Source of the DNA: Allobosea sp.
GTDB taxonomy: Bacteria > Pseudomonadota > Alphaproteobacteria > Rhizobiales > Beijerinckiaceae
Direction of reading: 5' to 3'
DNA length: 64,000 nt
Assembly: GCF_017308075.1 (NCBI RefSeq)
Contig: NZ_JAFKFX010000030.1
Span: 124,001 to 188,000 of the forward strand
Program-made: the position numbers and the translations under genes
Shown here: positions 1 through 64,000 of the stretch, in pieces
Position numbering within the stretch: position 1 is the stretch's first letter
How the letters are laid out: the number at the start of each line of letters is the position of its first letter
Notes under the pieces: generated by a model
The model's input: only the letters and a program-made list of their open reading frames with translations
What the model was told of the DNA's origin: nothing
Database searches by the model: none

Positions 1-957
1 TTCGTGAAGACCGACGAGGACAAGAAGTGGCTCGCCAGCTTCTTCCCCGGCTTCATGGAGAACAGCCAGACCGGCGGCAAGACCTGGGGCATCCCCTTCC
101 AGCGTTCCACAGTGGTCCTCTACTGGAACAAGGAGCTGTTCAAGGAAGCCGGGCTCGATCCCGAGACCCCGCCCAAGACCTGGGCCGAGCAGCTCGCCTT
201 CGCCCAGAAGCTGACCAAGCGCGACGCCGCCGGCAACGTTACGCAATGGGGCATCCAGATCCCCTCCTCCGGCTTCCCCTACTGGCTGTTCCAGGGCCTC
301 TCGACGCAGGCCGGCGCGATCCTCGCCAATGCGGCGGGCGACAAGACCGACTATGCCAACCCGGCCGTGGTCGAGGCGCTGCAGTACTGGGTCGACCTCG
401 CGCAGAAGCACAAGGTGCACCCGACCGGCATCGTCGAATGGGGCACCACCCCGCGCGACTTCTTCGAGCGCAAGGTCGCGATGATGTGGACGACCACCGG
501 CAACCTGACCAATGTCAGGAGCAACGCCAAGTTCCCCTTCGGCGTTGGCCTGCTGCCGGCCGGCAAGCGGCTCGGCAGCCCGACGGGCGGCGGCAATTTC
601 TACATCTCCAAGAAGGCCTCGAAGGCCGAGCAGGAAGCCGCCTTCAAGTTCGTGCGCTGGATCACCACGCCCGAGCGCGCGGCGCAGTGGAGCATCGACA
701 CCGGCTATGTCGCGGTGCGGCCGGATTCCTACGAGACCGCCGCGATGAAGAAATACGCCGCCGAGTTCCCGCCGGCCCTGGTCGCTCGCGACCAGCTTCC
801 GCACGCCGTCGCCGAGCTCTCGACCCATGAGAACCAGCGCGTCACCAAGGCCCTCAATGACGGCCTCCAGGCCGCGCTGACCGGCACCAAGGCGCCGCAG
901 AAGGCGATGGAGGACGCGCAGGCCGAGGCCGAGCGCATCCTCAAGCCCTATCGCTGA
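1..957 (+). CDS. ABC transporter sugar-type substrate-binding protein (5' partial)
   Basis: Periplasmic solute-binding protein of the MalE/UgpB-like class; it captures a ligand and delivers it to the two permeases encoded just downstream. The reading frame is open from the first base of the window, so the signal peptide and N-terminal lobe lie outside; about 318 residues are visible against roughly 400-430 for the family. The segment with WGIPFQRSTVVLYWNKELF followed by a DPETPPKTWAE stretch is typical of carbohydrate-binding members, as is the C-terminal helix rich in A, E and K. It ends 19 bp before the first permease, so one operon is likely. The ligand cannot be told from sequence; the neighbouring phosphatase-type enzymes hint at a phosphorylated or polyol compound (inference). 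Confidence 0.9.
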   Translation, partial: FVKTDEDKKWLASFFPGFMENSQTGGKTWGIPFQRSTVVLYWNKELFKEAGLDPETPPKTWAEQLAFAQKLTKRDAAGNVTQWGIQIPSSGFPYWLFQGLSTQAGAILANAAGDKTDYANPAVVEALQYWVDLAQKHKVHPTGIVEWGTTPRDFFERKVAMMWTTTGNLTNVRSNAKFPFGVGLLPAGKRLGSPTGGGNFYISKKASKAEQEAAFKFVRWITTPERAAQWSIDTGYVAVRPDSYETAAMKKYAAEFPPALVARDQLPHAVAELSTHENQRVTKALNDGLQAALTGTKAPQKAMEDAQAEAERILKPYR

Positions 958-976
958 CCGGACGACGAAGCGGACG

Positions 977-1855
977 ATGAACACCCGCGCGACCGCGACC
1001 CTCCATGGCTGGCTGCTGCTGCTGCCGGCCATGGCTTGCCTCGCCCTCTTCACGCACTGGCCCGCCGTCGCGAGCTTCATCGATTCCTTCTACTCGACAC
1101 CGCGCGGGCGCAGGCCCGCGCGGTTCATCGGCCTCGACAACTACCAGCAGATGCTCGCCGACCCGATCTTCTGGAAGGCGATGAGCAATAATCTCTGGTT
1201 CGCGCTCGGCACGGTGCCGACCTCGATCGCGCTCGCCCTGCTGATGGCGGTCTGGGTCAACGACCGTATCCTGGCGCGAACCTGGGTCCGGATGGCCTAT
1301 TTCACGCCGACCGTGCTGCCGATGATCGCGGTCGCCAACATCTGGCTGTTCTTCTTCACCCCGCAATACGGCCTGCTCGAGCAGATCGTCGCCTTCTTCG
1401 GCGGCCGCTCGACCAATTGGCTCGGCTCGCAGGACACCGCGCTCTACGCCGTGACCATCGTCGCGATCTGGAAGGAAGCCGGCTTCTTCATGATCTTCTA
1501 CCTCGCGGCGCTGCAGACGATCCCGCCCAGCCTCGGCGAGGCGGCGGCGATCGAGGGCGCCTCGCGCTGGACCTATTTCCGGCGGATTCAGTTCCCGCTG
1601 CTGATGCCGACGACGCTGTTCGTCCTGATCAACGCGATGATCAACGCCTTCCGCATGGTCGACCATCTCTTCGTGATGACGCGTGGCGGCCCGGACAATG
1701 CGACGACGCTGCTGCTCTACTACATCTACCAGGTCGGCTTCAGCTTCTGGGACACGGCCTATGCGGCGGCGCTGACCTGCGTGCTGCTCGCCCTGCTCGC
1801 CCTGATCGCCTTCATCCAGTATGGCTGGCTCGAACGCAGGACGCATTATCGATGA
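977..1855 (+). CDS. ABC transporter permease, sugar type (UgpA/MalF class)
   Basis: Inner-membrane permease subunit of a carbohydrate importer, 292 residues, the normal size. About six hydrophobic segments are seen, starting with LHGWLLLLPAMACLALF near residues 10-26. The EAA loop that docks the ATPase is visible as GEAAAIEGASRWTYFRRI (around residues 187-204). The start ATG at 977 lies 19 bp after the binding-protein stop. The stop overlaps the next gene's ATG (ATGA at 1852-1855), which indicates translational coupling. No ATP-binding subunit is encoded in the window; it may lie upstream of base 1 or be a shared MsmK/UgpC-type ATPase elsewhere. Confidence 0.93.
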   Translation: MNTRATATLHGWLLLLPAMACLALFTHWPAVASFIDSFYSTPRGRRPARFIGLDNYQQMLADPIFWKAMSNNLWFALGTVPTSIALALLMAVWVNDRILARTWVRMAYFTPTVLPMIAVANIWLFFFTPQYGLLEQIVAFFGGRSTNWLGSQDTALYAVTIVAIWKEAGFFMIFYLAALQTIPPSLGEAAAIEGASRWTYFRRIQFPLLMPTTLFVLINAMINAFRMVDHLFVMTRGGPDNATTLLLYYIYQVGFSFWDTAYAAALTCVLLALLALIAFIQYGWLERRTHYR

Positions 1856-2727
1856 GCGCCGCCGCAAAGCCCGCAAAGCTGCCCGCCGGCGGCATCAGCC
1901 GCGCCGATCCTTACGCGCCCAAAGGCCTTTCGCTGACGCTGGAATCCTGCGGCGCGATCCTGCTCGCGCTGATCTGGGTGCTGCCGCTGGCCTATGCGGT
2001 CTGGGCGGCCTTCCATCCCAGCGAGTTCACGACGCGCTTCGAGCTGACCGCGCCGCTGACACTGGAGAATTTTTCCCGCGCCTGGGCGGCAGCGCCCTTC
2101 GCCCGCTATTTCCTCAACACCTTCGTGCTGGTGACCTTGATCCTGGTCTGCCAGCTCGTGCTCGGCACGCTCGCGGCCTATGCGCTGGCGCGCCAGGACT
2201 TCTGGGGGCGCGACGTCGCCTTCGCGCTGATCCTCGCCCAGCTGATGATCATGCCTGACGCGCTGATCGTCGAGAACTACCGCACCATGGCCAAGCTCGG
2301 CCTGGTCGACACCATCACCGCGATCGCCCTGCCCTATATCGCCTCGGCCTTCGGCATCTTCCTGCTGCGGCAGACCTTCAAGACCGTGCCCAAGGAGCTC
2401 GACGACGCCGCCCGCGTCGAGGGCGCGAGCCCGCTCCAGGTGCTGATGAAGGTCTATGTCCCGCTCGCCCGGCCGACCTATATCGCCTATGGCCTCGTCT
2501 CGGTCAGCTATCACTGGAACAACTTCCTCTGGCCGCTGCTGGTGACGAACTCGGTCGAGGCGCGGCCGCTCACCGTCGGCCTCCAGGTTTTTTCCTCGAC
2601 CGATCAGGGCATCGACTGGGCCGTGATCTGCGCGGCGACCCTGATGACCTCGGCCCCGCTCCTGGTCGGCTTCCTGCTGTTCCAGCGTCAGTTCGTGCAG
2701 AGCTTCATGCGCGCTGGCATCAAGTGA
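1852..2727 (+). CDS. ABC transporter permease, sugar type (UgpE/MalG class)
   Basis: Second permease of the importer, 291 residues. The ATG at 1852 was chosen because it overlaps the preceding stop and is followed by a short cytoplasmic tail and then the first membrane helix. About six helices are visible. The EAA loop reads ELDDAARVEGASPLQVLMKV near residues 181-200. The C-terminal QRQFVQSFMRAGIK is typical of MalG/UgpE-class proteins. It forms the heterodimeric channel with the product of the preceding gene. The next gene starts 16 bp after the stop, so the operon probably continues into the hydrolases. Confidence 0.93.
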   Translation: MSAAAKPAKLPAGGISRADPYAPKGLSLTLESCGAILLALIWVLPLAYAVWAAFHPSEFTTRFELTAPLTLENFSRAWAAAPFARYFLNTFVLVTLILVCQLVLGTLAAYALARQDFWGRDVAFALILAQLMIMPDALIVENYRTMAKLGLVDTITAIALPYIASAFGIFLLRQTFKTVPKELDDAARVEGASPLQVLMKVYVPLARPTYIAYGLVSVSYHWNNFLWPLLVTNSVEARPLTVGLQVFSSTDQGIDWAVICAATLMTSAPLLVGFLLFQRQFVQSFMRAGIK

Positions 2728-2743
2728 CGAGACGGCTATTCCA

Positions 2744-3586
2744 ATGAAACTGATCACCTGGAACATCCAGTGGGCCCGCGGCATGGACAACCGCGTCGAC
2801 CCGGCGCGCGTCATCGCCCACGCCCGGCAGATGGCCGATTTCGACGTGCTCTGCCTGCAGGAGGTCGCCGACAATTTCCCCGAGCTCGACTTCAACGACG
2901 AGACCGACCAGTTCGCCCGCTTCGGCGAATTGCTGCCCGGCTTCACCGCAATCGAGGGCATCGGCGTCGACGTCGATGACGGCAAGGGCGGCCGCCGGCG
3001 CTTCGGCAACATGCTGCTGACGCGCTATCCGGTCGCGCAGATCCTGCGCCATCTCCTGCCCTGGGAGGCCGCCGAGACGCGCAACATGCCGCGCATCATG
3101 ATCGAGGCGATGGCGTCGACCCCGCTCGGCCCGGTCCGGCTGATGACGACGCATCTCGAATACTCATCTTCGAAACTGCGCGCCGCGCAGGTCGAGGGCA
3201 TCCGCGAGGCCCACCGCATGGCCCTCGCCCGTCACGCCAAGCCCCGTTCCGCCGGACCGCACACCTACAGGATGACGCCGAGCTCGCCGAGCGCCGTGCT
3301 CACCGGCGACTTCAACATGCGGCCCGACGACCCGGTTCTGGCGCGCCTGATGGCGCCCTTCGAGGGCGAGGTTCCGCCGCTCGTCGATCTCTGGCCCTCG
3401 GTGATGGGCGAGGCGCCGCATCCGCCGACCGCCAATCTCTTCGACCAGACCTATGGCCAGCCCGGCTGCCTCGATTACGTCCTGGCGACGCCCGATCTCG
3501 CCGCCCGCGCCCGCACCGTCATCTGCGACGTCGAGACCAAGGTCTCCGACCATCAGCCCATCCTCGTCGAATTCGACCTCGGCTGA
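2744..3586 (+). CDS. endonuclease/exonuclease/phosphatase family hydrolase
   Basis: Metal-dependent phosphodiesterase or phosphatase of the EEP (DNase I-like) fold, 280 residues. The family motifs appear in order: WNIQW at residues 6-10, LQEV near 40, TTHLE near 132, GDFNM near 189, DYV near 245 and SDHQP near 268. These supply the divalent-metal and phosphate-binding residues. There is no signal peptide, so it should be cytoplasmic. It follows the importer genes by 16 bp and precedes an inositol-monophosphatase-type gene by 40 bp. The set suggests that the imported compound carries a phosphodiester or phosphate (inference). A role in nucleic-acid repair is possible, but the context argues against it. 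Confidence 0.85.
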   Translation: MKLITWNIQWARGMDNRVDPARVIAHARQMADFDVLCLQEVADNFPELDFNDETDQFARFGELLPGFTAIEGIGVDVDDGKGGRRRFGNMLLTRYPVAQILRHLLPWEAAETRNMPRIMIEAMASTPLGPVRLMTTHLEYSSSKLRAAQVEGIREAHRMALARHAKPRSAGPHTYRMTPSSPSAVLTGDFNMRPDDPVLARLMAPFEGEVPPLVDLWPSVMGEAPHPPTANLFDQTYGQPGCLDYVLATPDLAARARTVICDVETKVSDHQPILVEFDLG

Positions 3587-3626
3587 AGGCCGCGAGCACG
3601 ATCACGCCATTCGAGACCGGACCACG

Positions 3627-4460
3627 ATGCTCTTTTCACGCCAGGACCATGAGACGGTCGCGCGCATCCTCGCCGAGGCCGGCCGCCGCGAGGTGATGCC
3701 GCGCTTCCGCAATCTCGCCGAAGGCGAGATCCGCGAGAAGCGCTCGGCGACCGACCTCGTCACCGAGGCCGACGAGGCGGCCGAGCGCTTCATCAGCGCC
3801 GAGCTCGCCCGCGCCTTTCCGGGCGCCACGCTGGTCGGCGAGGAGGCCGCCGCCGCCGACCCCGCTCTGCTCGAACGGCTGGCCGATGCCGAGCTCGCCT
3901 TCGTCATCGACCCGATCGACGGCACGCTGAACTACGCCTCCGACCTTCCGCTCTTCGCGGTGATGGCGGCGACACTGGTCAAGGGCGAGGTCGTCGCGGC
4001 GGTGATCCACGACCCCGTCGTCGAGGACAGCGCCATGGCGCTGCGCGGCGAAGGCGCCTGGCTTGCCCGCACGGACGGCAAGAGCCGCGATCTGCGGGTG
4101 GCGCCGGGCGCGGCTCCCTCCGAGATGACCGGCATGATGAGCTGGCAATATTTCCCGGAGCCGCTGCGCAGCGAGTTGCCGGGCCGCATGCCCGCCTTCG
4201 CCAATGTCTCCTCGCTGCGCTGCTGCGGCCATGAATACCGGCTCGCCGCCGCCGGGAACGGCCATTTCCTGCTCTATGGCCGCCTCAGCCCCTGGGACCA
4301 TGCGCCGGGCTCGCTGCTCTATGCCGAAGCCGGCGGGCATGTCCGCATGCTCGACGGCAGCGTCTACGAACCGGCAAACCCGACGCTCGGCCTGCTCTGC
4401 GCGCCCGATCGCGAGAGCTGGCTGCGCACGCGGGCGATCCTGGCCCCCTCCTTCGCCTGA
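3627..4460 (+). CDS. inositol monophosphatase family protein
   Basis: Mg-dependent sugar- or polyol-phosphate phosphatase of the IMPase/HisN/CysQ superfamily, 277 residues, cytoplasmic. Visible metal-site motifs are GEEAAA (around residue 70), DPIDGTLNYASDLP (around residues 95-108) and WDHAPGSLLYAEAGGHV (around 220-236). The ATG at 3627 gives the standard N-terminus (MLFSRQDHETV). It sits downstream of the EEP hydrolase and probably in the same transcript. The substrate is not resolvable: inositol phosphate, histidinol phosphate or PAP are all possible in this superfamily. The neighbouring importer favours a catabolic polyol-phosphate role (inference). Confidence 0.88.
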   Translation: MLFSRQDHETVARILAEAGRREVMPRFRNLAEGEIREKRSATDLVTEADEAAERFISAELARAFPGATLVGEEAAAADPALLERLADAELAFVIDPIDGTLNYASDLPLFAVMAATLVKGEVVAAVIHDPVVEDSAMALRGEGAWLARTDGKSRDLRVAPGAAPSEMTGMMSWQYFPEPLRSELPGRMPAFANVSSLRCCGHEYRLAAAGNGHFLLYGRLSPWDHAPGSLLYAEAGGHVRMLDGSVYEPANPTLGLLCAPDRESWLRTRAILAPSFA

Positions 4461-4595
4461 GCCGGAGCGGCAAGCCGCTGCTTCCGGACCGCCACGCGAC
4501 GCTCCCCCGAGAAAGCCGTTGCCTCCTCCGGGCATCGGGGGCGATATGTGGCCGATCCGCCGTTGAGCCTCGCCGCGAGGCGCGGGAGAGCTCCG

Positions 4596-5591
4596 TTGAA
4601 TGCGACACGCCCCAAGCTGCACCACCTGAACTGGAACCTGCTCCACACCTTCCTGGTGATCGTCGAGGAGCGTTCCATCACCAAGGCCGCCGACCGTCTT
4701 CTGGTGCGGCAGCCCTCGGTCAGCGCCGCGCTGCAGCGGCTGGAGGAGACGCTCGGCAGCCAATTGATCCAGCGCGACAGCCGCCGCTTCGTGCTGACCA
4801 AGCGCGGCGAGCTGCTCTACAAGGAATGCGTCGACATCTATCGCAGCGTCGCCCGGATCGGCGACAAGCTGTCGGAGGAGCATGACGAGCTCACCGGCCT
4901 CGTCCGCGTCCTGGTCGTCACCCATGTCGTCATGCCGGTGCTCGATCGCTCGCTGACCCTGCTGAATCGCCAGCACCCGTCGGTCAATGTCCGCATCGAC
5001 GTCGCGACCAGCCAGGACATCGTCCGTGCCGTCTCGCAAAAGCTCAGCCCGTTCGGCATCTGCCTTCTGCCGAACCCCTTGGCCGGGCTGACCTGCCGGT
5101 TTCTGCTGCGTGAGGAGTTCGGCATCCTGTGCGGGCGCGACCACCCGCTCTACGGGCTGAAGGACATCCCGCTCGCCGACATGAAGGACGAGCCCTTCAT
5201 CGCGCTCGCCTGCGGTCAGGACGGCGCCCTCGAGCCGATGGTGTCGCTGCGCCAGGGCGTCGGCCTCGGCAGCCGAATCATCGGCTCAAGCCCGCATCTC
5301 GAGGAGGTCGCCCGCATGATCGCGGCCGGCATGGGCATCGGCATCCTGCCCGTTGCCTCGGTGCAGGATGCACTCGCCGCCGGCACGCTCTGGGATCTCT
5401 CCTCTCCGGACGAGAATCTTGGCGCCGATCTCTACTTCATCACCAACCCGGCGATGGAACCGAGCGCTGCCGAGGCGGCGTTCCAGCGTGTCTTCGAAGC
5501 TCAGCTTCTGGCAGCCGATCCGGCGGGCGCCGGGGCGGCCTCTGCTTCGGATAGCCAATATCTATCTGACGCCCCGCTCAAAGCGCTCTAG
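4596..5591 (+). CDS. LysR-family transcriptional regulator
   Basis: DNA-binding regulator with an N-terminal winged helix-turn-helix (LNWNLLHTFLVIVEERSIT, then the recognition-helix region RQPSVSAALQRLEETLGSQL) and a C-terminal LysR substrate domain; about 331 residues. TTG at 4596 is preferred because a purine-rich GGGAGAG lies 5 bp upstream and the conserved domain starts shortly after it. An in-frame ATG at 4548 would add 16 residues and cannot be excluded. It lies between the IMPase gene and the RidA gene on the same strand and probably controls one or both neighbouring units. The effector is unknown. Confidence 0.88.
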   Translation: MNATRPKLHHLNWNLLHTFLVIVEERSITKAADRLLVRQPSVSAALQRLEETLGSQLIQRDSRRFVLTKRGELLYKECVDIYRSVARIGDKLSEEHDELTGLVRVLVVTHVVMPVLDRSLTLLNRQHPSVNVRIDVATSQDIVRAVSQKLSPFGICLLPNPLAGLTCRFLLREEFGILCGRDHPLYGLKDIPLADMKDEPFIALACGQDGALEPMVSLRQGVGLGSRIIGSSPHLEEVARMIAAGMGIGILPVASVQDALAAGTLWDLSSPDENLGADLYFITNPAMEPSAAEAAFQRVFEAQLLAADPAGAGAASASDSQYLSDAPLKAL

Positions 5592-5619
5592 CCTTGCCGG
5601 GAACCCGATCGAGAAGGCC

Positions 5620-6024
5620 ATGCCTGCCATGAAACGAGAAATCATCGAAGTCCCCGTCATTTCGGAGGCGATCCGCCGGCTCGGCGCCCCGACCTCGGCG
5701 CTGGCCCGCGCCGGGGACCTGCTCTTCACCTGCGGCATGCCGCCGGTCGACCTGGTGACCGGCGAGATCGTCACCGGCGACATCGAGACCCAAACTCGCG
5801 CCGCGCTCGACGCGCTCGACGTTGCGCTGCGCCATGGCGGCTCCTCGCTCGACGCCGTCGTCAAGGCGACGGTCTACGTCACCGATCCCGCCTTGATGGC
5901 CGGCGTCAACGCCGTCTACCGGACCCGCTTCGCCGACGGTTTCCCGGCGCGGACGAGCCTCGCCATCAAGCCCTGGCCCCTGCCCTTCGACATCGAGATC
6001 GAGTGCGTCGCCACGATCGGCTGA
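5620..6024 (+). CDS. RidA family protein (reactive imine deaminase)
   Basis: Member of the RidA/YjgF/UK114 family, 134 residues. These small trimeric cytoplasmic enzymes hydrolyse 2-aminoacrylate and related imines produced by PLP enzymes. The sequence shows the family layout: an N-terminal SxAxRAGDLLFTCG strand, TRAALDALDVALRHGGSSLD in the middle, and a C-terminal ARTSLAIKPWPLPFDIEIE that carries the conserved arginine. Two in-frame ATGs (5620 and 5629) are possible starts. It follows the LysR gene by 28 bp and is closed by a strong hairpin terminator. It may take part in the catabolic route served by the importer or be a general protector. Confidence 0.88.
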   Translation: MPAMKREIIEVPVISEAIRRLGAPTSALARAGDLLFTCGMPPVDLVTGEIVTGDIETQTRAALDALDVALRHGGSSLDAVVKATVYVTDPALMAGVNAVYRTRFADGFPARTSLAIKPWPLPFDIEIECVATIG

Positions 6025-6045
6025 GACGCTCTGCAACCGCAACGC

Positions 6046-6082
6046 AAAGGGCTCGCCAGGCCATGCCCGGCGAGCCCTTTTT
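6046..6082 (+). terminator. rho-independent terminator after the ridA-like gene
   Basis: A perfect 9-bp inverted repeat, GGGCTCGCC (6049-6057) and GGCGAGCCC (6069-6077), encloses an 11-nt loop and is followed by TTTTT (6078-6082). AAA precedes the left arm, so the structure may also stop leftward transcripts coming from the NRPS gene. Confidence 0.88.
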
Positions 6083-6163
6083 CATGAGTTCCAGCGCCGC
6101 CTTACGAGCGTCTCCGGATTCGCGTCGCGTCCGGACCGGCTGTGCGGCCCGGCTCAGCAGTCG

Positions 6164-9100
6164 CTAATGCGCCGCTTTGGCCGGCACGGCGGGAGCGCCT
6201 TCCCAGCGCGTATTCGCCGGCAGGTTCTCGCCCTTCATGATCACCGTGAGCAGGCCGATCTGGGCGTAGTCGCCGACATGGGTGTCGTAGAGCACGGTCG
6301 CCCCCGCGCCGACGCAAACGCCCTTGCCGAGATGCACCCGGCCGACCTTCATCACCCGGTCCTCGTAGAGATGGGTCTGCAGCGCCGAATGGGCGTTGAC
6401 CGTGCAGAAATCACCGACCTTGATGCAGTCGAATTCGGTGATGTCGGTCGAGTCGAGCCAGACGCCCTGGCCGTATTGCGCACCGAACAGGCGCAGGAAC
6501 CAGGGCAGGAACGGCGTGCCACGCAGATAGTCGAGCAGCACCTTGCCGCCGAGGCCCCAATAGAGCACCGAGACGGCCTCGGTCCGCATCGCCCAGAACG
6601 ACCACATCGGCTTCATCACCGGCTTGTAGACGCCCATCAGCAGCCATTTCATCAGGGCGCAGATCAGCGCCTGCAGGATGGCGATGACGACCGCGCAGCC
6701 CATGAAGGCGAGCCCGAGCCCGACCCAGTCGCGGTCGAAGATCTTCTGCTGCAGCACGAGATCGACGGCGATGGTGCCGAAGGTGATGAACAGCATCGCC
6801 GGGAAGGAGGTGTGCAGCGCCTCGAAGCCGGCGCGCGCCAGCTTCTTGCCGAGCGAGGGCTTGTAGGTCCAGTCGGCACCCAGATCGACCTTCTGCCGGG
6901 TCGGCAGCTTGATCGGCGGCGAACCGAACCAGGTGTCGCCGGGCGACATCAGCTCGTTGGCCGGCGGCTTCGACTTGATGCCGATCAGCACCTTGTCGGG
7001 GATCACGGCGCCGGGCGGCACCACCGCGTCGTTCCCGACGAAGACCTGGTCGCCGGTGCGGGTCAGGTCGAGCCGCATATAGCCGCGGCGCATGTCCTCG
7101 TCGCCGAAGATCACCTCGTCGGCGATGAAGTTGCCGGCGCCGATGCCGGTGATGTCGTAGCGGCCGGAGAGATTGGTCGAGATCTCCGAGCCCTGGCCGA
7201 TGCCGGCGCCCATCATCCGGTACCAGAAGCGCATATAGATCGTCGCGAACAGCGAGGAGAGCGTCTCCAGCGTCACCTCGGTCGCCAGCGCCACCGTCCA
7301 TTTGCGGGCGTAGAAGCCGGAATGGATCGAATAGGAGCCGGAATTGACCCGCGGCAGGATCAGCCAGCGCAGCGCGATGATCAGGAACACCGTGATCGAG
7401 ATCAGGCCGATCGCGGTCGGCCAGGTCAGGAACGGCAGATACCAGAGATAGCTGACATCGGACCAGGTCGCGACCCAGTTGTCGATCTTGTCGAACAGCC
7501 AGAAGGCCGGGAAGATCGGCAAGAGGCTGATCGGCGGCAGCACGATCAGCATGACGATGTAGAACAGCGTCAGCGCGGCGCGGCGCTTGCCGCTCGCCTG
7601 CGCCTGCTCGGGCAGCGCCGCGACATCGACCATTCCGGTCTTGCGCGCCGGCGAGCCGTCCCAGATCTCGGCCTCGCCGATCTGCATCCCCGGCGCGATC
7701 GGCGTCAGGTCGCCGATCTCGGCATGATCGCCGACGACGCAGTCATGGCCGAACACTACGGAGGAACCGGCATAGACATCCTTGCCGATCTTGACCCGCC
7801 CGATGATCAGATTGGCGCCGACCGCCTCGGCATTGGCGAAGGTCGTCTTCGAGCCGAGCGTCGTATAGTCGCCGATCTCGATCAGATCGACCGCGCCGGC
7901 TTCATAGTCGGAGATGATAACGTCGCGCCCGACCTTGGCGCCGAGCAGGCGCCAGTAGAAGCGCATCACCGGCGTGCCCTGCAGCCATTTGATATGGACG
8001 AGCCCGGCGACGCGCGAGGCGAACCACCAGCGGAAGTAGTAGACGCCCCAGAGCGGGTAGACGCCCGGCTTGGTCCGGCCGAGCACCAGCCATTTCAGCC
8101 CGATCGAGATGAAACCGGTGATGATGGTGATCGCGACATAGATGCCGAGCAGCGCGAGCACCTGGCCGCCGAGCGAGAGCTCCTCGCCCGAGAGCAGCAT
8201 GTAGCTGACGAAGATGCCGAGCCATTGCGCCGTCGACAGGCTGATGATGATCGGCAGCGCCGCCGCCTGTGCCAGGCCGCAGAGGAAGCGGCGCAGCAGC
8301 GAGGGCGGCGTGAAGGAGAGATCCTCGGCGACCTGCGCACCCCGGCTGTCGAGCAGCGCCGCCATCGCCCGCAAGGTGCGCGCGCCGTAGACGTCCTGCA
8401 GGGTGATGCCGGCATAGGCCGGCGTCTCGCGCACGATCGAGATGAAGCGCGCCGCCAGCAGCGAATGGCCGCCGAGATCGACGAAGAAGTCCGCCTCGAG
8501 CGGCAGGGCCTGAGCACCGAGCACACGCTTGGCGGCGTCGAGCAGCGTCGCTTCCGTCGCGTTGCGCGGCGGCTCCTGCTCGCCGCTCGCCGCCGGCGCC
8601 GTCAAGGGCGCGGCCTTGAGCATCTTGCGGTCGACCTTGCCCGAGACCATGCGCGGCAGCGAGCCGATCGGCTCGAAATGCGCCGGAATCATGTAGGGCG
8701 GCAGCTTCTCGCGCAGCGAGGCGCGCAGCACCGCGCCCTCGAGCTGCACGCCAGGCTCGCCGACCAGGAAGGCGACCAGCCGCTCGATGCCGTCATCGGT
8801 GCGCAGCACCACCGCGGCCTGGCTGATGCCGGCCTCGTCCGACAGCGCCGTCTCGATCTCGCCGAGCTCGACGCGGAAGCCGCGGATCTTGACCTGGTCG
8901 TCGATGCGGCCGTGGAAGACGATGTTGCCGTTCTCGTCGAGGCTGACGGCGTCGCCCGAACGGTAGAGGATCGGATCCTCGGTACCGCCGAACGGATTGG
9001 CGATGAACTTCTCGGCGGTCAGCTCGGGCCGCAGATGATAGCCCTTGGCGACGCCCGGGCCGCCGATCAGAAGCTCGCCCTGCTGGCCGATACCGGTCAG

Positions 9101-10174
9101 CTTCATCTCCTCGTCGACGATATAGGCGGTGTAGTTTGGGATCGGCCGGCCGATCGTCACGGGCTGGCCGGGCTCGACCAGTGCTGCCGTCGCGACCACC
9201 GTCGCCTCGGTCGGGCCGTAGCTGTTGAGAATGCGCCGGCCGGGCCTCGACCATTTCTGCACGACCCCCGGCGGCAGCGCCTCGCCGCCGAGAATGATCA
9301 GCCTCAGCGACGGAATGTCGGCGGGCAGGATGCCGAGTAGCGTCGGCACCGTGTCGATCATCGTGACGCCGGCTTCGGTCAGGATCGCCGGCAGCTTCTC
9401 GGCATCGCCCATCATCTCCGGCGAGGCCACGAAAAGCGTCGCGCCTGCGAGATAGGGCGTCCAGATCTCCTCCATCGACAGGTCGAAGGCAACCGAGGCG
9501 CCCTGGAAGACGATGTCGTCCGGCCCCATGCCGTAGAGCACGTTCCCCGAGCGCAGGAAGTGGCAGATATTGCGATGGCTGATGACGATCGCCTTGGGGA
9601 CGCCCGTCGAGCCCGAAGTGTAGATCAGATAGGCCGGATGGTCGGGCGTCAGCCCGGCCGGCCGGGCCGGCGGCAAGGTGCCGTCGCTCGCGGCCGCGAG
9701 CTCCTGCGGCGACCAGATGGTGCGGTCGGTGGCAGCCGCCCTCGCCTTCCAGTCGGCCTGCGTCACCAGCCCCTTGGCGCTGGCATCGTCGAGACAGGTC
9801 GCGATGCGCTCGACCGGCGCCTCGGCATCGAAGGGCAGCCAGGCGGCGCCTGACAGGGTGATCGCGATCTGCGCCACCAGAAGATCGATGCCGCGCGACA
9901 TCCAGAGCCCGACCATGTCGCCCGGGCCGATGCCGGCGAGAGCCAGACCACGCGCCTGCGCCTGCGCCTGTTCCCAGACCTGGGCATAGGTGAGACGGCG
10001 CGCACCGGAGATCATCGCCGGATGGTCAGGGCGACTCGCGACCGTCGCGGCAAATATCTCGGCGAGGACCTCGTCGCGGATCAGCTCCGGCAGCTTCTCG
10101 CCGGCCAGCATGGCCAGAGGCCTTGCACCCTGGGCGAGCTCATCATCGGCGGAAATTGCGCTGATTTCGTTCAT
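6164..10174 (-). CDS. Pls/PosA-type non-ribosomal peptide synthetase
   Basis: Single-module membrane-bound synthetase of 1336 residues. Residues about 20-520 form an adenylation domain with YTSGSTGVPK (185-194), NSYGPTEAT (317-325), YRSGD (404-408), HGRIDDQVKIRGFRVELGE (421-439) and SGKVDRK (511-517). A carrier domain follows, with the phosphopantetheine serine in LGGHSLL at residue 571. The remaining ~740 residues alternate membrane helices with three left-handed beta-helix (hexapeptide) domains, the layout of epsilon-poly-lysine synthetase (Pls) and of the TIGR02353 terminal domain. No condensation or thioesterase domain is seen. The pocket residues, aligned by hand to GrsA, are D231, L232, E235, D274, I294, G296, S318, V326, V327 and K513, resembling codes for basic amino acids. 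The gene stands alone. The start at 10174 gives MNEISAISAD; an upstream in-frame ATG at 10273 would add a low-complexity tail. Confidence 0.9.
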   Translation of the reverse strand: MNEISAISADDELAQGARPLAMLAGEKLPELIRDEVLAEIFAATVASRPDHPAMISGARRLTYAQVWEQAQAQARGLALAGIGPGDMVGLWMSRGIDLLVAQIAITLSGAAWLPFDAEAPVERIATCLDDASAKGLVTQADWKARAAATDRTIWSPQELAAASDGTLPPARPAGLTPDHPAYLIYTSGSTGVPKAIVISHRNICHFLRSGNVLYGMGPDDIVFQGASVAFDLSMEEIWTPYLAGATLFVASPEMMGDAEKLPAILTEAGVTMIDTVPTLLGILPADIPSLRLIILGGEALPPGVVQKWSRPGRRILNSYGPTEATVVATAALVEPGQPVTIGRPIPNYTAYIVDEEMKLTGIGQQGELLIGGPGVAKGYHLRPELTAEKFIANPFGGTEDPILYRSGDAVSLDENGNIVFHGRIDDQVKIRGFRVELGEIETALSDEAGISQAAVVLRTDDGIERLVAFLVGEPGVQLEGAVLRASLREKLPPYMIPAHFEPIGSLPRMVSGKVDRKMLKAAPLTAPAASGEQEPPRNATEATLLDAAKRVLGAQALPLEADFFVDLGGHSLLAARFISIVRETPAYAGITLQDVYGARTLRAMAALLDSRGAQVAEDLSFTPPSLLRRFLCGLAQAAALPIIISLSTAQWLGIFVSYMLLSGEELSLGGQVLALLGIYVAITIITGFISIGLKWLVLGRTKPGVYPLWGVYYFRWWFASRVAGLVHIKWLQGTPVMRFYWRLLGAKVGRDVIISDYEAGAVDLIEIGDYTTLGSKTTFANAEAVGANLIIGRVKIGKDVYAGSSVVFGHDCVVGDHAEIGDLTPIAPGMQIGEAEIWDGSPARKTGMVDVAALPEQAQASGKRRAALTLFYIVMLIVLPPISLLPIFPAFWLFDKIDNWVATWSDVSYLWYLPFLTWPTAIGLISITVFLIIALRWLILPRVNSGSYSIHSGFYARKWTVALATEVTLETLSSLFATIYMRFWYRMMGAGIGQGSEISTNLSGRYDITGIGAGNFIADEVIFGDEDMRRGYMRLDLTRTGDQVFVGNDAVVPPGAVIPDKVLIGIKSKPPANELMSPGDTWFGSPPIKLPTRQKVDLGADWTYKPSLGKKLARAGFEALHTSFPAMLFITFGTIAVDLVLQQKIFDRDWVGLGLAFMGCAVVIAILQALICALMKWLLMGVYKPVMKPMWSFWAMRTEAVSVLYWGLGGKVLLDYLRGTPFLPWFLRLFGAQYGQGVWLDSTDITEFDCIKVGDFCTVNAHSALQTHLYEDRVMKVGRVHLGKGVCVGAGATVLYDTHVGDYAQIGLLTVIMKGENLPANTRWEGAPAVPAKAAH

Positions 10175-10449
10175 TCTGCCCCGCAGCGGCGACCACCGAC
10201 GCCGTTGCGTTCGGGCCCGGAAAACCCGCTGCGCATCCCGGCCTCCGGCGGCTAAAGCCGCACCTTCATCCACGCCAATGCGGACGCATCCCCTTCGCGC
10301 CCGCGCCCGCTCGAACCTTAGACCTTGAACGCCGCAGCCGCGCGGCTCCCCGTCGAGCGTAACTGCTCAGTTCGCGATGAATGCCCTATGAACGCCGGAG
10401 GGACAAGCCGAAACGCGGTTAAGGGCTCATCGCGGAGCGCAGCTTTCGG

Positions 10450-11037
10450 TTACTTCCAGCTCGCCTTGTCGCCTTCGACGACCAGGATCTTGCCCTGCCA
10501 GATCTCGACCTTCGCGGCTTCCGCCGGGTCGACCGCGCCGATCAGCGCCAGCACGGCGCGCGCCACGCCGCCATGGCTGACCATCACGGTGTCCGGTGCC
10601 ATCGCCTCCAGAGACGGGCGGATGCGCTCCGCCAGCATTCGGTAGCTCTCGCCGCCGGGCGGCACGAAACCCCATTTGTCACGCTCGCGCGCCTGGGCGA
10701 GCTCACGCTCGCTCTTGCGGATCTCGCGCCAGGTGAAGCCCTCCCAATCCCCGAAGGTCAGCTCCTTGAGCTGATCGTCGATGCGGTAATCCTCGGGCGG
10801 CAGGGAAAGCTCGTTGCGCAGGATGGTCATCGTCTCGCGAGCCCGATGCATCGGCGAGGCGACATAGGCACTTGTCGCGAATTCCGGCTTCAGCGCCCGC
10901 AGCCGGTCGGCGACCTCGGCCGCCTGCATCCGGCCGAGCGCGTTCAGCGGGATGTCCTGCGAGCCTTGCAGACGGCCCTCACGGTTCCAATCGGTTTCGC
11001 CATGGCGGACGAGGAAAAGGCGACCAGGAAGCGACAT
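10450..11037 (-). CDS. histidine phosphatase family protein (phosphoglycerate-mutase-like)
   Basis: Cytoplasmic phosphatase of the histidine-phosphatase superfamily, 195 residues. The catalytic LVRHGETDWNREGRLQG (around residues 8-24) carries the phospho-accepting histidine. The second histidine is in MVSHGGVARA near residue 157. RARETMTIL and FGDWEGFTWREI are also typical of the cobalamin/GpmB-like branch. ATG 11037 gives MSLPGRLF; ATG 11046 three codons upstream is an alternative. The true substrate is not deducible; a separate iPGM-type glycolytic mutase occurs at 34310-35824, so this is probably not the main glycolytic enzyme. It is divergent from folP with 148 bp between the starts. Confidence 0.85.
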   Translation of the reverse strand: MSLPGRLFLVRHGETDWNREGRLQGSQDIPLNALGRMQAAEVADRLRALKPEFATSAYVASPMHRARETMTILRNELSLPPEDYRIDDQLKELTFGDWEGFTWREIRKSERELAQARERDKWGFVPPGGESYRMLAERIRPSLEAMAPDTVMVSHGGVARAVLALIGAVDPAEAAKVEIWQGKILVVEGDKASWK

Positions 11038-11185
11038 GCGTATCATGCCCTGCCTCATGCACGCTCGCGCCCGCAGCGTCAAAGCGGCGAAAGCGCCGCA
11101 GGGCTGCCTCACATGCATGCGAGCTTTCCGGTGGCCGGGACAGCGCAGCCTGTGTATAGGCGGCTCTCGCCCTCCAGGTCGCCGC

Positions 11186-12019
11186 ATGAACACCTCTCTA
11201 ACCTTGCCGGACGGCCGCAGGCTCGCCTTCGGAACCGCCCCCCTGCTGATGGGCGTGGTCAACGTCACGCCCGATTCCTTCTCCGATGGCGGCCTCTTCG
11301 CCGATCCCGCCATCGCCGTCGCGCATGGCCTGAAGCTGGCGCAGCAGGGCGCAGACATCGTCGATATCGGCGGCGAATCGACCAGGCCCGGCCATGAGCG
11401 CCTCGATGCGCAGGCCGAGCTGGCCCGCGTCCTGCCGGTGGTCGCCGGCATCGCCGCCGCGAGCCCGGTGCCGATCTCGATCGACACCTACAAGGCCGAG
11501 GTCGCCGAGGCGGCGCTGAAGGCAGGCGCCGCGCTCGTCAACGATGTCTGGGGCTGCCAGCGCGAGCCGGCCATCGCCGGGGTCGCCGCCCGCTTCGGCG
11601 CACCGATGGTGCTGATGCACAATCGCGACAGCGTCGATGCCAGCCTCGACATCCTCGCCGAAGTGCTGCGTTTCCTGGAAAAATCCATCGGCATCGCCGT
11701 CGCGGCCGGAGTTCCGCGCGGGCAGATCGTCGTCGATCCCGGCATCGGCTTCGGCAAGACGCCGGAGCAGAACCTCGCCTTGATCGAGAAGCTCGATCGG
11801 CTGCCGGAGGCGCTCGGCTGCGCGGTCCTGCTCGGCGCCTCGCGGAAGTCGACGCTCGGCCTCGTCACCGGCAAGACAATCCCGGCCGAGCGGCTCGCGG
11901 CCACGCTCGCCGCCCATCTCTACGGGGTGATGCGCGGCGCCGCGATCATCCGGGCCCATGACATCGACGAACATGTCGACGCGCTCAAGATCTGGGCCGC
12001 GATCAGGAGGACGGCATGA
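11186..12019 (+). CDS. folP: dihydropteroate synthase
   Basis: Joins p-aminobenzoate to the pterin pyrophosphate to make dihydropteroate, a folate-pathway step and the sulfonamide target. The protein has 277 residues, normal size. The signatures GVVNVTPDSFSDGG (around residues 24-37), GGESTRPG (around 63-70), DPGIGFGKTPEQN (around 191-203) and GASRKSTLG (around 225-233) are all intact. The ATG at 11186 is followed directly by a strand that leads into the TIM barrel. The last four bases overlap folB (ATGA at 12016-12019), so folP-folB-folK form a coupled three-gene folate operon. Confidence 0.96.
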   Translation: MNTSLTLPDGRRLAFGTAPLLMGVVNVTPDSFSDGGLFADPAIAVAHGLKLAQQGADIVDIGGESTRPGHERLDAQAELARVLPVVAGIAAASPVPISIDTYKAEVAEAALKAGAALVNDVWGCQREPAIAGVAARFGAPMVLMHNRDSVDASLDILAEVLRFLEKSIGIAVAAGVPRGQIVVDPGIGFGKTPEQNLALIEKLDRLPEALGCAVLLGASRKSTLGLVTGKTIPAERLAATLAAHLYGVMRGAAIIRAHDIDEHVDALKIWAAIRRTA

Positions 12020-12390
12020 GCGCGACCGGTCAGATCTTCATCGAGGCGCTCGACCTCTACGCCTATCATGGCCATTTCGCCGAGGAGGGCCGCCTCGGCC
12101 AGCGCTTCTCGATGGACCTCGTCCTCGACTGCGACCTGCGCACATCATCGGTCAGCGACGACCTCGCCGACACCGTCGACTATGGCGAGGTGGTCGCGCT
12201 CGTCACCCGCACCTTCTCGGCTCGGCGCTTCAAGCTTCTGGAAGCCGCGGCGCGCGCGCTCGCCGACGCGATCCTGGCACAATATCCGCCGGTGACCCGC
12301 GTCTCGGTCACCCTGCGCAAACCCTCGCCGCCCATCCCCGGCCGGATGGAATCGGTCGGCATCAAGCTGGACTTCCAGCGTGAGGCTTGA
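12016..12390 (+). CDS. folB: dihydroneopterin aldolase
   Basis: Converts 7,8-dihydroneopterin to 6-hydroxymethyl-dihydropterin plus glycolaldehyde. The protein has 124 residues, typical for FolB. Seen are the N-terminal EALDLYAYHGHFAEEGRLGQ with the conserved tyrosine and histidine, the DTVDYGEVVALV substrate segment and a C-terminal VTLRKPSPPIPGRMESVG. The start overlaps the folP stop by four bases, and the 3' end overlaps folK by 11 bases. It supplies the substrate of FolK, the next gene. Confidence 0.95.
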   Translation: MSATGQIFIEALDLYAYHGHFAEEGRLGQRFSMDLVLDCDLRTSSVSDDLADTVDYGEVVALVTRTFSARRFKLLEAAARALADAILAQYPPVTRVSVTLRKPSPPIPGRMESVGIKLDFQREA

Positions 12391-12895
12391 AGCGACGCTC
12401 GGCCTGGGCGGCAATATCGGTGATCCCGTCGCAGCCTTCGCCGCGGCCCTGGCACGGCTGCGCGCTCACCCTGCCGTGTCGGTCAAGGCGACCTCCTCTG
12501 TCTGGCGCACCGCCCCCTGGGGCAAGCTCGACCAGCCGGAATTCCGCAATATGGCCGTGCTGCTGGAAACCTCGCTACCGGCCGAGGATCTGCTCGACCT
12601 CTGCCTCGCCATCGAGCGCGAGAGCGGTCGCGAACGTGGCGAGCGCTGGGGGCCGCGCACGCTCGACATCGACATCCTGACCTATGGCGGCCAGACGATC
12701 GACCGGCCCGGCCTGCAGGTCCCGCATCCGCGCATCGCCGAACGCGCCTTCGTGCTGGCGCCGCTCGCCGAGATCGCGCCGGGAATGCGGATTGCCGGAC
12801 GCAGCGTCCCGGACTTGCTGGCCGCGCTCGGCGACGACGATATCGGCCAGGACGAGGCCGGAACACTGCGATTGCAGGCTGCGCTTGCCCGCTAG
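12380..12895 (+). CDS. folK: 6-hydroxymethyl-dihydropterin pyrophosphokinase
   Basis: Transfers pyrophosphate from ATP to hydroxymethyl-dihydropterin, giving the FolP substrate. The protein has 171 residues. The HPPK signatures are present: LGLGGNIGDP at the N-terminus and the ERWGPRTLDIDILTYGG block near residues 91-107, with the two metal-binding aspartates. The start lies inside the end of folB (11-bp overlap), so translation is probably coupled. It is the last gene of the folate operon, and the next gene (fabI) converges on it. Confidence 0.95.
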   Translation: MRLEATLGLGGNIGDPVAAFAAALARLRAHPAVSVKATSSVWRTAPWGKLDQPEFRNMAVLLETSLPAEDLLDLCLAIERESGRERGERWGPRTLDIDILTYGGQTIDRPGLQVPHPRIAERAFVLAPLAEIAPGMRIAGRSVPDLLAALGDDDIGQDEAGTLRLQAALAR

Positions 12896-12913
12896 ATCCG
12901 CGTGACCGCGACC

Positions 12914-12950
12914 GTCATCCGGGCCAGCGCATGCGCAGCCTCGGGATGAC
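12914..12950. terminator. hairpin between convergent folK and fabI
   Basis: Inverted arms GTCATCC (12914-12920) and GGATGAC (12944-12950) enclose a GC-rich loop. There is no T-tract on either strand. It may work as a bidirectional stop between convergent genes or be a decayed palindromic repeat. Confidence 0.35.
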
Positions 12951-12994
12951 GCAATGTTTCCTGGAAAACGGCAGAGAGGCCGAACTGGCCCGGC

Positions 12995-13834
12995 TCACTC
13001 GCCCTTGTCGAGCGAGATGTCCGGCGCGGTCGGCACCTTCATGCCGACGACATGATAGCCGGCGTCGACATGCATGATCTCGCCGGTGATGCCGCGCGAC
13101 ATGTCGGAGACGAGGAAGACCGCGGTCTCGCCGACCTCCTCGATCGTCACGGTGCGGCGCAGCGGCGAGTTGTACTCGTTCCACTTCAGGATGTAGCGGA
13201 AATCGCCGATGCCGGAGGCGGCCAGCGTCTTGATCGGTCCGGCCGAGATCGCGTTGACGCGGATCTTGGAAGGGCCGAGATCGGCGGCGAGATATTGCAC
13301 GCTCGATTCCAGCGCCGCCTTGGCGACGCCCATGACGTTGTAATGCGGCATCCACTTCTCGGCGCCGTAATAGGTCAGCGTCAGCAGCGAGCCGCCATCG
13401 CTCATCAGCTTCTCGGCACGCTGCGTGATCGCAGTGAAGGAATAGCAGGAGATCAGCAAGGACTTGGTGAAATTCGCCTCGCTGGTCTCGACATAGCGGC
13501 CGGTCAGCTCGTCCTTGTCGGAGAAGGCGATGCAGTGCACGACGAAGTCGAGCTTGCCCCAGAGCTTCTCGACCTCGGCGAAGACCGCGTCGATCGTCGC
13601 GCCGTCGGTGACGTCGCAATGGCCGACGACATGGCCGCCAAGCTCCTTCGCCAGCGGCTCGACACGCTTCTTCAGCGCATCGCCCTGATAGGTGAAGGCG
13701 AGCTCGGCGCCGGCATCGGCGGCCGCCTTGGCAATGCCCCAGGCGATCGAACGGTTGTTGGCGACGCCCATGACGAGGCCGCGTTTGCCCTTGAGCAGGT
13801 TGGCGGTGGGGGCGACGCTGCTGGAATCAGCCAT
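12995..13834 (-). CDS. fabI: enoyl-[acyl-carrier-protein] reductase (NADH)
   Basis: Last reductive step of fatty-acid elongation: reduces trans-2-enoyl-ACP with NADH. The protein has 279 residues, normal for FabI. Seen are the nucleotide-binding GVANNRSIAWGIAKA (around residues 23-37), typical of the atypical FabI Rossmann motif, the catalytic Y...M...K region in YYGAEKWMPHYNVMGVAKAA (around 155-174) and the C-terminal VDAGYHVVGM. It is transcribed toward folK and seems monocistronic; dnaJ-like lies 200 bp upstream on the same strand. Alphaproteobacteria often carry more than one copy, so it need not be the only one. Confidence 0.95.
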   Translation of the reverse strand: MADSSSVAPTANLLKGKRGLVMGVANNRSIAWGIAKAAADAGAELAFTYQGDALKKRVEPLAKELGGHVVGHCDVTDGATIDAVFAEVEKLWGKLDFVVHCIAFSDKDELTGRYVETSEANFTKSLLISCYSFTAITQRAEKLMSDGGSLLTLTYYGAEKWMPHYNVMGVAKAALESSVQYLAADLGPSKIRVNAISAGPIKTLAASGIGDFRYILKWNEYNSPLRRTVTIEEVGETAVFLVSDMSRGITGEIMHVDAGYHVVGMKVPTAPDISLDKGE

Positions 13835-14034
13835 CTCGGACCTTCAAACTGGACGAACCGGAGGGTCTCTTAGAGCAGGCGGTGAGAACTGGGAACCGCT
13901 TTTCGCTGCGGGCCGGTTCCAACGCTTTGGATAAGAGACGGATTCGGCCGGAGCAGGATACCGGCCGGCCATGCCGCCCGGTCCCCCGTCCTATCGCGAC
14001 TGCTGGCGTGAGGGTTTCGCCCGGCGCAATCCGG

Positions 14035-14952
14035 TCAGCCAGCCCGCGCCTTCATCAGCGCCGTCAGCTCGGCATCCTCCGCCGGCATCTCGATGTCGAG
14101 CGCGACGAAGAGGTCGCCGAACTCGCCCTTCTTCTCGGTCGGCAGGCCCTTGCCGCGCAGGCGGAACTGCCGTGTCGTGCCGGTCATCGGCGGTACCTTC
14201 ATCTCGACCGTTCCGGACAGGGTCGGCACATGGATCGGTCCGCCGAGCACCGCCGTGGCGAGCGGCACGGCGACGCGGCTGCGCAGATCATGCCCGTCTA
14301 TGGTGAAGCGCGGGTCGGGCCTGACCTTGATCGTCATCAGGACGTCGCCGCTCTCACCGGTGAGCGGATGCGGCTGGCCTAGCCCGCGCAGGCGCATCAC
14401 CTTGCCGTCGGCGACGCCTTCGGGGATCGTCACCTCGACCTCCCGGCCGCCCGGCAGCTTGACCCGGCGCGTCGCTCCCTTCACCGCATCGGCCAGCGCG
14501 ACCTCGAGCGTGAAACTCTGCTCCGGCGGCTTCGGCGGCGGGCTCGCGCGGCCACGACCGCCGCGACGCGCGGCATCGCCGAACAGCGAGCCGAAGATGT
14601 CCGCCGGGTCGAAGCCGGCATCCCCACCCTGGCCGAAGGGCGAGCCGCCCTGACCGAAATGATACTCGAAGCCTCCCTGGCGCCCGCCGCCGCGGCCGGC
14701 GCCCATGCCTTCGAAGCCGGAGAATTTCGGCTTGCCCTCGGCATCGATCTCGCCGCGGTCGAACTGCTTGCGCTTAGCCTCGTCGCCGAGAATCTCATAG
14801 GCGCCGTTCAGCTCGGCGAAACGATCCTGCGCCTTGGGATCGTTCTGGTTACGGTCGGGGTGCAGGTCCTTGGCGCGGCGGCGATACGCCTTCTTGATCT
14901 CGGCATCGCTCGCCGATTTCGCCACGCCCAGAACCTGATACGGATCACGCAT
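14035..14952 (-). CDS. DnaJ-class (CbpA-like) co-chaperone without zinc finger
   Basis: J-domain co-chaperone that stimulates DnaK ATPase. The protein has 305 residues. The J domain occupies residues 3-68 with the catalytic HPD at 31-33 (KDLHPDRNQND). A glycine- and phenylalanine-rich linker follows (about 85-140), then the two C-terminal substrate-binding barrels (about 150-300). No CxxCxGxG zinc repeats are present, so this is the type II (CbpA/DjlA-like) class, not DnaJ proper. In related rhizobia the same gene lies beside pdxH and an RT0821-type lipoprotein, as here. Confidence 0.9.
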   Translation of the reverse strand: MRDPYQVLGVAKSASDAEIKKAYRRRAKDLHPDRNQNDPKAQDRFAELNGAYEILGDEAKRKQFDRGEIDAEGKPKFSGFEGMGAGRGGGRQGGFEYHFGQGGSPFGQGGDAGFDPADIFGSLFGDAARRGGRGRASPPPKPPEQSFTLEVALADAVKGATRRVKLPGGREVEVTIPEGVADGKVMRLRGLGQPHPLTGESGDVLMTIKVRPDPRFTIDGHDLRSRVAVPLATAVLGGPIHVPTLSGTVEMKVPPMTGTTRQFRLRGKGLPTEKKGEFGDLFVALDIEMPAEDAELTALMKARAG

Positions 14953-15044
14953 ACATGCACCCCTGATGAATTGAGTCTCCCAGCACGCCGGAAGCGCTTC
15001 CTAGATGGGGTGACTGTGGCGCGTTGGCAACAGGGGGACTGCGC

Positions 15045-15584
15045 TCAGGCCGTGCCTTTCCAGGTCTTGGCGTCCTTGACCGCCCATTCCCCACCGGAAG
15101 GTCGGCAGGCCGTGCCCTGCAGCCTGACCGGACCGCTCTGCAGCGCCATCGAGGCAAGGAAGGCGCGGCAGATCTCGTCTTCCTTGAGGAAGGGGCCACC
15201 GACCGGCGTGAAGGTGCCCTTCATGCCGCTCTGGGCATTGTCCCAGGAGACCGGCGCACCATTGCCCTGCGGGTCGAGCGCCAGCGCCATCGCCCCTTCG
15301 GCCCGCCGCCAGTCCTCCGGGCCGAGATCGGGCGCCAGCGCGACCAGCGGGCCGCGCTCCGGCCCGCCACGCGCCGGCAGCACCGAAGAGGTCGTCATGG
15401 CGACCTCGTCCTCGGCCTTGCTCGACAGCCCGAGGATCGGAAAGGACATCGAGCAGCCGGCCGAGGCCAGCGCCAGCAGCAGCGCGCCGGCCAAGGATGC
15501 CCGGCGCGCAACCGGGCTGCGCTCACAGGGGCTCTGGCCCGCACGCCGCACGGGTCTATATATGTCTCGCAACTCAAACCGCAT
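15045..15584 (-). CDS. RT0821/Lpp0805-family surface lipoprotein
   Basis: Small envelope lipoprotein, 179 residues. A signal peptide with the lipobox LASAGC places the lipidated cysteine at residue 44. The N-terminal extension ahead of the hydrophobic stretch is long, so the real start may be the in-frame GTG at 15548 (VRRAGQSP). The mature part contains the family pattern [18 protein letters not shown] followed by CRAF and [11 protein letters not shown], with paired cysteines. Function is unknown in this family; related domains occur in outer-membrane lipoproteins. It is divergent from pdxH and downstream of nothing obvious. Confidence 0.75.
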
Positions 15585-15634
15585 TACGGATCGCGCTCGC
15601 CCGACGCTTCCTGAAACCTCCGAGGATTAAGCAC

Positions 15635-16249
15635 GTGAATGCGTTAACGAGCGGTGACTTCACCGAGGCCAGCGAGCCCTTCGCCCTGTTCGAGAGCTGG
15701 TTCGAGGAGGCCAAAACCTCCGAGCCGAACGACCCCAACGCCATGGCGCTGGCGACCGTCGACGCCGACGGTCTGCCAAATTGCCGCATGGTCCTGCTGA
15801 ACGGGCGCGGCCCGGACGGGTTCGTCTTCTACACCAACACGCAGAGCCAGAAGGGCGAGGAACTGCTCGGCCAGAGCAAGGCCGCGGTGCTGTTCCACTG
15901 GAAGAGCCTGCGCCGCCAGATCCGGATCCGTGGTCCGGTCTCGGTGGTCGGCGATGCCGAGGCCGATGCCTATTTCCAATCGCGCCCGCGCGACAGCCGG
16001 ATCGGCGCCTGGGCCTCGCAGCAGTCGCGGCCTCTGGAGAGCAGGTTTGCTCTTGAAAAGGCGGTCGCCGCCCATGCGCTGAAGTTCGGGGTCGGCGAGA
16101 TTCCGCGTCCGCCGCACTGGACCGGCTTCCGGATCGCGCCGATCTATATGGAATTCTGGCGCGACGGCGCCTTCCGCTTGCATGACCGCATCGTCTTCCG
16201 CCGCGCCTCGCCAGGCGAGGCCTGGACGAAGACCCGGCTCTATCCCTGA
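15635..16249 (+). CDS. pdxH: pyridoxamine 5'-phosphate oxidase
   Basis: FMN enzyme that oxidises pyridoxamine- or pyridoxine-phosphate to pyridoxal 5'-phosphate, the final step of B6 synthesis and salvage. The protein has 204 residues. Seen are [18 protein letters not shown] (FMN site, around residues 49-66), the RQIRIRGPV core, [16 protein letters not shown] (around 111-126) and the C-terminal RLYP that ends all PdxH proteins. The start is GTG 15635, with AGGATTAAG upstream; no ATG fits the conserved N-terminus. The next gene begins 15 bp later. Confidence 0.95.
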
Positions 16250-16264
16250 GGGAAGTCTCGTTCC

Positions 16265-17041
16265 ATGGCCATGCCCAAATTCGACTTTCCGAAGACCGAG
16301 CCGGGCAAGCGCCCGGTCATGCTGCTGACCGGTGCCAGCCGCGGCATCGGCCACGCCACCGTCATGCAGTTCGCCATGGCGGGCTGGCGCATCCTGTCCT
16401 GCTCGCGCCAGGCCTTCTCGGAGAAATGCCCCTGGCCCTCCGGCGCCGACGACCATGTCCAGATCGACCTCGGCGACCCCGAGGACACGATGCGCGGCAT
16501 CGCCGAAATCAAGAAGCGTCTCGCCGCCGAAGGCGGCAAGCTTCATGCGCTGGTCAACAATGCCGGCATCTCGCCGAAGGGACAGGGCGGCGCGCGCCTC
16601 GGCGCCGCGACGACCTCGTTCAACGACTGGCACAAGGTCTTCCAGGTCAATTTCTTCGCGCCGATCATGCTGGCGCGCGGCCTGCTCGACGAGCTGAAGG
16701 CGGCCAAGGGCACGATCGTCAACGTCACCTCGATCGCCGGCTCGCGCGTCCACCCCTTCGCCGGCGCGGCCTACGCCACCTCGAAGGCGGCGCTCGCCAG
16801 CCTGACCCGCGAAATGGCCGCCGATTTCGGCCCGCTCGGCATCCGCGTCAACGCGATCTCGCCCGGCGAGATCGACACCGCGATTCTCTCGCCCGGCACC
16901 GACAAGATCGTCGAGAAGCTGCCAATGCAGCGGCTCGGCAAAACCGAGGAGGTCGCCAAGGCGATCTATTTCCTCTGCACCGACGCCTCGAGCTATGTCA
17001 CCGGCGCCGAGCTGCACATCAATGGCGGGCAGCACGTTTGA
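16265..17041 (+). CDS. SDR family oxidoreductase
   Basis: Short-chain dehydrogenase/reductase, 258 residues, cytoplasmic, NAD(P)-dependent. Seen are TGASRGIGHATV (cofactor site, residues 21-32), NNAGISP (around 98-104), the catalytic serine in NVTSIAGSRV, YATSKAALASLTREMAADFG (active-site Tyr and Lys, around 172-191) and NAISPGEIDT. A Cys-rich stretch LSCSRQAFSEKCPWP replaces the usual acidic residue after the second strand, suggesting NADP preference (inference). It is 15 bp after pdxH and overlaps the NUDIX gene by four bases. Substrate unknown. Confidence 0.9.
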   Translation: MAMPKFDFPKTEPGKRPVMLLTGASRGIGHATVMQFAMAGWRILSCSRQAFSEKCPWPSGADDHVQIDLGDPEDTMRGIAEIKKRLAAEGGKLHALVNNAGISPKGQGGARLGAATTSFNDWHKVFQVNFFAPIMLARGLLDELKAAKGTIVNVTSIAGSRVHPFAGAAYATSKAALASLTREMAADFGPLGIRVNAISPGEIDTAILSPGTDKIVEKLPMQRLGKTEEVAKAIYFLCTDASSYVTGAELHINGGQHV

Positions 17042-17520
17042 GCGCGCAGGGCGGCCGCGTCATCCCCTTCCCGGCGACCGGCAGGCAGCCGGTGCGGCCG
17101 GTGCTGGCCGCCTCGGTCGCCGTCTTCCGTGACGGCAAGGTGCTGCTCGCGACCCGCACCAAGCCTCCGGCCGACCAGCTCTGGTCGCTGCCCGGCGGCA
17201 AGGTCGAGCTCGGCGAGAACCTCGAGGCGGCCGCTTTGCGCGAGCTGGCGGAAGAGGTCGGCGTCAGCGCCCGGATCATCGGCTTCAACCGCCATGTCGA
17301 GATCATGGGGCGCGATCCGGAAGGGGTGGTTACGCATCACTTCGTCGTCGCCTCCTTCGTCGGCGAATGGCTCGAAGGCGAGCCGAAGCCAGGGCCGGAA
17401 GCCGGCGCGGTGATGTGGGCCGATCCGCTGCGGCTCGGCGGCATTCCGACGACGCGCGAGCTCGGCGACGTGCTGCGCCGCGCCGCCGCGATCTTCTCGA
17501 GAGAGACCGGCGGCCCATGA
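17038..17520 (+). CDS. NUDIX hydrolase
   Basis: Hydrolase of nucleoside-diphosphate-linked compounds, 160 residues. The Nudix box GGKVELGENLEAAALRELAE...EVG (around residues 53-77) is intact, with all metal-binding glutamates. The start is assigned to TTG 17038, which overlaps the SDR stop (TTGA); GTG codons a little downstream (from about 17092) are alternatives. The 3' end overlaps the TIGR02301 gene by four bases. ADP-ribose-type or mutator activity is possible; the substrate is not predictable. Confidence 0.85.
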   Translation: MSAQGGRVIPFPATGRQPVRPVLAASVAVFRDGKVLLATRTKPPADQLWSLPGGKVELGENLEAAALRELAEEVGVSARIIGFNRHVEIMGRDPEGVVTHHFVVASFVGEWLEGEPKPGPEAGAVMWADPLRLGGIPTTRELGDVLRRAAAIFSRETGGP

Positions 17521-17951
17521 CGGTGCGGCGCCTCGGCTCGACCCTGCTCTGCGCGCTCCTCGCCAGCGGGCCGGCTCTGGGTCAGCCGCGACAGTCGCCG
17601 CCCGCCCCGCAGCGCCAGGAAGCGCCAGCGCCGGAGCCCGAGGCGCCGCCCCCGCCCTACGAGCCGCAATTGCTCAAGCTCGCCGAGATCATGGGCTCGC
17701 TCGCCTATCTGCGGACCCTGTGCGGCGCCCGCGAGGCGCAGGACTGGCGCGAGCGTATGGCGGCGCTGCTCGAATCGGAGGGTCGCAGCCCGCAGCGACG
17801 CGAGCGGCTGGCGAGCGCCTATAACCGCGGTTTTCGGGCCTATTCCGCGACGCATCGGGTCTGCGGCGAGGGCAGCCAGGAGGCATCGAGCCGGCTCGCC
17901 GGCGAAGGCGAGAAGCTGGCACGGGCCCTGGCCGGGCGCTTCGGCGGATAA
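17517..17951 (+). CDS. TIGR02301 family protein, exported
   Basis: Conserved alphaproteobacterial protein of unknown function, 144 residues. An N-terminal signal peptide (LGSTLLCALLASGPALG) is followed by a proline-rich linker (about residues 22-50) and a helical domain starting LLKLAEIMGSLAYLRTLCG. Two cysteines (in RTLCGA and HRVCGE) are conserved in the family and probably form a disulfide in the periplasm. The start ATG overlaps the NUDIX stop by four bases, so it is the last gene of the pdxH-SDR-NUDIX run. Confidence 0.8.
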   Translation: MTVRRLGSTLLCALLASGPALGQPRQSPPAPQRQEAPAPEPEAPPPPYEPQLLKLAEIMGSLAYLRTLCGAREAQDWRERMAALLESEGRSPQRRERLASAYNRGFRAYSATHRVCGEGSQEASSRLAGEGEKLARALAGRFGG

Positions 17952-18138
17952 GCCGCGTTCAATCGTCGCAATTCGCCAAAACTCTCCCCAGGGAATTAAC
18001 CTTTCTTAAAGACCATGATGGCGCCCCCCGCCGCCCCCGCCTATAAACTATGGCATCACTGCTTCGAGACGGATGCGTTCTCTCGCGCACCGGATCGGGA
18101 ATGCACCCCGTTGACGCCTGCCGGGTTTTGAAGACTTC

Positions 18139-18408
18139 ATGTCCGTTCTCTCCGACGATCTGCCGCTCGATCCGCTGCTCGCCGAAGATGTGAGCGACGC
18201 CCGCCGCGTCGCTTATTGCTATATCGAGGATGCCTTCGCCGAGGGCCGGCAGGACGGGCTCGATTCCGATGCCCTCGCCCATGCCGCGCTGTTCGCGGCG
18301 ATGCGCACGCTGGTCGAGACCTATGGCGAGGAAGCGACGGCGGTCTTCGCCCAGGCCCTGCCCGAGAAGCTTCGCACCGGCATCTTCACCACCGGCACGC
18401 GCCACTAA
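18139..18408 (+). CDS. small hypothetical protein
   Basis: A protein of 89 residues, acidic and mostly helical, without signal peptide or membrane segment. It begins MSVLSDDLPLDPLLAEDVSD; ALAHAALFAAMRTLVETYGEEATA forms an amphipathic helix pair. I do not recognise a family. The 187-bp region upstream is comparatively AT-rich around 17990-18060 and may hold its promoter. It converges on the ECF sigma-factor gene, and a palindromic repeat lies between them. Confidence 0.6.
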   Translation: MSVLSDDLPLDPLLAEDVSDARRVAYCYIEDAFAEGRQDGLDSDALAHAALFAAMRTLVETYGEEATAVFAQALPEKLRTGIFTTGTRH

Positions 18409-18410
18409 TA

Positions 18411-18530
18411 CAGGACGTCATGCTCGGGCTTGCCCCGGGGCATCTCAGGCCGGAAGAGGCTCCGGCCTGTGCTTCTCGTCATGAATTTCTCGGGTCCGCG
18501 CTTCGCTGCGCCCGTGAATGACGGCAGGAC
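18411..18530. repeat. REP-like palindromic stretch between convergent genes
   Basis: Contains an exact inverted repeat, AGGCCGGA (18447-18454) and TCCGGCCT (18461-18468), with a 6-nt loop, flanked by GTCATG...CATGA and CGCTTCGCTGCG motifs typical of dispersed intergenic repeats in this group. It lies between the small hypothetical gene and the sigma-factor stop codon. Confidence 0.5.
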
Positions 18531-18532
18531 CT

Positions 18533-19801
18533 TCAGCCGGCCGCCTTTCGCGCCGTCTCCGCCCGGCCCAGCAGCAGATCGCGCTCGCGCCGGTTCCTGG
18601 TCATGCCGGCAGCGCGGCTGAACTCGGCCTGCGCCTCGCCATGGCGGCCGAGCTTGGCCAGGAGATCGGCCCGCACGCTCGGCAGCAGATGGTAGTTCTT
18701 CAGCGCCGGTGCCGCGGCCAGCGCATCGACGAGCGCGAGCCCGGCGGCCGGCCCTTCCGCCATCGCGACCGCCACGGCCCGGTTGAGCTCGATCACCGGC
18801 GAGGGCGTCAGCGCGCCGAGCGCGCCATAGAGCGCAGCGATCCGCGCCCAGTCGGTCTCCTCCGCCTTACCGGCCCGGGCATGGCAGGCGGCTAGCTCGG
18901 CCTGCAGGACGTAAGGCCCCGGCGACGGCGCCAGCCCCCGCGCCGTCTCCAGCGCCTTGAGGCCGTGACTGATCAGCAGATGGTCCCAGAGCGCCCGGTT
19001 CTGGTCGAGCAGCAGCACGGGCTGGCCGTCCTGGCCGATTCGGGCACGCAGGCGCGAGGCCTGTAGTTCCATCAGGGCGACGAGGCCGTGCACCTCGGGC
19101 TCCCGCGGTGCGAGCCCCGCCAGGATGCGGCCGAGCCGCATCGCCTCCTCGCATAGCCCCGGACGCACCCAATCCTCGCCGGTGGTCGCGGCATAGCCCT
19201 CGTTGAAGATCAGGTAGACGACTTCCAGCACCGAGCCGAGCCGCTCTGCGAGCTCCGGCCCATGCGGCACCTCATAAGGCACATTCGCCTCGGCCAGCGC
19301 CTTCTTCGCCCTCACCAGGCGCTGCGCCATGGTCGGTTCCGGCACCAGGAATGCGCGGGCGATCTCCTCGGTGGTCAGGCCGCCGATCAGGCGCAGCGTC
19401 AGCGCGAGTCGCGCCTCGATCGCGAGCACCGGATGGCAGGCGGTGAAGATCAGCCTGAGCAGGTCGTCGCCGACCTCGTCGTCGAGCGCCTCCTCGATCT
19501 CGGCGATCGGATCGGCCTCCTCGTCGAGATCGCGGCCGATCTCCTCGTGCTTGCGCTTCAGCATCTTGTCGCGGCGCAGCCAATCGAGGGCGCGGTGCCT
19601 GGCGGCCTGCATCAGCCAGGCGCCGGGATTGCGCGGCACGCCCTCGCCCGGCCATTGCTGCAGCGCCGCGACGAGCGCGTCCTGCGCCAGCTCCTCCGCC
19701 CGGCTGACATCGCGGGTGACGCGCGCCAGCCCAGCGATCAGCTTGGGAGTCTCGATCCTGAAGACCGTCTCGATAGTGCGGTGTGTATCGCTCGCCGACA
19801 T
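18533..19801 (-). CDS. ECF RNA polymerase sigma factor (ECF42-like, with TPR extension)
   Basis: Extracytoplasmic-function sigma factor, 422 residues, about twice the usual size. Region 2 (residues about 15-80: VTRDVSRAEELAQDALVAAL, WLMQAARHRALDWLRR) and region 4 (LALTLRLIGGLTTEEIARAFLVPEPTMAQRL, about 130-160) lie in the N-terminal half. The C-terminal ~230 residues form an alpha-helical extension with the DUF6596 and TPR-like pattern (YGALGALTPSPVIELNRAVAVA). Genes for this class (ECF42) are characteristically next to DGPF/YciI proteins; two follow upstream in transcript order here. No anti-sigma gene is present, so control probably acts through the C-terminal domain. Confidence 0.9.
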   Translation of the reverse strand: MSASDTHRTIETVFRIETPKLIAGLARVTRDVSRAEELAQDALVAALQQWPGEGVPRNPGAWLMQAARHRALDWLRRDKMLKRKHEEIGRDLDEEADPIAEIEEALDDEVGDDLLRLIFTACHPVLAIEARLALTLRLIGGLTTEEIARAFLVPEPTMAQRLVRAKKALAEANVPYEVPHGPELAERLGSVLEVVYLIFNEGYAATTGEDWVRPGLCEEAMRLGRILAGLAPREPEVHGLVALMELQASRLRARIGQDGQPVLLLDQNRALWDHLLISHGLKALETARGLAPSPGPYVLQAELAACHARAGKAEETDWARIAALYGALGALTPSPVIELNRAVAVAMAEGPAAGLALVDALAAAPALKNYHLLPSVRADLLAKLGRHGEAQAEFSRAAGMTRNRRERDLLLGRAETARKAAG

Positions 19802-19879
19802 CGGCTGCGATAGACAGCACCAGGATCGCCGGCTGGCAAGCCGCCCGGGCCACGGCGGCCGCCGGGCGGCTTAACGCCT

Positions 19880-20299
19880 CTAATCGCCGATCTCGCTCTT
19901 GAGCCGCTGCCAGGTCGCCTCGGTCTGCGGCGTGACGATCTCGCCGAAATCGGCGAGGTCGTAGAGCGGACGGATCTCGATCTCGGAAGGGCCGGGCATC
20001 GGATTGGGGCAGCGCTTGACCCAGGCGATCGCCTCGTCGAGCGAGGCGCATTCCCAGAGCCAGTAGCCAGCGACGAGCTCCTTGGTCTCGGCCAAGGGGC
20101 CGTCGACGACCGCGCGCTTTGCCCCGTCGAACTGCACGCGCACGCCCTTGGCGCTCGGCTGCAGGCCATCGCCGCCCTTCATGATGCCGGCTTTCACCAA
20201 CTCCTCATTATAGGCCATCATCGCTTCGAGCAGTTCCTGGCTCGGCGGCGCGCCGGCTTCGCTGTCCTTGGTCGCCTTGACCAGAATCATGAAACGCAT
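19880..20299 (-). CDS. YciI/DGPF-domain protein 1
   Basis: Small cytoplasmic protein, 139 residues, of the YCII-related (PhnB-like DGPF) family. MRFMILVKATKDSEAG opens the ferredoxin-like fold. The family name motif appears as DGPLAETKELVAGYWLWE (DGPL instead of DGPF). The start is ATG 20299. It lies 78 bp upstream of the ECF42 gene and downstream of a paralogue on the same strand; all three probably form one unit. Role in ECF42 signalling unknown; the family's members often show a catalytic-looking His/Asp pair, but no activity is established for this group. Confidence 0.85.
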   Translation of the reverse strand: MRFMILVKATKDSEAGAPPSQELLEAMMAYNEELVKAGIMKGGDGLQPSAKGVRVQFDGAKRAVVDGPLAETKELVAGYWLWECASLDEAIAWVKRCPNPMPGPSEIEIRPLYDLADFGEIVTPQTEATWQRLKSEIGD

Positions 20300-20370
20300 C
20301 GGACTTCTCCTTAAGTGGACGATGGATCGGCCGCGCTGCGCCACAGCCGTCCTTTTAAAAGGGATCTCGT

Positions 20371-20793
20371 TCAGCTGGCGAGCTTCGCCGCCTCGGCGCG
20401 CACCCGCTCTTCCTGCTCGCGCAGTTCCGGCGTCAGCACCTCTCCGAAATCCTCCATCTCGAAGACCGGCCGCAGCTCGATCTCGGTGCCGCCGTCGAAG
20501 GGCGCGCGCTTCAGCCATTCGATCGCCTCGTCGAAGGAACGGACCTGCCAGATCCAAAACCCGGCGAGCAGCTCCTTGGTTTCGGTGAACGGGCCGTCGG
20601 TGATCATCCGCTCCGCGCCCGAGAAGCGCATGCGCAGCCCCTTCGCGCTCGGATGAAGCCCGTCCATCGCCAGCATCACGCCGGCCTTCACCAGCTCCTC
20701 GTTATAGGCGCCCATCCTGGTGAGCATATCTTCGCTCGGCATCACGCCGGCTTCGCTGTCCTTGTCGGCCTTGACCAGAACCATCACGCGCAT
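20371..20793 (-). CDS. YciI/DGPF-domain protein 2
   Basis: Paralogue of the neighbouring YciI protein, 140 residues. It shows MRVMVLVKADKDSEAGVMPS at the N-terminus and the canonical motif in DGPFTETKELLAGFWIWQ near residues 66-83. The two copies align over their full length, with the same AYNEELVKAG and LxPSAKG segments, so they arose by tandem duplication. It is the first gene of the YciI-YciI-ECF42 unit, and the promoter probably lies in 20794-21005. That gap contains two T-runs (20908-20917 and 20929-20937). Confidence 0.85.
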   Translation of the reverse strand: MRVMVLVKADKDSEAGVMPSEDMLTRMGAYNEELVKAGVMLAMDGLHPSAKGLRMRFSGAERMITDGPFTETKELLAGFWIWQVRSFDEAIEWLKRAPFDGGTEIELRPVFEMEDFGEVLTPELREQEERVRAEAAKLAS

Positions 20794-21005
20794 CCGTCTT
20801 CTCCTGCCCTTGGGGTTCGCTTTGCCCTGATGTCCGGAGCAGGAGAATTCCTGCCCTCTGTCTTCACGTCGAACGAGGCGCGGCGAGATCGACAGGCCGC
20901 CGAAATTTTTTTCAGAGCCCGGCGCATTTTTTTTGCAGCAGCGGAAACCGCCGTCGTCGGCACGTCGAATTGGAGGCGGCGAGCACGACAGGGCCGCCGC
21001 AAAAC

Positions 21006-22421
21006 TCAGCCGCGGCAGGCACGCCAGGCGCAAAGGATCGCCGCGACCGCGGCGTCGGCATCCTCATCGTCGGTCGCGCAGGAGATCACCGAGAGCCGCA
21101 TGATCGCGAGGCCGCGCCATTTCGCCCCGCCGGCGAAGCAGGTGCCGTCGGCCTGCAGGCGGGCGATCACGGCCTGCGTCAGCGCATCGCCTTCCGCCAT
21201 GGGCAGATCGCTCCCGAAGCGCACCGCGACCTGGTTCAGGCAGACCTGATTGACGATCGCGATACCCGGCTCGGCCTGGAGGCGCTCGGCCATCCGGCGC
21301 GCCAAGGCGCAGTGGCGGGCGACCATCGCCGCGATGCCGGAGCGGCCGAGATGGCGGATCATCGCCCAGCTGGCGAAGCCCCGCGCCCGCCGCGACAACT
21401 CCGGCACGAAATGGCTGGGGTCGCGCTCGCCATCGGCGACCTCGGGCAGATAGCTCGCCGCCGCCGTCATGGCGCGGCGATGCGCCTTTCCGTGGCGGAT
21501 GATCGCATAGCCGCAATCATAGGGCGTCTGCAGCCATTTATGCCCGTCCGTCGCCCAGGAATCGGCCTCATCGACACCATCGACCTGTTGGGCCGTCTGC
21601 GTGCTGGCCCGCGCCCAGAGCCCGAAGGCGCCGTCGACATGCACCCAGGCCCCGTGCCGGTGTGCGAACGGAATCAGCCGGCGGAAAGGATCGCTGGCGC
21701 CGGTATTGATCTGGCCGGCCTGCAGCACCGCGATCGCCGGTCCTTCGCCGGCCTTGAGCGCCACCGCGAAGGCCTCGGCCTCGATCCGCCCCTGTGGATC
21801 GGTCGCGACCCTGACGACGCGGTCATGGCCGAGCCCCAGCAATTGCAGCGCCGAGAACACCGTGGTGTGCGCATCGTCGCCGATCACCACCTTGATCGGC
21901 GGCGCCCCGAACAGGCCGTCGGCCTCGACATCCCAGCCGACGCGCCGCAGCACCTCGCTGCGCGCCGCCGCGAGGCAGACGAAGTTGGCGACCGTCGCCC
22001 CGGTGACGAAGCCGACGGACGCTTCCCGCGGTAGTCCGAGCAGGTCGAGCAGCCAGCCTGCGGCGACCGTTTCAACTGCCGCGGCCGCCGGTGAGGCCTG
22101 ATGGTTGCCCGCATTCTGCCCCCAGGCGCTGGTCAGCCAGTCTGCCGCAACGCCGACCGGATGCGACGCGCCGATGACCCAGCCGAAGAAGCGCCCGCCC
22201 GCCATCGCGTGAAGCCCCGGCTGCATCTGCGCGTCGAGCACCGCGATCACTTCGTCGGCCGGCAGGCCCGTTTCCGGCGTCGGTGCCGCAAGGCGGCGCA
22301 GCATCCCGGCATAATCGGCCAGCGGCCGCTGAAGCCGGTTCGGCAAGGTCTCCCGGAACGAAGCGGCCCGTCGTGCCGCATCGGCGAACAGCTCCGCTTG
22401 ATCGAAGGGCGGCTTCGGCAT
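21006..22421 (-). CDS. PLP-dependent group II decarboxylase / aminotransferase-fold protein
   Basis: Fold-type I PLP enzyme of the aromatic-L-amino-acid/glutamate decarboxylase group, 471 residues. The cofactor lysine is in TDGHKWLQTPYDCGYAI (around residues 300-316); GNHQASPAAAAVETVAAGWLLDLLG near residues 100-125 is typical of the substrate/cofactor side. HVDGAFGLWA carries the PLP-ring aspartate. ATG 22421 was preferred because a further ATG 17 codons upstream adds an unrelated Arg-rich tail. Likely reaction is decarboxylation of an amino acid, but homologues annotated as aspartate aminotransferase or tyrosine decarboxylase exist, so the substrate is open. Monocistronic. Confidence 0.83.
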   Translation of the reverse strand: MPKPPFDQAELFADAARRAASFRETLPNRLQRPLADYAGMLRRLAAPTPETGLPADEVIAVLDAQMQPGLHAMAGGRFFGWVIGASHPVGVAADWLTSAWGQNAGNHQASPAAAAVETVAAGWLLDLLGLPREASVGFVTGATVANFVCLAAARSEVLRRVGWDVEADGLFGAPPIKVVIGDDAHTTVFSALQLLGLGHDRVVRVATDPQGRIEAEAFAVALKAGEGPAIAVLQAGQINTGASDPFRRLIPFAHRHGAWVHVDGAFGLWARASTQTAQQVDGVDEADSWATDGHKWLQTPYDCGYAIIRHGKAHRRAMTAAASYLPEVADGERDPSHFVPELSRRARGFASWAMIRHLGRSGIAAMVARHCALARRMAERLQAEPGIAIVNQVCLNQVAVRFGSDLPMAEGDALTQAVIARLQADGTCFAGGAKWRGLAIMRLSVISCATDDEDADAAVAAILCAWRACRG

Positions 22422-22669
22422 GGCGAGTGCTCCATGACGTCGGCGGGCCCATTCTGGCAGGAAACAGGCCATTGTCAGCTGAATATGCGAAGGTGCGTCG
22501 GGCTCGCCCCGCCCCGGCCGCCAGGCGCCCGTTTCCTGCGGAGTCTAGGGAAAACCGCCTCGCCATCGCGGTTGTCGGCACGCGGCCGGTTGAGCATGCC
22601 GCCGAAGCGACCTAACTATCCCCAACGAACGGCGCCCAGCCGCAGCCACCACGAAGCGTAAGGTTCGAC

Positions 22670-23554
22670 ATGCCGGCGATCAGACTGGTAGACCGCGGCG
22701 TCATCCGCGTCAGCGGCGACGATGCCCGCGACTTCCTGCAGAACATCGTCACCAACGAGATGGACGAGGTCGGCAGCGAGCGCGCCGGCTATGGCGCGCT
22801 GCTGACACCGCAGGGCAAGATCATCGGCGATTTTCTCATCGTCGCCGTGCCGGAGGAGGATGGCGGCGGCTTCCTGCTCGATTGCCCGCTCCTCCAGACC
22901 GCCGATCTGATGAAGCGCCTGAAACTCTACAAGCTGCGCGCCAAGGTGGCGCTCGACGACCTCACCGAAAGCACCGCCGTCATCGTCGCGGACGATGGCG
23001 GCCGGCTGCCCGATGATCTCGGCCTGCGCTATGCCGATCCGCGCCTGCCGGAGCTCGGCGACCGCGCGATCACCGATCTCGACGGTGTCGAGGAGATCGC
23101 GGGCGGCGCGATGGAGGATTATCACGCCCGCCGCATCGCCCTCGGCATTCCCGATGGCGGGCGCGACTTCGTCTATGGCGACACTTTTCCGCATGAGGCG
23201 CTGCTCGACCAGCTCGGCGGCGTCTCCTTCAAGAAGGGCTGCTATATCGGCCAGGAAGTGGTCTCGCGCATGCAGCATCGCGGCACGGCGCGCTCGCGGG
23301 TCGTGCCGGTGGTCTTCAGCGAGGGCCTGAATCCCGAGGACGGCGTCGAGGCCAGCGCCGGCGGCAAGCTGCTCGGCCGCGTCGGCTCCTGCGCGGGAGG
23401 CCGCGGCCTCGCTTTGCTCCGGCTCGACCGAGTGGCGGATGCGCTCGCCGCCGGCCACGGACTCGATGCCGGCGGCCTCGCCTTCACGCTTGAGAAGCCG
23501 GCCTTCATCCGCTTCCCCTTCCCCGGCGAGCCCGAATTCGGAGCGGCGGCATGA
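22670..23554 (+). CDS. ygfZ: folate-binding protein YgfZ
   Basis: GcvT-like tetrahydrofolate-binding protein that supports Fe-S cluster assembly or repair (IscA/IbaG branch). The protein has 294 residues. The YgfZ signature K-G-C-Y-x-G-Q-E is present as FKKGCYIGQEVVSRMQHRG (around residues 185-203), with the redox-active cysteine. An N-terminal RDFLQNIVTNEMDEV and a short C-terminal barrel complete the family pattern. The 3' end overlaps tag by four bases. Confidence 0.9.
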   Translation: MPAIRLVDRGVIRVSGDDARDFLQNIVTNEMDEVGSERAGYGALLTPQGKIIGDFLIVAVPEEDGGGFLLDCPLLQTADLMKRLKLYKLRAKVALDDLTESTAVIVADDGGRLPDDLGLRYADPRLPELGDRAITDLDGVEEIAGGAMEDYHARRIALGIPDGGRDFVYGDTFPHEALLDQLGGVSFKKGCYIGQEVVSRMQHRGTARSRVVPVVFSEGLNPEDGVEASAGGKLLGRVGSCAGGRGLALLRLDRVADALAAGHGLDAGGLAFTLEKPAFIRFPFPGEPEFGAAA

Positions 23555-24177
23555 ACGACCTCACCGGCGGGCGCGAGGCGGTCCAGGGAGCAGACGGCAA
23601 ATATCGCTGCATCTGGCCGGGGAGCGATCCGCTCTACCTCGCCTATCACGACACCGAATGGGGCGTTCCAGAATACGATTCCCGCACGCTCTGGGAAAAG
23701 CTGATGCTCGACGGCTTCCAGGCCGGCCTGTCCTGGATCACCATCCTGCGCAAGCGTGACGCCTTCCGCGCCGGTTTCGCCGGTTTCGAGCCGGAGAAGG
23801 TCGCGCGCTTCGGCGAGGCCGATGTCCGGCGCCTGCTCGCCGACGCCGGCATCGTCCGCCATCGCGGCAAGATCGAGGGCACGATCCGCAATGCACGGGC
23901 CTATCTCGAAATCAGCGAGAAGCAGCCCTTCACCGACTTCCTCTGGAAACATCTCGACGGCCGGGTGATCCAGAACGCCTTCCGGACCCATGAGGGCGTA
24001 CCGGCGGAGACCGCCGTGTCGAAGGCGATCTCAAAGGAGCTCAAGGCTGCCGGCTTCACCTTCTGCGGCCCGACCATCGTCTACGCGGTGATGCAGGCCT
24101 GCGGCATGGTCAACGACCACCTCACCGGCTGTTTCCGCTGGCAGGAATGCGCGGCTCTGGCGCGCGACAGCCGCTAG
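23551..24177 (+). CDS. tag: DNA-3-methyladenine glycosylase I
   Basis: Base-excision repair enzyme that removes 3-methyladenine from DNA. The protein has 208 residues. The start YRCIWPGSDPLYLAYHDTEWG (cut here after the glycine) contains the N-terminal zinc-site cysteine and histidine; the family's C-terminal His/Cys region is seen in VNDHLTGCFRWQEC. The base-binding segment FQAGLSWITILRKR is intact. It overlaps ygfZ by four bases and is followed 14 bp later by a GNAT gene. Confidence 0.93.
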   Translation: MNDLTGGREAVQGADGKYRCIWPGSDPLYLAYHDTEWGVPEYDSRTLWEKLMLDGFQAGLSWITILRKRDAFRAGFAGFEPEKVARFGEADVRRLLADAGIVRHRGKIEGTIRNARAYLEISEKQPFTDFLWKHLDGRVIQNAFRTHEGVPAETAVSKAISKELKAAGFTFCGPTIVYAVMQACGMVNDHLTGCFRWQECAALARDSR

Positions 24178-24191
24178 GCGGGGCAAGCACT

Positions 24192-24899
24192 ATGTCCGAC
24201 GATGCGCAGACAGCGCGACACTGGCCCCTTCCCGAGCGCTGCGTGCACCAGGGGTATCACGTCACGCTCGAGCCGCTGGGACAGGACCATCTGCACGAGC
24301 TGTGGGAGGCGGCGGCAGATGCCGAGGCGTCCTGGTCGTTCCTGCGCTATGGGCCGCCTGCGACGATCGAAGCCCTGTCCGCGCTGATCACGGATCTGTC
24401 GTCCCGCGATGGTCAGCCATTCTGGGCTGTGCGGCCGCATTCCAGCGGCCGTGCAGAGGGCTGGTTGTCCCTTTGCGACGTCTATCCTCTCGACGCCGCC
24501 ATCGAGATCGGCAGCATCTGGTTCTCTCCACGCCTGCAGCGTTCCCGCGCGGCGACCGAAACGATCTACCTTCTCATCCGGCACGCCATGGATGATCTCG
24601 GCTACCGGCGGATGGTCTGGCGTTGCGCTGCGAGCAATGCGGCTTCGTTACGTGCCGCCGGACGCTATGGCTTTCGTCAGGAAGGCGTTTGGCGCCGCGC
24701 CGCGATCGTCAAGGGAGCGCCACGCGATATCGCCTGGCATTCGATCCTGGATGACGAATGGCCTCTGCACCGGCAGGCCATCGAAGCCTGGCTGAGCGAC
24801 GACAACTTCCTGCCGGACGGACGGCCGCGCGCGGGCCTTGACGACATCAGGGCGTCGCACCAGTCCATCGCATCGACAGAAACAGCGCCGGCCGACTGA
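24192..24899 (+). CDS. GNAT family N-acetyltransferase
   Basis: Acetyl-CoA-dependent N-acetyltransferase of the RimJ/RimL type, 235 residues. The domain runs from about residue 20 to 190: YHVTLEPLGQDHLHELWEAA at the start, IEIGSIWFSPRLQRSRAATE (acetyl-CoA pyrophosphate loop region), then RMVWRCAASNAASLRAAGRYGF in the last strand-helix. The C-terminal 40 residues are a linker-like tail. GC content and codon use are slightly less biased than in neighbours. Start ATG 24192 lies 14 bp after tag. Substrate unknown. Confidence 0.88.
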   Translation: MSDDAQTARHWPLPERCVHQGYHVTLEPLGQDHLHELWEAAADAEASWSFLRYGPPATIEALSALITDLSSRDGQPFWAVRPHSSGRAEGWLSLCDVYPLDAAIEIGSIWFSPRLQRSRAATETIYLLIRHAMDDLGYRRMVWRCAASNAASLRAAGRYGFRQEGVWRRAAIVKGAPRDIAWHSILDDEWPLHRQAIEAWLSDDNFLPDGRPRAGLDDIRASHQSIASTETAPAD

Positions 24900-24901
24900 C
24901 C

Positions 24902-25501
24902 ATGGCGAAGCCCCCAGCCTCCCCGCGCGCCTGGCAGCGCATGCTGTCGGGCCGGCGGCTCGATCTGCTCGACCCCTCGCCGCTCGATGTCGAGATCGAG
25001 GACATCGCCCATGGCCTTGCCCGCGTCGCTCGCTGGAACGGCCAGACGCGCGGCGCCCATTCCTTCTCGGTCGCGCAGCATTCCCTGCTGGTCGAGGCGA
25101 TCGCCGGCCATCTCAACCCGGACTGGTCGCGAGAATGGCGGCTGATGGCGCTGCTGCATGATGCGCCGGAATACGTCATCGGCGACATGATCTCACCGTT
25201 CAAGGCGGTGATGGGCGATGCCTATAAGGGCGTCGAGCTGCGCCTGCTCGGCGCGATCCATCTGCGTTTTTCTCTGCCGGCGTCGACCCCGGCGCTGGTC
25301 AAGCGCAAGACCAAGGAAGCCGACCACGTCGCCGCCTTCCTGGAGGCGACCGAACTCGCCGGCTTCGAGCGGGCCGAGGCGCTGCGCATCTTCGGCAGGC
25401 CTCAGGCGCTGCCGCGCGAGGTGCTGGACCTGCTGAAGCCCGAGCCGACGGAAGTGGCGCAGGGAGCGTTTTTGAAGCGGTTCGGGGAACTGGCAGGATA
25501 G
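24902..25501 (+). CDS. HD-domain hydrolase, YfbR-like 5'-deoxynucleotidase
   Basis: Metal-dependent phosphohydrolase of the HD superfamily, 199 residues, cytoplasmic. The metal ligands lie in GAHSFSVAQHSLLVEAI (residues about 50-66) and LLHDAPEYVIGDMISPFK (about 82-99), followed by the distal aspartate in TKEADHVAAFLEATE. This matches YfbR and related dNMP 5'-nucleotidases, which also use HD...D. Begins two bases after the GNAT stop, so it is co-transcribed. Nucleotide specificity is not deducible. Confidence 0.85.
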   Translation: MAKPPASPRAWQRMLSGRRLDLLDPSPLDVEIEDIAHGLARVARWNGQTRGAHSFSVAQHSLLVEAIAGHLNPDWSREWRLMALLHDAPEYVIGDMISPFKAVMGDAYKGVELRLLGAIHLRFSLPASTPALVKRKTKEADHVAAFLEATELAGFERAEALRIFGRPQALPREVLDLLKPEPTEVAQGAFLKRFGELAG

Positions 25502-25510
25502 GGCGCAGGA

Positions 25511-25655
25511 TCCCCTCTCCTGTAAGGAGAGGGGTAGGGGTGAGGCGTTCGGAGGAATGTCGTTAGCTTCAACCCAATCGCGCGGTTAGCGCTCGCGGAA
25601 CTGGTCACAGGGCCTACACCTCTCCCTGCCCTCTCCTTACAGGAGAGGGTTCCCC
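25511..25655. repeat. pair of inverted palindromic repeats
   Basis: Two palindromes in opposite orientation: CTCTCCTGTAAGGAGAG (from 25514) and CTCTCCTTACAGGAGAG (from 25630), exact reverse complements of each other. Similar GAGAGGGGTAGGGGTGAGG tails flank the cores. This is the build of a dispersed intergenic repeat. It lies between the convergent HD-hydrolase and SH3 genes. Confidence 0.75.
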
Positions 25656-25691
25656 GCGTTTGTAACGTCAGCCTGTCGCCCTGCGACCACC

Positions 25692-25979
25692 TCAGTAACA
25701 AGAAACGAACTCCCGATAGACCCAGCCCACGACCTGGCTCGTGCCGCGCGGACGAATCAGCACCCAGGGCCGGCCGCGCTCGTCGAAGCTCGAATTCACC
25801 ACCCTGACGCCGACGCCGTTGGTGACGCGGCCGATGATGTCGCCATTGGGCGTCTCGCGGATGTTCAGCGGCGTGCCGGTCGGGTCGGTCACGGCGCAAC
25901 GATTCTGCGCCATGGCCGGTCCGGCGACGAAACCGGCAGCGAGGGCGGCAGCGAAGAGTCCGAGGCGGAGGGCGGTCAT
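25692..25979 (-). CDS. exported SH3-domain protein
   Basis: Small periplasmic protein, 95 residues. A signal peptide (LGLFAAALAAGFVAGPAMAQ) with cleavage after AMA is followed by a bacterial SH3b-like domain (LNIRETPNGDIIGRVTNG, then RPWVLIRPRG and VGWVYREFVSCY). Such domains bind peptidoglycan or partner proteins. Two cysteines at the start and the end of the mature chain probably pair. It is divergent from the ompW-type gene with 226 bp between the starts. Confidence 0.83.
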   Translation of the reverse strand: MTALRLGLFAAALAAGFVAGPAMAQNRCAVTDPTGTPLNIRETPNGDIIGRVTNGVGVRVVNSSFDERGRPWVLIRPRGTSQVVGWVYREFVSCY

Positions 25980-26116
25980 AAGGGCATCCTTCTGGTCGTC
26001 GACCGGCGTCCATGGCCGCCGGCCTTCCGCCTATGTCGGCCTCAGAGCGGTTCTCGCGCCGCCGCCGTCACAAAAATGCCACGTCGATCGCGGTTCGCCC
26101 GCCCGCATCCAGATCT

Positions 26117-26130
26117 TTGACAGAGGTCAA
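26117..26130. promoter_or_regulatory. FNR/FixK-like box upstream of the ompW-type gene
   Basis: Perfect palindrome TTGAC-AGAG-GTCAA, matching the TTGAN6TCAA form bound by Crp/Fnr-family anaerobic regulators (Fnr, FixK). It is centred about 82 bp before the ompW ATG. OmpW-type genes are known FNR/FixK targets in proteobacteria. Confidence 0.55.
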
Positions 26131-26205
26131 GGATCAGCCGCCCCGGCTCATGATCGAAGCGGTCTGCACCGCCTCATGCGGCCCCTCCGTGCAGGAATCT
26201 CTCCG

Positions 26206-26892
26206 ATGACGTCTCGTATCGCCCTCGCCTCGCTCGCAGCCGCGCTCCTGGGCGCGACGTCGCTCGGCGCCACCGCCGCCGACCTGCCTTCGCGCAAGAC
26301 CGCCCCCACGATGACCGCCATCGACCCCTGGAACCCCTGGATGATCCGCGGACGCGCCCTCGTCGTGATGCCGCAGGAATCGGCCAGCCTGCGGATGGGC
26401 GGCGCGCCGATCGTCGGCGGCGACGTCTCGATCTCGACCTCGGTCGTGCCCGAGCTCGACATCACCTACTTCTTCACCCGCAACCTCGCGGTCGAACTCA
26501 TCCTCGGCGTCACCCCGCACAATGTGAAGGGCGCCGGCGCGCTCGCGGGCGCGCGCATCGGCTCGGCCTGGCTGCTGCCGCCGACGCTGACGCTGCAATA
26601 TCATTTCGATCCGATCGGCGCCTTCAAGCCCTATGTCGGCGCGGGCATCAACTACACCGTCTTCTTCGACGAGAAGGCCAAGGGCGGCTTCACCAGCTTC
26701 AACCTGAAGGATTCGTTCGGCTTCGCCCTGCAAGCCGGCGTCGACATCATGCTCGACAAGCATTGGGGCATCAATTTCGACGTGAAGAAGCTCTTCCTCG
26801 AGCCCAAGGTCAAGGTGAATGGCGGCGCCGTCAGCGGCAAGGTGAAGATCGATCCCTGGATCTTCGGCACCGGCATCACCTACAAGTTCTGA
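26206..26892 (+). CDS. OmpW-family outer-membrane protein
   Basis: Eight-stranded outer-membrane beta-barrel, 228 residues. A signal peptide ending at TAA-A is followed by the DLPSRKTAP stretch and WMIRGRALVVMPQESA, then LDITYFFTRNLAVELILGVTPH, LTLQYHF, FKPYVGAGINYTVFF and the C-terminal FGTGITYKF with the terminal phenylalanine needed for BAM recognition. ATG 26206 has GCAGGAATC upstream. OmpW barrels form small hydrophobic channels. An FNR-like box and a downstream hairpin terminator frame the gene as a single oxygen-controlled unit (inference for regulation). Confidence 0.9.
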   Translation: MTSRIALASLAAALLGATSLGATAADLPSRKTAPTMTAIDPWNPWMIRGRALVVMPQESASLRMGGAPIVGGDVSISTSVVPELDITYFFTRNLAVELILGVTPHNVKGAGALAGARIGSAWLLPPTLTLQYHFDPIGAFKPYVGAGINYTVFFDEKAKGGFTSFNLKDSFGFALQAGVDIMLDKHWGINFDVKKLFLEPKVKVNGGAVSGKVKIDPWIFGTGITYKF

Positions 26893-26915
26893 ACGCATCC
26901 CGCGCGTCCGGACCG

Positions 26916-26950
26916 GCCGTCGCCCTTCCAAGGGCGGCGGCTTATTGTTT
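26916..26950 (+). terminator. terminator after the ompW-type gene
   Basis: Stem of about 12 bp from GCCGTCGCCCTT to AAGGGCGGCGGC (26916-26941, one G-T pair, very small loop) followed by TTATTGTTT. It separates ompW from malate synthase. Confidence 0.65.
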
Positions 26951-27052
26951 CCAAAGCGGCAAAAATCCTCGGCAATCTGACGCCTACCGGATAAAATAAT
27001 CCAGGGACATAGTGGCCTCCAGCACGCATTGGTCCGCCGAGAGGAGCCCGCC

Positions 27053-28663
<1,611 letters not shown>

Positions 28664-28765
28664 AGCCCGCGACAGGCACCGCCATCTTGGCGCCTGCCGG
28701 TAAGTTGACAAAGGCTCCGGGCCGGGCTCGTCCCCGGCCCGGGCCATGATGATCGGAGGCAGCCC

Positions 28766-29221
28766 ATGTCCGACGAGAGCTTCATGCGCGAGGCGGTGGC
28801 GCTTGCCCGCGACAATATCGGACAGGGCGGACGCCCCTTCGGCGCCGTGCTGGTGCGCGACGGCAAGATTCTCGCCCGCGCCGTCAATCGCACCCACGAG
28901 ACGAACGACCCGACCGCCCATGCCGAGCTCGAAGCGATCCGCCAGGCGAGCGCGGAGCTCGGCACGCCGCGCCTCGACGGCGCGACCATCTATGCCAGCG
29001 GCCATCCCTGTCCGATGTGCCTCGCCGCCATGCACCTGACCGGCGTCAAGGCGGCCTTCTTCGCCTATTCGAACGAGGATGGTGAGGAATTCGGCCTGTC
29101 CACCGCCAAGATCTATGCCGAGATGGCCAGGGAGCCGCAGGCCCAGTCCATCCCGCTGCGGCCCTTGCGCCCCGTCGACGAGGCGGGGCTCTATGAGGAC
29201 TGGAGCCGCAAGCGCGGCTAG
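28766..29221 (+). CDS. nucleoside/guanine deaminase (CMP/dCMP deaminase superfamily)
   Basis: Zinc-dependent deaminase, 151 residues. The zinc site is HAELEAIRQA (catalytic His and Glu, around residues 52-61) plus HPCPMCLAAM (two Cys ligands, around 81-90). FGAVLVRDGKILARAVN opens the domain. The layout fits the guanine deaminase (GuaD) branch more than TadA, which would lack the LSTAKIYAEMAREP tail seen here. Cytoplasmic, monocistronic. The exact base substrate is uncertain. Confidence 0.85.
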   Translation: MSDESFMREAVALARDNIGQGGRPFGAVLVRDGKILARAVNRTHETNDPTAHAELEAIRQASAELGTPRLDGATIYASGHPCPMCLAAMHLTGVKAAFFAYSNEDGEEFGLSTAKIYAEMAREPQAQSIPLRPLRPVDEAGLYEDWSRKRG

Positions 29222-29336
29222 CGCAGCCGGCCCGCAAGCCGGCCACGGCAACGCTAATGACGCATCACGGAGAACCGGGCCTTTTCGACAGCATGACCCG
29301 GATTCGGCGGCTCGCCGCAGCGATGCATTCATTCTA

Positions 29337-29379
29337 AGCTGACCCGCAGCCTTGCAATCGGCGAGGCTGCGGGTCAGCT
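29337..29379. terminator. perfect 15-bp hairpin between two rightward genes
   Basis: AGCTGACCCGCAGCC (29337-29351) and GGCTGCGGGTCAGCT (29365-29379) pair perfectly around a 13-nt loop. Only a weak AATTT follows, so it may be a factor-assisted terminator or an RNA-stabilising end of the deaminase transcript. Confidence 0.6.
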
Positions 29380-29431
29380 AATTTCGGGCGTCCGCCAGTC
29401 CGGCCCGCTCGATTCGCCGCCTGGATTCGCC

Positions 29432-30469
29432 ATGCCGTCTCGCCTGCTCGCCATTCTGCTCGCCACCGCCCTGCTCAGCCCTGCCATGGCGGACGCCAAC
29501 ACGCTCACGCCGGAGCAGCGCCTGCGCAGCAATGGCGATTTCGCCGGCAAGAAGCCCGGCAAGACGGCGGTCGATCTCAGCGGCCTCGCCTGCATGCCCT
29601 CGGCGACCGGCACGCTGCGCTGCCTCGTGATCAATGACGAAGGCTCCTTCGCGCAGTTCGCCCAGATCGCCGAGAACCGCGTCACCCCCGGCGCGACCGT
29701 GCCCCTGATCGGCGACGCGGCCTCCAGCGCCACGCTCGGCACGCCGCCCGACGGCATCTGCAAGGAAGCCGGCGAATTCGCGGAACTCGACGGCGAGGCG
29801 GTCACCTTCTCCGCCGGAGCCTTCTATGTCGCCGGCTCGCATGGCTGCTCGCGTCAGAAGGGCGAGTTCCGGCTTTCGGCCTTCCATCTCGCCCGGCTCC
29901 GGGTCGACGAAGCCGGCTCTCCGTCCGGGAAAATCGAGCTCACCTATCGCCTGAGCGACATGCTGCGTCAGGCCGGAGACGCCGCGCCCTATTTCGGCAA
30001 GGCCCTCAATGACGAGAACGGGATGAATCTCGAAGGCGTCGCCGTCACCGGCCCGATCCTCTGGGCCGGCCTGCGCGCTCCCTCGATCGCGGGCAAGGCC
30101 TTCCTGGTCGGCGCGCCTGTCGATGCCCTGTTCGCCCCCGGCCACGCTCCGGCGACGGTCGCGCCGACCGTGATCGCCATTCCCGCCGACCGCGACCGCG
30201 GCATCCGTGACCTCGCCGCCCTGCCTGACGGCCGACTTCTGGTCCTGGTCGGGCCGGCTGCCGAGCAGTCGCTCGCCTATTCGCTCCTGCTGGTCGACCC
30301 GATCAAACCCGAGGCCACCAGGCTGCTCGGCGACCTGCCGGCCCGCCCCGGCCTGAAGGCGGAGGCGGTGACGATCCTCGGCCAGCGTGGCAACCGACTG
30401 GATGTCATCGTCGGCTATGACGGCGCCAAGAATGGCGGCTTCGAGCGCTACCGCCTGCCGCTGCCCTAA
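29432..30469 (+). CDS. DUF3616 family exported protein
   Basis: Periplasmic protein of unknown function, 345 residues, with a cleavable signal peptide (LLAILLATALLSPAMA). The body looks like a six- to seven-bladed beta-propeller as in DUF3616: ...DLSGLACMPSATGTLRCLVINDEG at the start, NGMNLEGVAVTGPILWAGLRAP (around residues 192-213) and LLVLVGPAAEQSLAYSLLLVD later. Nothing in the sequence gives an enzymatic role. It is followed 9 bp later by a NUDIX gene, so the two are likely co-transcribed. Confidence 0.75.
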   Translation: MPSRLLAILLATALLSPAMADANTLTPEQRLRSNGDFAGKKPGKTAVDLSGLACMPSATGTLRCLVINDEGSFAQFAQIAENRVTPGATVPLIGDAASSATLGTPPDGICKEAGEFAELDGEAVTFSAGAFYVAGSHGCSRQKGEFRLSAFHLARLRVDEAGSPSGKIELTYRLSDMLRQAGDAAPYFGKALNDENGMNLEGVAVTGPILWAGLRAPSIAGKAFLVGAPVDALFAPGHAPATVAPTVIAIPADRDRGIRDLAALPDGRLLVLVGPAAEQSLAYSLLLVDPIKPEATRLLGDLPARPGLKAEAVTILGQRGNRLDVIVGYDGAKNGGFERYRLPLP

Positions 30470-30478
30470 GGTTTCCCT

Positions 30479-31051
30479 ATGTCCGTCCACGATTTTCTCG
30501 GCCGGTTCGAGCCGCTGGTGACGCGCTATCGCTCCGAGATCGCCGGGCCCCGCGAGCATCTGGCCTTGTTGCGCTGGCAGATCGGCGAGCGTCATGCCCT
30601 CGCCGAGCGCGACACCTTTCCCGGGCACGTCACCACCAGCGCCTTCGTGCTCTCGCCGGACCACGCCCGCATCCTGCTGATCGACCATGTCGTGATCGGC
30701 CGCTGGCTCCAGCCCGGCGGGCATTACGAGCCGGCGCCGCGCTTCCACGAATCGGCGGCCCGCGAGGCGGTGGAGGAAACCGGCGTCGCCGGACTTTCCC
30801 TGCACCCCTGGCATCGCAGCGGCGACCTGCCCTTCGCCATCGACAGCCATGAGGTTCCCGGCAAGCCCTCGCGCGGCGAACCCGCCCATATCCATCACGA
30901 CCTGCAATACCTCTTCCTGGCCGACCCCGCTTTGCCGCTGGTCGCGCAGGAGGAGGAGGTTCATGCCGCCGCCTGGAAACCGGTCGCGGAGCTGGCGGAG
31001 ATCGCTCCGGTCGCTTTCGCGCGGCTGCAGGGGCTGGCCGAGACCGCCTGA
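30479..31051 (+). CDS. NUDIX hydrolase with degenerate Nudix box
   Basis: NUDIX-fold protein, 190 residues. The region QPGGHYEPAPRFHESAAREA (about residues 78-97), then VEETGV, matches the Nudix box GX5EX7REUXEEXGU except that the first glutamate position is proline. The REAVEETGV half with the metal ligands is intact. It starts 9 bp after the DUF3616 gene. Catalysis is likely but the change may alter metal binding or substrate. Confidence 0.8.
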   Translation: MSVHDFLGRFEPLVTRYRSEIAGPREHLALLRWQIGERHALAERDTFPGHVTTSAFVLSPDHARILLIDHVVIGRWLQPGGHYEPAPRFHESAAREAVEETGVAGLSLHPWHRSGDLPFAIDSHEVPGKPSRGEPAHIHHDLQYLFLADPALPLVAQEEEVHAAAWKPVAELAEIAPVAFARLQGLAETA

Positions 31052-31208
31052 GTTCGGGGCCGCCACGAGGCCGCCCCTGCGCGAGCCGATGTTGCGCAGC
31101 GGCAACTATCCGGCGCAATGCAGCAATCGCGCCGGCCGGCCTCTCGCGGCAGCGAATGCGCGGGCGCATGCTGGCCCGGTTCGCCGCCCTTTCGAAAGCG
31201 CCCGCCGC

Positions 31209-32108
31209 ATGCCGCTCCGGCTCGCTCTCCTCGCCCTCGCCGCTTCGGCCGCCCTGGCGCCCGCACCAGCCGCCGACCTGCCCGCTCGGAAGCCGGCACC
31301 GGCCGCCCCGCCTGCGCTCTCGGCCTGCACCGAAAGCGACAGCATCCCGATCGACGCCTTCGGCTTCACCACCGGCTCGGAGGTCGCCGACCCCGGCTCC
31401 TTCGGCGCCAGCCTGAGCTATGGCGGCGGCTTCGGCGCGCGCGATGGCCGGCAGTCCGTGCACGGACTACAATTGCAGGGCTCCTACGGCCTCTGGCCTT
31501 GCGTCGAGATCGGCCCTTACCTGCTCGGCGGCTTCACCGACGCGACCATCGCCGGCACGAAGGCCGATGCGCGCGGGCTCGGCGCGGGCCTGGAGATGAA
31601 ATACCGCCTGCTCGGCCGCGACCTGCACGGCCTCGGCCTCACCATCGTCGTCGATCCCAGCTTCAATCGCACCGACCCGACCGGTGCCGGCCCCTTCCCC
31701 ACCTACAACGCCGGCCTGCGCCTCTATGCCGACACGGCGCTCATCCGGGGCAAGCTCTATGCCGCCCTCAACCTTTCGCAGGATCTGACCTGGACCGGCC
31801 CGAGCCCCAATCAGCGCTCATCGACCCTGACGCTCGCCGGCTCGCTCGCCTGGCAGGTCGCCGACGGGCTCTATCTCAGCGGCGAGATCCGCCATCAGCG
31901 CCGTCAGAACGAACTCGGCCTTGGCGACAATCTCGGCTACGCCACCTTCGCCGGCCCCGGCATCTACTGGCAGGCGACGAAGGCGCTCGCCATCTCGGCG
32001 GCCTATAATGTCCAGCTCGCCGGCAAGGCCAAGGGCCAGCCCGGCGATCTCGACATCAGCAATTTCAGCCAGCACCTGGTGAAGCTGAAAGCCGCCTACA
32101 ATTTCTGA
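31209..32108 (+). CDS. predicted outer-membrane beta-barrel protein
   Basis: Exported protein, 299 residues. A signal peptide (LALLALAASAALAPAPA) precedes ADLPARKPAPAAPPA, the leader-proximal pattern common to Omp25/OmpW-like proteins of this order. Alternating polar-hydrophobic strands continue to the C-terminal KLKAAYNF, with the terminal phenylalanine required for outer-membrane insertion. No family is confidently recognised; a transporter or adhesin role is possible. ATG 31209 was chosen because the signal peptide follows it directly. The two cysteines are close (LSACTES and LWPCVE). Confidence 0.7.
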   Translation: MPLRLALLALAASAALAPAPAADLPARKPAPAAPPALSACTESDSIPIDAFGFTTGSEVADPGSFGASLSYGGGFGARDGRQSVHGLQLQGSYGLWPCVEIGPYLLGGFTDATIAGTKADARGLGAGLEMKYRLLGRDLHGLGLTIVVDPSFNRTDPTGAGPFPTYNAGLRLYADTALIRGKLYAALNLSQDLTWTGPSPNQRSSTLTLAGSLAWQVADGLYLSGEIRHQRRQNELGLGDNLGYATFAGPGIYWQATKALAISAAYNVQLAGKAKGQPGDLDISNFSQHLVKLKAAYNF

Positions 32109-32232
32109 CCCCGCGCTCGGCAATGTGAATCCGACTTTCCCCGCCATGCGATGACAAACTGGCTGCGATGGTAGAAGCCTCGCTGCGGACCGTGCCGCAC
32201 GCCGCGGCACGCGCGATCTGATAAAAACTCAC

Positions 32233-34182
32233 ATGAACCCGCTTCCCGCCCTCGCCAGGCTCGGTTTCGACACCGGGCGCCTCGGCTTCACGCTGCGCAC
32301 CTGCTTCGCCGCCTGCCTCGCGCTGCTGGCCGCCTGGGCGCTCGGGCTCGAGCACCCGCAATGGTCGGCGATGACCGTCTTCGCCTCGGCCCAGCCGGCC
32401 CGCAACATGCTCCTGGAAAAGGCCTTCTTCCGCGGCGTCGGCACGCTCGCCGGCACGGCGGTCGGCGTCGTCCTGATGCTGCTCTCCGGCGGCCTGCCGC
32501 TGCCGGTCATGCTCGGGCTGGCGCTCTGGGTCGGGCTCTGCGCCTTTGCCGGCAATCTGCTGCGCGGCTTCGTCTCCTATGGCGCCCTCATCGCCGGTTT
32601 CTCGGCGGCAATGGTGGTGCTGCTCGATATCGGCCACCCCGACCATGTTCTCCTTCTGGCTATGGACCGGTTGCTGACCGTGCTGACCGGGATCGTGACG
32701 GCCCTGGTCGTCGGGCTTCTCTTCGCACCGAAGGAGGGCGAGGACGCCGTCGCCGGCGAAGCGCGGCAACTGGCCATCCGCGTGCTGCGGCAGCTCACGA
32801 GCCTGCTTTCGGGGACGCGGCCCGGCGCCGAGGAGCAGCGGCAGACCTTGCGACAGCTCGCCTTGCTCGACGAAGCGCTCGAACCTCACGGCGCCGGCTC
32901 GCTCCGCTCGCGCCGCTCGGCCCGCAGCATACGCAGCCTGATCTCGGCGCTGGTCTCGGCCCTTGTCTGGCTCAGGACCGCACCGGAAACGCTGCGAGCC
33001 GAGCCGGTCGGAAAACTGCTCGAACAGGCGGCCGGCGCCCTGGAAGGCGCGGCCCCGGTTACCGAGATTCTGCCCCTGCTCGAACAGGCGGCCGATCTCG
33101 CGAGCGAGCACCCGCCCCTGCGGGATGCGATCCTGCGCCTGGAGGCCGCCGCGAAGGAGCGGATCGGCGTCAGCGACGGCGAAATCCGGCCGGCGCGCAT
33201 CGAGCATCCGGTCATCCTGCATCGCGACTGGGTCGGCGCCCGGCAGGCCGCCCTGCGCGCCGGCGGCATCATGCTGGGGCTGGGCACGCTCTGGGTGGTC
33301 ACCGGCTGGCAGGCCGGCGCGTTGCTGCTGCTCGGAACTTCGGTGATGGTGACGCTGTTCTCGACCTGGGAGAATCCGGCGCTGATCATGCGCAAGGTGC
33401 TGGTCGGCCAGGCCTGCGGCGCCCTCGCAGCGCTCGCCTGCCGCTGGCTGGTCTGGCCGCATGCGACGAGCGAGCTCGAGCTCGTCCTGATGCTGATGCC
33501 CTTCATCATGCTCGGCGCCCTGCCGATGGCCCATCGCCGCACGATGCTCGGCTCGATCGACTACTGCATGGCCCTGCTGCTGCTGTCGCAGCCCGCCTTG
33601 CCGCTCAAGGGGGACCTCGCCGGCACCGTCTTCACCGCGCTCGCCGTCGTGTCGGCGCCGCTCCTGACCCTGATCGCCTTCCGCACCATCTTCCCGACCG
33701 ATGCACGCCAGCGCCTGCAGGTGCTCGCCGGCATGATGCTGAGGGAGTTGCAGGATCTCTGCAGCGCGCCCGAGGCGGCGCTGCGCGCCGCGACCTGGCG
33801 GGCCCGGCTCAATCACCGGCTGCTGCGGCTGGTGCGCCTGTCGCAACAGGCGGGCGAGCGGGCGGGCACGCAGGAGGATGGCGGCATCGCCGTGTTCGCG
33901 GTCGGCATGGCGGTGCTGCGCCTGCGCGCCATGCTGGCGGAAACCGACCTCGCCCCGGCCACCGCGCACGCGATCAGGCTGGCGCTGGCGCGCATCGCCA
34001 ATGCGGCAGAGCAGCCCGGCAGAGCGGTGCAGGCCCTGGACGAACTCGCGAGCCGCCTCGACGAGGCAGGGCGCGGCGAGGCGGAATCGCTGCGCGCCGC
34101 AAGCCGCGCCCTCGCTGCCCAGGCTTCATTCTTCCAGGATCAGGGCGGCCGCCCTGATGCGGCGGCCGGTGCTCCCGGCTGA
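32233..34182 (+). CDS. FUSC-family inner-membrane exporter
   Basis: Large membrane protein, 649 residues, of the FUSC (fusaric acid resistance)/aromatic acid exporter family. Two membrane blocks, about residues 15-175 (LGFTLRTCFAACLALLAAWALGLEHPQWSAMTVF is the typical start; only part matters here) and about 330-490, are each followed by cytoplasmic helical domains. HPQWSAMTVFASAQPARNM is the family signature. These proteins work with a membrane-fusion partner (AaeA type), not encoded beside it. Substrates are usually aromatic carboxylic acids (family knowledge). Monocistronic. Confidence 0.88.
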   Translation: MNPLPALARLGFDTGRLGFTLRTCFAACLALLAAWALGLEHPQWSAMTVFASAQPARNMLLEKAFFRGVGTLAGTAVGVVLMLLSGGLPLPVMLGLALWVGLCAFAGNLLRGFVSYGALIAGFSAAMVVLLDIGHPDHVLLLAMDRLLTVLTGIVTALVVGLLFAPKEGEDAVAGEARQLAIRVLRQLTSLLSGTRPGAEEQRQTLRQLALLDEALEPHGAGSLRSRRSARSIRSLISALVSALVWLRTAPETLRAEPVGKLLEQAAGALEGAAPVTEILPLLEQAADLASEHPPLRDAILRLEAAAKERIGVSDGEIRPARIEHPVILHRDWVGARQAALRAGGIMLGLGTLWVVTGWQAGALLLLGTSVMVTLFSTWENPALIMRKVLVGQACGALAALACRWLVWPHATSELELVLMLMPFIMLGALPMAHRRTMLGSIDYCMALLLLSQPALPLKGDLAGTVFTALAVVSAPLLTLIAFRTIFPTDARQRLQVLAGMMLRELQDLCSAPEAALRAATWRARLNHRLLRLVRLSQQAGERAGTQEDGGIAVFAVGMAVLRLRAMLAETDLAPATAHAIRLALARIANAAEQPGRAVQALDELASRLDEAGRGEAESLRAASRALAAQASFFQDQGGRPDAAAGAPG

Positions 34183-34198
34183 CTCCAGAAAGCCGCGC

Positions 34199-34302
34199 CA
34201 TAGCATCGGACCGAAAATGTGGACTCCACTTTTCGGAAAACTCCGATGCGATAACACTGAGATAGATCACCGTGACCGCGTCCGAACGGAGGCGCGGCGA
34301 TC
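34199..34302. repeat. double-hairpin dispersed repeat, copy 1
   Basis: Near-identical to the element at 57990-58092. First hairpin: GCATCGGA...TCCGATGC enclosing CCGAAAA...TTTTCGG. Then GCGATAACACTGAGATAGATC, then a second palindrome around CGCGTCCGAACGGA. It lies between the convergent FUSC and gpmI genes and reaches to within 8 bp of the gpmI stop. Confidence 0.85.
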
Positions 34303-34309
34303 CAGGCCT

Positions 34310-35824
34310 TCAGCGCAGCAGCGACGAACCCGTCATCTCTGCCGGCTGCTTCAGTCCGAGCAAGGCGAGCAGCGTCGGCGCGACATCGGCGAGGCGCCCC
34401 TCGGCCAGCGCCTTGGCACCGCTGCCGATCACCATCGCCGGCACCGGGAAGGTGGTGTGGGCGGTATGCGGATTGCCGGTCACCGGATCGACCATCAGCT
34501 CGCAATTGCCGTGGTCAGCCGTCACGAAGAGCGCGCCGCCCTTGGCGAGGATCGCGTCTGCGATCTTGCCGAGGCCGGCATCGACGGTCTCGACCGCCTT
34601 GACCGCGGCCGAGAGCACGCCGGTATGGCCGACCATGTCGGGATTGGCGAAGTTCAGCACGAACAGGTCATAGGTCCCGCTCTCGATGGCGGCGACGACC
34701 TTCTCCGTCAGCTCCGGCGCCGACATCTCCGGCTGGAGGTCATAGGTCGCGACCTTGGGCGACGGCGTCATGCTGCGCGCCTCGCCTTCATAGGGTTCCT
34801 CGCGCCCGCCATTGAAGAAATAGGTGACGTGCGGGTACTTCTCGGTCTCGGCGAAGCGGATCTGCTTCAGCCCCGCCCTGGCGACGGTCTCGCCGAGCCC
34901 GTTCGCCAGGCTCTGCGGGGAAAACAGCGCCGGCATCAGCGGATCGAGCTCGGAACTGTAGGAGGTCATGCCGACCGCAGCGACGAGCTTCGGCGCCTTC
35001 GGCCGCGGGAATCCGCTGAACTCGGCGAAGAGCAGCGGCGCGAGAATTTCGCGGATGCGGTCGGCCCGGAAATTGAAGCTGAGCAGCCCGTCGCCATCCT
35101 TCATGCCGCCGAATCCCGCGATCACCGCCGGCTTGATGAATTCGTCGCTGACATTGGCGGCATAGGCCGCCTCGATCGCCGCGGCCGCGCCGGGCATCTG
35201 TTCGCCCTCGCCGAGCGCCATCGCCTTCCAGGCGAGTTCGACCCGCTCCCAGCGGTTGTCGCGGTCCATGGCGTAATAGCGCCCGGACAGGGTCGCGACC
35301 TTGACCTGCTCCGGCAGGGCCGCCTGAAGCGCCGCGACATAGTCGCCGGCCGAGCGCGGCGGCGTATCGCGGCCATCGGTGAAGACATGGATCACGGCCG
35401 GAATGCCGGCCTCGACCAGCAGCTTCGCCAGCGCCACGGCATGGTCCTGATGGGCATGCACACCGCCGGGCGAGACCAGGCCGATGAGATGGCAGGTGCC
35501 GCCGCTCGCCTTCAGCTTCGCGATCAGGCCGCTCGCCGCGAGCGCCTGCTTCAGCGTGCCGTCGGTGATCGCCTGGTTGATGCGCGGCAGGTCCTGCATC
35601 ACGACGCGCCCGGCGCCGAGATTGAGATGGCCGACCTCGGAATTACCCATCTGGCCCTCTGGCAGGCCGACATCGAGCCCGCTGGTGCGCAGGAAGGCAT
35701 GCGGCGAGGACGTCCAGAACCGGTCGAAATTCGGCGTATTCGCCAGACGAACCGCGTTGTTGTTCGCGTCGTCGCGCCAGCCCCAGCCATCGAGGATCAT
35801 CAGCATGACGGGACGGCTGGACAT
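34310..35824 (-). CDS. gpmI: 2,3-bisphosphoglycerate-independent phosphoglycerate mutase
   Basis: Glycolytic/gluconeogenic enzyme that interconverts 3- and 2-phosphoglycerate using two Mn ions. The protein has 504 residues, standard. The catalytic serine is in MGNSEVGHLNLGAGRVV (residues about 59-75); metal-site blocks MILDGWGWRDD at the N-terminus, HGNCELM and HTAHTTFPVP at the C-terminus (VTADHGN near 434) are intact. It is monocistronic and divergent from the haloacid dehalogenase gene. This is the cofactor-independent, Mn-dependent alkaline-phosphatase-superfamily form. Confidence 0.96.
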   Translation of the reverse strand: MSSRPVMLMILDGWGWRDDANNNAVRLANTPNFDRFWTSSPHAFLRTSGLDVGLPEGQMGNSEVGHLNLGAGRVVMQDLPRINQAITDGTLKQALAASGLIAKLKASGGTCHLIGLVSPGGVHAHQDHAVALAKLLVEAGIPAVIHVFTDGRDTPPRSAGDYVAALQAALPEQVKVATLSGRYYAMDRDNRWERVELAWKAMALGEGEQMPGAAAAIEAAYAANVSDEFIKPAVIAGFGGMKDGDGLLSFNFRADRIREILAPLLFAEFSGFPRPKAPKLVAAVGMTSYSSELDPLMPALFSPQSLANGLGETVARAGLKQIRFAETEKYPHVTYFFNGGREEPYEGEARSMTPSPKVATYDLQPEMSAPELTEKVVAAIESGTYDLFVLNFANPDMVGHTGVLSAAVKAVETVDAGLGKIADAILAKGGALFVTADHGNCELMVDPVTGNPHTAHTTFPVPAMVIGSGAKALAEGRLADVAPTLLALLGLKQPAEMTGSSLLR

Positions 35825-35927
35825 CTTGGCAACCTGTGCATCTGCGAAAAGGTGTTTGTGCGGATATCACGCTCCGCGCGGCCAAGGCGAGCGCTAAGGT
35901 GGCGCAAGCGGAGGCAGGAGAGCGCGT

Positions 35928-36668
35928 ATGACGATCAAGGCAGTGGTGTTCGATGCCTATGGCACGCTCTTCGACGTGCAGTCCGTCGCCGGACTGACCG
36001 AGGCGGCCTTTCCCGGCCATGGCGGCACGATCACGCAGATCTGGCGGCTGAAGCAGCTCGAATACACCTGGCTGCGCTCGCTGATGGGCCGCTACGAGGA
36101 TTTCTGGAGCGTCACCCGGGCCTCGCTCGACTTCACGCTGAAGACGCTCGGGCTCGAAGCGACGCCCGAGCTCATCGCCCGCATCGCCGCCGCCTATGAC
36201 GCGCTCGCCCTCTACCCGGAAGCGCTGGACGCGCTGAAAGGCCTCGCGCCGACACGGCTCGCCATCTTCTCCAATGGCAGCCCGTCCATGCTGACCAACC
36301 TTACCAGGCAGGCGGGGATCGACGGCCTGCTTGAGACGGTGATCAGCGTCGACGAGATCAGGGCCTACAAGCCCGATCCGCGCGGCTACCGCCTCGTCGA
36401 GGACAGGCTCGACCTCTCCCGAGAGGAGATTCTGTTCGTCTCCTCCAACGGCTTCGACATCGCCGGCGCCAAGGCCTATGGCCTCACCGTCGCCCGCATC
36501 GAGCGGATCACGCCCGCCGCGCTGCGCGCCGAACTCACGAGCGGCGCGATCGGCCCGGCGGCGATGTTCAAGGCGCTGCGCATGCAGCCCGAACAGCTCG
36601 GCGAGCCCGCCGATCTCACCATTTCGGCGCTGACGGAGCTCGTGCCCTATGTGGCTGCGCGGCGCTGA
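35928..36668 (+). CDS. haloacid dehalogenase type II (HAD superfamily)
   Basis: HAD-fold hydrolase, 246 residues. The nucleophile motif VFDAYGTLFDV (residues 7-17, Asp nucleophile), motif II FSNGSP (about 114-119), the lysine in YKPDPRGY (about 150-157) and FVSSNGFDIAGAKAYG (motif IV) are all present and match L-2-haloacid dehalogenase. The reaction would be hydrolytic dehalogenation of 2-haloalkanoates with inversion (family knowledge). The FDAYGTLFD form is the type II signature. Divergent from gpmI; converges on idnO. Confidence 0.88.
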   Translation: MTIKAVVFDAYGTLFDVQSVAGLTEAAFPGHGGTITQIWRLKQLEYTWLRSLMGRYEDFWSVTRASLDFTLKTLGLEATPELIARIAAAYDALALYPEALDALKGLAPTRLAIFSNGSPSMLTNLTRQAGIDGLLETVISVDEIRAYKPDPRGYRLVEDRLDLSREEILFVSSNGFDIAGAKAYGLTVARIERITPAALRAELTSGAIGPAAMFKALRMQPEQLGEPADLTISALTELVPYVAARR

Positions 36669-36686
36669 CGGCGCTGCTGCGCCCGC

Positions 36687-37454
36687 TCACACCACGCTGG
36701 TCAGGCCGCCATCGACCATCAGCAGATGGCCGCTGACATAATCCGAGGCTTCCGAGGACAGGAAGATCGCCGCGCCGATCAGCTCCCTGGTCTCGCCCCA
36801 GCGCCCGACCGGCGTGCGGCTCTTGACCCAGTTCGAGAAGGTCTCGTCGGCAATCAGGGCCTTGTTGAGCTCGGTGACGATATAGCCCGGGCCGATCGCG
36901 TTGACCTGGATGTTGTGCTTGCCGAGCTCGGCGGCGAGGCCCTGCGTCATCAGCGCGACCGCGCCCTTGGTCGCGGTATAGGGCACGATGGTCGGCCGGC
37001 CGAGCTTGCTCATCACCGAGCCGATGCTGACGATCTTGCCGCGATTGCGTGGCGCCATGCGCTTCGCCACCGCCTGGGTGACGTAGAATACCGAATGCAG
37101 GTTGGTGGCGACGAGGAAATGCCAGTCCTCTGCCGGGAAGTCGACGAAGGCGCCGCGCTTCTGCGTGCCGGCATTGTTGATCAGGATGCCGATCGGCCCG
37201 ATTTCGGCCTCGATCGCCGCGACGCCAGCCTCGACCGCCTTCTGGTCGGTGACGTCGAAGGGGGCGATGGAAACCTTGTGCCCGGCGGCGGCGATCGCGC
37301 CCTGCGCCGCTTCGAGCTTCGTCTTGTCGCGTCCGTTCAGGACGACATGCGCTCCGGCCGCCGCCAAGCCCTCGGCCATGGCGAGGCCGATGCCCTGGCC
37401 GGAGCCCGTGACCAGGGCGATACGCCCATCGAGCTTGAACAGATTGAGCGACAT
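36687..37454 (-). CDS. idnO: SDR: gluconate 5-dehydrogenase type
   Basis: Reduces or oxidises 5-keto-D-gluconate/D-gluconate, 255 residues. The cofactor motif TGSGQGIGLAMAEGL (residues 16-30), NNAGTQKRG, the catalytic tyrosine and lysine in VPYTATKGAVALMTQGLAAE and NAIGPGYIVTELNKAL are intact; the TQKR after NNAG and the TELNKAL motif are typical of gluconate 5-dehydrogenases (Gno/IdnO). It is divergent from an L-idonate 5-dehydrogenase gene across a 113-bp region with a central palindrome. Together they form an idonate-to-gluconate route; 2-deoxy-D-gluconate dehydrogenase is the main alternative call. Confidence 0.87.
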   Translation of the reverse strand: MSLNLFKLDGRIALVTGSGQGIGLAMAEGLAAAGAHVVLNGRDKTKLEAAQGAIAAAGHKVSIAPFDVTDQKAVEAGVAAIEAEIGPIGILINNAGTQKRGAFVDFPAEDWHFLVATNLHSVFYVTQAVAKRMAPRNRGKIVSIGSVMSKLGRPTIVPYTATKGAVALMTQGLAAELGKHNIQVNAIGPGYIVTELNKALIADETFSNWVKSRTPVGRWGETRELIGAAIFLSSEASDYVSGHLLMVDGGLTSVV

Positions 37455-37499
37455 CCTATCCTCCCGGTCTCGTAGCTTGGCACCTCGTCCCGGCTTGGG

Positions 37500-37519
37500 T
37501 AAGCGTTTTAAAACGATTA
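37500..37519. promoter_or_regulatory. palindromic operator between idnO and idnD
   Basis: A 12-bp perfect palindrome CGTTTTAAAACG (37504-37515) extends to 20 bp (TAA...TTA ends) with one mismatched pair. It is centred between the two divergent starts (about 50 bp from each), the place expected for a LacI- or GntR-type regulator of the idonate genes. No such regulator is encoded next to it. Confidence 0.6.
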
Positions 37520-37567
37520 GACAATCGCCGGGACCGCATAGCCGTTGGTCCCACAGGGAGAGCTTCC

Positions 37568-38605
37568 ATGCGCGCCGTCGTCATCCATGCCGAGAAGGAT
37601 CTCCGTGTCGAGGAGACAGCCACTCCCGACCTCGGCCCGCTCGACGTCCGCGTCCGCGTCAAGGCCGGCGGCATCTGCGGCTCCGACCTGCATTACTACC
37701 TGCATGGCGGCTTCGGCACGATCCGCGTGCGCGAGCCGATGATCCTCGGCCACGAGATCGCCGGCATCGTCGAGGCGGTCGGCGCCGAGGTCTCGCGCGT
37801 CGCTCCGGGCGATCTCGTCGCGGTCAATCCGAGCCGCTCCTGCGGGCGCTGCCGCTATTGCCAGGCCGGCCAGCAGCAGCACTGCCTCGACATGCTGTTC
37901 TATGGCAGCGCCATGCGCTTTCCCCACGTCCAGGGCGGCTTCCGCGAGCAGCTGGTCATCGAGGAGCGCCAGGCGGTGAAGCTCCCCGCCCATGTCGGCG
38001 CAGCGCAAGCGGCCTTCGCCGAGCCGCTCGCGGTCTGCCTGCATGCCGCCAAGCGCGCCGGCCCGCTGCTCGGCAAACGCGTGCTGGTCACCGGCTCCGG
38101 GCCGATCGGCGTGCTGACCGTCGTCGCGGCCCGCGCCGCCGGCGCCGGCGAGATCGTCGTCACCGACGTGGTCGACGGACCGCTGCCGATCGCCCTCAAG
38201 ATGGGCGCGACCACCGCGATCAACGTCATGGCCGAGCCGGACCGGCTCAAGGCCGATTACGGCGCCGACAAGGGCAGCTTCGACGTGATGTTCGAAGCCT
38301 CCGGCAACCAGCACGCCCTGACCGGCGCCTTCGACGTCGTCCGCCCCGGTGGCGTCATCGTGCAGATCGGCGTCGGCGGCAATTTCACCCTGCCGATGAA
38401 CGTCGTCGTCGCCAAGGAATTCGAGCTGCGCGGCTCCTTCCGCTTCCATGAGGAATTCGATTGGGCGGTGGCGCTGATCGCGTCGGGCCGGATCGACCTC
38501 TCGCCGCTGCTCACCGCCTCGATCCCGATCGCGCGTGCCGTCGAGGCCTTCGACCTCGCCGCCGACAAGTCGAAGGCGATGAAGGTACAGCTCGCCTTCG
38601 ACTGA
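37568..38605 (+). CDS. idnD: L-idonate 5-dehydrogenase
   Basis: Zinc-containing medium-chain dehydrogenase, 345 residues, that oxidises L-idonate to 5-ketogluconate. Visible are GICGSDLHYYLHGGFG (catalytic zinc Cys and the IdnD-typical HYYLHGGFG, residues about 36-51), GHEIAGIVEAVGAEV (about 61-75), the structural-zinc cysteines CGRCRYCQAGQQQHC (95-109), and the NAD-binding VTGSGPIGVLTVVAARAAGA. ATG 37568 is preceded by GGGAGAGCTTCC. Divergent from idnO, and its product is the IdnO substrate. Confidence 0.92.
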   Translation: MRAVVIHAEKDLRVEETATPDLGPLDVRVRVKAGGICGSDLHYYLHGGFGTIRVREPMILGHEIAGIVEAVGAEVSRVAPGDLVAVNPSRSCGRCRYCQAGQQQHCLDMLFYGSAMRFPHVQGGFREQLVIEERQAVKLPAHVGAAQAAFAEPLAVCLHAAKRAGPLLGKRVLVTGSGPIGVLTVVAARAAGAGEIVVTDVVDGPLPIALKMGATTAINVMAEPDRLKADYGADKGSFDVMFEASGNQHALTGAFDVVRPGGVIVQIGVGGNFTLPMNVVVAKEFELRGSFRFHEEFDWAVALIASGRIDLSPLLTASIPIARAVEAFDLAADKSKAMKVQLAFD

Positions 38606-38619
38606 GGAGGCTTGCCCTT

Positions 38620-38722
38620 AGAACATTTTCGAGCGAAGTGGGCACCGGTTCGCGTGAAGAAAATGCGATAAAACAAAGAGCTAGAGCATTTCTCGCGGTT
38701 CAGCGAAGCGCGGAAATGCTCT
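38620..38722. repeat. double-hairpin dispersed repeat, variant type
   Basis: Same build as the elements at 34199 and 57990 but with different stem bases: an ACATTTTC...GAAAATGC hairpin, the linker GCGATAAAACAAAGAGCTAG, then the perfect arms AGAGCATTTC (38683-38692) and GAAATGCTCT (38713-38722). The conserved linker indicates common ancestry with the other copies. Confidence 0.8.
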
Positions 38723-38790
38723 GGAGGCGCGGCATTCCGGCTCGAGCCCTCGAGGCCGGCATGACCATGCGGCGGGAACGACAGCACGCT

Positions 38791-38886
38791 CAGATCGCCG
38801 CGTGTCCTTCCGGACGCACGGCGATCCATCTCTGTCTCATGGCACCGTATTCATCCGAAAAGCGGACTCTGCCTTTCGGACCGAGG
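38791..38886. repeat. double-hairpin dispersed repeat, inverted diverged copy
   Basis: Reverse-oriented relative of the elements at 34199 and 57990: AGATCGCCGCGTGTCC...CGGACG..., then ATCCATCTCTGTCTCATG and CCGAAAAGCGG...CCTTTCGG. It ends 3 bp before the stop codon of the amidohydrolase gene, as the 34199 copy ends 7 bp before gpmI. Confidence 0.7.
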
Positions 38887-38888
38887 CT

Positions 38889-40136
38889 CTAGCGGTCGGC
38901 GCGCGCGACCACCGCCTGGAGCAGCACGTTGAGGCCGGGCTCGAGATCGCCCCGGTCGCAGTCTTCGGCGTTGTTGTGGGTGATGCCGCCCTTGCAGGGC
39001 GCGAAGATCATCGTGGTCGGCGCATGGCGGGCGACGAAATAGGCGTCGTGCCCGGCCTGGCTGAGGATGTCCTGCGTCCGGTAACCCATGGCGAGCGAGG
39101 CGCTGCGCACCTGATCGATCAGCTCCGGAGCGAAGATCGCCCCACCCCAGTTCCAGACATCGAGGATTTCGGCAGTGCACCCTGCCCGCGCAGCCGCCTC
39201 GCCGACCGCACGGCGCATCCGCTCGGCCATCACCAGCGCGGTTTCCGGGTCGGGATGGCGGACGTCACAGACGGTCTGAGCCCAGTCGGAGAGAATGCCG
39301 GGCTTGTTCGGCCAGGCGATCAGCCGTGCCGCCGTCGCCTTGCCGCCGCTGCCAGCATATTCCCAGCCGAGCTCGTCGACGGCGACCAGCAGGCGCGCGC
39401 CGGCGATCAGCGCGTTTTTGCGCCGCTCCATCGGCCAGGGACCGGTATGGGCGGTCTCGCCGCGGAACTCGACCAGCATGCCGGTGCTCGGGAAGCCGCC
39501 GGTGACGACACCGACCTGCATGCCGTCGCGATCGAGATAATAGCCCTGCTCGATATGGAACTCGAAATAGGCGTCGAAGGCGTGCGGCTTCTCTTCCATC
39601 TCGCCGAGATAGCCGATCCGCGCCAGCTCCTCGCCGATCGACTTGCCGTCATCGTCGCGGCGCTCGCGCGCCCAGTCGAGCCCATAGGCGCCGACGAAGC
39701 AGCCGGAGCCGACCATCGGCGGCGAGAAGCGGCTGCCTTCCTCATTGGTCCAGTTGACCACTTCGAGCGGCCGGCGGGTGCGGTGGCCGAGCGCGTCGAG
39801 CGCCAGGCAAACCTCGAGCCCGCCGAGCACGCCGGCGATGCCGTCGAAGCGCCCGCCATTGACCTGGGTGTCGAGATGGCTGCCCATCACCACCGGCGGC
39901 AGGCTGTCGTCGAGGCCGGAGCGGCGGGCGAAGATATTGCCCATGCCGTCGATGCGGACCGTCAGCCCGGCCTCGCGGCACCAGCCGACGAATTCGTCGC
40001 GCATCTGCTTGTCGGCATCGCCGAGCGCGAGACGCGAGAGGCCGCCCGGCCGCCCGGGGCCGATCTCGGCCGAACGCGCGAGGGTCGCCCAATAGCGCTC
40101 GATATCGACGCGCGCAGATGCTGGCAGTGCCATCAC
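38889..40136 (-). CDS. Zn-dependent amidohydrolase (N-carbamoylase / allantoate amidohydrolase family, M20)
   Basis: Di-metal peptidase-fold enzyme, 415 residues. GSHLDTQVNGGRFDGIAGVLGG (metal ligands, residues about 83-103; longer run trimmed here) and WTNEEGSRFSPPMVGSG (metal Glu pair, about 130-146) are family signatures; the dimerisation domain follows (about 210-330) with TAHTGPWPM. The family hydrolyses N-carbamoyl amino acids, ureidopropionate, allantoate or ureidoglycolate. It is 24 bp upstream in transcript order from nothing else; the TRAP permease gene reads into it (25 bp gap), so the transporter probably imports its substrate. Confidence 0.87.
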   Translation of the reverse strand: MMALPASARVDIERYWATLARSAEIGPGRPGGLSRLALGDADKQMRDEFVGWCREAGLTVRIDGMGNIFARRSGLDDSLPPVVMGSHLDTQVNGGRFDGIAGVLGGLEVCLALDALGHRTRRPLEVVNWTNEEGSRFSPPMVGSGCFVGAYGLDWARERRDDDGKSIGEELARIGYLGEMEEKPHAFDAYFEFHIEQGYYLDRDGMQVGVVTGGFPSTGMLVEFRGETAHTGPWPMERRKNALIAGARLLVAVDELGWEYAGSGGKATAARLIAWPNKPGILSDWAQTVCDVRHPDPETALVMAERMRRAVGEAAARAGCTAEILDVWNWGGAIFAPELIDQVRSASLAMGYRTQDILSQAGHDAYFVARHAPTTMIFAPCKGGITHNNAEDCDRGDLEPGLNVLLQAVVARADR

Positions 40137-40160
40137 ACTCTCCTGACTATCTAGATATTT

Positions 40161-41447
40161 TCAGTGGCCGAACAGGCGCGCCGGACCGAGCACGATGCCG
40201 GGGAACAGCACCATCAGCAGCAGCACCGCCACCATCGAGCCGATGAACGGCAGCAGATAGCGGAACGAAGCCGACATCGGGATGCCGCCGACCCGGCAGG
40301 CCGCCATCAGGTCGATGCCGAGCGGCGGCGTGTTGGCGCCGATGGCGAGGTTGACCGTCAGCAGTACGCCGAAGAACACCGGGTCGATCTGATAGGCGCG
40401 CAGGATCGGGATGAAGACGGGCGCCAGGATCAGGATGATCGCGATCGTCTCCATGAAGGTGCCGAGGACCAGCAGCACGGCCATCATCATGAGGAGCGCG
40501 ACGGTGGCGCTGCTGGTCGCCGAGGAGATCGCGTTGACGATCAGCTGCGGCACCTGCTCAGCAGCCAGGATCCAGCCGAAGATGCTGGCGCAGGCGATGA
40601 CGAACAGGATCGAGGCCGAGCTTTCCGCTGTCTGCCTCACCAGGTTCCAGACCAGCGGGACGGTGAGCTTGCGATAGATCAGCCCGCCGACGATCAGCGC
40701 ATAGAGCACGCCGATACCGGCGGCTTCCGTCGCCGTGAAGATGCCGCCGCGAATGCCGCCGATGATGATCACCGGACCGAGCAGAGCGAGCGCGGAATCC
40801 TTCAGCGCCAGCCAGAGCTCGCCCCAGTTGAAGGCCTCGCCACCGCGCCAGTCGTTCCGGCGGGCGATGACATAGGCGACGATCATCAGGCCGAGGCCGG
40901 TCAGAATGCCGGGGATGATGGCCGCGACGAAGAGCGCGCCGATCGAGGTGTTGGTCGCGGTGCCATAGACGATCAGCACGATGCTGGGCGGAATCACCGT
41001 GCCGAGCGAGCCGGCGCAGCCGAGCAGCGAGCAGGAGAAGCCGGTATCGTAGCCGCGCTCCTTCATCGCCGGCAGCATCATCGTGCCGATCGCCACGACG
41101 TCGGCGACGCCGGAGCCGGACAGCGCGCCGAACAGCATGCAGCCCATCACCATCACGATGGCGAGTCCGCCGCGTGCGCGCCCGACCAAGGCGCTGCAAA
41201 GCCGGATGATGCGCGGCGTCAGATCGCCGTGCAGCAGCAAAAGGCCGGCGAGCAGGAAGAGCGGGATCGCGAGCAAGGTGAATGAATCGATGCCGGCGAT
41301 GACGCGCTGCGCCACGACGATCAGCGGCGCAAGATCGGATACGAGCAGATAGACGACAGAGGCGAGGCCGAGCGCGACCGCGATCGGTGCGTCCAGCGCC
41401 ACCAGCACGGTGAAGCTGGCGAGCAGCAGGGCAAGTCCGAGCGTCAC
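40161..41447 (-). CDS. dctM: TRAP transporter large permease (DctM/TRAP-T large subunit)
   Basis: Na+-coupled inner-membrane subunit, 428 residues, with about 12-14 helices. Family features seen are LDAPIAVALGLASVVYLL at the start, GSLGTVIPPSIVLIVYGTATNTSIGALF (proline-rich re-entrant loop, about residues 140-167, trimmed) and ANTPPLGIDLMAA near the C-terminus. It overlaps dctQ by four bases (41444-41447) and lies 25 bp before the amidohydrolase. Part of the leftward dctP-dctQ-dctM-amidohydrolase operon. Symbol denotes family, not C4-dicarboxylate specificity. Confidence 0.93.
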   Translation of the reverse strand: MTLGLALLLASFTVLVALDAPIAVALGLASVVYLLVSDLAPLIVVAQRVIAGIDSFTLLAIPLFLLAGLLLLHGDLTPRIIRLCSALVGRARGGLAIVMVMGCMLFGALSGSGVADVVAIGTMMLPAMKERGYDTGFSCSLLGCAGSLGTVIPPSIVLIVYGTATNTSIGALFVAAIIPGILTGLGLMIVAYVIARRNDWRGGEAFNWGELWLALKDSALALLGPVIIIGGIRGGIFTATEAAGIGVLYALIVGGLIYRKLTVPLVWNLVRQTAESSASILFVIACASIFGWILAAEQVPQLIVNAISSATSSATVALLMMMAVLLVLGTFMETIAIILILAPVFIPILRAYQIDPVFFGVLLTVNLAIGANTPPLGIDLMAACRVGGIPMSASFRYLLPFIGSMVAVLLLMVLFPGIVLGPARLFGH

Positions 41448-41947
41448 GGGGCGCGCTCCTTGAACAGGGGCAGAAGGATAACGATGGCCGAGAGGCCGGC
41501 TCCGATCGGCAGCGCGACGTAGACTACGGCATTGGGGATCTGCAGCGCGGTCGTCAGGCTGTCGAGGCCGGCTTCGGTGAGCTGCCAGCCGGTATAGGCG
41601 AGGATGACGAAGAACAGCGCCGTCAACAGCCGGGCAACCAGCTCCAGCCCGCGCCGCCGGCGTTCATTGCGCACCAGCAGGGGCAAGAGGCCGGCATTGA
41701 GATGGCTGGCACGCACCGTCGCCGGCACGAGGCCGATGAAGACGCTCCAGATCAGCAGGCTGCGCGGCAGCTCCTCGGACCAATAGGGCGTGGTGCTGAA
41801 AACATAGCGCCCGAGGGCGACATAGACCACGACGGCGCTGAAGAGCGCGACGCCGAGGGAGGACACGCCCAACGTCAGCCGGTCGACGATGTCGACCGCA
41901 CGGGCGAGCGCGCCTTTTGACGCGGCAGGCGATGAGTCGGGGGTCAT
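41444..41947 (-). CDS. dctQ: TRAP transporter small permease (DctQ family)
   Basis: Four-helix membrane subunit, 167 residues, that bridges the binding protein and the large permease. YWSEELPRSLLIWSVFIG (helix 2 region, about residues 57-74) contains the conserved W/E/L pattern of the family; helices lie at about 26-45, 60-80, 100-120 and 135-158. Its stop overlaps the dctM start. A strong hairpin separates it from the binding-protein gene upstream, which probably lowers its expression relative to DctP. Confidence 0.88.
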   Translation of the reverse strand: MTPDSSPAASKGALARAVDIVDRLTLGVSSLGVALFSAVVVYVALGRYVFSTTPYWSEELPRSLLIWSVFIGLVPATVRASHLNAGLLPLLVRNERRRRGLELVARLLTALFFVILAYTGWQLTEAGLDSLTTALQIPNAVVYVALPIGAGLSAIVILLPLFKERAP

Positions 41948-41988
41948 GAGAGCCTCTCCTCGGCGGGAATGGGATCGCCGGAAGGCGA

Positions 41989-42018
41989 GACGCCGCCAGG
42001 CCTTCGCCTGGCGGCGTC
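41989..42018 (-). other. 13-bp intra-operon hairpin between dctP and dctQ
   Basis: GACGCCGCCAGGC (41989-42001) and GCCTGGCGGCGTC (42006-42018) pair perfectly with a CTTC loop; there is no T-tract. In the leftward transcript it follows the dctP stop and probably stabilises dctP mRNA or partly blocks read-through (inference). Confidence 0.75.
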
Positions 42019-42040
42019 CTGCCGGTCCGCGATTGCGGAC

Positions 42041-43030
42041 TTACTTGCGGTACTTGTCGAGCAGCGCCATCAGGGCCGGGCCATAAACGGCCTCCTGCGA
42101 CTTCCAGACCGGCTGGACCGCGGCGATGAACGGCGTCGGATCGACCTTGTTGACGGTCATGCCCTTGGCGGTCAGCTTCTCGACCAGCTGCTGGTCGGAG
42201 GCGGTGACCATCTTGCGCTGCTCGTCGCGCCATTTGGCGGCGGCGGCCAGCACGGCATCCTTGTCGGCCGGGCCGACCTGATCCCAGATGCGCTTGCTGA
42301 CGACGAGGCAGGCGGCACCCCAGACATGGCCGGTCAGGGCGGCGTATTTCTGGACGTCGGCGAAGGACGAGGAATCGATGATCGAGAGCGGATTCTCCTG
42401 CGCGTCGAACACGCCCTGCTGCAGCGCCGAATAGAGCTCGCCGAAGGCCAGCGGCGCCGGCTCCGCGCCGAGGGCGCGGAAGGTGTCGAGCCGGACCTTG
42501 TCGGGCGTCACGCGGATCTTCACGCCCTTCAGGTCTTCCGGCTTGTTGACCGGCGCCTTCTTGGTGGTGATGTGGCGATAGCCGTTCTCCCACCAGGACA
42601 GCACGACGATGTTCTTGGCCGCGAGCAGCTTGGCGAGCTCGGTGCCCATCTCGCCGTCGAAGGCGGCGAAGGCCTTCTCTCGGGTCGGCCAGGCATAGGG
42701 AAGCTCGACGATGCCCATGCGCGGCTCGATCGGCTGGAAGGAGCCGCTGCCGATGACGCCGCCCTGCATGGTGCCGATCTGGAGGCCTTCGACGACGTCC
42801 TTCTCGGTGCCGAGCTGACCCGACGGGAAGACCTGGATGGTGACGCGACCCTCGGTCGCCTTGGCGACGTCCTCGGCGAAGCCCTTGGCCGCGACATTCC
42901 AGCTGTGGCTCTCGGCGAGCACATGGCCGAGCCGGATCTGGACCTTGTTCTGCGCCATGGCCGGCACGGCGGCGAAACAGCCGAGGACCGCGGCGACCTT
43001 CGCCAACGCGGTCATTCCGACGAATTTCAT
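42041..43030 (-). CDS. dctP: TRAP transporter substrate-binding protein (DctP family)
   Basis: Periplasmic binding protein, 329 residues. A signal peptide (MTALAKVAAVLGCFAAVPAMA) is followed by QIRLGHVLAESHSWNVAAKGF, then the ligand-clamping arginine region GVKIRVTPDKVRLDTFRALG (residues about 160-179), SALQQGVFDAQENPLSII and a C-terminal helix. These match the DctP/TAXI-like TRAP family. ATG 43030 begins MKFVGMTAL. First gene of the TRAP operon. The ligand is unknown; an N-carbamoyl or ureido compound is suggested by the amidohydrolase at the operon end. Confidence 0.9.
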   Translation of the reverse strand: MKFVGMTALAKVAAVLGCFAAVPAMAQNKVQIRLGHVLAESHSWNVAAKGFAEDVAKATEGRVTIQVFPSGQLGTEKDVVEGLQIGTMQGGVIGSGSFQPIEPRMGIVELPYAWPTREKAFAAFDGEMGTELAKLLAAKNIVVLSWWENGYRHITTKKAPVNKPEDLKGVKIRVTPDKVRLDTFRALGAEPAPLAFGELYSALQQGVFDAQENPLSIIDSSSFADVQKYAALTGHVWGAACLVVSKRIWDQVGPADKDAVLAAAAKWRDEQRKMVTASDQQLVEKLTAKGMTVNKVDPTPFIAAVQPVWKSQEAVYGPALMALLDKYRK

Positions 43031-43200
43031 GGTTCTTACCCCTCTATGCGGTTTTCTAGATATGCCCGTGATTGTTTGAGGCACGGGCGTGGCTGGCAAA
43101 TAGATATTGGCTATGCTTGGCATCCGGGCCATGCTCAAGCCCGGCGCTCAGCTATCCGCCCTCCCCGTACGGGGCTGGGACAGCGCGGCTTTCGGCTGCT

Positions 43201-43674
43201 TCAGGCTATCACCGGTGCCGTCATGGCGTTCAGCGCCGTGACCAGATCGGCCGGCCGCATCCTAAGCTGCAATCCGCGCTGGCCGCCATTGAGATAGACC
43301 AGCTCATGCGCCAGCGCCTGCTCCTCGAGCGCGGTCGCAATCCGGCGCATCTGGCCGAAAGGGCTGATTCCGCCGACCTTGTAGCCGGTCAGCCGCTCGG
43401 CCTCGGGCGGCTTCATCATCTGGGCCGACTTGCCGCCGAAGGCCGCGGCGAGCTTCTTCATCGAGACTTCGCGATCGGAGGGCACGATCACGCAGACCGG
43501 CTTACCGTCGACCAGCGCCATCAGTGTCTTGAGCACGCGCTGCGGCGGCTCGCCCAGCGCCTCCGCCGCCTGCAGGCCGACCTTGTCGGCGCCGGGATCG
43601 TAATCATAGCTGTGGACGGTGAAGGCGACGCCCGCCTGCTCCAGCGCCTTCGTCGCCCGTGTCGCCTTCGACAT
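43201..43674 (-). CDS. ybaK: Cys-tRNA(Pro)/Cys-tRNA(Cys) deacylase (YbaK)
   Basis: Editing-domain protein that hydrolyses mischarged Cys-tRNA(Pro), 157 residues. Features: VAFTVHSYDYDP, GEPPQRVLKTLMALVDGKPVCVIVPSDREV (substrate-binding residues, about 37-66), KLAAAFGGKSAQMMKP with the conserved lysine, and VGGISPFGQ (about 99-107). Start ATG 43674 begins MSKATRATKAL. Single gene, no related neighbours. Confidence 0.9.
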   Translation of the reverse strand: MSKATRATKALEQAGVAFTVHSYDYDPGADKVGLQAAEALGEPPQRVLKTLMALVDGKPVCVIVPSDREVSMKKLAAAFGGKSAQMMKPPEAERLTGYKVGGISPFGQMRRIATALEEQALAHELVYLNGGQRGLQLRMRPADLVTALNAMTAPVIA

Positions 43675-43846
43675 TCCGCCTCCAGGGCGCAGCCGCCATG
43701 GCCGCAACCGTCCGATGAGGCGCGGACCATCTTCCGCCGCCGGAGCAACGTCAATGCGGCCGGCTGCGGGCCGGAAGCCAACCGGACGCCGCCCGCCCGG
43801 CGACAAGGGCCGCAGCCCGACTTGCCCGCCTCCGGAAAGGCGATAT

Positions 43847-43862
43847 ATTCAAAGATAAAGAT
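43847..43862 (+). promoter_or_regulatory. ATTC-N8-GAAT-like site upstream of the Tat-exported hydrolase
   Basis: ATTC-AAAGATAA-AGAT: left half matches, right half is imperfect, in an AT-rich pocket 28 bp before the ATG at 43891. Resembles the site at 45764 and fits the persulfide-sensing ArsR family. Confidence 0.35.
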
Positions 43863-43890
43863 ACATCTAACAAGATCATGGGGAGGTCAT

Positions 43891-44793
43891 ATGCTGAACC
43901 GTCGCGACATCCTGCTCGGCGGCACGGCCGCTGCGCTGGCCGGCTCCGTTTCGGGCGCCGTTTCCCAGGTGGTCGCCACGGCCAGACAGGGCGAGCGGGC
44001 GATCTCGATCCTCAGCGACGGCAGCTTCGAGATGCCGCAATCGATGCTGGCGCGCGATGTCCCGCTCGACGCGATCGCCCAGGCGACCAAGGCGAGCGGC
44101 CCGACCGTCAGCGTGCTGAACGTGACCTGCTTCAGGCAGGGCGATCAGGTCGTCGTGTTCGATTGCGGCTCGGGCGCCAACTTCCTGCCCGGAACCGGCA
44201 AGCTCGCCGCCAGCCTGGAAGCCGCCGGCATCGCGCCCGACAGCGTCACCCATGTGCTCTTCACCCATCTCCACCCCGACCATTTCTGGGGGGCGCTCGA
44301 CGATTTCGACACGCCGCTCTTTCCGAACGCCCGCTGGCATGCCGACAGGCGCGAGGTCGCCTTCTGGACCGACGCCAAGGTCTACGACAAGCTGCCCGAG
44401 GATCGGCACGCCTTCGCCGCCGGGGCGCAGCGCATCGTCAAGGCGCTCGGAGAATCGCTGGAGCTGCACGATGCCGGGTCGGAATGGGCACCGGGCGTGG
44501 CCGCTTTCGACACGGCGGGCCATACGCCCGGCCATGTTTCCTTCGAACTCAAGGATACGAGCGGCCCGGTCTTCGTGCTCGGCGATGCGCTGACGCACAG
44601 GATCGCCTCCTTCGCCCATCCGGAATGGCGCCCGGCCTCCGACCATGACCCCGACCTCGCGGTTGCGACCCGGCGCAGGCTGCTCGACCGCGCCGCGAAC
44701 GAGAAGGCGCGGGTAATCGGCTATCATCTCGATGGCGCCATCGGCCGTGTCGAGCGCGACGGCAACGCCTATCGCTTCGTCTCCGGCGGCTGA
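43891..44793 (+). CDS. Tat-exported metallo-beta-lactamase-fold hydrolase (SoxH-like)
   Basis: MBL-fold metallo-hydrolase, 300 residues. The N-terminus MLNRRDILLGGTAAALAGS has the twin arginine and hydrophobic core of a Tat signal. The metal site THLHPDH (residues 125-131) has the HxHxDH order; further ligands are the histidine in TAGHTPGH near 208 and the one in GYHLDG. GGGAGG precedes the ATG. It opens the sox region and is divergent from nothing adjacent; SoxH of Paracoccus is likewise a Tat-exported MBL protein of unknown role, so a SoxH-like function is possible (inference). Confidence 0.8.
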   Translation: MLNRRDILLGGTAAALAGSVSGAVSQVVATARQGERAISILSDGSFEMPQSMLARDVPLDAIAQATKASGPTVSVLNVTCFRQGDQVVVFDCGSGANFLPGTGKLAASLEAAGIAPDSVTHVLFTHLHPDHFWGALDDFDTPLFPNARWHADRREVAFWTDAKVYDKLPEDRHAFAAGAQRIVKALGESLELHDAGSEWAPGVAAFDTAGHTPGHVSFELKDTSGPVFVLGDALTHRIASFAHPEWRPASDHDPDLAVATRRRLLDRAANEKARVIGYHLDGAIGRVERDGNAYRFVSGG

Positions 44794-44844
44794 GCGCGAC
44801 GGGACCATGCGGCAACGCCGGTCTCGCCGGCGCGCCGCCCGAAT

Positions 44845-45471
44845 TCAGCGTCCCGCAGCGTAGAACTTCGCCTTGTCGGGCTTGTAGGTCCAGGCCAGCC
44901 CGGCATTCTTCCAGCCGTTGACCGTGCGCTGGCCGTAAGGGGAAGCATCCCCCTCGAAGCCCTCATACTGGCTGTAGACCTGGGTGAACCCGGCTTCTGC
45001 CAGCTTGTCGACGGCGCGGGCCGAACGGTCGCCGGAGCGGCACATCAGGATGACGCGGTCGTTCTTGGTGAGGCCCTTGGCCGCCAGGAGCCGCTCCACG
45101 TCCCGGCTGAAGACCGGATTGGCATCGAGCTTGTAGCGCCCTTCCTTGTCGTCCCAGTCCCAGAACTCGGTGACCTCGACGAAAGGGACGTGACCGTCGA
45201 TCGTCGGTGCCCAGCCGGTGAACATCATCTCCGCCCGGGTCCGCACATCGACGAACAAGGTGCGGGCCCCCTCCCGGCCCATCGTCTCGGCCGCCTCGCG
45301 CGGCCGCATATAGAGGCCGAGAGAGGTCTGCTTGGCCTTGGGGATGGTGGCCTGAGCCTGGGCCGAGGCTGCCACCGGCGCGGCGCCGGGGGCAGCCGGA
45401 GCCTGCGCCGAGGCGGAAGAGACTGCGGCGGCCATGACGATGGCCGACAGGATGGCGATCTCGCGTTTCAT
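44845..45471 (-). CDS. periplasmic rhodanese-domain protein
   Basis: Sulfurtransferase-fold protein, 208 residues, with a Sec-type signal (IAILSAIVMAAAVSSASA). The rhodanese domain (about residues 55-190) includes ARTLFVDVRTRAEMMFTGWA and the active-site loop RVILMCRSGDRSARAVDKLAEA, with the catalytic cysteine near 150. Periplasmic rhodaneses of sox loci transfer sulfane sulfur. Co-transcribed with a DUF2892 gene from a region with an ATTC-N8-GAAT palindrome at 45764. Start ATG 45471. Confidence 0.87.
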   Translation of the reverse strand: MKREIAILSAIVMAAAVSSASAQAPAAPGAAPVAASAQAQATIPKAKQTSLGLYMRPREAAETMGREGARTLFVDVRTRAEMMFTGWAPTIDGHVPFVEVTEFWDWDDKEGRYKLDANPVFSRDVERLLAAKGLTKNDRVILMCRSGDRSARAVDKLAEAGFTQVYSQYEGFEGDASPYGQRTVNGWKNAGLAWTYKPDKAKFYAAGR

Positions 45472-45511
45472 GCGGATATCCCTCACCGGTTCTCGGCTAT
45501 GCCCGCGCCGC

Positions 45512-45733
45512 TCAGCGTGACTGGTGCGGGCAGGTGCGGATGCCGAGCAGCGTATAGGCCGGGCAGAAGCGGAACAGCGCCGTCGTCAGCATGACCAGCC
45601 CCCAGGCCGTCAGCGCGTATTTCCACTGGCCCCAGCCGGCGACCAGTTCGGCTAGCGGCGAGACGAAGGCCGCCATGACGAGCACGATACCGACGAAGAA
45701 ACGCACCCAGCGATCAAGGACACCGACATTCAT
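45512..45733 (-). CDS. DUF2892 family membrane protein (YgaP-type)
   Basis: Small membrane protein, 73 residues, with two helices (FVGIVLVMAAFVSPLAELVAG and LTAWGLVMLTTALF) and a C-terminal CPAYTLLGIRTC with two cysteines. This is the inner-membrane part that is fused to a rhodanese in YgaP and separate here, beside a rhodanese gene 40 bp downstream. It may hand sulfur across the membrane or anchor the partner (inference). Confidence 0.85.
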   Translation of the reverse strand: MNVGVLDRWVRFFVGIVLVMAAFVSPLAELVAGWGQWKYALTAWGLVMLTTALFRFCPAYTLLGIRTCPHQSR

Positions 45734-45763
45734 CGACCCGCTCCATGGTTATGACATATTAAT

Positions 45764-45779
45764 ATTCATATATCTGAAT
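45764..45779. promoter_or_regulatory. ATTC-N8-GAAT palindrome upstream of the DUF2892-rhodanese pair
   Basis: ATTC-ATATATCT-GAAT, an exact match to the reported operator consensus of the persulfide-sensing ArsR repressor SqrR (ATTC-N8-GAAT). It lies 31 bp before the DUF2892 start, where it would overlap the promoter. The site reads as a palindrome except for its central bases. Confidence 0.65.
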
Positions 45780-46010
45780 TATAAAATGTCAATAGGACCG
45801 ATATGCAGCATGGCTGGTCCGTGGCCATGATTGTGCAAGCCATCGAGCCGCTGTTCGATGATGTCGATCAAACAAGACAGCGATTTCCGGGCTTTCAGGC
45901 CTTCCGCCCTGTATGTCGCCAGCACGGCGTGCCGGATCGCCGCAGCTTTCAGCCGCCTGGAATGCACTGCTGGCGCATATCGCCGCAGGGTGACGCCGAA
46001 CGCGCTCCGC

Positions 46011-47087
46011 TCAGCGGCGGAAGATGAAGAGGTTACGGATCGAACCTTCCATCAGGAAGGCGATACCGAGTCTGGCGCCGATCATCATGCCGCCGATCGC
46101 CAGTGGCCAGGACAACGCCATCATCGAGCCCGCCGAGATGCCCTGCCCGATCGTGCAGCCGCCGGCGAGCACGCCGCCGCCACCCATCAACACCGCGCCG
46201 AGGAGATGCCGGCGCATCTCGTAATGGTCGTCGAAGGCCTCCCAGCGGAACTCCGCGTCGAACAGCGCCGAGACGAAGGAACCGCAGATCACGCCGACGA
46301 TCGTGCCGACGCCGAAATCGAACAGCCCGACCGGGGTGGTCAGCACCGCATAGAGCGCGCGGCCGACCGGCGACACGAAGGTGAGGCTCTGCGTGCGCGG
46401 GTTGAGGGCGAACTCGTCGATGGCGACTCCGGTCGCCCACCAGCCCAGGACCACGCCGAGCCCGAGCGTCACCCCCGCGAGCAACAGGCGTGGCGAGCGC
46501 CGCAGCCGCCGGTCGATCACGACCGCGCCGATCAGCAAGGCCGGCGCAACGATGCCGAGCGCGAGCCGCAGATCCCCGAGCCCCAGCCATTCCAGCACCG
46601 AGGGCAGATCGCCCTGGACCGAGCCCGGCACGGCGACCGCAACCTGCTCCAGAACGTCGATCCGCAACGGCGCCAGGATGCCGCGCAGCGTCGCATAGGC
46701 CACTGCGCCGAAGACCATCATCACGATCAGGCTGCGCAGATCGCCGGCACCGAGCCGGATCAGCGAGCCGAAGCTGCAGGTGCCGACCAGCGCCATGCCG
46801 ATACCGAACAAGGTGCTGCCGAGGAGGATCGAGAACCAGGCGAGCGCGCCCGGCACATAGGTCGAGAACGCGGGCGAGAGATCACCGCGCCAGATCATCA
46901 ACTGCGTGCCAAACAGCGCAATGGCGAGCGCCAGCCCGAATATCCGCAGCCTGCGGGTATCGCCGCCGATCCAGAAATCCTCGACCGCCCCGAAAGAGCA
47001 GAGTCGCGCCCGTCGCACGGTGAAGCCGCATGCGGCGCCGATCCCGACGCCGACCAGCGTCACAGCCCAAGGGGAGAGCGGCGCCAC
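46011..47087 (-). CDS. tsuA: YeeE/YedE-type thiosulfate (sulfur) transporter
   Basis: Inner-membrane protein, 358 residues, of the TsuA/YeeE family that imports thiosulfate or sulfur compounds through a path of conserved cysteines. Seen are GAACGFTVRRARLCSFGAVED (N-terminal cysteines, residues about 17-37), GTCSFGSLIRLGAGDLRS (about 106-123) and GGGCTIGQGISAGSMMAL (about 307-324). About ten helices; two YeeE/YedE repeats. Third gene of the leftward soxS-soxR-tsuA unit (start 36 bp after soxR). It links periplasmic sulfur oxidation to cytoplasmic sulfur. Confidence 0.85.
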   Translation of the reverse strand: MAPLSPWAVTLVGVGIGAACGFTVRRARLCSFGAVEDFWIGGDTRRLRIFGLALAIALFGTQLMIWRGDLSPAFSTYVPGALAWFSILLGSTLFGIGMALVGTCSFGSLIRLGAGDLRSLIVMMVFGAVAYATLRGILAPLRIDVLEQVAVAVPGSVQGDLPSVLEWLGLGDLRLALGIVAPALLIGAVVIDRRLRRSPRLLLAGVTLGLGVVLGWWATGVAIDEFALNPRTQSLTFVSPVGRALYAVLTTPVGLFDFGVGTIVGVICGSFVSALFDAEFRWEAFDDHYEMRRHLLGAVLMGGGGVLAGGCTIGQGISAGSMMALSWPLAIGGMMIGARLGIAFLMEGSIRNLFIFRR

Positions 47088-47122
47088 GGCTCAGCGCACA
47101 GGCGAGGGAACCATTTCGGTCG

Positions 47123-47500
47123 TCAATCCTCTTTCGCCGGCTTCTGCGGTCCACAGAAAATGTCGTAGATCACCGAGATCACGCGCCTGACATCGTCGTT
47201 GGCGAGGCTGTAATAGATCGCCTTTCCATCCCTTCGCGTCGTCACCAGCTGGTCGAGCCGCAGCCGCGCCAATTGCTGAGACACCATGGGCTGACGCAGC
47301 GAAAGGATATGCTCCAGCTCGGTCACCGTGCGCTCGCGTTCTGCGAGCAGGCAGAGCAGCAGCAAGCGGTTCTCATGCGAGAGCGCCTTGAGGAAATCGC
47401 TCGCCTTGCGCGCCTTGCGCATCAGGACATCGAGCTCGGGCGAGAACTCCTCGCCGTCGCGCAGCTCGGTCTCGAGAGCCTTGGAAACGATCGCGCTCAT
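47123..47500 (-). CDS. soxR: ArsR-family persulfide-responsive repressor (SoxR/SqrR/BigR type)
   Basis: Winged-helix regulator, 125 residues. The recognition helix region is VTELEHILSLRQPMVSQQLA (about residues 59-78), followed by the wing RRDGKAIYYSL. Two cysteines, C50 (LLLLCLLAE) and C116 (YDIFCGPQ), are 66 residues apart, the same spacing as the persulfide-sensing pair C41/C107 of SqrR (family knowledge). Expected behaviour is repression relieved by a tetrasulfide link. It overlaps soxS by four bases. ATTC-N8-GAAT-like sites in several sox promoters support the role. Confidence 0.88.
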   Translation of the reverse strand: MSAIVSKALETELRDGEEFSPELDVLMRKARKASDFLKALSHENRLLLLCLLAERERTVTELEHILSLRQPMVSQQLARLRLDQLVTTRRDGKAIYYSLANDDVRRVISVIYDIFCGPQKPAKED

Positions 47501-47907
47501 TGCTTTTCCATTGTCGCGGACAGGCCGCTCGTTCGCTCTATCGACTTTTCTATGTCAGCAAGCATCTTGCCAAGCAAACCCCAGAACGTGTCGTTGCTGA
47601 GATAGCCGGTGATCCGGCCGATCTCGCACCCCTCGGAAACCAGCACGAAGGTCGGCGTGTAGCGCACCGGCTTGGCGAGGCCTGGCTCAGGCGCGCCGCC
47701 CTTGCCGAGGTCGATCCGCCGGAGCGGTGCCGCCCGCCCCTCCGCCGTCTTGTCGTAGCCAGGGGCGACCTCGCGGTCCCAGCGCTCGCACCAGACGCAG
47801 CCCGCGCGCTCGAACATCAGGAGTTCCGCACCGCGCGCCGCCATGGCCGGCAGCAGCAGCGCAGAGGCGACAAGCAAGGCACGCATGACATTGGCGGTTG
47901 CATTCAT
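47497..47907 (-). CDS. soxS: periplasmic thioredoxin-like protein SoxS
   Basis: Sox-associated thioredoxin, 136 residues. A signal sequence (VMRALLVASALLLPAMAARG) is followed closely by the redox motif RAGCVWCERW (C37-V-W-C40) and the cis-proline strand VRYTPTFVLVSEGCEIGRITGY. SoxS is described as maintaining SoxYZ in an active redox state in Paracoccus. ATG 47907 gives MNATANVMRALL; an internal ATG at 47886 also gives a signal peptide. It heads the unit soxS-soxR-tsuA and shares a 51-bp divergent region with soxV. Confidence 0.85.
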   Translation of the reverse strand: MNATANVMRALLVASALLLPAMAARGAELLMFERAGCVWCERWDREVAPGYDKTAEGRAAPLRRIDLGKGGAPEPGLAKPVRYTPTFVLVSEGCEIGRITGYLSNDTFWGLLGKMLADIEKSIERTSGLSATMEKQ

Positions 47908-47924
47908 CCCGTTAACATAGTCGT

Positions 47925-47940
47925 ATTCAGATATATAAAC
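47925..47940. promoter_or_regulatory. ATTC-N8-GAAT-like half-site in the soxS/soxV divergent region
   Basis: ATTC-AGATATAT-AAAC. The first 12 bases equal the reverse complement of the site at 45764 and only the right quarter differs. It lies between soxS (47907) and soxV (47959). Confidence 0.5.
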
Positions 47941-47958
47941 CAGAGGCAGGATCAGGGC

Positions 47959-48699
47959 GTGTTCGACATCTCGATCGCAGGTGCCTTCATGGCCGGGCTG
48001 CTCTCCTTCCTCAGCCCCTGCGTGCTGCCTTTGGTGCCGCCCTATCTCTGCTTCCTGGCCGGGGTCGGCATCGGCGAATTGTCCGGTTCGAGCGGCAGGC
48101 TCGAGGCCCGCCAGTCGCGCCGGATCGTGATGATGGCCGGCGCCTTCGTGCTCGGCTTCACCACCGTCTTCGTCGCGCTCGGCGCCACCGCTTCGACCAT
48201 CGGCACCGTCGTCACCGCCTATTTCGAGACGCTTTCGATCATCGCCGGCGCGCTGATCCTGATCATGGGCCTGCATTTCCTCGGCTGGCTGCGGATCCCC
48301 CTGCTCTATCGCGAGGCGCGTTTCCAGACCGAGCGCAAGCCGGCGAGCATGATCGGAGCCTATCTCGTCGGCCTCGCCTTCGCCTTCGGCTGGACCCCTT
48401 GCGTCGGGCCGGTGCTGGCGACGGTGCTGATGGTCGCCGGGGCGGAAGGAACCGCCGCCCGCGGCGCCACCCTGCTCGCCGCCTATTCGCTGGGGATCGG
48501 CGTGCCCTTCCTGCTCGCGGCCGTGTTCGCCGGTCCGTTCCTCAATCTGATGGCGCGGTTCCGCCGCCACATGCCGGTGGTCGAGAAGACCATGGGCGCG
48601 GCCCTCGTCGTCACCGGCCTGCTGTTCATGACCGGCACCATGCCGGTGCTGGCCGGCTGGCTGCTCCAGACATTTCCGGCCCTCGGCACGATCGGATAG
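47959..48699 (+). CDS. soxV: cytochrome c biogenesis protein CcdA family, SoxV
   Basis: Six-helix thiol-disulfide exchanger, 246 residues, that carries electrons from cytoplasmic thioredoxin to the periplasm. The paired redox cysteines are in FLSPCVLPLVPPYLCFLAG (residues about 16-34) and FGWTPCVGPVLATVLM (about 138-153). The start is GTG 47959, with AGGCAGGATCAGG upstream; no ATG fits. In Paracoccus SoxV drives the SoxW thioredoxin, encoded 10 bp downstream here. Divergent from soxS. Confidence 0.92.
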   Translation: MFDISIAGAFMAGLLSFLSPCVLPLVPPYLCFLAGVGIGELSGSSGRLEARQSRRIVMMAGAFVLGFTTVFVALGATASTIGTVVTAYFETLSIIAGALILIMGLHFLGWLRIPLLYREARFQTERKPASMIGAYLVGLAFAFGWTPCVGPVLATVLMVAGAEGTAARGATLLAAYSLGIGVPFLLAAVFAGPFLNLMARFRRHMPVVEKTMGAALVVTGLLFMTGTMPVLAGWLLQTFPALGTIG

Positions 48700-48709
48700 A
48701 GAGAGGCTG

Positions 48710-49282
48710 ATGCTGACGCGCAGAATCCTGCTGGGCACCGCCCTCGCGGCGACGCTGGCCAAACCGGCGGCGGCCGCCGCCACCCTGGGCGAGGACGGGC
48801 TCTACCATCTCGACTGGTATCTCGAGAGCTTCCTCGACCTCGCCGAGGACCTGCAGGGCGCGACCGCCAACGGCAAGCGGCTCGCCATCATGTGGGGGCT
48901 GAAGGGCTGCCCGGCCTGCCGCCGCATGCACGAGGTCCATCTCGCCGACCCCGCCATCGAAGGCTACATCAAGGCGAATTTCGAGGTGCTGCACCTCAAC
49001 CATATCGGCGCGCGCGAGGTCACCGATTTCGACGGCGGCAAGCTCGGCGAGAAGCAGCTCGGCGAGCGCTACGGGGTCAGGTTCACCCCGACGATCCAGT
49101 TCCTGCCCGAACATGCGGACGGGCTGAAGGATCGCAAGCCACAAGCCCGCGAAGTCGCACGCATGCCCGGCCTGCTCGAGCCACCGCAATTCCTGGCGAT
49201 GTTCCGTTATGTCCGCGAGAAGGGCTATGAGAGCGCGCCCTTCCCCGACTGGCTGAAGCGCAATCCGGTCAAGTCGGGCTGA
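48710..49282 (+). CDS. soxW: periplasmic thioredoxin-fold protein SoxW
   Basis: Thioredoxin family protein, 190 residues. A signal sequence with twin arginine (LTRRILLGTALAATLAKPA) precedes the redox motif GLKGCPACRRM (C67-P-A-C70). The cis-proline strand is GVRFTPTIQFLPE near residue 122. Partner of SoxV, 10 bp upstream, and reductant of periplasmic Sox proteins. The spacing and the next hairpin at 49294-49323 mark it as the last gene of the soxVW unit. Confidence 0.88.
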   Translation: MLTRRILLGTALAATLAKPAAAAATLGEDGLYHLDWYLESFLDLAEDLQGATANGKRLAIMWGLKGCPACRRMHEVHLADPAIEGYIKANFEVLHLNHIGAREVTDFDGGKLGEKQLGERYGVRFTPTIQFLPEHADGLKDRKPQAREVARMPGLLEPPQFLAMFRYVREKGYESAPFPDWLKRNPVKSG

Positions 49283-49293
49283 GCCGAAACGAA

Positions 49294-49323
49294 GAAGGCG
49301 GGCCGCAGATGCGACCCGCCTTC
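49294..49323. terminator. hairpin between convergent soxW and soxX
   Basis: GAAGGCGGG (49294-49302) and CCCGCCTTC (49315-49323) pair over 9 bp with a 12-nt loop. There is no clear T-tract. It lies between convergent 3' ends and can serve both strands. Confidence 0.55.
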
Positions 49324-49373
49324 ACCGTATTCCCGGCCGCAAGAGCGGATCGCCCCCGCCTGCACCTTTGTCG

Positions 49374-49982
49374 CTACTTGTTCACCGGCGATTCCGGGTC
49401 GAACAGATAGGCCATCACATCCTTGATCTGCTGCTCGTCGAGCACCTTGTTGACGCCGAAGCGCGGCATGTTCGAGCAGGGAACCACCGCCATCGAGTTG
49501 TAGATCTTGGTATAGGCGTCCTTGATCGTCTCCGGATCGTATTTCCGGTCCTTGCCATAGGCGGCGAGACTCGGACCGAGCGTGCCGAAGCTGACCTCTT
49601 TCGGGTCGAGCTGGTGGCAGGCGAAGCAGTTGCCGCCGGAGACGGTGTTCGGCGCGTCGGAGAACTGGCCGCCGCGCCCGTTATTGGCGACCTGATAGCC
49701 CTTCTTCCAGTCGCCGAGGAATTTTCCGTCGGCGGGGTAGGAGACGCGCGCCGATTCGCGCTTCAACATCGCCTCGGACTGCGCCGAGGACGGGTTGTTG
49801 CGGGTCGTGTTGCAGACGGCGAGCGACTCGTCCGGCTTGATCCGGGCCTGCCATTCCGGCGGCGCCTTGCCGAAGGTCGCGGCAAGGTAAGCGTCGATCA
49901 CGGCCTGGCTCGGCCGCTCGTCGGCAAGCGCCGCGCCGGCCGAAAGCAGCAGCGCGGCACCGGCGAAGATGTGCTTCATCAT
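49374..49982 (-). CDS. soxX: sulfur oxidation c-type cytochrome SoxX
   Basis: Monoheme cytochrome subunit of the SoxXA complex, 202 residues. It has a signal peptide (IFAGAALLLSAGAALA). The heme motif CFACH is at residues 119-123; the axial methionine is likely in the NMPRFG stretch near residue 178. SoxXA oxidatively couples thiosulfate to SoxY and passes electrons to the chain. It lies 11 bp downstream of soxA on the minus strand; the first of two adjacent start codons (49982 or 49979) is annotated. Confidence 0.93.
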   Translation of the reverse strand: MMKHIFAGAALLLSAGAALADERPSQAVIDAYLAATFGKAPPEWQARIKPDESLAVCNTTRNNPSSAQSEAMLKRESARVSYPADGKFLGDWKKGYQVANNGRGGQFSDAPNTVSGGNCFACHQLDPKEVSFGTLGPSLAAYGKDRKYDPETIKDAYTKIYNSMAVVPCSNMPRFGVNKVLDEQQIKDVMAYLFDPESPVNK

Positions 49983-49993
49983 GTCGTGCCCCT

Positions 49994-50827
49994 TCAGCGC
50001 TTGATCGACGGAACCTTGATCTCGCCGCCTTCGGCCTGCTTCTGCAGGAAGACGGTGAGAGCGGTCAGCGCGTCGGTGCCATAGCCGGGCACCGGCCAGC
50101 GCTGCTGGCGATAGCAGTCCCAGAGCCGGTGCTGCATGGTGCGCAGCGCGCTCTGCGAGACGCGATAGGTCGGCCAGGAAGCCATCGTCTCCTGCGCGGG
50201 CTTTCCCTTCACCGAAAGGTTCGGCAGCCCCTGCAGGCGGATGCGCTTGCCTTCCTCGGCATGGCAGGTGGCGCAGGAGAAATCGTTGACGCCGCCGCGG
50301 GTGTAGAACAGCGCTTCGCCGACCGCCGCCATCTCCTTTTCCTTGGCATGGGAAAGCTGCGGCTGGATCTTCATATCGCTCGACTTGTTGGCGATGAAGG
50401 CGACGAGATCTTCCATGTCGGAAGCCCGGGCCGGGCCGGAGAAGCGCCGCGTCACCACTTCCCTGGTGTCGAGCCCCTGGATCTTGTCCATGCACCAGAG
50501 CAGGCGCTGCTCCGTGTCCATCACCTTGTCGGCATCGGCGAAATAGCGCGGCAGCTTGGCAAAGGCGCCTTCGAGCTTGCCCGGCCCCTCGCCGAGATCG
50601 CAGGCCTCCAGCGAAGCGTTCTTGGTGCCGCGTTTCTCCGCCCAGAGCACCTCGCCGCGGTCGACCGCCAGGAAGCCCGGATTGGAGAACGGGTCCGACA
50701 GCATCTGGCGATAGCGCTCGATTTCCTTTTCGCTATCGTCGAGCGGTGGCGACTGCGCGGTCAGATGGCCTGCGGCCATTGTCATGGCGGCAGCCAGCAC
50801 GGCCGCCCCGATCATGGGGAGCTTCAT
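49994..50827 (-). CDS. soxA: L-cysteine S-thiosulfotransferase SoxA (monoheme type)
   Basis: Catalytic subunit of SoxXA, 277 residues. The heme motif is CATCH (185-189). The active-site cysteine is C238 in [15 protein letters not shown], the persulfide-forming position of the family. The first heme site of diheme SoxA is absent: C76 and C112 ([17 protein letters not shown]) remain and probably pair as a disulfide, as in monoheme members. ATG 50827 gives [10 protein letters not shown]. Heads the leftward soxA-soxX unit and is divergent from soxY. Confidence 0.94.
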
Positions 50828-50907
50828 CCCTTGCCCTTTCGTTCCCTCTGGCAACCGCGTTTTCGCGGCCCGTGCTGTACGCCTCTCTCTCTTTGGAGGG
50901 GCTTTAC

Positions 50908-50923
50908 ATTCACAAAAAACAAT
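50908..50923. promoter_or_regulatory. ATTC-N8-GAAT-like site between soxA and soxY
   Basis: ATTC-ACAAAAAA-CAAT: the left half matches the ATTC consensus, the right half matches three of four. It lies in the only AT-rich part of the divergent soxA/soxY region, 81 bp from soxA and 79 bp from soxY. Confidence 0.35.
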
Positions 50924-51001
50924 ATCACGATACGTGAGAATGATCGCGAGCCGGCCCCGCCGTCAAGAGCGAAACAAGAACATTTCAAAGGAGGAAACCC
51001 G

Positions 51002-51457
51002 ATGTCTTCAGGGCTTACGCGCCGCAGCACGATCACGGCCGGCGCCATTGCCGCCTTCGCCAGCCTGCTGGGCTCGCGCCTCGCCTTCGCCGATGAGAAG
51101 GCCGTCGAGGCCGAGATCAAGAAGCTCTATGGCGACAAGAAGCTGGGCGAAGGCAAGATCAAGCTCGACGTGCCTGAGATCGCCGAGAACGGCCTGGTCG
51201 TGCCCGTGAACGTCGAGGTCGAGAGCCCGATGACCGAGGCCGACTACGTCAAGGCCGTCCACATCTATGCCGACGGCAACCCGCTACCGGGCATTGTGAG
51301 CTACACCTTCACGCCGGCCTGCGGCAAGGCCTCGGCCGCCACCCGCATGCGCCTCGCCCAGACCCAGAACATCATCTGCGTCGCCGAGATGTCGAACGGC
51401 TCGCTGCACATGGCCAAGGCCAACATCAAGGTCACGATCGGCGGCTGCGGCGGCTGA
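51002..51457 (+). CDS. soxY: thiosulfate carrier protein SoxY
   Basis: Sulfur-substrate carrier subunit, 151 residues. A Tat signal (LTRRSTITAGAIAAFASLLG) exports it. The carrier cysteine C149 lies in the C-terminal GGCGG swinging arm, intact. Partner is SoxZ, encoded 52 bp downstream. The ATG is preceded by AAAGGAGGAAAC, the strongest ribosome-binding site in the region. First gene of soxYZBCD. Confidence 0.95.
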   Translation: MSSGLTRRSTITAGAIAAFASLLGSRLAFADEKAVEAEIKKLYGDKKLGEGKIKLDVPEIAENGLVVPVNVEVESPMTEADYVKAVHIYADGNPLPGIVSYTFTPACGKASAATRMRLAQTQNIICVAEMSNGSLHMAKANIKVTIGGCGG

Positions 51458-51509
51458 TTTCGCCGCCGCTTCAACGAGAACAACGACGCTTCAAGGTGAG
51501 GATGCTCCC

Positions 51510-51839
51510 ATGACCACCAAGCCCACCCCGCGCGTGCGCGTGCCGGCCAAGGCCGCCGCCGGCGAGCTGATCGAGATCAAGACCCTGATTTCGCACGAGA
51601 TGGAATCGGGCCAGCGCAAGGATTCGCAGGGCAAGACGATCCCGCGCAAGATCCTGAACAAGTTCAGCGCGAGCTTCAACGGCAAGCCGGTCTTCTCGGC
51701 CGACTGGCAGCCGGCAATTTCCGCCAATCCCTATCAGTCCTTCTTCTTCAAAGCGACGGAATCCGGCGAGTTCACCTTCACCTGGAAGGATGATGACGGC
51801 TCCGAATACACCGCCAAGAACAAGATCACGGTCGGCTGA
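51510..51839 (+). CDS. soxZ: thiosulfate oxidation carrier complex protein SoxZ
   Basis: Partner of SoxY, 109 residues. There is no own signal; SoxZ is co-exported with Tat-dependent SoxY. The immunoglobulin-like fold shows in IEIKTLISHEMESGQRKD, FSASFNGKPVFSADWQPAIS and the C-terminal FTFTWKDDDGSEYTAK. The family substrate-anchoring regions are complete. An 88-bp palindromic repeat separates it from soxB. Confidence 0.94.
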   Translation: MTTKPTPRVRVPAKAAAGELIEIKTLISHEMESGQRKDSQGKTIPRKILNKFSASFNGKPVFSADWQPAISANPYQSFFFKATESGEFTFTWKDDDGSEYTAKNKITVG

Positions 51840-51846
51840 GCCCTCT

Positions 51847-51934
51847 CGTCATTGCGAGCGCTAGCGAAGCAATCCAGTCTCTCAGAGCTCTGCCGCTCCT
51901 GGACTGCTTCGTCGCCTCGCTCCTCGCAATGACG
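51847..51934. repeat. palindromic intergenic repeat between soxZ and soxB
   Basis: Ends CGTCATTGCGAG (from 51847) and CTCGCAATGACG (to 51934) are exact reverse complements; inside, GAAGCAATCCAG and CTGGACTGCTTC are again complementary. This resembles the CGTCATTGCGAG repeat common in alphaproteobacteria. Confidence 0.8.
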
Positions 51935-51994
51935 GCCCAAGCGCCACTTGAAGAGCCCATGGATCGCGATGTGCGCGCATCCAAAGGATGAGTC

Positions 51995-53692
51995 ATGATC
52001 TCGAGACGCGAATTCCTTCAGGCGACGGCGGCCGCGGCGGCGATTGCCACGGCCTCCGGCCTCGGCCCGCTCGGCCGGGCAGCCGCGCAGCAGAAGCTCT
52101 CCCAGGCCGATATCCTGCGCTTCGACCCGCTGGGCACGGTGACGCTTCTTTATGTCACCGACATCCATGCGCAGCTGATGCCGCTGCATTTCCGCGAGCC
52201 CTCGGTCAATCTCGGCGTCGGCCCGGCCAAGGGCCAGCCTCCGCATCTCGTCGACGCCGAGTTCCGCGCGCATTTCAAGATCGCCGCCGGCTCGGCCGAC
52301 GCCTTCGCACTGACCTCCGATGATTTCACCAGCCTGGCCAAGACCTATGGCCGGATGGGCGGGCTCGACCGCGTCGCGACGCTCGCCAAGGCGATCCGGG
52401 CCGAGCGCGGCGACGACAAGGTTCTGCTGCTCGACGGCGGCGACACCTGGCAGGGCAGCTGGAGCTCGCTTCAGAGCAAGGGCCAGGACATGGTCGAGGT
52501 GATGTCGGCGCTGAAGACCGACGCCATGGTCGGCCATTGGGAGTTCACGCTCGGGGCCGAGCGCGTCAAGGAGATCGCCGAGAGCGCCTCCTTCGCCTTC
52601 CTCGCCCAGAACATCCGCGACAAGGAATGGAACGAGCCGGTCTTCCCGCCGCGCAAGGTCTTCGAGAGGGGCGGCGTCAAGATCGCCGTGATCGGCCAGG
52701 CCCTGCCCCGGACCGCGATCGCCAATCCGCGCTGGATGTTCCCGGACTGGGAGTTCGGCATCCGCGAGGAGGAAATCCAGAAGCAGGTCGAGGAAGCCCG
52801 CGCCGAGGGCGCTGCCATCGTCGTGCTGCTCTCCCATGACGGCTTCGACGTCGACAAGAAGCTGGCTTCGCGGGTCAAGGGCCTCGACATCATCCTGACC
52901 GCCCACACCCATGATGCGATGCCGGGGATGATCCGCGTCGGCGACACCGTGCTCGTCGCCTCCGGCTCGCATGGCAAATTCCTGTCGCGGCTCGACATCG
53001 CCGTGAAGGATGGCAAGGTCTCCGATATCCGCTTCAAGCTGATGCCGGTCTTCTCCGACGCCATCGCCCCGGATGCCGAGATGGCGGCGCTGATCAGGAA
53101 GGTCCGCGAGCCCTATGCCGCCGATCTCGCCAGGGAGATCGGCCGGACGGAGTCGCTGCTCTACCGGCGCGGCAATTTCAACGGCTCCTTCGACGATCTG
53201 ATCTGCGACGCGATGCTGAGCCAACGCGACGCCGAGATCGCGCTCTCGCCGGGCTTCCGCTGGGGCGGCAGCCTGCTGCCGGGCGACGCCATCACCTGGG
53301 AGGCGATCACCAACGCCACCGCGATCACCTATCCCAACTGCTACCGCATGGAGATGACCGGCGCTCAGCTCAAGGAGATCCTCGAGGACGTCGCCGACAA
53401 CATCTTCCACCCGGACCCCTATTTCCAGGGCGGCGGCGACATGGTCCGCGTCGGTGGCATGGGCTACGCGATCGATGTCGGCAAGCCGATGGGCAGCCGC
53501 ATCTCCGGCCTGACGCATCTGAAGTCCGGCCAGCCGATCGAGGCCGCGAAGAAATACGTGGTCTCCGGCTGGGCCAGCGTCAACGAAGGCACGCAGGGGC
53601 CGCCGATCTGGGACGTGGTCCGCGACCATGTCGCCGCGACCAAGACGATCACCATCAAGCCGAACGACGCCGTCAAAGTCACCGGGGCCTGA
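51995..53692 (+). CDS. soxB: thiosulfohydrolase SoxB
   Basis: Mn-dependent hydrolase that releases sulfate from SoxY-bound thiosulfonate, 565 residues. Tat signal ISRREFLQATAAAAAIATAS. Metal-site blocks: LYVTDIHAQLMPLHF (residues about 52-66), LLDGGDTW, GHWEFTLG, LLSHDGFD and TAHTHDAMPG, each with a ligand. The 5'-nucleotidase C-terminal domain follows with FNGSFDDLICDAML. Diagnostic for the Sox pathway. Follows soxZ after a palindromic repeat. Confidence 0.97.
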   Translation: MISRREFLQATAAAAAIATASGLGPLGRAAAQQKLSQADILRFDPLGTVTLLYVTDIHAQLMPLHFREPSVNLGVGPAKGQPPHLVDAEFRAHFKIAAGSADAFALTSDDFTSLAKTYGRMGGLDRVATLAKAIRAERGDDKVLLLDGGDTWQGSWSSLQSKGQDMVEVMSALKTDAMVGHWEFTLGAERVKEIAESASFAFLAQNIRDKEWNEPVFPPRKVFERGGVKIAVIGQALPRTAIANPRWMFPDWEFGIREEEIQKQVEEARAEGAAIVVLLSHDGFDVDKKLASRVKGLDIILTAHTHDAMPGMIRVGDTVLVASGSHGKFLSRLDIAVKDGKVSDIRFKLMPVFSDAIAPDAEMAALIRKVREPYAADLAREIGRTESLLYRRGNFNGSFDDLICDAMLSQRDAEIALSPGFRWGGSLLPGDAITWEAITNATAITYPNCYRMEMTGAQLKEILEDVADNIFHPDPYFQGGGDMVRVGGMGYAIDVGKPMGSRISGLTHLKSGQPIEAAKKYVVSGWASVNEGTQGPPIWDVVRDHVAATKTITIKPNDAVKVTGA

Positions 53693-53733
53693 CGCGGTCT
53701 TTCGAGCCGCCTGCCCTCGCCCAAACAGGACGT

Positions 53734-55017
53734 ATGCCCATGAGCTCTGAAAACCAGGCCGGGCCGCTCAGCCGCCGCCGCTTCCTCGGCGCAGCCGGGG
53801 TGGCCGGCGCGGGCCTAGCCGCCAGCACTCTGCCCGCGCGCGCCCAGGCGCCCGCTCCCGATCCGCTGATCACCGAGGTCCAGGACTGGAACCGCTATCT
53901 CGGCGAAGGCGTCGACAAGCGCCCCTATGGCACGCCCTCGCGCTTCGAGAAGCATGTCATGCGCCGCGACGTCTCCTGGCTGACGGCCTCTCCCGAATCC
54001 TCGGTCAACTTCACGCCGCTGCACGAGCTCGACGGCATCATCACCCCTTCCGGGCTGTGCTTCGAGCGCCATCATGGCGGCATCGCCGATATCGATCCGG
54101 CCAATCACCGGCTGATGATCCATGGGCTGGTCGAAAAGCCGCTGGTCTTCACCATGGAAGACCTCAGGCGCATGCCACGCCAGAACCATGTCCACTTCCT
54201 GGAATGCGCCGCCAATTCCGGCATGGAATGGCGCGGGGCGCAGCTCAATGGCTGCCAGTTCACCCACGGCATGATCCATAACGTCATGTACACCGGCGTG
54301 CCGCTGAAGCTGCTGCTCGCCGAGGCCGGGCTCAAGCCCAATGCCAAATGGCTGATGCTCGAAGGCGCCGATTCTTCCGGCATGAACCGCTCCCTGCCGG
54401 TGATGAAGGCACTCGACGACGTGCTGATCGCCTTCGCCATGAACGGCGAGGCGCTGCGCCCCGAGCAGGGCTACCCGCTGCGCGCCGTGGTGCCCGGCTG
54501 GGAAGGCAATATCTGGGTGAAGTGGCTGCGCCGGATCGAGGTCGGCGACATGCCCTGGCAGGCCCGCGAGGAGACCTCGAAATACACCGACCTGCTCGCC
54601 GATGGCCGCTCGCGCCGCTACACCTTCATCATGGACGCCAAGTCTGTGGTGACCAATCCCTCGCCGCAGGCCCCGCTCAAGCACAAGGGCCGCAACGTCC
54701 TCACCGGCCTCGCCTGGTCAGGGCGCGGCACGATCAAGCGCGTCGACGTCACGCTCGACGGTGGCAGGAACTGGCAATCGGCTAGGATCGACGGGCCCGT
54801 GCTCGATAAGTCGCTGACCCGCTTCTATGTCGATTTCGACTGGGCCGGCCAGGAGCTGCTGATCCAGTCGCGAGCCATCGATTCCACCGGCTATGTTCAG
54901 CCGACCAAGGAGGAACTGCGCAAGGTCCGGGGCGTCAACTCCATCTACCACAATAACGGCATCCAGACCTGGCATGTGAAGGCGAACGGGGAGACCGAGA
55001 ATGTCGAGATCGCTTAA
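53734..55017 (+). CDS. soxC: sulfane dehydrogenase molybdenum subunit SoxC
   Basis: Molybdenum subunit of sulfane dehydrogenase, 427 residues. Tat signal LSRRRFLGAAGVAGAGLAAS. The sulfite-oxidase domain carries the molybdenum cysteine C158 in HVHFLECAANSG; the dimerisation domain follows (about residues 300-420). The start is ATG 53734 or 53740 (MSSENQ). It overlaps soxD by 17 bp. Presence of soxCD predicts complete oxidation of thiosulfate to sulfate without sulfur globules. Confidence 0.95.
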   Translation: MPMSSENQAGPLSRRRFLGAAGVAGAGLAASTLPARAQAPAPDPLITEVQDWNRYLGEGVDKRPYGTPSRFEKHVMRRDVSWLTASPESSVNFTPLHELDGIITPSGLCFERHHGGIADIDPANHRLMIHGLVEKPLVFTMEDLRRMPRQNHVHFLECAANSGMEWRGAQLNGCQFTHGMIHNVMYTGVPLKLLLAEAGLKPNAKWLMLEGADSSGMNRSLPVMKALDDVLIAFAMNGEALRPEQGYPLRAVVPGWEGNIWVKWLRRIEVGDMPWQAREETSKYTDLLADGRSRRYTFIMDAKSVVTNPSPQAPLKHKGRNVLTGLAWSGRGTIKRVDVTLDGGRNWQSARIDGPVLDKSLTRFYVDFDWAGQELLIQSRAIDSTGYVQPTKEELRKVRGVNSIYHNNGIQTWHVKANGETENVEIA

Positions 55018-55726
55018 GCCGGTTCTCCTCGCAGGCCTGGCCGGCCTCGCCATTATCGGCGCCGGCCCGCTGATCGCCCAGACCGCCAAACCGCAGGTTC
55101 CTGCCGCCACGCCTGCTCACGCCTCGCCCGCCAAGACGCCGGCGCTCGGCCTCGGCCGCCCGGCTCTGCCGGAGGAAATCAAGGCCTGGGACATCGCCGT
55201 GCGTCCCGATGGCAAGGGCCTGCCGCCCGGCAAGGGCACGGTGAAGCAGGGCGACGAGATCTTCCAGGCGCAATGTGCGAGCTGCCATGGCGAGTTCGGC
55301 CAGGGCAATGGCCGCTGGCCGGTGCTCGCCGGCGGCCAGGGCTCGCTCAAGGCCGATCGGCCCGAGAAGACCATCGGCTCGTTCTGGCCCGATCTCTCGA
55401 CGGTGTACGACTACATCCGGCGCGCCATGCCCTATGGCAACGCCCAGTCGCTGAGCCCCGACGAGATCTACGCCCTGACGGCCTATCTGCTCTACCTGAA
55501 CGACATCGTGAAGGATGAGGAGTTCGAGCTCACGGACAAGAACTTCACCTCGGTGAAGCTGCCCAACGCCGCCGCATTCTACGACGATGATCGCGAGACC
55601 ACCGAGAAGGCGTTCTGGGGCAAGGAGCCCTGCATGACGAACTGCAAGACCGAGGCGAAGATCACGGGGCGCGCCGTGGTCCTGGACGTGACGCCCGATT
55701 CGAAATCGGCGCCGAAGGTCGACTGA
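55001..55726 (+). CDS. soxD: sulfane dehydrogenase cytochrome subunit SoxD (one heme)
   Basis: c-type cytochrome subunit of SoxCD, 241 residues. Signal peptide LLAGLAGLAIIGAGPLIAQ. A single heme site CASCH is at residues 92-96; the Cys pair in CMTNCKTE near the C-terminus is not a heme motif. The SoxD described in Paracoccus is larger with two hemes, so this is a shorter form. Starts within soxC (17-bp overlap) and shares a stop/start TGATG with the next cytochrome gene. Confidence 0.9.
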   Translation: MSRSLKPVLLAGLAGLAIIGAGPLIAQTAKPQVPAATPAHASPAKTPALGLGRPALPEEIKAWDIAVRPDGKGLPPGKGTVKQGDEIFQAQCASCHGEFGQGNGRWPVLAGGQGSLKADRPEKTIGSFWPDLSTVYDYIRRAMPYGNAQSLSPDEIYALTAYLLYLNDIVKDEEFELTDKNFTSVKLPNAAAFYDDDRETTEKAFWGKEPCMTNCKTEAKITGRAVVLDVTPDSKSAPKVD

Positions 55727-56055
55727 TGGCGGGCACCTTTCCGGTTCCGGCCTGGCTCGGCTCGGTCGCGACGGCGCTCGCGCTGTCGGCCGGTCCGGCC
55801 AGCGCCACAGGCGACAAGGCCCTGGGAGAATATCTCTCCTCCGAATGCACGACCTGCCATCAGAGCAGCGGCCGGCAGGTCGGCGGCATCCCGGCCATTA
55901 TCGGCCACCCGGCCGACCAGTTCATCGCGCTGATGATCACCTATCGCGACAAGCAGCGCGACAACCAGGTGATGCAGACCATCGCCGGACGCCTGACGCG
56001 CGAGGAGATGGATGCGCTCGCCGCCTATTATGAAAGCCTGAAGCCGAGCCGTTGA
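55726..56055 (+). CDS. small c-type cytochrome (SoxE-position)
   Basis: Monoheme cytochrome c, 109 residues, with signal peptide (WLGSVATALALSAGPASA) and CTTCH at residues 41-45; a C-terminal methionine in NQVMQTIAG is a plausible axial ligand. Its last helix is REEMDALAAYYESLK, typical of FccA/SoxE class I cytochromes. Placed immediately before the flavoprotein SoxF, it is probably the heme partner of that subunit, although SoxE of Paracoccus is described as diheme. Confidence 0.8.
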   Translation: MAGTFPVPAWLGSVATALALSAGPASATGDKALGEYLSSECTTCHQSSGRQVGGIPAIIGHPADQFIALMITYRDKQRDNQVMQTIAGRLTREEMDALAAYYESLKPSR

Positions 56056-56180
56056 GCGTGCGATTGCGCGCCGCGACTGGGGCGGATGAAGATCGGTCAG
56101 GTCCGCAAGAGGCCGCCGGGACTACCGACAAGACGATGTCGCAGGACGATGTCGATCGAACGAGCACTGGGGAGAGAGAC

Positions 56181-57458
56181 ATGCAGATCAATCGCCGCTC
56201 CGTCGTCCTGACCGGCCTGTCGGCAGCCGGAACTTTCGCATTGGGAGCACCGGGCGTTCTCGGCCAGGCCAAGCCCCGCGTCGTGGTGATCGGCGGCGGC
56301 GCCGGCGGCGCTACGGCGGCGCGCTACATCGCCAAGGACAGCCAGGGCGCCATCGCGGTGACGCTGGTCGAGGAGAACGAGAGCTATCAGACCTGCTTCC
56401 ACTCCAATCTCTATGTCGGCGGCTTCCGCAAATACGAGGAGATCGTCCACGGCTACGATGCACTGGCGAAGAACCACGGCATCACGCTGGCACGGGCGCG
56501 GGCGACCCAGATCGACCGCGACAAGAAGGAGGTCGTGCTCTCGACCGGGCAGCGCCTGCCCTATGATCGCCTCGTCGTCTCGCCGGGCATCGACCTGAAA
56601 TACGATTCCGTTCCCGGCTGGTCGAAGGAGGTCGAGGAGCAGATGCCGCATGGCTGGAAGCCCGGCCGCCAGACCCAGCTGATCAAGCAGCGGCTCGATG
56701 CCGTGCCCAATGGCGGCACCATCGTGATGATCGCCCCGCCGAACCCCTATCGCTGCCCGCCCGGCCCCTATGAGCGCGCCTCGATGTTCGCGCATGTGCT
56801 GCAGCAGGCCGGCAAGAAGGACGCCAAGATCATCATCCTCGACCCCAAGGAGAGTTTCTCCAAGCAGGGCGTCTTCCAGGCCGACTGGGAGAAGCGCTAC
56901 CGGTCGATGATCGAATGGCTCGGCCCCAAGATCCATGACGGGATCAAATCGGTCGACCCGAAGACCAACACGGTCGTCACCGGCTTCGAGACCTACAAGG
57001 ATTGCGCCTTCGTCAACGTCATCCCGGCGCAGATGGCCGGCGAGATCGCCCGCAGCGCCGGGCTGGCCCCCGCAGGCGGCTATTGCGCCATCGATGCCGC
57101 GACGATGAAATCGACCGTCGACCCGAACATCTTCGTGCTCGGCGACGCCTGCATCGCCGGCGACATGCCGAAATCCGCCTTCTCGGCCAACAGCCAGGCC
57201 AAGGTCGCGGCGATGACGATCCGCGGCGAGCTGACCAATGCCCGCACCTTCCCGGCCCGCTACGTCAACACCTGCTGGTCGCTGGTCGCGCCCGACGACA
57301 CCATCAAGGTCGGCGGCCGCTACGAGCCCAAGGACGGCAAGATCGCGGCGACCGAGACCTTCGTCTCCAAGCCCGGCGAAAGCGCCGAGCTGCGCAAGGA
57401 GAACCAGGCCGAAAACATGGGCTGGTATGCCGGCATCACCGCCGACATGTTCAGCTGA
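56181..57458 (+). CDS. soxF: flavoprotein SoxF / FccB-type sulfide dehydrogenase subunit
   Basis: FAD-binding flavoprotein of the flavocytochrome c sulfide dehydrogenase family, 425 residues. Signal NRRSVVLTGLSAAGTFALGA has a twin-arginine. FAD motif VVVIGGGAGGATAARYIA is at residues 34-51; redox-active cysteines are seen in ESYQTCFHSN and PYRCPPGPYERASM; the C-terminal FCSD domain includes NIFVLGDACIAGDMPKSA. Oxidises sulfide (or polysulfide) and gives electrons to cytochrome. The real start is ATG 56181, after GGGGAGAGAG. Confidence 0.9.
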   Translation: MQINRRSVVLTGLSAAGTFALGAPGVLGQAKPRVVVIGGGAGGATAARYIAKDSQGAIAVTLVEENESYQTCFHSNLYVGGFRKYEEIVHGYDALAKNHGITLARARATQIDRDKKEVVLSTGQRLPYDRLVVSPGIDLKYDSVPGWSKEVEEQMPHGWKPGRQTQLIKQRLDAVPNGGTIVMIAPPNPYRCPPGPYERASMFAHVLQQAGKKDAKIIILDPKESFSKQGVFQADWEKRYRSMIEWLGPKIHDGIKSVDPKTNTVVTGFETYKDCAFVNVIPAQMAGEIARSAGLAPAGGYCAIDAATMKSTVDPNIFVLGDACIAGDMPKSAFSANSQAKVAAMTIRGELTNARTFPARYVNTCWSLVAPDDTIKVGGRYEPKDGKIAATETFVSKPGESAELRKENQAENMGWYAGITADMFS

Positions 57459-57502
57459 CGAGGAACACCTGCGCCGCGACCTCCCGCGCAGCGCCGGACT
57501 GA

Positions 57503-57530
57503 AGGCCGCGCCCCGCGCGGCCTCTTTTTT
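57503..57530 (+). terminator. rho-independent terminator after soxF
   Basis: Arms AGGCCGCG (57503-57510) and CGCGGCCT (57516-57523), 5-nt loop, then C and TTTTTT (57525-57530). It is a strong terminator only 26 bp before the next cytochrome ATG. Confidence 0.88.
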
Positions 57531-57556
57531 CAAGCCCCCGGAGACAAGGACAAAGC

Positions 57557-57943
57557 ATGCGATTTCTGACCAGCGCGACCCTGATTGCCGCGGCATTCGC
57601 CGCGACCTCCGCGAACGCCCAGGACATCGCCGCCGGCGAGCGTTCCTGGAACAAGTGCCGCGCCTGCCACCAGATCGGCGAGACCGCGAAGAACGGCGTT
57701 GGACCGCATCTCAACGGGCTGTTCGGCCGGCATACCGGCGCCGTCGAAGGCTACAGCTACTCCACCGCCAACAAGAGCGCCGACATCACCTGGAACGAGG
57801 CGATCTTCGCCGAATACATCAAGGACCCCAAGGCCAAGATCCCCGGCACCAAGATGGTCTTCGCCGGCATCAAGAACGACAAGGAGATCGGCGATCTGAC
57901 GGCCTTCCTCAAGCAGTTCGGCAAGGACGGCAAGAAGCAGTGA
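57557..57943 (+). CDS. cytochrome c family protein (c2/c550-like)
   Basis: Soluble monoheme cytochrome, 128 residues. Signal peptide (LIAAAFAATSANA), heme site CRACH at 34-38 and axial methionine in GTKMVFAG near residue 97; GVGPHLNGLFGR and YSTANKSADITW are typical of c2/c550. Probable electron acceptor of the Sox enzymes and donor to an oxidase. A terminator precedes it by 26 bp, so it is expressed by read-through or from a promoter within soxF. Confidence 0.9.
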   Translation: MRFLTSATLIAAAFAATSANAQDIAAGERSWNKCRACHQIGETAKNGVGPHLNGLFGRHTGAVEGYSYSTANKSADITWNEAIFAEYIKDPKAKIPGTKMVFAGIKNDKEIGDLTAFLKQFGKDGKKQ

Positions 57944-57989
57944 GCGATCGGCTCGCGGGCGCGAGCCGCCAGATCGGCGGCCGCGCCCC

Positions 57990-58092
57990 CATAGCATCGG
58001 ACCGAAAAGTGGAATCCTCTTTTCGGAAAACTCCGATGCGATAACACTGAGATAGATCACCGTGACCGCGTCCGAACGGACGCGCGGCGATC
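57990..58092. repeat. double-hairpin dispersed repeat, copy 2
   Basis: Nearly identical to 34199-34302. Nested stem GCATCGGA-CCGAAAAG...CTTTTCGG...TCCGATGC, then GCGATAACACTGAGATAGATC and GATCACCG...CGCGTCCGAACGGACGCG...CGGCGATC. It lies between convergent cytochrome and aldehyde dehydrogenase genes. Confidence 0.87.
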
Positions 58093-58099
58093 TAGCCCG

Positions 58100-59680
58100 T
58101 CATTTGCCGCTGCCGGAGCGCATGATGGTCCGGCTCTGTTCGCGCATGAACTGCGGCACATAATAGGGGCCGAGCCCACCCTTGCCGGCGACACCCGAGC
58201 CCTTCCAGCCGCAGAAGGTCTGCACGCCCGGCCAGGCGCCGGTGGTCGCGCCGCTGGCGCGGTTGGCATAGAGCGCGCCCGCCTCGGCCCGATCGAGGAA
58301 GAGCTCGAGCTCCGCCTCGTCAGTGGCATAGGCGCCCGCCGTCAGGCCGTAGAGGACGTCATTGCCGTCGGCGATCGCATCCTCCAACCGGTCATAGGGC
58401 TGCACCGAGAGGAAGGGCAGGAACAGCTCGTCCTTGTTCAGCCTGTGGCCCGGGGCGAGCCCTTCGACGATCGTCGGCTGCAGATAGGCGCCGCCATCAT
58501 GGACACCGCCGGAGAGCCGCGTCCCGCCGAAGCGGATCTTTCCGTCGCGCCCGGCTTCCTCGCAGGCTTTCCGGTAGCGCATCGCGGCGTTCTCGTCGAT
58601 CACCGGCCCCATGAACACCTCAGGCTGCAACGGCGGGGCGATCTTCAGGGCGGCCGTGCGCTCGACCAGCCGCCACATGAAGTCGTCATAGACAGCCCGC
58701 GCGACATAGACCTTGGAGCCCGACGAGCATTTCTGGCCCTGCAGCCCGAAGGCCGAACGCATCACGCCTTCGGCCGCAACATCCAGATCGGCGCTGGCGG
58801 TCACATAGCTCGGATTCTTGCCGCCCATCTCGATGATCACCGGACGGTTGAACGGCCCGGCCGCGACGCTGCGCAGGATTTTCGTTCCCACCGCATGCGA
58901 GCCGATGAAGGCATAGCCGGCGACATCCGGATGATCGACCAAAGCCTGGCCGGTGACGGCCCCGCCGCAGACGAGGTTGAGCACCCCGGCGGGAAGCCCG
59001 GCCTCCTCGCACAGCCGGGCGAGCCAGCCGCCGGTCAATCCCGCAAAGGGGCTCGGCTTGAGCACGACCGCATTGCCGGCGACCAAGGCCCCGGTCAGCA
59101 TGCCGATGCCGAGCGCAACCGGGAAGTTGAACGGCACGATGACCGCGAAGACGCCGTAGGGGCGCAGCACATCCGAGGTTTCCTCGATCGCGACGGCCCG
59201 CTGCAATGGCCGTCGGAAACCGTCATTGCGCTCCATCTCGTCGCAATAATAGCGCACGAGATCGACGGCTTCCTCGACCTCGCCCATCGCCTCGCCAAAG
59301 GATTTTCCGACCTCGCGCAGGCAGGCGGCAGCGACCGCGAACTTATGGGCTTCCAGCCGCTCCGCGACGCGCCGGAGCAGAGCCACACGCTCCTGCCATG
59401 GCGTCGCGGCCCAGCCGCGACAGGCCTGGCGTGCCGCTGCCACGGCCCGACCGACCTCTGCCGGTCCAGCCTCGACGAAGCGGCCCAGCAACTTGCCGTC
59501 GATCGGGCTGCGCGCCTCGTATTGCGTACCGGCCAGGTCCCATGCGCCGCCGATCAGGTTGGGATGGAGTTCCGCCGGCGCTGCCAGCGCCGTCTCGATA
59601 CTGGTGGAGAGTCGCGCGAACACCGCGCTGAAATCCACGCCGATATTGGAATAGGTCACCCGAGGCAGCGAACTCGCCAT
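58100..59680 (-). CDS. aldehyde dehydrogenase family protein (P5C dehydrogenase-like)
   Basis: NAD(P)-dependent aldehyde dehydrogenase, 526 residues. Seen are VIVPFNFPVALGIGMLTGAL (residues about 172-191), the NAD loop and FIGSHAVGTKIL, the general-base glutamate in IIEMGGKNPSYV (about 283-294), and the catalytic cysteine in GLQGQKCSSGSKVYV (about 312-326). The GGKNPSYVTASADLD and GQKCSSGSKVYV forms match the 1-pyrroline-5-carboxylate/glutamate-semialdehyde branch (RocA/PruA) more than betaine-aldehyde types. Substrate is inferred. Ends 8 bp from a dispersed repeat. Monocistronic. Confidence 0.85.
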   Translation of the reverse strand: MASSLPRVTYSNIGVDFSAVFARLSTSIETALAAPAELHPNLIGGAWDLAGTQYEARSPIDGKLLGRFVEAGPAEVGRAVAAARQACRGWAATPWQERVALLRRVAERLEAHKFAVAAACLREVGKSFGEAMGEVEEAVDLVRYYCDEMERNDGFRRPLQRAVAIEETSDVLRPYGVFAVIVPFNFPVALGIGMLTGALVAGNAVVLKPSPFAGLTGGWLARLCEEAGLPAGVLNLVCGGAVTGQALVDHPDVAGYAFIGSHAVGTKILRSVAAGPFNRPVIIEMGGKNPSYVTASADLDVAAEGVMRSAFGLQGQKCSSGSKVYVARAVYDDFMWRLVERTAALKIAPPLQPEVFMGPVIDENAAMRYRKACEEAGRDGKIRFGGTRLSGGVHDGGAYLQPTIVEGLAPGHRLNKDELFLPFLSVQPYDRLEDAIADGNDVLYGLTAGAYATDEAELELFLDRAEAGALYANRASGATTGAWPGVQTFCGWKGSGVAGKGGLGPYYVPQFMREQSRTIMRSGSGK

Positions 59681-60117
59681 CGATCAGTCTCCCGAAAGGC
59701 CATGACTGGCATCCGGATCAAGCTCGCCCGGCGCCGCCATGAACAAAAGGTCGCACAGGAAGATTTCGACTGTCAAACCTGATTATACTTGACTCCACAA
59801 CATCTAAACTGAAGTAAAATCAATAAAATGGCGACGCTCAAGAAAACAACGATGACGCCACCACGTCTCGATTGGAGATCGAGTCTTTTACACACCCTCC
59901 GCCCTGCCCTGATGACAAGTCGCTGCCGTGCCATCAGGCCAGCGCCATAGGAGCGCTGAATCGTGGCGGCTGACGCGCAGCGAGCCCCGCACAGGAGAGA
60001 GAGAGCGGCGCGAAGCTCGCCGTCTTGTCGGGACTCCGTCCGCAGGGTGGCCGTCACGGGCCCGGCCATCGGCGGGGCTTTCCGTCGGCGCTGGCGTTCA
60101 TCACCCGAATGGGGGTT
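59681..60117. other. gene-poor stretch before the decayed element
   Basis: No supportable gene in 437 bp. An AT-rich patch at 59770-59830 holds TATAAT on the minus strand (59782-59787), a possible aldehyde-dehydrogenase promoter about 100 bp upstream of its ATG, though no good -35 element was seen. A short stem CTCGAT/ATCGAG (59867-59883) with TCTTTTA follows. The rest looks like decayed accessory DNA with several small open frames and no coding bias. Confidence 0.4.
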
Positions 60118-60302
60118 GCTGCGGCGATTGCCGCAGGCCCTAAAGGGATGAGGCATGCCGAAAGCTGAAGCTGTTGAACGATCAGATGGGGCCGAAGGCG
60201 GGAGGCGTGTTCGCTCCCAATCCGATGCTGCTCGTCTTCCTCGATCTGTCGATCGAGGAGATCGACTGCAAGCCTCCTGGCGTCGCGGAAATAACCGGCG
60301 CG
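60118..60302 (+). repeat. direct repeat copy A (185 bp)
   Basis: Matches 61755-61926 along its length, offset 1637 bp, with identical sequence over the first 149 bp and a single 13-base insertion relative to copy B (about 60267-60279). Contains the start of the 60174 reading frame. Confidence 0.93.
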
Positions 60303-60620
60303 ATGGTCGCAATTCCGAAAGCGCCGCTGCTCTTCCAGGTACGCAGCCGCCGCAATGGGATCTATGCCGCCCCGCGCGGCGAGCAAAAGCTGACGCCAGT
60401 GCGCCACATCGAGATGATCAGCGATGAGCGCGACAGCACGCCTTTCAAACCCGACGACTACCGCTACATCTTTTTCGCCATCCGCGACGCAGCGGCATAC
60501 GGCATGGCCAAACTCGTCGGCAGGCAGCGCGTGGTGCTGCGGCAAGGAGATCGCGCCGCCCAAGCATTATCTGTGGACCGTGCGCAACCCGATACCGGGC
60601 GAGGAGATGAAACTGGCTAA
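60174..60620 (+). CDS. hypothetical protein of the decayed element
   Basis: Open frame of 148 residues whose first ~30 codons lie in the direct repeat. MNDQMGPKAGGVFAPNP opens it; KLTPVRHIEMISDERD and PDDYRYIFFAIRDAAAYGMAKLV look like real protein. After about residue 117 the composition changes as the frame runs over the integrase remnant, suggesting a frameshifted end. No family recognised. It may be a truncated phage or island gene. Confidence 0.35.
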   Translation: MNDQMGPKAGGVFAPNPMLLVFLDLSIEEIDCKPPGVAEITGAMVAIPKAPLLFQVRSRRNGIYAAPRGEQKLTPVRHIEMISDERDSTPFKPDDYRYIFFAIRDAAAYGMAKLVGRQRVVLRQGDRAAQALSVDRAQPDTGRGDETG

Positions 60621-60843
60621 CGTGCCCTGTCTGACTAGGCCTATGCCGCCACTGGCCAGCTTTCGCCACCAAGACCTGCGCGACACAGCCGTAACCTGGC
60701 TCGCAATAGCCGGCACCAACATCCCCGAGATCGCGAGCGTGACGGGCCACAGCCTACAGTCGAGCACCGACGTCCTAGAACATTATCTCGCGCGCCCCCT
60801 CGAACTGGCGGACCACAATCGCGAAGCTAGTGGAATGGCATGA
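60424..60843 (+). pseudogene. tyrosine recombinase (integrase) C-terminal remnant
   Basis: Only the catalytic C-terminus of a phage-type integrase remains. In the final ~75 codons it shows FRHQDLRDTAVTWLAIAG (HxxR box), EIASVTGHSLQSST (second histidine region) and EHYLARP with the nucleophilic tyrosine. The N-terminal arm-binding domain and first catalytic arginine are missing, and the upstream part of the open frame looks noncoding or out of phase. It indicates an old integration event near the tRNA-Lys. Confidence 0.75.
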
Positions 60844-61541
60844 CTGAGAACACGCGTCGCGAAACAGCAGGGGGTCGGAAGGTGTGGTTTTGGGACCTAA
60901 GCCCGGCCGAGCAGCTGCCGTTGTGGACCGCAGCTCGCAATTGGATGGCCCTCGCAGCAGCGATTGTGGCCGCTCTGACATTCGTGATCGGCTATCGACA
61001 GACGGAGCTGCAACGTATCGTTTCTGGTGACAAGGATCGCGAACTCAAATCCTTCCAGACCAATGCGGATCAAAAGACCGCCGAATTGTCCCTCAAGGCA
61101 GCGGAAGCCGAAAAGACCATGGAAGAGACGAGGCGGCAAAACCTCATCCTTGAGAGGTCGGTCGAGCAGGAGAAGGCTGCACGCCTGAGGCTAGAGGATC
61201 GAATGTCGCCGCGGCGAATGTCGACGTTGGAACTGAATAGGATGGTAGCTGCGCTCAATGAGCTGCCACCCAACATTTCCTTTTCGATCAACCACGTCGG
61301 AACGCCGGAAAGCGCGCAGTTTGCCGAGCAAGTCGCGACAGCCTTTCGAGCCGCAGGTAGGCCTGTTGAGGGATTAGGACAGGCGTTCTTCACGGGAGGG
61401 GCCGCACGTGGAATCATTCTGTCGGGACCACATGCCCTCCAATTCAAGCGCGTTTTCGACGCAGTAAACATCGCCTCGCAAATCATAGACGGCGACACGG
61501 AGAACCGAATTACCGTAGCCGACAAGCCGGAGTATCAGTAG
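60840..61541 (+). CDS. membrane-anchored coiled-coil protein, unknown function
   Basis: A protein of 233 residues, of unrecognised family. One membrane helix lies at about residues 34-51 (WMALAAAIVAALTFVIGY), then a long charged helical stretch (about 55-125) rich in E, K, Q and A, probably a coiled coil, and a globular C-terminal domain from about 140 (NISFSINHVGTPESAQFAEQ). GC content is visibly lower than in the flanking core genes, in line with acquisition. Its ATG overlaps the integrase-remnant stop (ATGA at 60840-60843). The C-terminal domain recalls small periplasmic or cytoplasmic sensor domains, but I cannot assign one. Confidence 0.6.
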   Translation: MTENTRRETAGGRKVWFWDLSPAEQLPLWTAARNWMALAAAIVAALTFVIGYRQTELQRIVSGDKDRELKSFQTNADQKTAELSLKAAEAEKTMEETRRQNLILERSVEQEKAARLRLEDRMSPRRMSTLELNRMVAALNELPPNISFSINHVGTPESAQFAEQVATAFRAAGRPVEGLGQAFFTGGAARGIILSGPHALQFKRVFDAVNIASQIIDGDTENRITVADKPEYQ

Positions 61542-61654
61542 GTCGAGCCCCGCGCGAACCGTGCGAAGGCAAAATCAGCTCGCATGTTCCCGAAATGCTC
61601 TGCCAGCCATGTGCCACTCAATAGCTTAAGCCTAGGATTTTCTTAGATGATCCG

Positions 61655-61729
61655 TGGAGAGTGATGTAAGGGCTGAACCTACGACCCGCCGACTAAGAGT
61701 TCGCTGCTCTGCCAGCTGAGCTAGCCCCC
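61655..61729 (-). pseudogene. degenerate tRNA-Lys copy
   Basis: Aligns over its full length to the intact tRNA-Lys at 62526-62601, including a CCA-like end and the CTCTTAG anticodon loop. The acceptor arms (GGGGGCT vs ATCACTC) and the anticodon stem no longer pair, so it is not functional. Flanking bases (CATACGC...GAAGACGTCG) are also shared, showing a duplicated block. Confidence 0.7.
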
Positions 61730-61754
61730 ATACGCAACGGAAGACGTCGCCGGA

Positions 61755-61926
61755 GCTGCGGCGATTGCCGCAGGCCCTAAAGGGATGAGGCATGCCGAAA
61801 GCTGAAGCTGTTGAACGATCAGATGGGGCCGAAGGCGGGAGGCGTGTTCGCTCCCAATCCGATGCTGCTCGTCTTCCTCGATCTGTCGATCGAGGAGATC
61901 GACGCGTCGCGGAAATAACCGGCGCG
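61755..61926 (+). repeat. direct repeat copy B (172 bp)
   Basis: Repeats 60118-60302 with the first 149 bp identical, then a 13-base deletion that removes the phase of the 60174 reading frame. The repeat pair brackets the integrase remnant and the coiled-coil gene. Confidence 0.93.
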
Positions 61927-62015
61927 CCGGCGGGCGAGAGACCTGCCCACACGGAAACGCCGCGCATCCTCTCGGAGGCGAACTGGCGATCCAGCCCCTT
62001 GTCCATGTCGCGGTT

Positions 62016-62261
62016 TCAGGGTCCCTTCGGACGGCGGCTCCGTGATGCCTTCTCCTTTACGGCCGCCAAGCAGCCTTCATAGAACGACTGCCTCCAGACG
62101 ACCACCGGGCATTCGGCGCTCTTTCGGAGCCCCTTATTGTAAGCCCAGTTATAGCCTGCCTGATGCTCGGAGCAGTCAGAGGAACATTGATAGCCCTTGA
62201 AGCTGGCGGCAGCAGCGCCACCACTCGCAATCGCCATGAGCACGACGGCAATAAGGCGCAT
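62016..62261 (-). CDS. small secreted cysteine-rich protein
   Basis: A protein of 81 residues with a signal peptide (MRLIAVVLMAIASGGAAA) and four cysteines (26, 30, 51, 64) in the mature part, probably two disulfides. The pattern GYQCSSDCSEHQAGYNWAYN looks like a conserved module of small exported proteins in proteobacteria, but function is unknown. It lies in the accessory stretch between the repeat and tRNA-Lys. ATG 62261 gives the best signal peptide. Confidence 0.55.
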   Translation of the reverse strand: MRLIAVVLMAIASGGAAAASFKGYQCSSDCSEHQAGYNWAYNKGLRKSAECPVVVWRQSFYEGCLAAVKEKASRSRRPKGP

Positions 62262-62525
62262 GGTGTTGTCCCGATCTGACGAATGGCTGCTTCCGACAAT
62301 CAGAAGACAAAATCGGGTATCGCAAGGCAATAGCGCTTCCACGCAGCCAGGCCCGCGCCGCCATCTGCAGCCCGGTTTCCCTGCACGACAACCGCCGGCG
62401 TTTTTTGGACTTCACGGAGGATCGGGCGAAGCAGAGAAGGCGGCGTACAGATGCCGAGCGCCGCGCCAAATGCGATGCTTCATGAAAACGCCAGACGGCC
62501 CCAGGCGTCTAAGCCTTTGAGATCG

Positions 62526-62601
<76 letters not shown>

Positions 62602-62803
62602 ATACGCCACGAAGACGTCGTCGGCGAGGCGTGGACCGCGTCCCGACAGGCGGCGATGTAGCAAACACCCCCTGCCCTGTCCACCCGTCTACGACAGAAA
62701 TATGCAAACTTCTTTGAAGAGCTCCGGCACGCCTTGGGGACAAATCCGCCAGATGGCACGCCGGAGCGATTTTTCGGCCGTTTTCGGCTGCATTCTTCAG
62801 TGA

Positions 62804-64000
62804 TCAGGCAGTCTTCCGGCGATCCAGAAGATGATAGAGCGCGATGGCCGCGAAGGTCGCCGTGCCGATGCCACCGAGCTCATAGCCGAAGATCGGCAGC
62901 TTCAGGTCGCCAGCACCGAGAATCAGCGCCGTCGCGACGGTGAGCAGATTCTTCGGGTCGGCGAAGTTCACCTTGTTCTCGACCCAGATCCGGCCGGCAG
63001 TCGCCGCGATCAAGCCGAAGACGACGACCGCAAGCCCCCCCAGCACCGCGACGGGGATCGTACCGATCACCGCGCCGAACTTCGGCGAGAAGCCGAGCAG
63101 CAGCGCAATCACGCCGGCAGCGACGAAGACCAGCGTCGAATAGACCCGCGTCACCGCCATCACGCCCATGTTCTCGGCATAGGTGGTGACGCCGGTGCCG
63201 CCGCCCGAACCTGCGATCATCGTGCCGACGCCGTCGGCGAAGAAGCCGCGCCCGATCAGATTGTCGAGATTGCGCCCGGTCATCACCGAGATGCCTTTGA
63301 TGTGCCCGAGATTCTCGGCGACCAGAATGATCGCGACCGGCACGATCAGGGCGATCGCCTTGGCCTCGAAGACCGGCGCGACGAAGTTCGGCAGCCCGAA
63401 CCAGGCGGCGGCAGCGACCTTGCCGAAATCGATCGGCGGCGCGCCGAAGGCGGAAGCCGTCGCGGAATAGAGGATATAGGCGGCAAGGCCGCCGATCAGA
63501 ACGGGCAGCCGCTGGGCCAGGCCGCGACCATAGACGGCGATCATGGCGACCGCGACCACGGTGAACAGCGCGACCCATTTGGTGTAGGGGCTGGCCGAGA
63601 TCATGTTGATCGCGACCGCGGTCAGATTGAGACCGATCGCGGCGACCACCGCGCCGGTGACGACCGGCGGCAGCAGCTTCTCGATCCAGCGCGTGCCGAC
63701 CCCCTGCACGATCAGGCCGATCAGCGCATAGACGGCGCCGCAGGCGATGATACCGCCGAGCGCCACAGGCAGGTTGAGATTGGGACCGGAGCCGGAATAG
63801 CCGGTGGCGGCGATGACGACGCCGATGAAGGCGAAGGAGGAGCCGAGATAGCTCGGCAGCCGCCCGCCGGTGATGACGAAGAACAGCAGCGTCGCGATGC
63901 CCGAGAAGAAGATCGCGACATTGGGGTCGAACCCCATCAGGATCGGCGCCAGCACCGTCGAGCCGAACATGGCGACGACATGCTGCAAGCCGGCGATCAC
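62804..64000 (-). CDS. uracil/xanthine permease family protein (5' partial)
   Basis: Nucleobase transporter of the NCS2/SLC23 family, 398 residues visible, with the N-terminus probably beyond the right edge. Family signatures: GLQHVVAMFGSTVLAPILMG (helix 1, near the edge), NPSY-like GGRLPSYLGSSFAFIG, the substrate region ILVAENLGHIKGISVMTG and GSGGGTGVTTYAENMGVMAVTR. The run of about 12-13 helices matches UraA/RutG-type proton symporters. Uracil is the likely substrate; xanthine types normally have other residues in the NxG motif (inference). Confidence 0.88.
   Translation of the reverse strand: MIAGLQHVVAMFGSTVLAPILMGFDPNVAIFFSGIATLLFFVITGGRLPSYLGSSFAFIGVVIAATGYSGSGPNLNLPVALGGIIACGAVYALIGLIVQGVGTRWIEKLLPPVVTGAVVAAIGLNLTAVAINMISASPYTKWVALFTVVAVAMIAVYGRGLAQRLPVLIGGLAAYILYSATASAFGAPPIDFGKVAAAAWFGLPNFVAPVFEAKAIALIVPVAIILVAENLGHIKGISVMTGRNLDNLIGRGFFADGVGTMIAGSGGGTGVTTYAENMGVMAVTRVYSTLVFVAAGVIALLLGFSPKFGAVIGTIPVAVLGGLAVVVFGLIAATAGRIWVENKVNFADPKNLLTVATALILGAGDLKLPIFGYELGGIGTATFAAIALYHLLDRRKTA

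What the first reader, a model, noticed from the sequence alone, without database searches (positions are those of the whole stretch)
6164..10174. Lone Pls/PosA-type synthetase with a basic-amino-acid-like pocket
One A-T module continues into a ~740-residue membrane region with three beta-helix repeats, the design used by epsilon-poly-lysine synthetase. No condensation or thioesterase domain is present. Hand alignment to GrsA gives the code D-L-E-D-I-G-S-V-V-K, with acidic residues at the 239 and 278 positions, similar to lysine/ornithine/diaminobutyrate codes. A cationic homopolymer made by an alphaproteobacterium would be interesting.
Basis: partly seen in the sequence, partly recalled or inferred. 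Interest (0 to 1): 0.72.

Follow-up and report, generated by a model that had tools for sequence, protein, structure and literature searches.

The report
Bosea cationic polyamino-acid synthetase, PosA-like
This gene encodes a membrane-bound enzyme of the known poly-lysine/poly-ornithine synthetase family, probably making short chains of a positively charged amino acid (most likely ornithine) in a soil bacterium; the enzyme type is known, but what this branch makes has not been shown.

Summary
Window 6164-10174, minus strand, encodes a 1336-aa adenylation-thiolation protein ending in the Pls/PosA membrane domain (TIGR02353, 573 bits, cut-off 423), without condensation or thioesterase domain. 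The pocket code is as read by hand: DLEDIGSVVK. Glu268 aligns with Glu221 of PosA, which binds ornithine's side-chain amine in that crystal structure. The closest characterised enzyme is PosA, the Acinetobacter delta-poly-L-ornithine synthetase (43% identity over 96%; sister clade, support 1.0), rather than Pls. The host is Bosea-like and has a second copy with the same code. 82 of 119 sampled family genomes hold a TIGR02353 match; 32 of 40 neighbourhoods examined have it directly behind a histidine phosphatase or fabI. Only 2 of 30 DLED-code genomes have a diaminobutyrate aminotransferase over cut-off and none an ectB, so Dab is unlikely as the common substrate. L-ornithine is my first choice, then lysine, then arginine. 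Patel and Gulick (2023) already reported the near-identical code DLEDIGTV(T/V/I)K in Rhizobia and Methylobacterium as a unique signature without assigned substrate. So this is a new member of a known kind with an untested product. The fixed chromosomal place suggests a routine function rather than an accessory antibiotic; that is inference.

The parts
6164..10174 (-). Pls/PosA-family synthetase gene, ATG start, 1336 aa (open frame reaches GTG at 10273)
   Evidence: start favoured by where 31 of 40 close homologues begin to match
8636..10051 (-). adenylation domain (P0001 residues 75-546)
   Evidence: Pfam AMP-binding 268 bits and AMP-binding_C 38.8 bits; AlphaFold2 model pLDDT 86.9, best PDB match delta-poly-L-ornithine synthetase 8g95, TM 0.94 by target
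9470..9484 (-). code residues D264, L265, E268 (GrsA positions 235, 236, 239)
   Evidence: aligned to PosA D217, M218, E221; Asp and Glu present in 161 of 161 readable rows of 170 aligned
9353..9355 (-). code residue D307 (GrsA position 278)
   Evidence: aligned to PosA H260; Asp in the DLED-code rows
9194..9295 (-). code residues I327, G329, S351, V359, V360
8351..8548 (-). thiolation (carrier) domain; motif LGGHSLL, attachment serine S604
   Evidence: Pfam PP-binding 31.3 bits; sequence printed
6188..8272 (-). membrane polymerisation domain (P0001 residues 668-1362)
   Evidence: TIGR02353 573 bits over profile positions 2-695 of 695; AlphaFold2 model pLDDT 86.4, pTM 0.88
7619..7945 (-). first left-handed beta-helix repeat (about residues 777-885)
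6899..7207 (-). second beta-helix repeat (about residues 1023-1125)
   Evidence: model; weak hexapeptide sequence matches, best E 0.0012
6176..6484 (-). third beta-helix repeat (about residues 1264-1366)
   Evidence: model; weak hexapeptide sequence matches, best E 0.0043
6347..6379 (-). QTHLYEDRVMK motif: candidate catalytic Q1299, H1301, E1304, K1309
   Evidence: all four identical in 162 of 162 rows with more than 1000 residues, duplicates and the gene itself (L001) included
10450..11022 (-). neighbouring histidine-phosphatase gene (start approximate); not needed for the proposed function
   Evidence: PF00300 157.1 bits; directly upstream in 28 of 40 loci, but also kept next to fabI in genomes without a detected synthetase

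Best explanation
It is a cationic homo-polyamino-acid (CHPA) synthetase on the PosA branch of the Pls/PosA family. A phosphopantetheinyl transferase loads Ser604 of the carrier domain. The adenylation domain activates a basic amino acid with ATP: Asp264 holds the alpha-amine and Glu268, perhaps with Asp307, holds the side-chain amine. Leu265 has nearly the size of PosA's Met218, which the PosA authors propose sets chain length, so L-ornithine is the likeliest substrate (about 0.5). The three fused beta-helix repeats act as one condensation domain at the membrane: His1301 and its neighbours in repeat 3 let the side-chain amine of a free monomer or growing chain attack the carrier-bound aminoacyl thioester, repeatedly, giving a short isopeptide-linked polycation without a condensation or thioesterase domain. 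Shown here by computation: domains, code, fold, tree, conserved residues. Inferred: substrate, the catalytic role of His1301, polymer formation and its use by the cell. The confidence is for the enzyme type and mechanism; the first three rivals differ only in substrate.
For: TIGR02353 above its cut-off. Nearest single PDB A domain is the delta-poly-L-ornithine synthetase 8g95, 423 bits against 302 for GrsA and 274 for Pls; LgrA heads that list at 562.7 only as the sum of two domains, 285.5 at best each. PosA entries are the top six fold matches, 48-49% identity. A. baumannii homologues are 42.9% identical over 96%. The DLED clade is sister to the PosA group in the whole, A-only and C-only trees (supports 1.0, 0.996, 1.0) and again with a full-length A. 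baumannii sequence (1.0). Dab-making enzymes are mostly missing: no dat or ectB over cut-off in the own genome, dat in 2 of 30 and ectB in 0 of 30 DLED-code genomes. Two PF01648 phosphopantetheinyl-transferase matches in the own genome, and such a gene 8 bases after a DLED relative in Rhizobium sp. CCGE531. Purifying selection. PosA biochemistry: PMC10522769, text parts 1-5 of 8 read.
Against: The pocket is not PosA's: Met236 to Leu, His278 to Asp, Asn299 to Ile, Thr322 to Ser, Ser331 to Val. In PosA the S313A change cut efficiency 183-fold, so specificity may have moved. The clade code DLEDIGTVVK differs from Pls (DAESIGTVV, read by eye, final Lys assumed) at only two positions, which points towards lysine. 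Arg-activating domains are described as clustering on D-(A/V)-E-D-(I/V/L)-G (PMC12283262, passages). The repeat-3 motif QTHL(Y/F)EDRVMK does not single out ornithine: it also occurs in the DAES rows and in DFE-code actinobacterial members L203 and L204, one of them beside a diaminobutyrate transaminase gene. The PosA paper leaves the near-identical code unassigned. No product has been seen and no role in the cell is known.
Confidence: 0.7

Rival explanations
1. Same enzyme type, but the substrate is L-lysine and the product an epsilon-poly-lysine.
For: Clade code DLEDIGTVVK matches Pls DAESIGTVV(K) at 8 of 10 positions with the last Lys assumed (codes; Pls letters read by eye from the 7wew alignment); this gene's own code DLEDIGSVVK at 7. 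PMC12283262 gives DGEDHGTVVK among Lys codes (passage).
Against: Position 236 is Leu, not the small Ala of Pls; in PosA M218A raised lysine use nearly ten-fold (PMC10522769). The tree puts the clade with PosA, not with the DAES row.
Confidence: 0.2
2. The A domain activates arginine or another guanidine or unusual cation, so the product is not one of the known CHPA polymers.
For: Glu239 plus Asp278 with Ile299 and Gly301 fits the Arg clustering described in PMC12283262 (passage); a Bdellovibrionales family member activates L-arginine (PMC10522769).
Against: A guanidine is a poor isopeptide nucleophile (established chemistry); positions 236, 322 and 331 differ from the Arg pattern; the polymerisation domain keeps its conserved residues.
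Confidence: 0.12
3. The substrate is 2,4-diaminobutyrate or 2,3-diaminopropionate.
For: A Streptomyces relative with code DFECLSAVTK sits directly before a diaminobutyrate transaminase gene, so such members appear to exist, and it shares the QTHLFEDRVMK motif. Odds raised slightly from 0.06 on rechecking that motif.
Against: Own genome and 28 of 30 DLED-code genomes lack dat over cut-off, and own genome and 30 of 30 lack ectB over cut-off (the ectB cut-off was met in none of the 14 control genomes, the dat cut-off in one). Position 236 is Leu, not Phe. Diaminopropionate genes were not searched.
Confidence: 0.08
4. The membrane domain moves the activated amino acid onto a lipid or another cell-surface acceptor rather than making a free homopolymer.
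For: Membrane regions and acetyltransferase-like fold; recombinant Pls esterifies its product with glycerol or PEG (PMC9606270, passage); wide retention at a fixed place looks like a routine function.
Against: The CHPA products named in PMC10522769 are free polymers, and PosA, the closest relative, was shown to make one in vitro.
Confidence: 0.1

Closest known systems
PosA, delta-poly-L-ornithine synthetase of Acinetobacter baumannii (PDB 8g95-8g98; PMC10522769)
   Same: Same A-T-membrane architecture; A. baumannii homologues 42.9% identical over 96%; sister group in the tree; Asp217/Glu221 equivalents kept; repeat-3 motif nearly the same; single gene without a pathway cluster.
   Different: Code DMEHNGTVSK against DLEDIGSVVK: Met to Leu, His to Asp, Asn to Ile, Thr to Ser, Ser to Val; different bacterial class of host.
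Pls, epsilon-poly-L-lysine synthetase (PDB 7wew, A domain)
   Same: Same family and architecture; Asp, Glu, Ile, Gly and Val-Val of the code shared; membrane condensation domain in place of C and TE domains.
   Different: Ala at 236 and Ser at 278 (code DAESIGTVV, read by eye); 36% identity in the fold alignment; more distant in the tree if the DAES row stands for Pls.
CHPA subgroup with code DLEDIGTV(T/V/I)K in archaea, Rhizobia and Methylobacterium (named in PMC10522769)
   Same: Practically the same code; Methylobacterium and Rhizobium homologues found here carry DLEDLGTVVK and DLEDIGTVVK.
   Different: Ser instead of Thr at 322 in this copy. In the parts read, no member of the subgroup is characterised.
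Left-handed beta-helix acetyltransferases (maltose/galactoside O-acetyltransferase)
   Different: Here three unequal copies are fused with membrane helices; at most 24% identity in the rows listed; no evidence for acetyl transfer.

Membership tests
Pls/PosA (CHPA) synthetase family | TIGR02353 terminal domain above curated cut-off | tested here: met
   573 bits, cut-off 423.1, profile 2-695 of 695
Pls/PosA (CHPA) synthetase family | single A-T module, no condensation or thioesterase domain | tested here: met
   Pfam reports only AMP-binding, AMP-binding_C, PP-binding and Hexapep
Pls/PosA (CHPA) synthetase family | three soluble repeats, each preceded by membrane helices | tested here: met
   hydrophobic regions and AlphaFold2 model; predictions only
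Pls/PosA (CHPA) synthetase family | Asp235 and Glu239 of the pocket, described as conserved in CHPA synthetases (PMC10522769) | tested here: met
   D264 and E268; Asp and Glu in 161 of 161 readable rows of 170 aligned
Pls/PosA (CHPA) synthetase family | makes an isopeptide-linked cationic homopolymer | not testable with these tools
   needs enzyme assay and mass spectrometry
delta-poly-L-ornithine synthetase (PosA proper) | closest relative of PosA by tree | tested here: met
   sister clade, supports 1.0 (whole), 0.996 (A), 1.0 (C-terminal); repeated
delta-poly-L-ornithine synthetase (PosA proper) | pocket code DMEHNG(T/S)V(S/T)K | tested here: not met
   DLEDIGSVVK, so not filed as PosA proper
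epsilon-poly-L-lysine synthetase (Pls proper) | Ala at position 236 | tested here: not met
   Leu265; Pls has Ala (alignment; PMC10522769)
poly-Dap/poly-Dab synthetase | Phe at position 236 (as stated in PMC10522769) | tested here: not met
   Leu265
poly-Dap/poly-Dab synthetase | host can make diaminobutyrate by Dat or EctB | tested here: not met
   no dat (best 261.2 of 401.6 bits) and no ectB (best 231 of 552.2) over cut-off in the own genome; diaminopropionate genes not searched

The most novel reading that the evidence does not exclude
The DLED clade makes a polycation not yet reported, from a substrate or linkage outside the known set, as a routine product of a large part of an alphaproteobacterial family: a vertically inherited cell-surface or stress polymer rather than an accessory antibiotic, with at least one species carrying two enzymes of the same code.
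Probability: 0.22. Interest if true: 0.7.

Novelty: new member of a known kind. Interest (0 to 1): 0.38.

Why it matters
Polycationic isopeptides have antimicrobial and cell-penetrating uses, yet their role for the producing bacterium is called unclear (PMC9606270, abstract passage). A branch with one almost invariant pocket, found at the same chromosomal place in most of the neighbourhoods examined, gives an easily tested system: one purified A domain would suggest the substrate for the whole branch, and one deletion in a soil bacterium could show what the polymer is for.

Tried and rejected
Neighbourhood as a clue to substrate: rejected. The upstream histidine phosphatase is next to the synthetase in 28 of 40 loci examined, but fabI lies beside the phosphatase in 12 of 15 loci taken from genomes with no synthetase detected at the search threshold. 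Those 15 are the stronger of 18 loci found in 20 such genomes; L195 among them does carry the start of a synthetase at a contig end. So the phosphatase is an old neighbour, not a partner. The paralogue on contig C10 has neighbours with no evident link: carboxylase subunits, MaoC, TetR, GST, HxlR.

It separates the DLED and PosA groups from the proteobacterial DFEALG group, but the DAES rows and two actinobacterial DFE-code proteins have it too.

The 1057-aa open frame on the plus strand inside the gene (6167-9340) is treated as a shadow frame: it lies opposite a conserved protein, and similar frames matched in 38 of 40 loci. It was not searched in the family libraries. No sigma-70-like promoter was found in 5900-10600, and the two terminator-like sites are about what chance gives.

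Searching print: 'DLEDIG' as one word gave two papers unrelated by title; six similar codes gave three papers, of which by title and abstract start only PMC3207962 (pyoverdine) concerns peptide synthetases; 'PosA family' gave none; searches listed no paper on this enzyme in these hosts apart from PMC10522769 (15 of 19, 12 of 1,169 and 2 of 2 papers shown). The PosA paper prints the code with spaces, so the one-word search misses it. The library holds open-licence papers only. PMC4668381 was seen in passages and not used.

Rows dropped or poor: L003-L006 (weak hexapeptide matches), L077 and L078 (matched only over the A-T part) were left out before code reading. 9 of 170 rows have unreadable codes (fragments or misaligned N-termini). 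L067, code unreadable, was counted with the DLED clade by its place in the tree. L205 entered the tree with a wrong frame and should be ignored. L001 is the gene itself; L002 and L079 are the same paralogue. Rooting is assumed: the DFE/DYE rows were not monophyletic and were set as outgroup.

Fold search of the terminal domain: VIA-align rows span mainly the first repeat (model residues 79-236), so repeats 2 and 3 rest on the model and on weak sequence matches. No solved structure of a Pls/PosA terminal domain appeared in the rows; that does not prove there is none.
Full report
WHAT IS THERE. The finding lies on the minus strand. Of 40 full-length homologues at 77% identity or more, 31 begin to match at residues 25-33 of the longer reading and 9 further upstream, so the ATG is preferred but not proven. 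Pfam finds AMP-binding (268 bits), AMP-binding_C, PP-binding and one Hexapep stretch, with no condensation or thioesterase family. NCBIfam gives TIGR02353, Pls/PosA family non-ribosomal peptide synthetase terminal domain, at 573 bits against a cut-off of 423.1 over nearly the whole profile (the best 25 of 115 matching families were shown).

POCKET. In the PDB alignment E268 faces PosA Glu221, D307 faces His260, S351 faces Thr304 and V360 faces Ser313 (PosA numbering from PMC10522769). In PosA, Asp217 holds the alpha-amine, Glu221 the side-chain amine, and mutation of either abolished activity (PMC10522769, text parts 1-5 of 8 read). Of 170 aligned rows, 161 have a readable code and all 161 have Asp at 235 and Glu at 239; 131 of the 161, duplicates, the gene itself and its paralogue included, read DLED(I/L/V)G(S/T)VVK. 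Most of these rows came from searches centred on the query, so the proportion is not a census. The other readable rows carry PosA-type DMEHNG codes, DFE and DYE codes, DAESVGTVVK, DGESVSVVNK, DSECYGGVTK and DVEANGTGSK.

RELATIVES. The nearest single PDB adenylation domain is the delta-poly-L-ornithine synthetase (423 bits; GrsA 302, Pls 274; LgrA 562.7 as the sum of two domains, at best 285.5 each), and its crystal structures are the top six fold matches of the A-domain model (pLDDT 86.9; TM 0.93-0.94 by target, 48-49% identity). tblastn against plasmid records finds A. baumannii homologues at 42.9% identity over 96%; the one fetched has the PosA code DMEHNGTVSK and is 51.3% identical in the A domain and 37.9% in the terminal domain. 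In FastTree trees of 63-64 sequences (thinned at 80% identity from 164 rows) the DLED clade is recovered with support 0.94 (whole), 0.83 (A only) and 0.925 (terminal domain only), and its sister is the PosA group with 1.0, 0.996 and 1.0. In the whole and terminal-domain trees further DMEHNG lineages lie just outside, so the DLED code probably arose from a PosA-like one. The A-only tree does not resolve this deeper order. With the full-length A. baumannii sequence the sister relation again has support 1.0. The trees are rooted on DFE/DYE-code rows, a choice of mine; these rows were not monophyletic.

SUBSTRATE. The PosA authors propose that position 236 sets chain length: Phe for Dap/Dab, Met for Orn, Ala for Lys (PMC10522769). 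Leu is close to Met in size (established knowledge). The Pls code, read by eye from the 7wew alignment, is DAESIGTVV with the final Lys outside the alignment; it differs from the DLEDIGTVVK found in the clade only at positions 236 and 278. PMC12283262 (passages) describes Orn/Lys codes such as DMEDVGSVDK and DGEDHGTVVK and an Arg cluster D-(A/V)-E-D-(I/V/L)-G, so an acid at 278 beside Glu239 occurs with Orn, Lys and Arg. Metabolism argues against diaminobutyrate: in the own genome no dat (best 261.2 of 401.6 bits) and no ectB (best 231 of 552.2) reaches its cut-off; of 30 genomes whose synthetase code was read as DLED-type (27 of them at least 90% complete), 2 have dat over cut-off and 0 have ectB over cut-off. 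Among the 14 control genomes the dat cut-off was met in one and the ectB cut-off in none, so the ectB search has no positive control. Ornithine, lysine and arginine are primary metabolites (established knowledge). My order is ornithine (about 0.5), lysine (0.2), arginine or another cation (0.12), Dab/Dap (0.08, raised from 0.06 when the motif argument fell), the rest unassigned. The two-position difference from Pls and the loss of PosA's Ser313 count against certainty.

SETTING. The genome is Bosea-like: the best named locus is Bosea sp. WAO, 96% identical. Its other Pls/PosA gene (L079 8353-12357, 1334 aa) has the same code and 56% identity. TIGR02353 matches at E <= 1e-60 occur in 82 of 119 genomes of the family (the own genome is among the rows), in 31 of 199 of an order sample with seven same-family genomes among the matches, and in 25 of 299 of a phylum sample with 12 same-family genomes among them. 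The family figure is a lower bound, since one genome counted as without a match has the start of the gene at a contig end (L195). Not all family matches are DLED: 2 of the 30 family loci read have DFEALG codes (L080, L089). In 40 neighbourhoods (20 of the 72 loci, chosen by me for spread, and all 20; one duplicate pair) the histidine phosphatase is directly upstream in 28, fabI directly upstream without it in 4, neither in 8, of which two are not DLED. The gene thus usually sits behind an old fabI-phosphatase pair and looks inherited vertically, though DLED genes also occur on an Azospirillum and a Rhizobium replicon listed as plasmids. dN/dS against six Bosea-group homologues is 0.07-0.33. 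A phosphopantetheinyl transferase gene follows the Rhizobium sp. CCGE531 synthetase by 8 bases, and the own genome has two PF01648 matches, one within a 260-aa frame that looks Sfp-like to me by eye.

JUDGEMENT. It is a member of a family described since 2008 (recalled; the 2008 paper is in the reference list seen), annotated as Pls/PosA family in many public records, and its code class was already noted as a unique, unassigned signature in 2023. What is added here: the sister relation to PosA in both halves of the protein, the near-absence of diaminobutyrate-making genes, the invariant QxHxxE....K set in repeat 3, and the recurring chromosomal place across the family. The product remains untested.

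Noticed in passing
L079 8353-12357 (own genome, contig C10): Second Pls/PosA-family gene, 1334 aa, same code DLEDIGSVVK, about 56% identical to the window gene; beside carboxylase-subunit, MaoC and TetR genes, away from the fabI locus. Only this genome and G108, with a partial second match, show two matches in the family search.
   Followed up: partly
L202 7992-13612 (Rhizobium sp. CCGE531 plasmid): DLED-code synthetase followed after 8 bases by a phosphopantetheinyl transferase and then an isoprenylcysteine carboxylmethyltransferase-like gene, with a two-component system upstream; a possible operon that could hint at regulation or membrane modification.
   Followed up: no
L203 517-5151 (Streptomyces sp. 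NBC_01527 plasmid): Family member with code DFECLSAVTK directly before a diaminobutyrate transaminase gene: a likely poly-Dab synthetase, and a possible assignment for the same code in an alphaproteobacterium (L136).
   Followed up: no
   Followed up: no
window 10952-12895, plus strand: In the six Bosea-group loci examined, folP and folK genes lie between fabI and the histidine phosphatase; in 16 of the 28 phosphatase-adjacent loci fabI is within 1 kb of the phosphatase.
   Followed up: partly
window 6167-9340, plus strand: A 1057-aa open frame antisense to the synthetase, with similar frames in 38 of 40 loci; taken as a high-GC shadow frame.
   Followed up: partly
   Followed up: no
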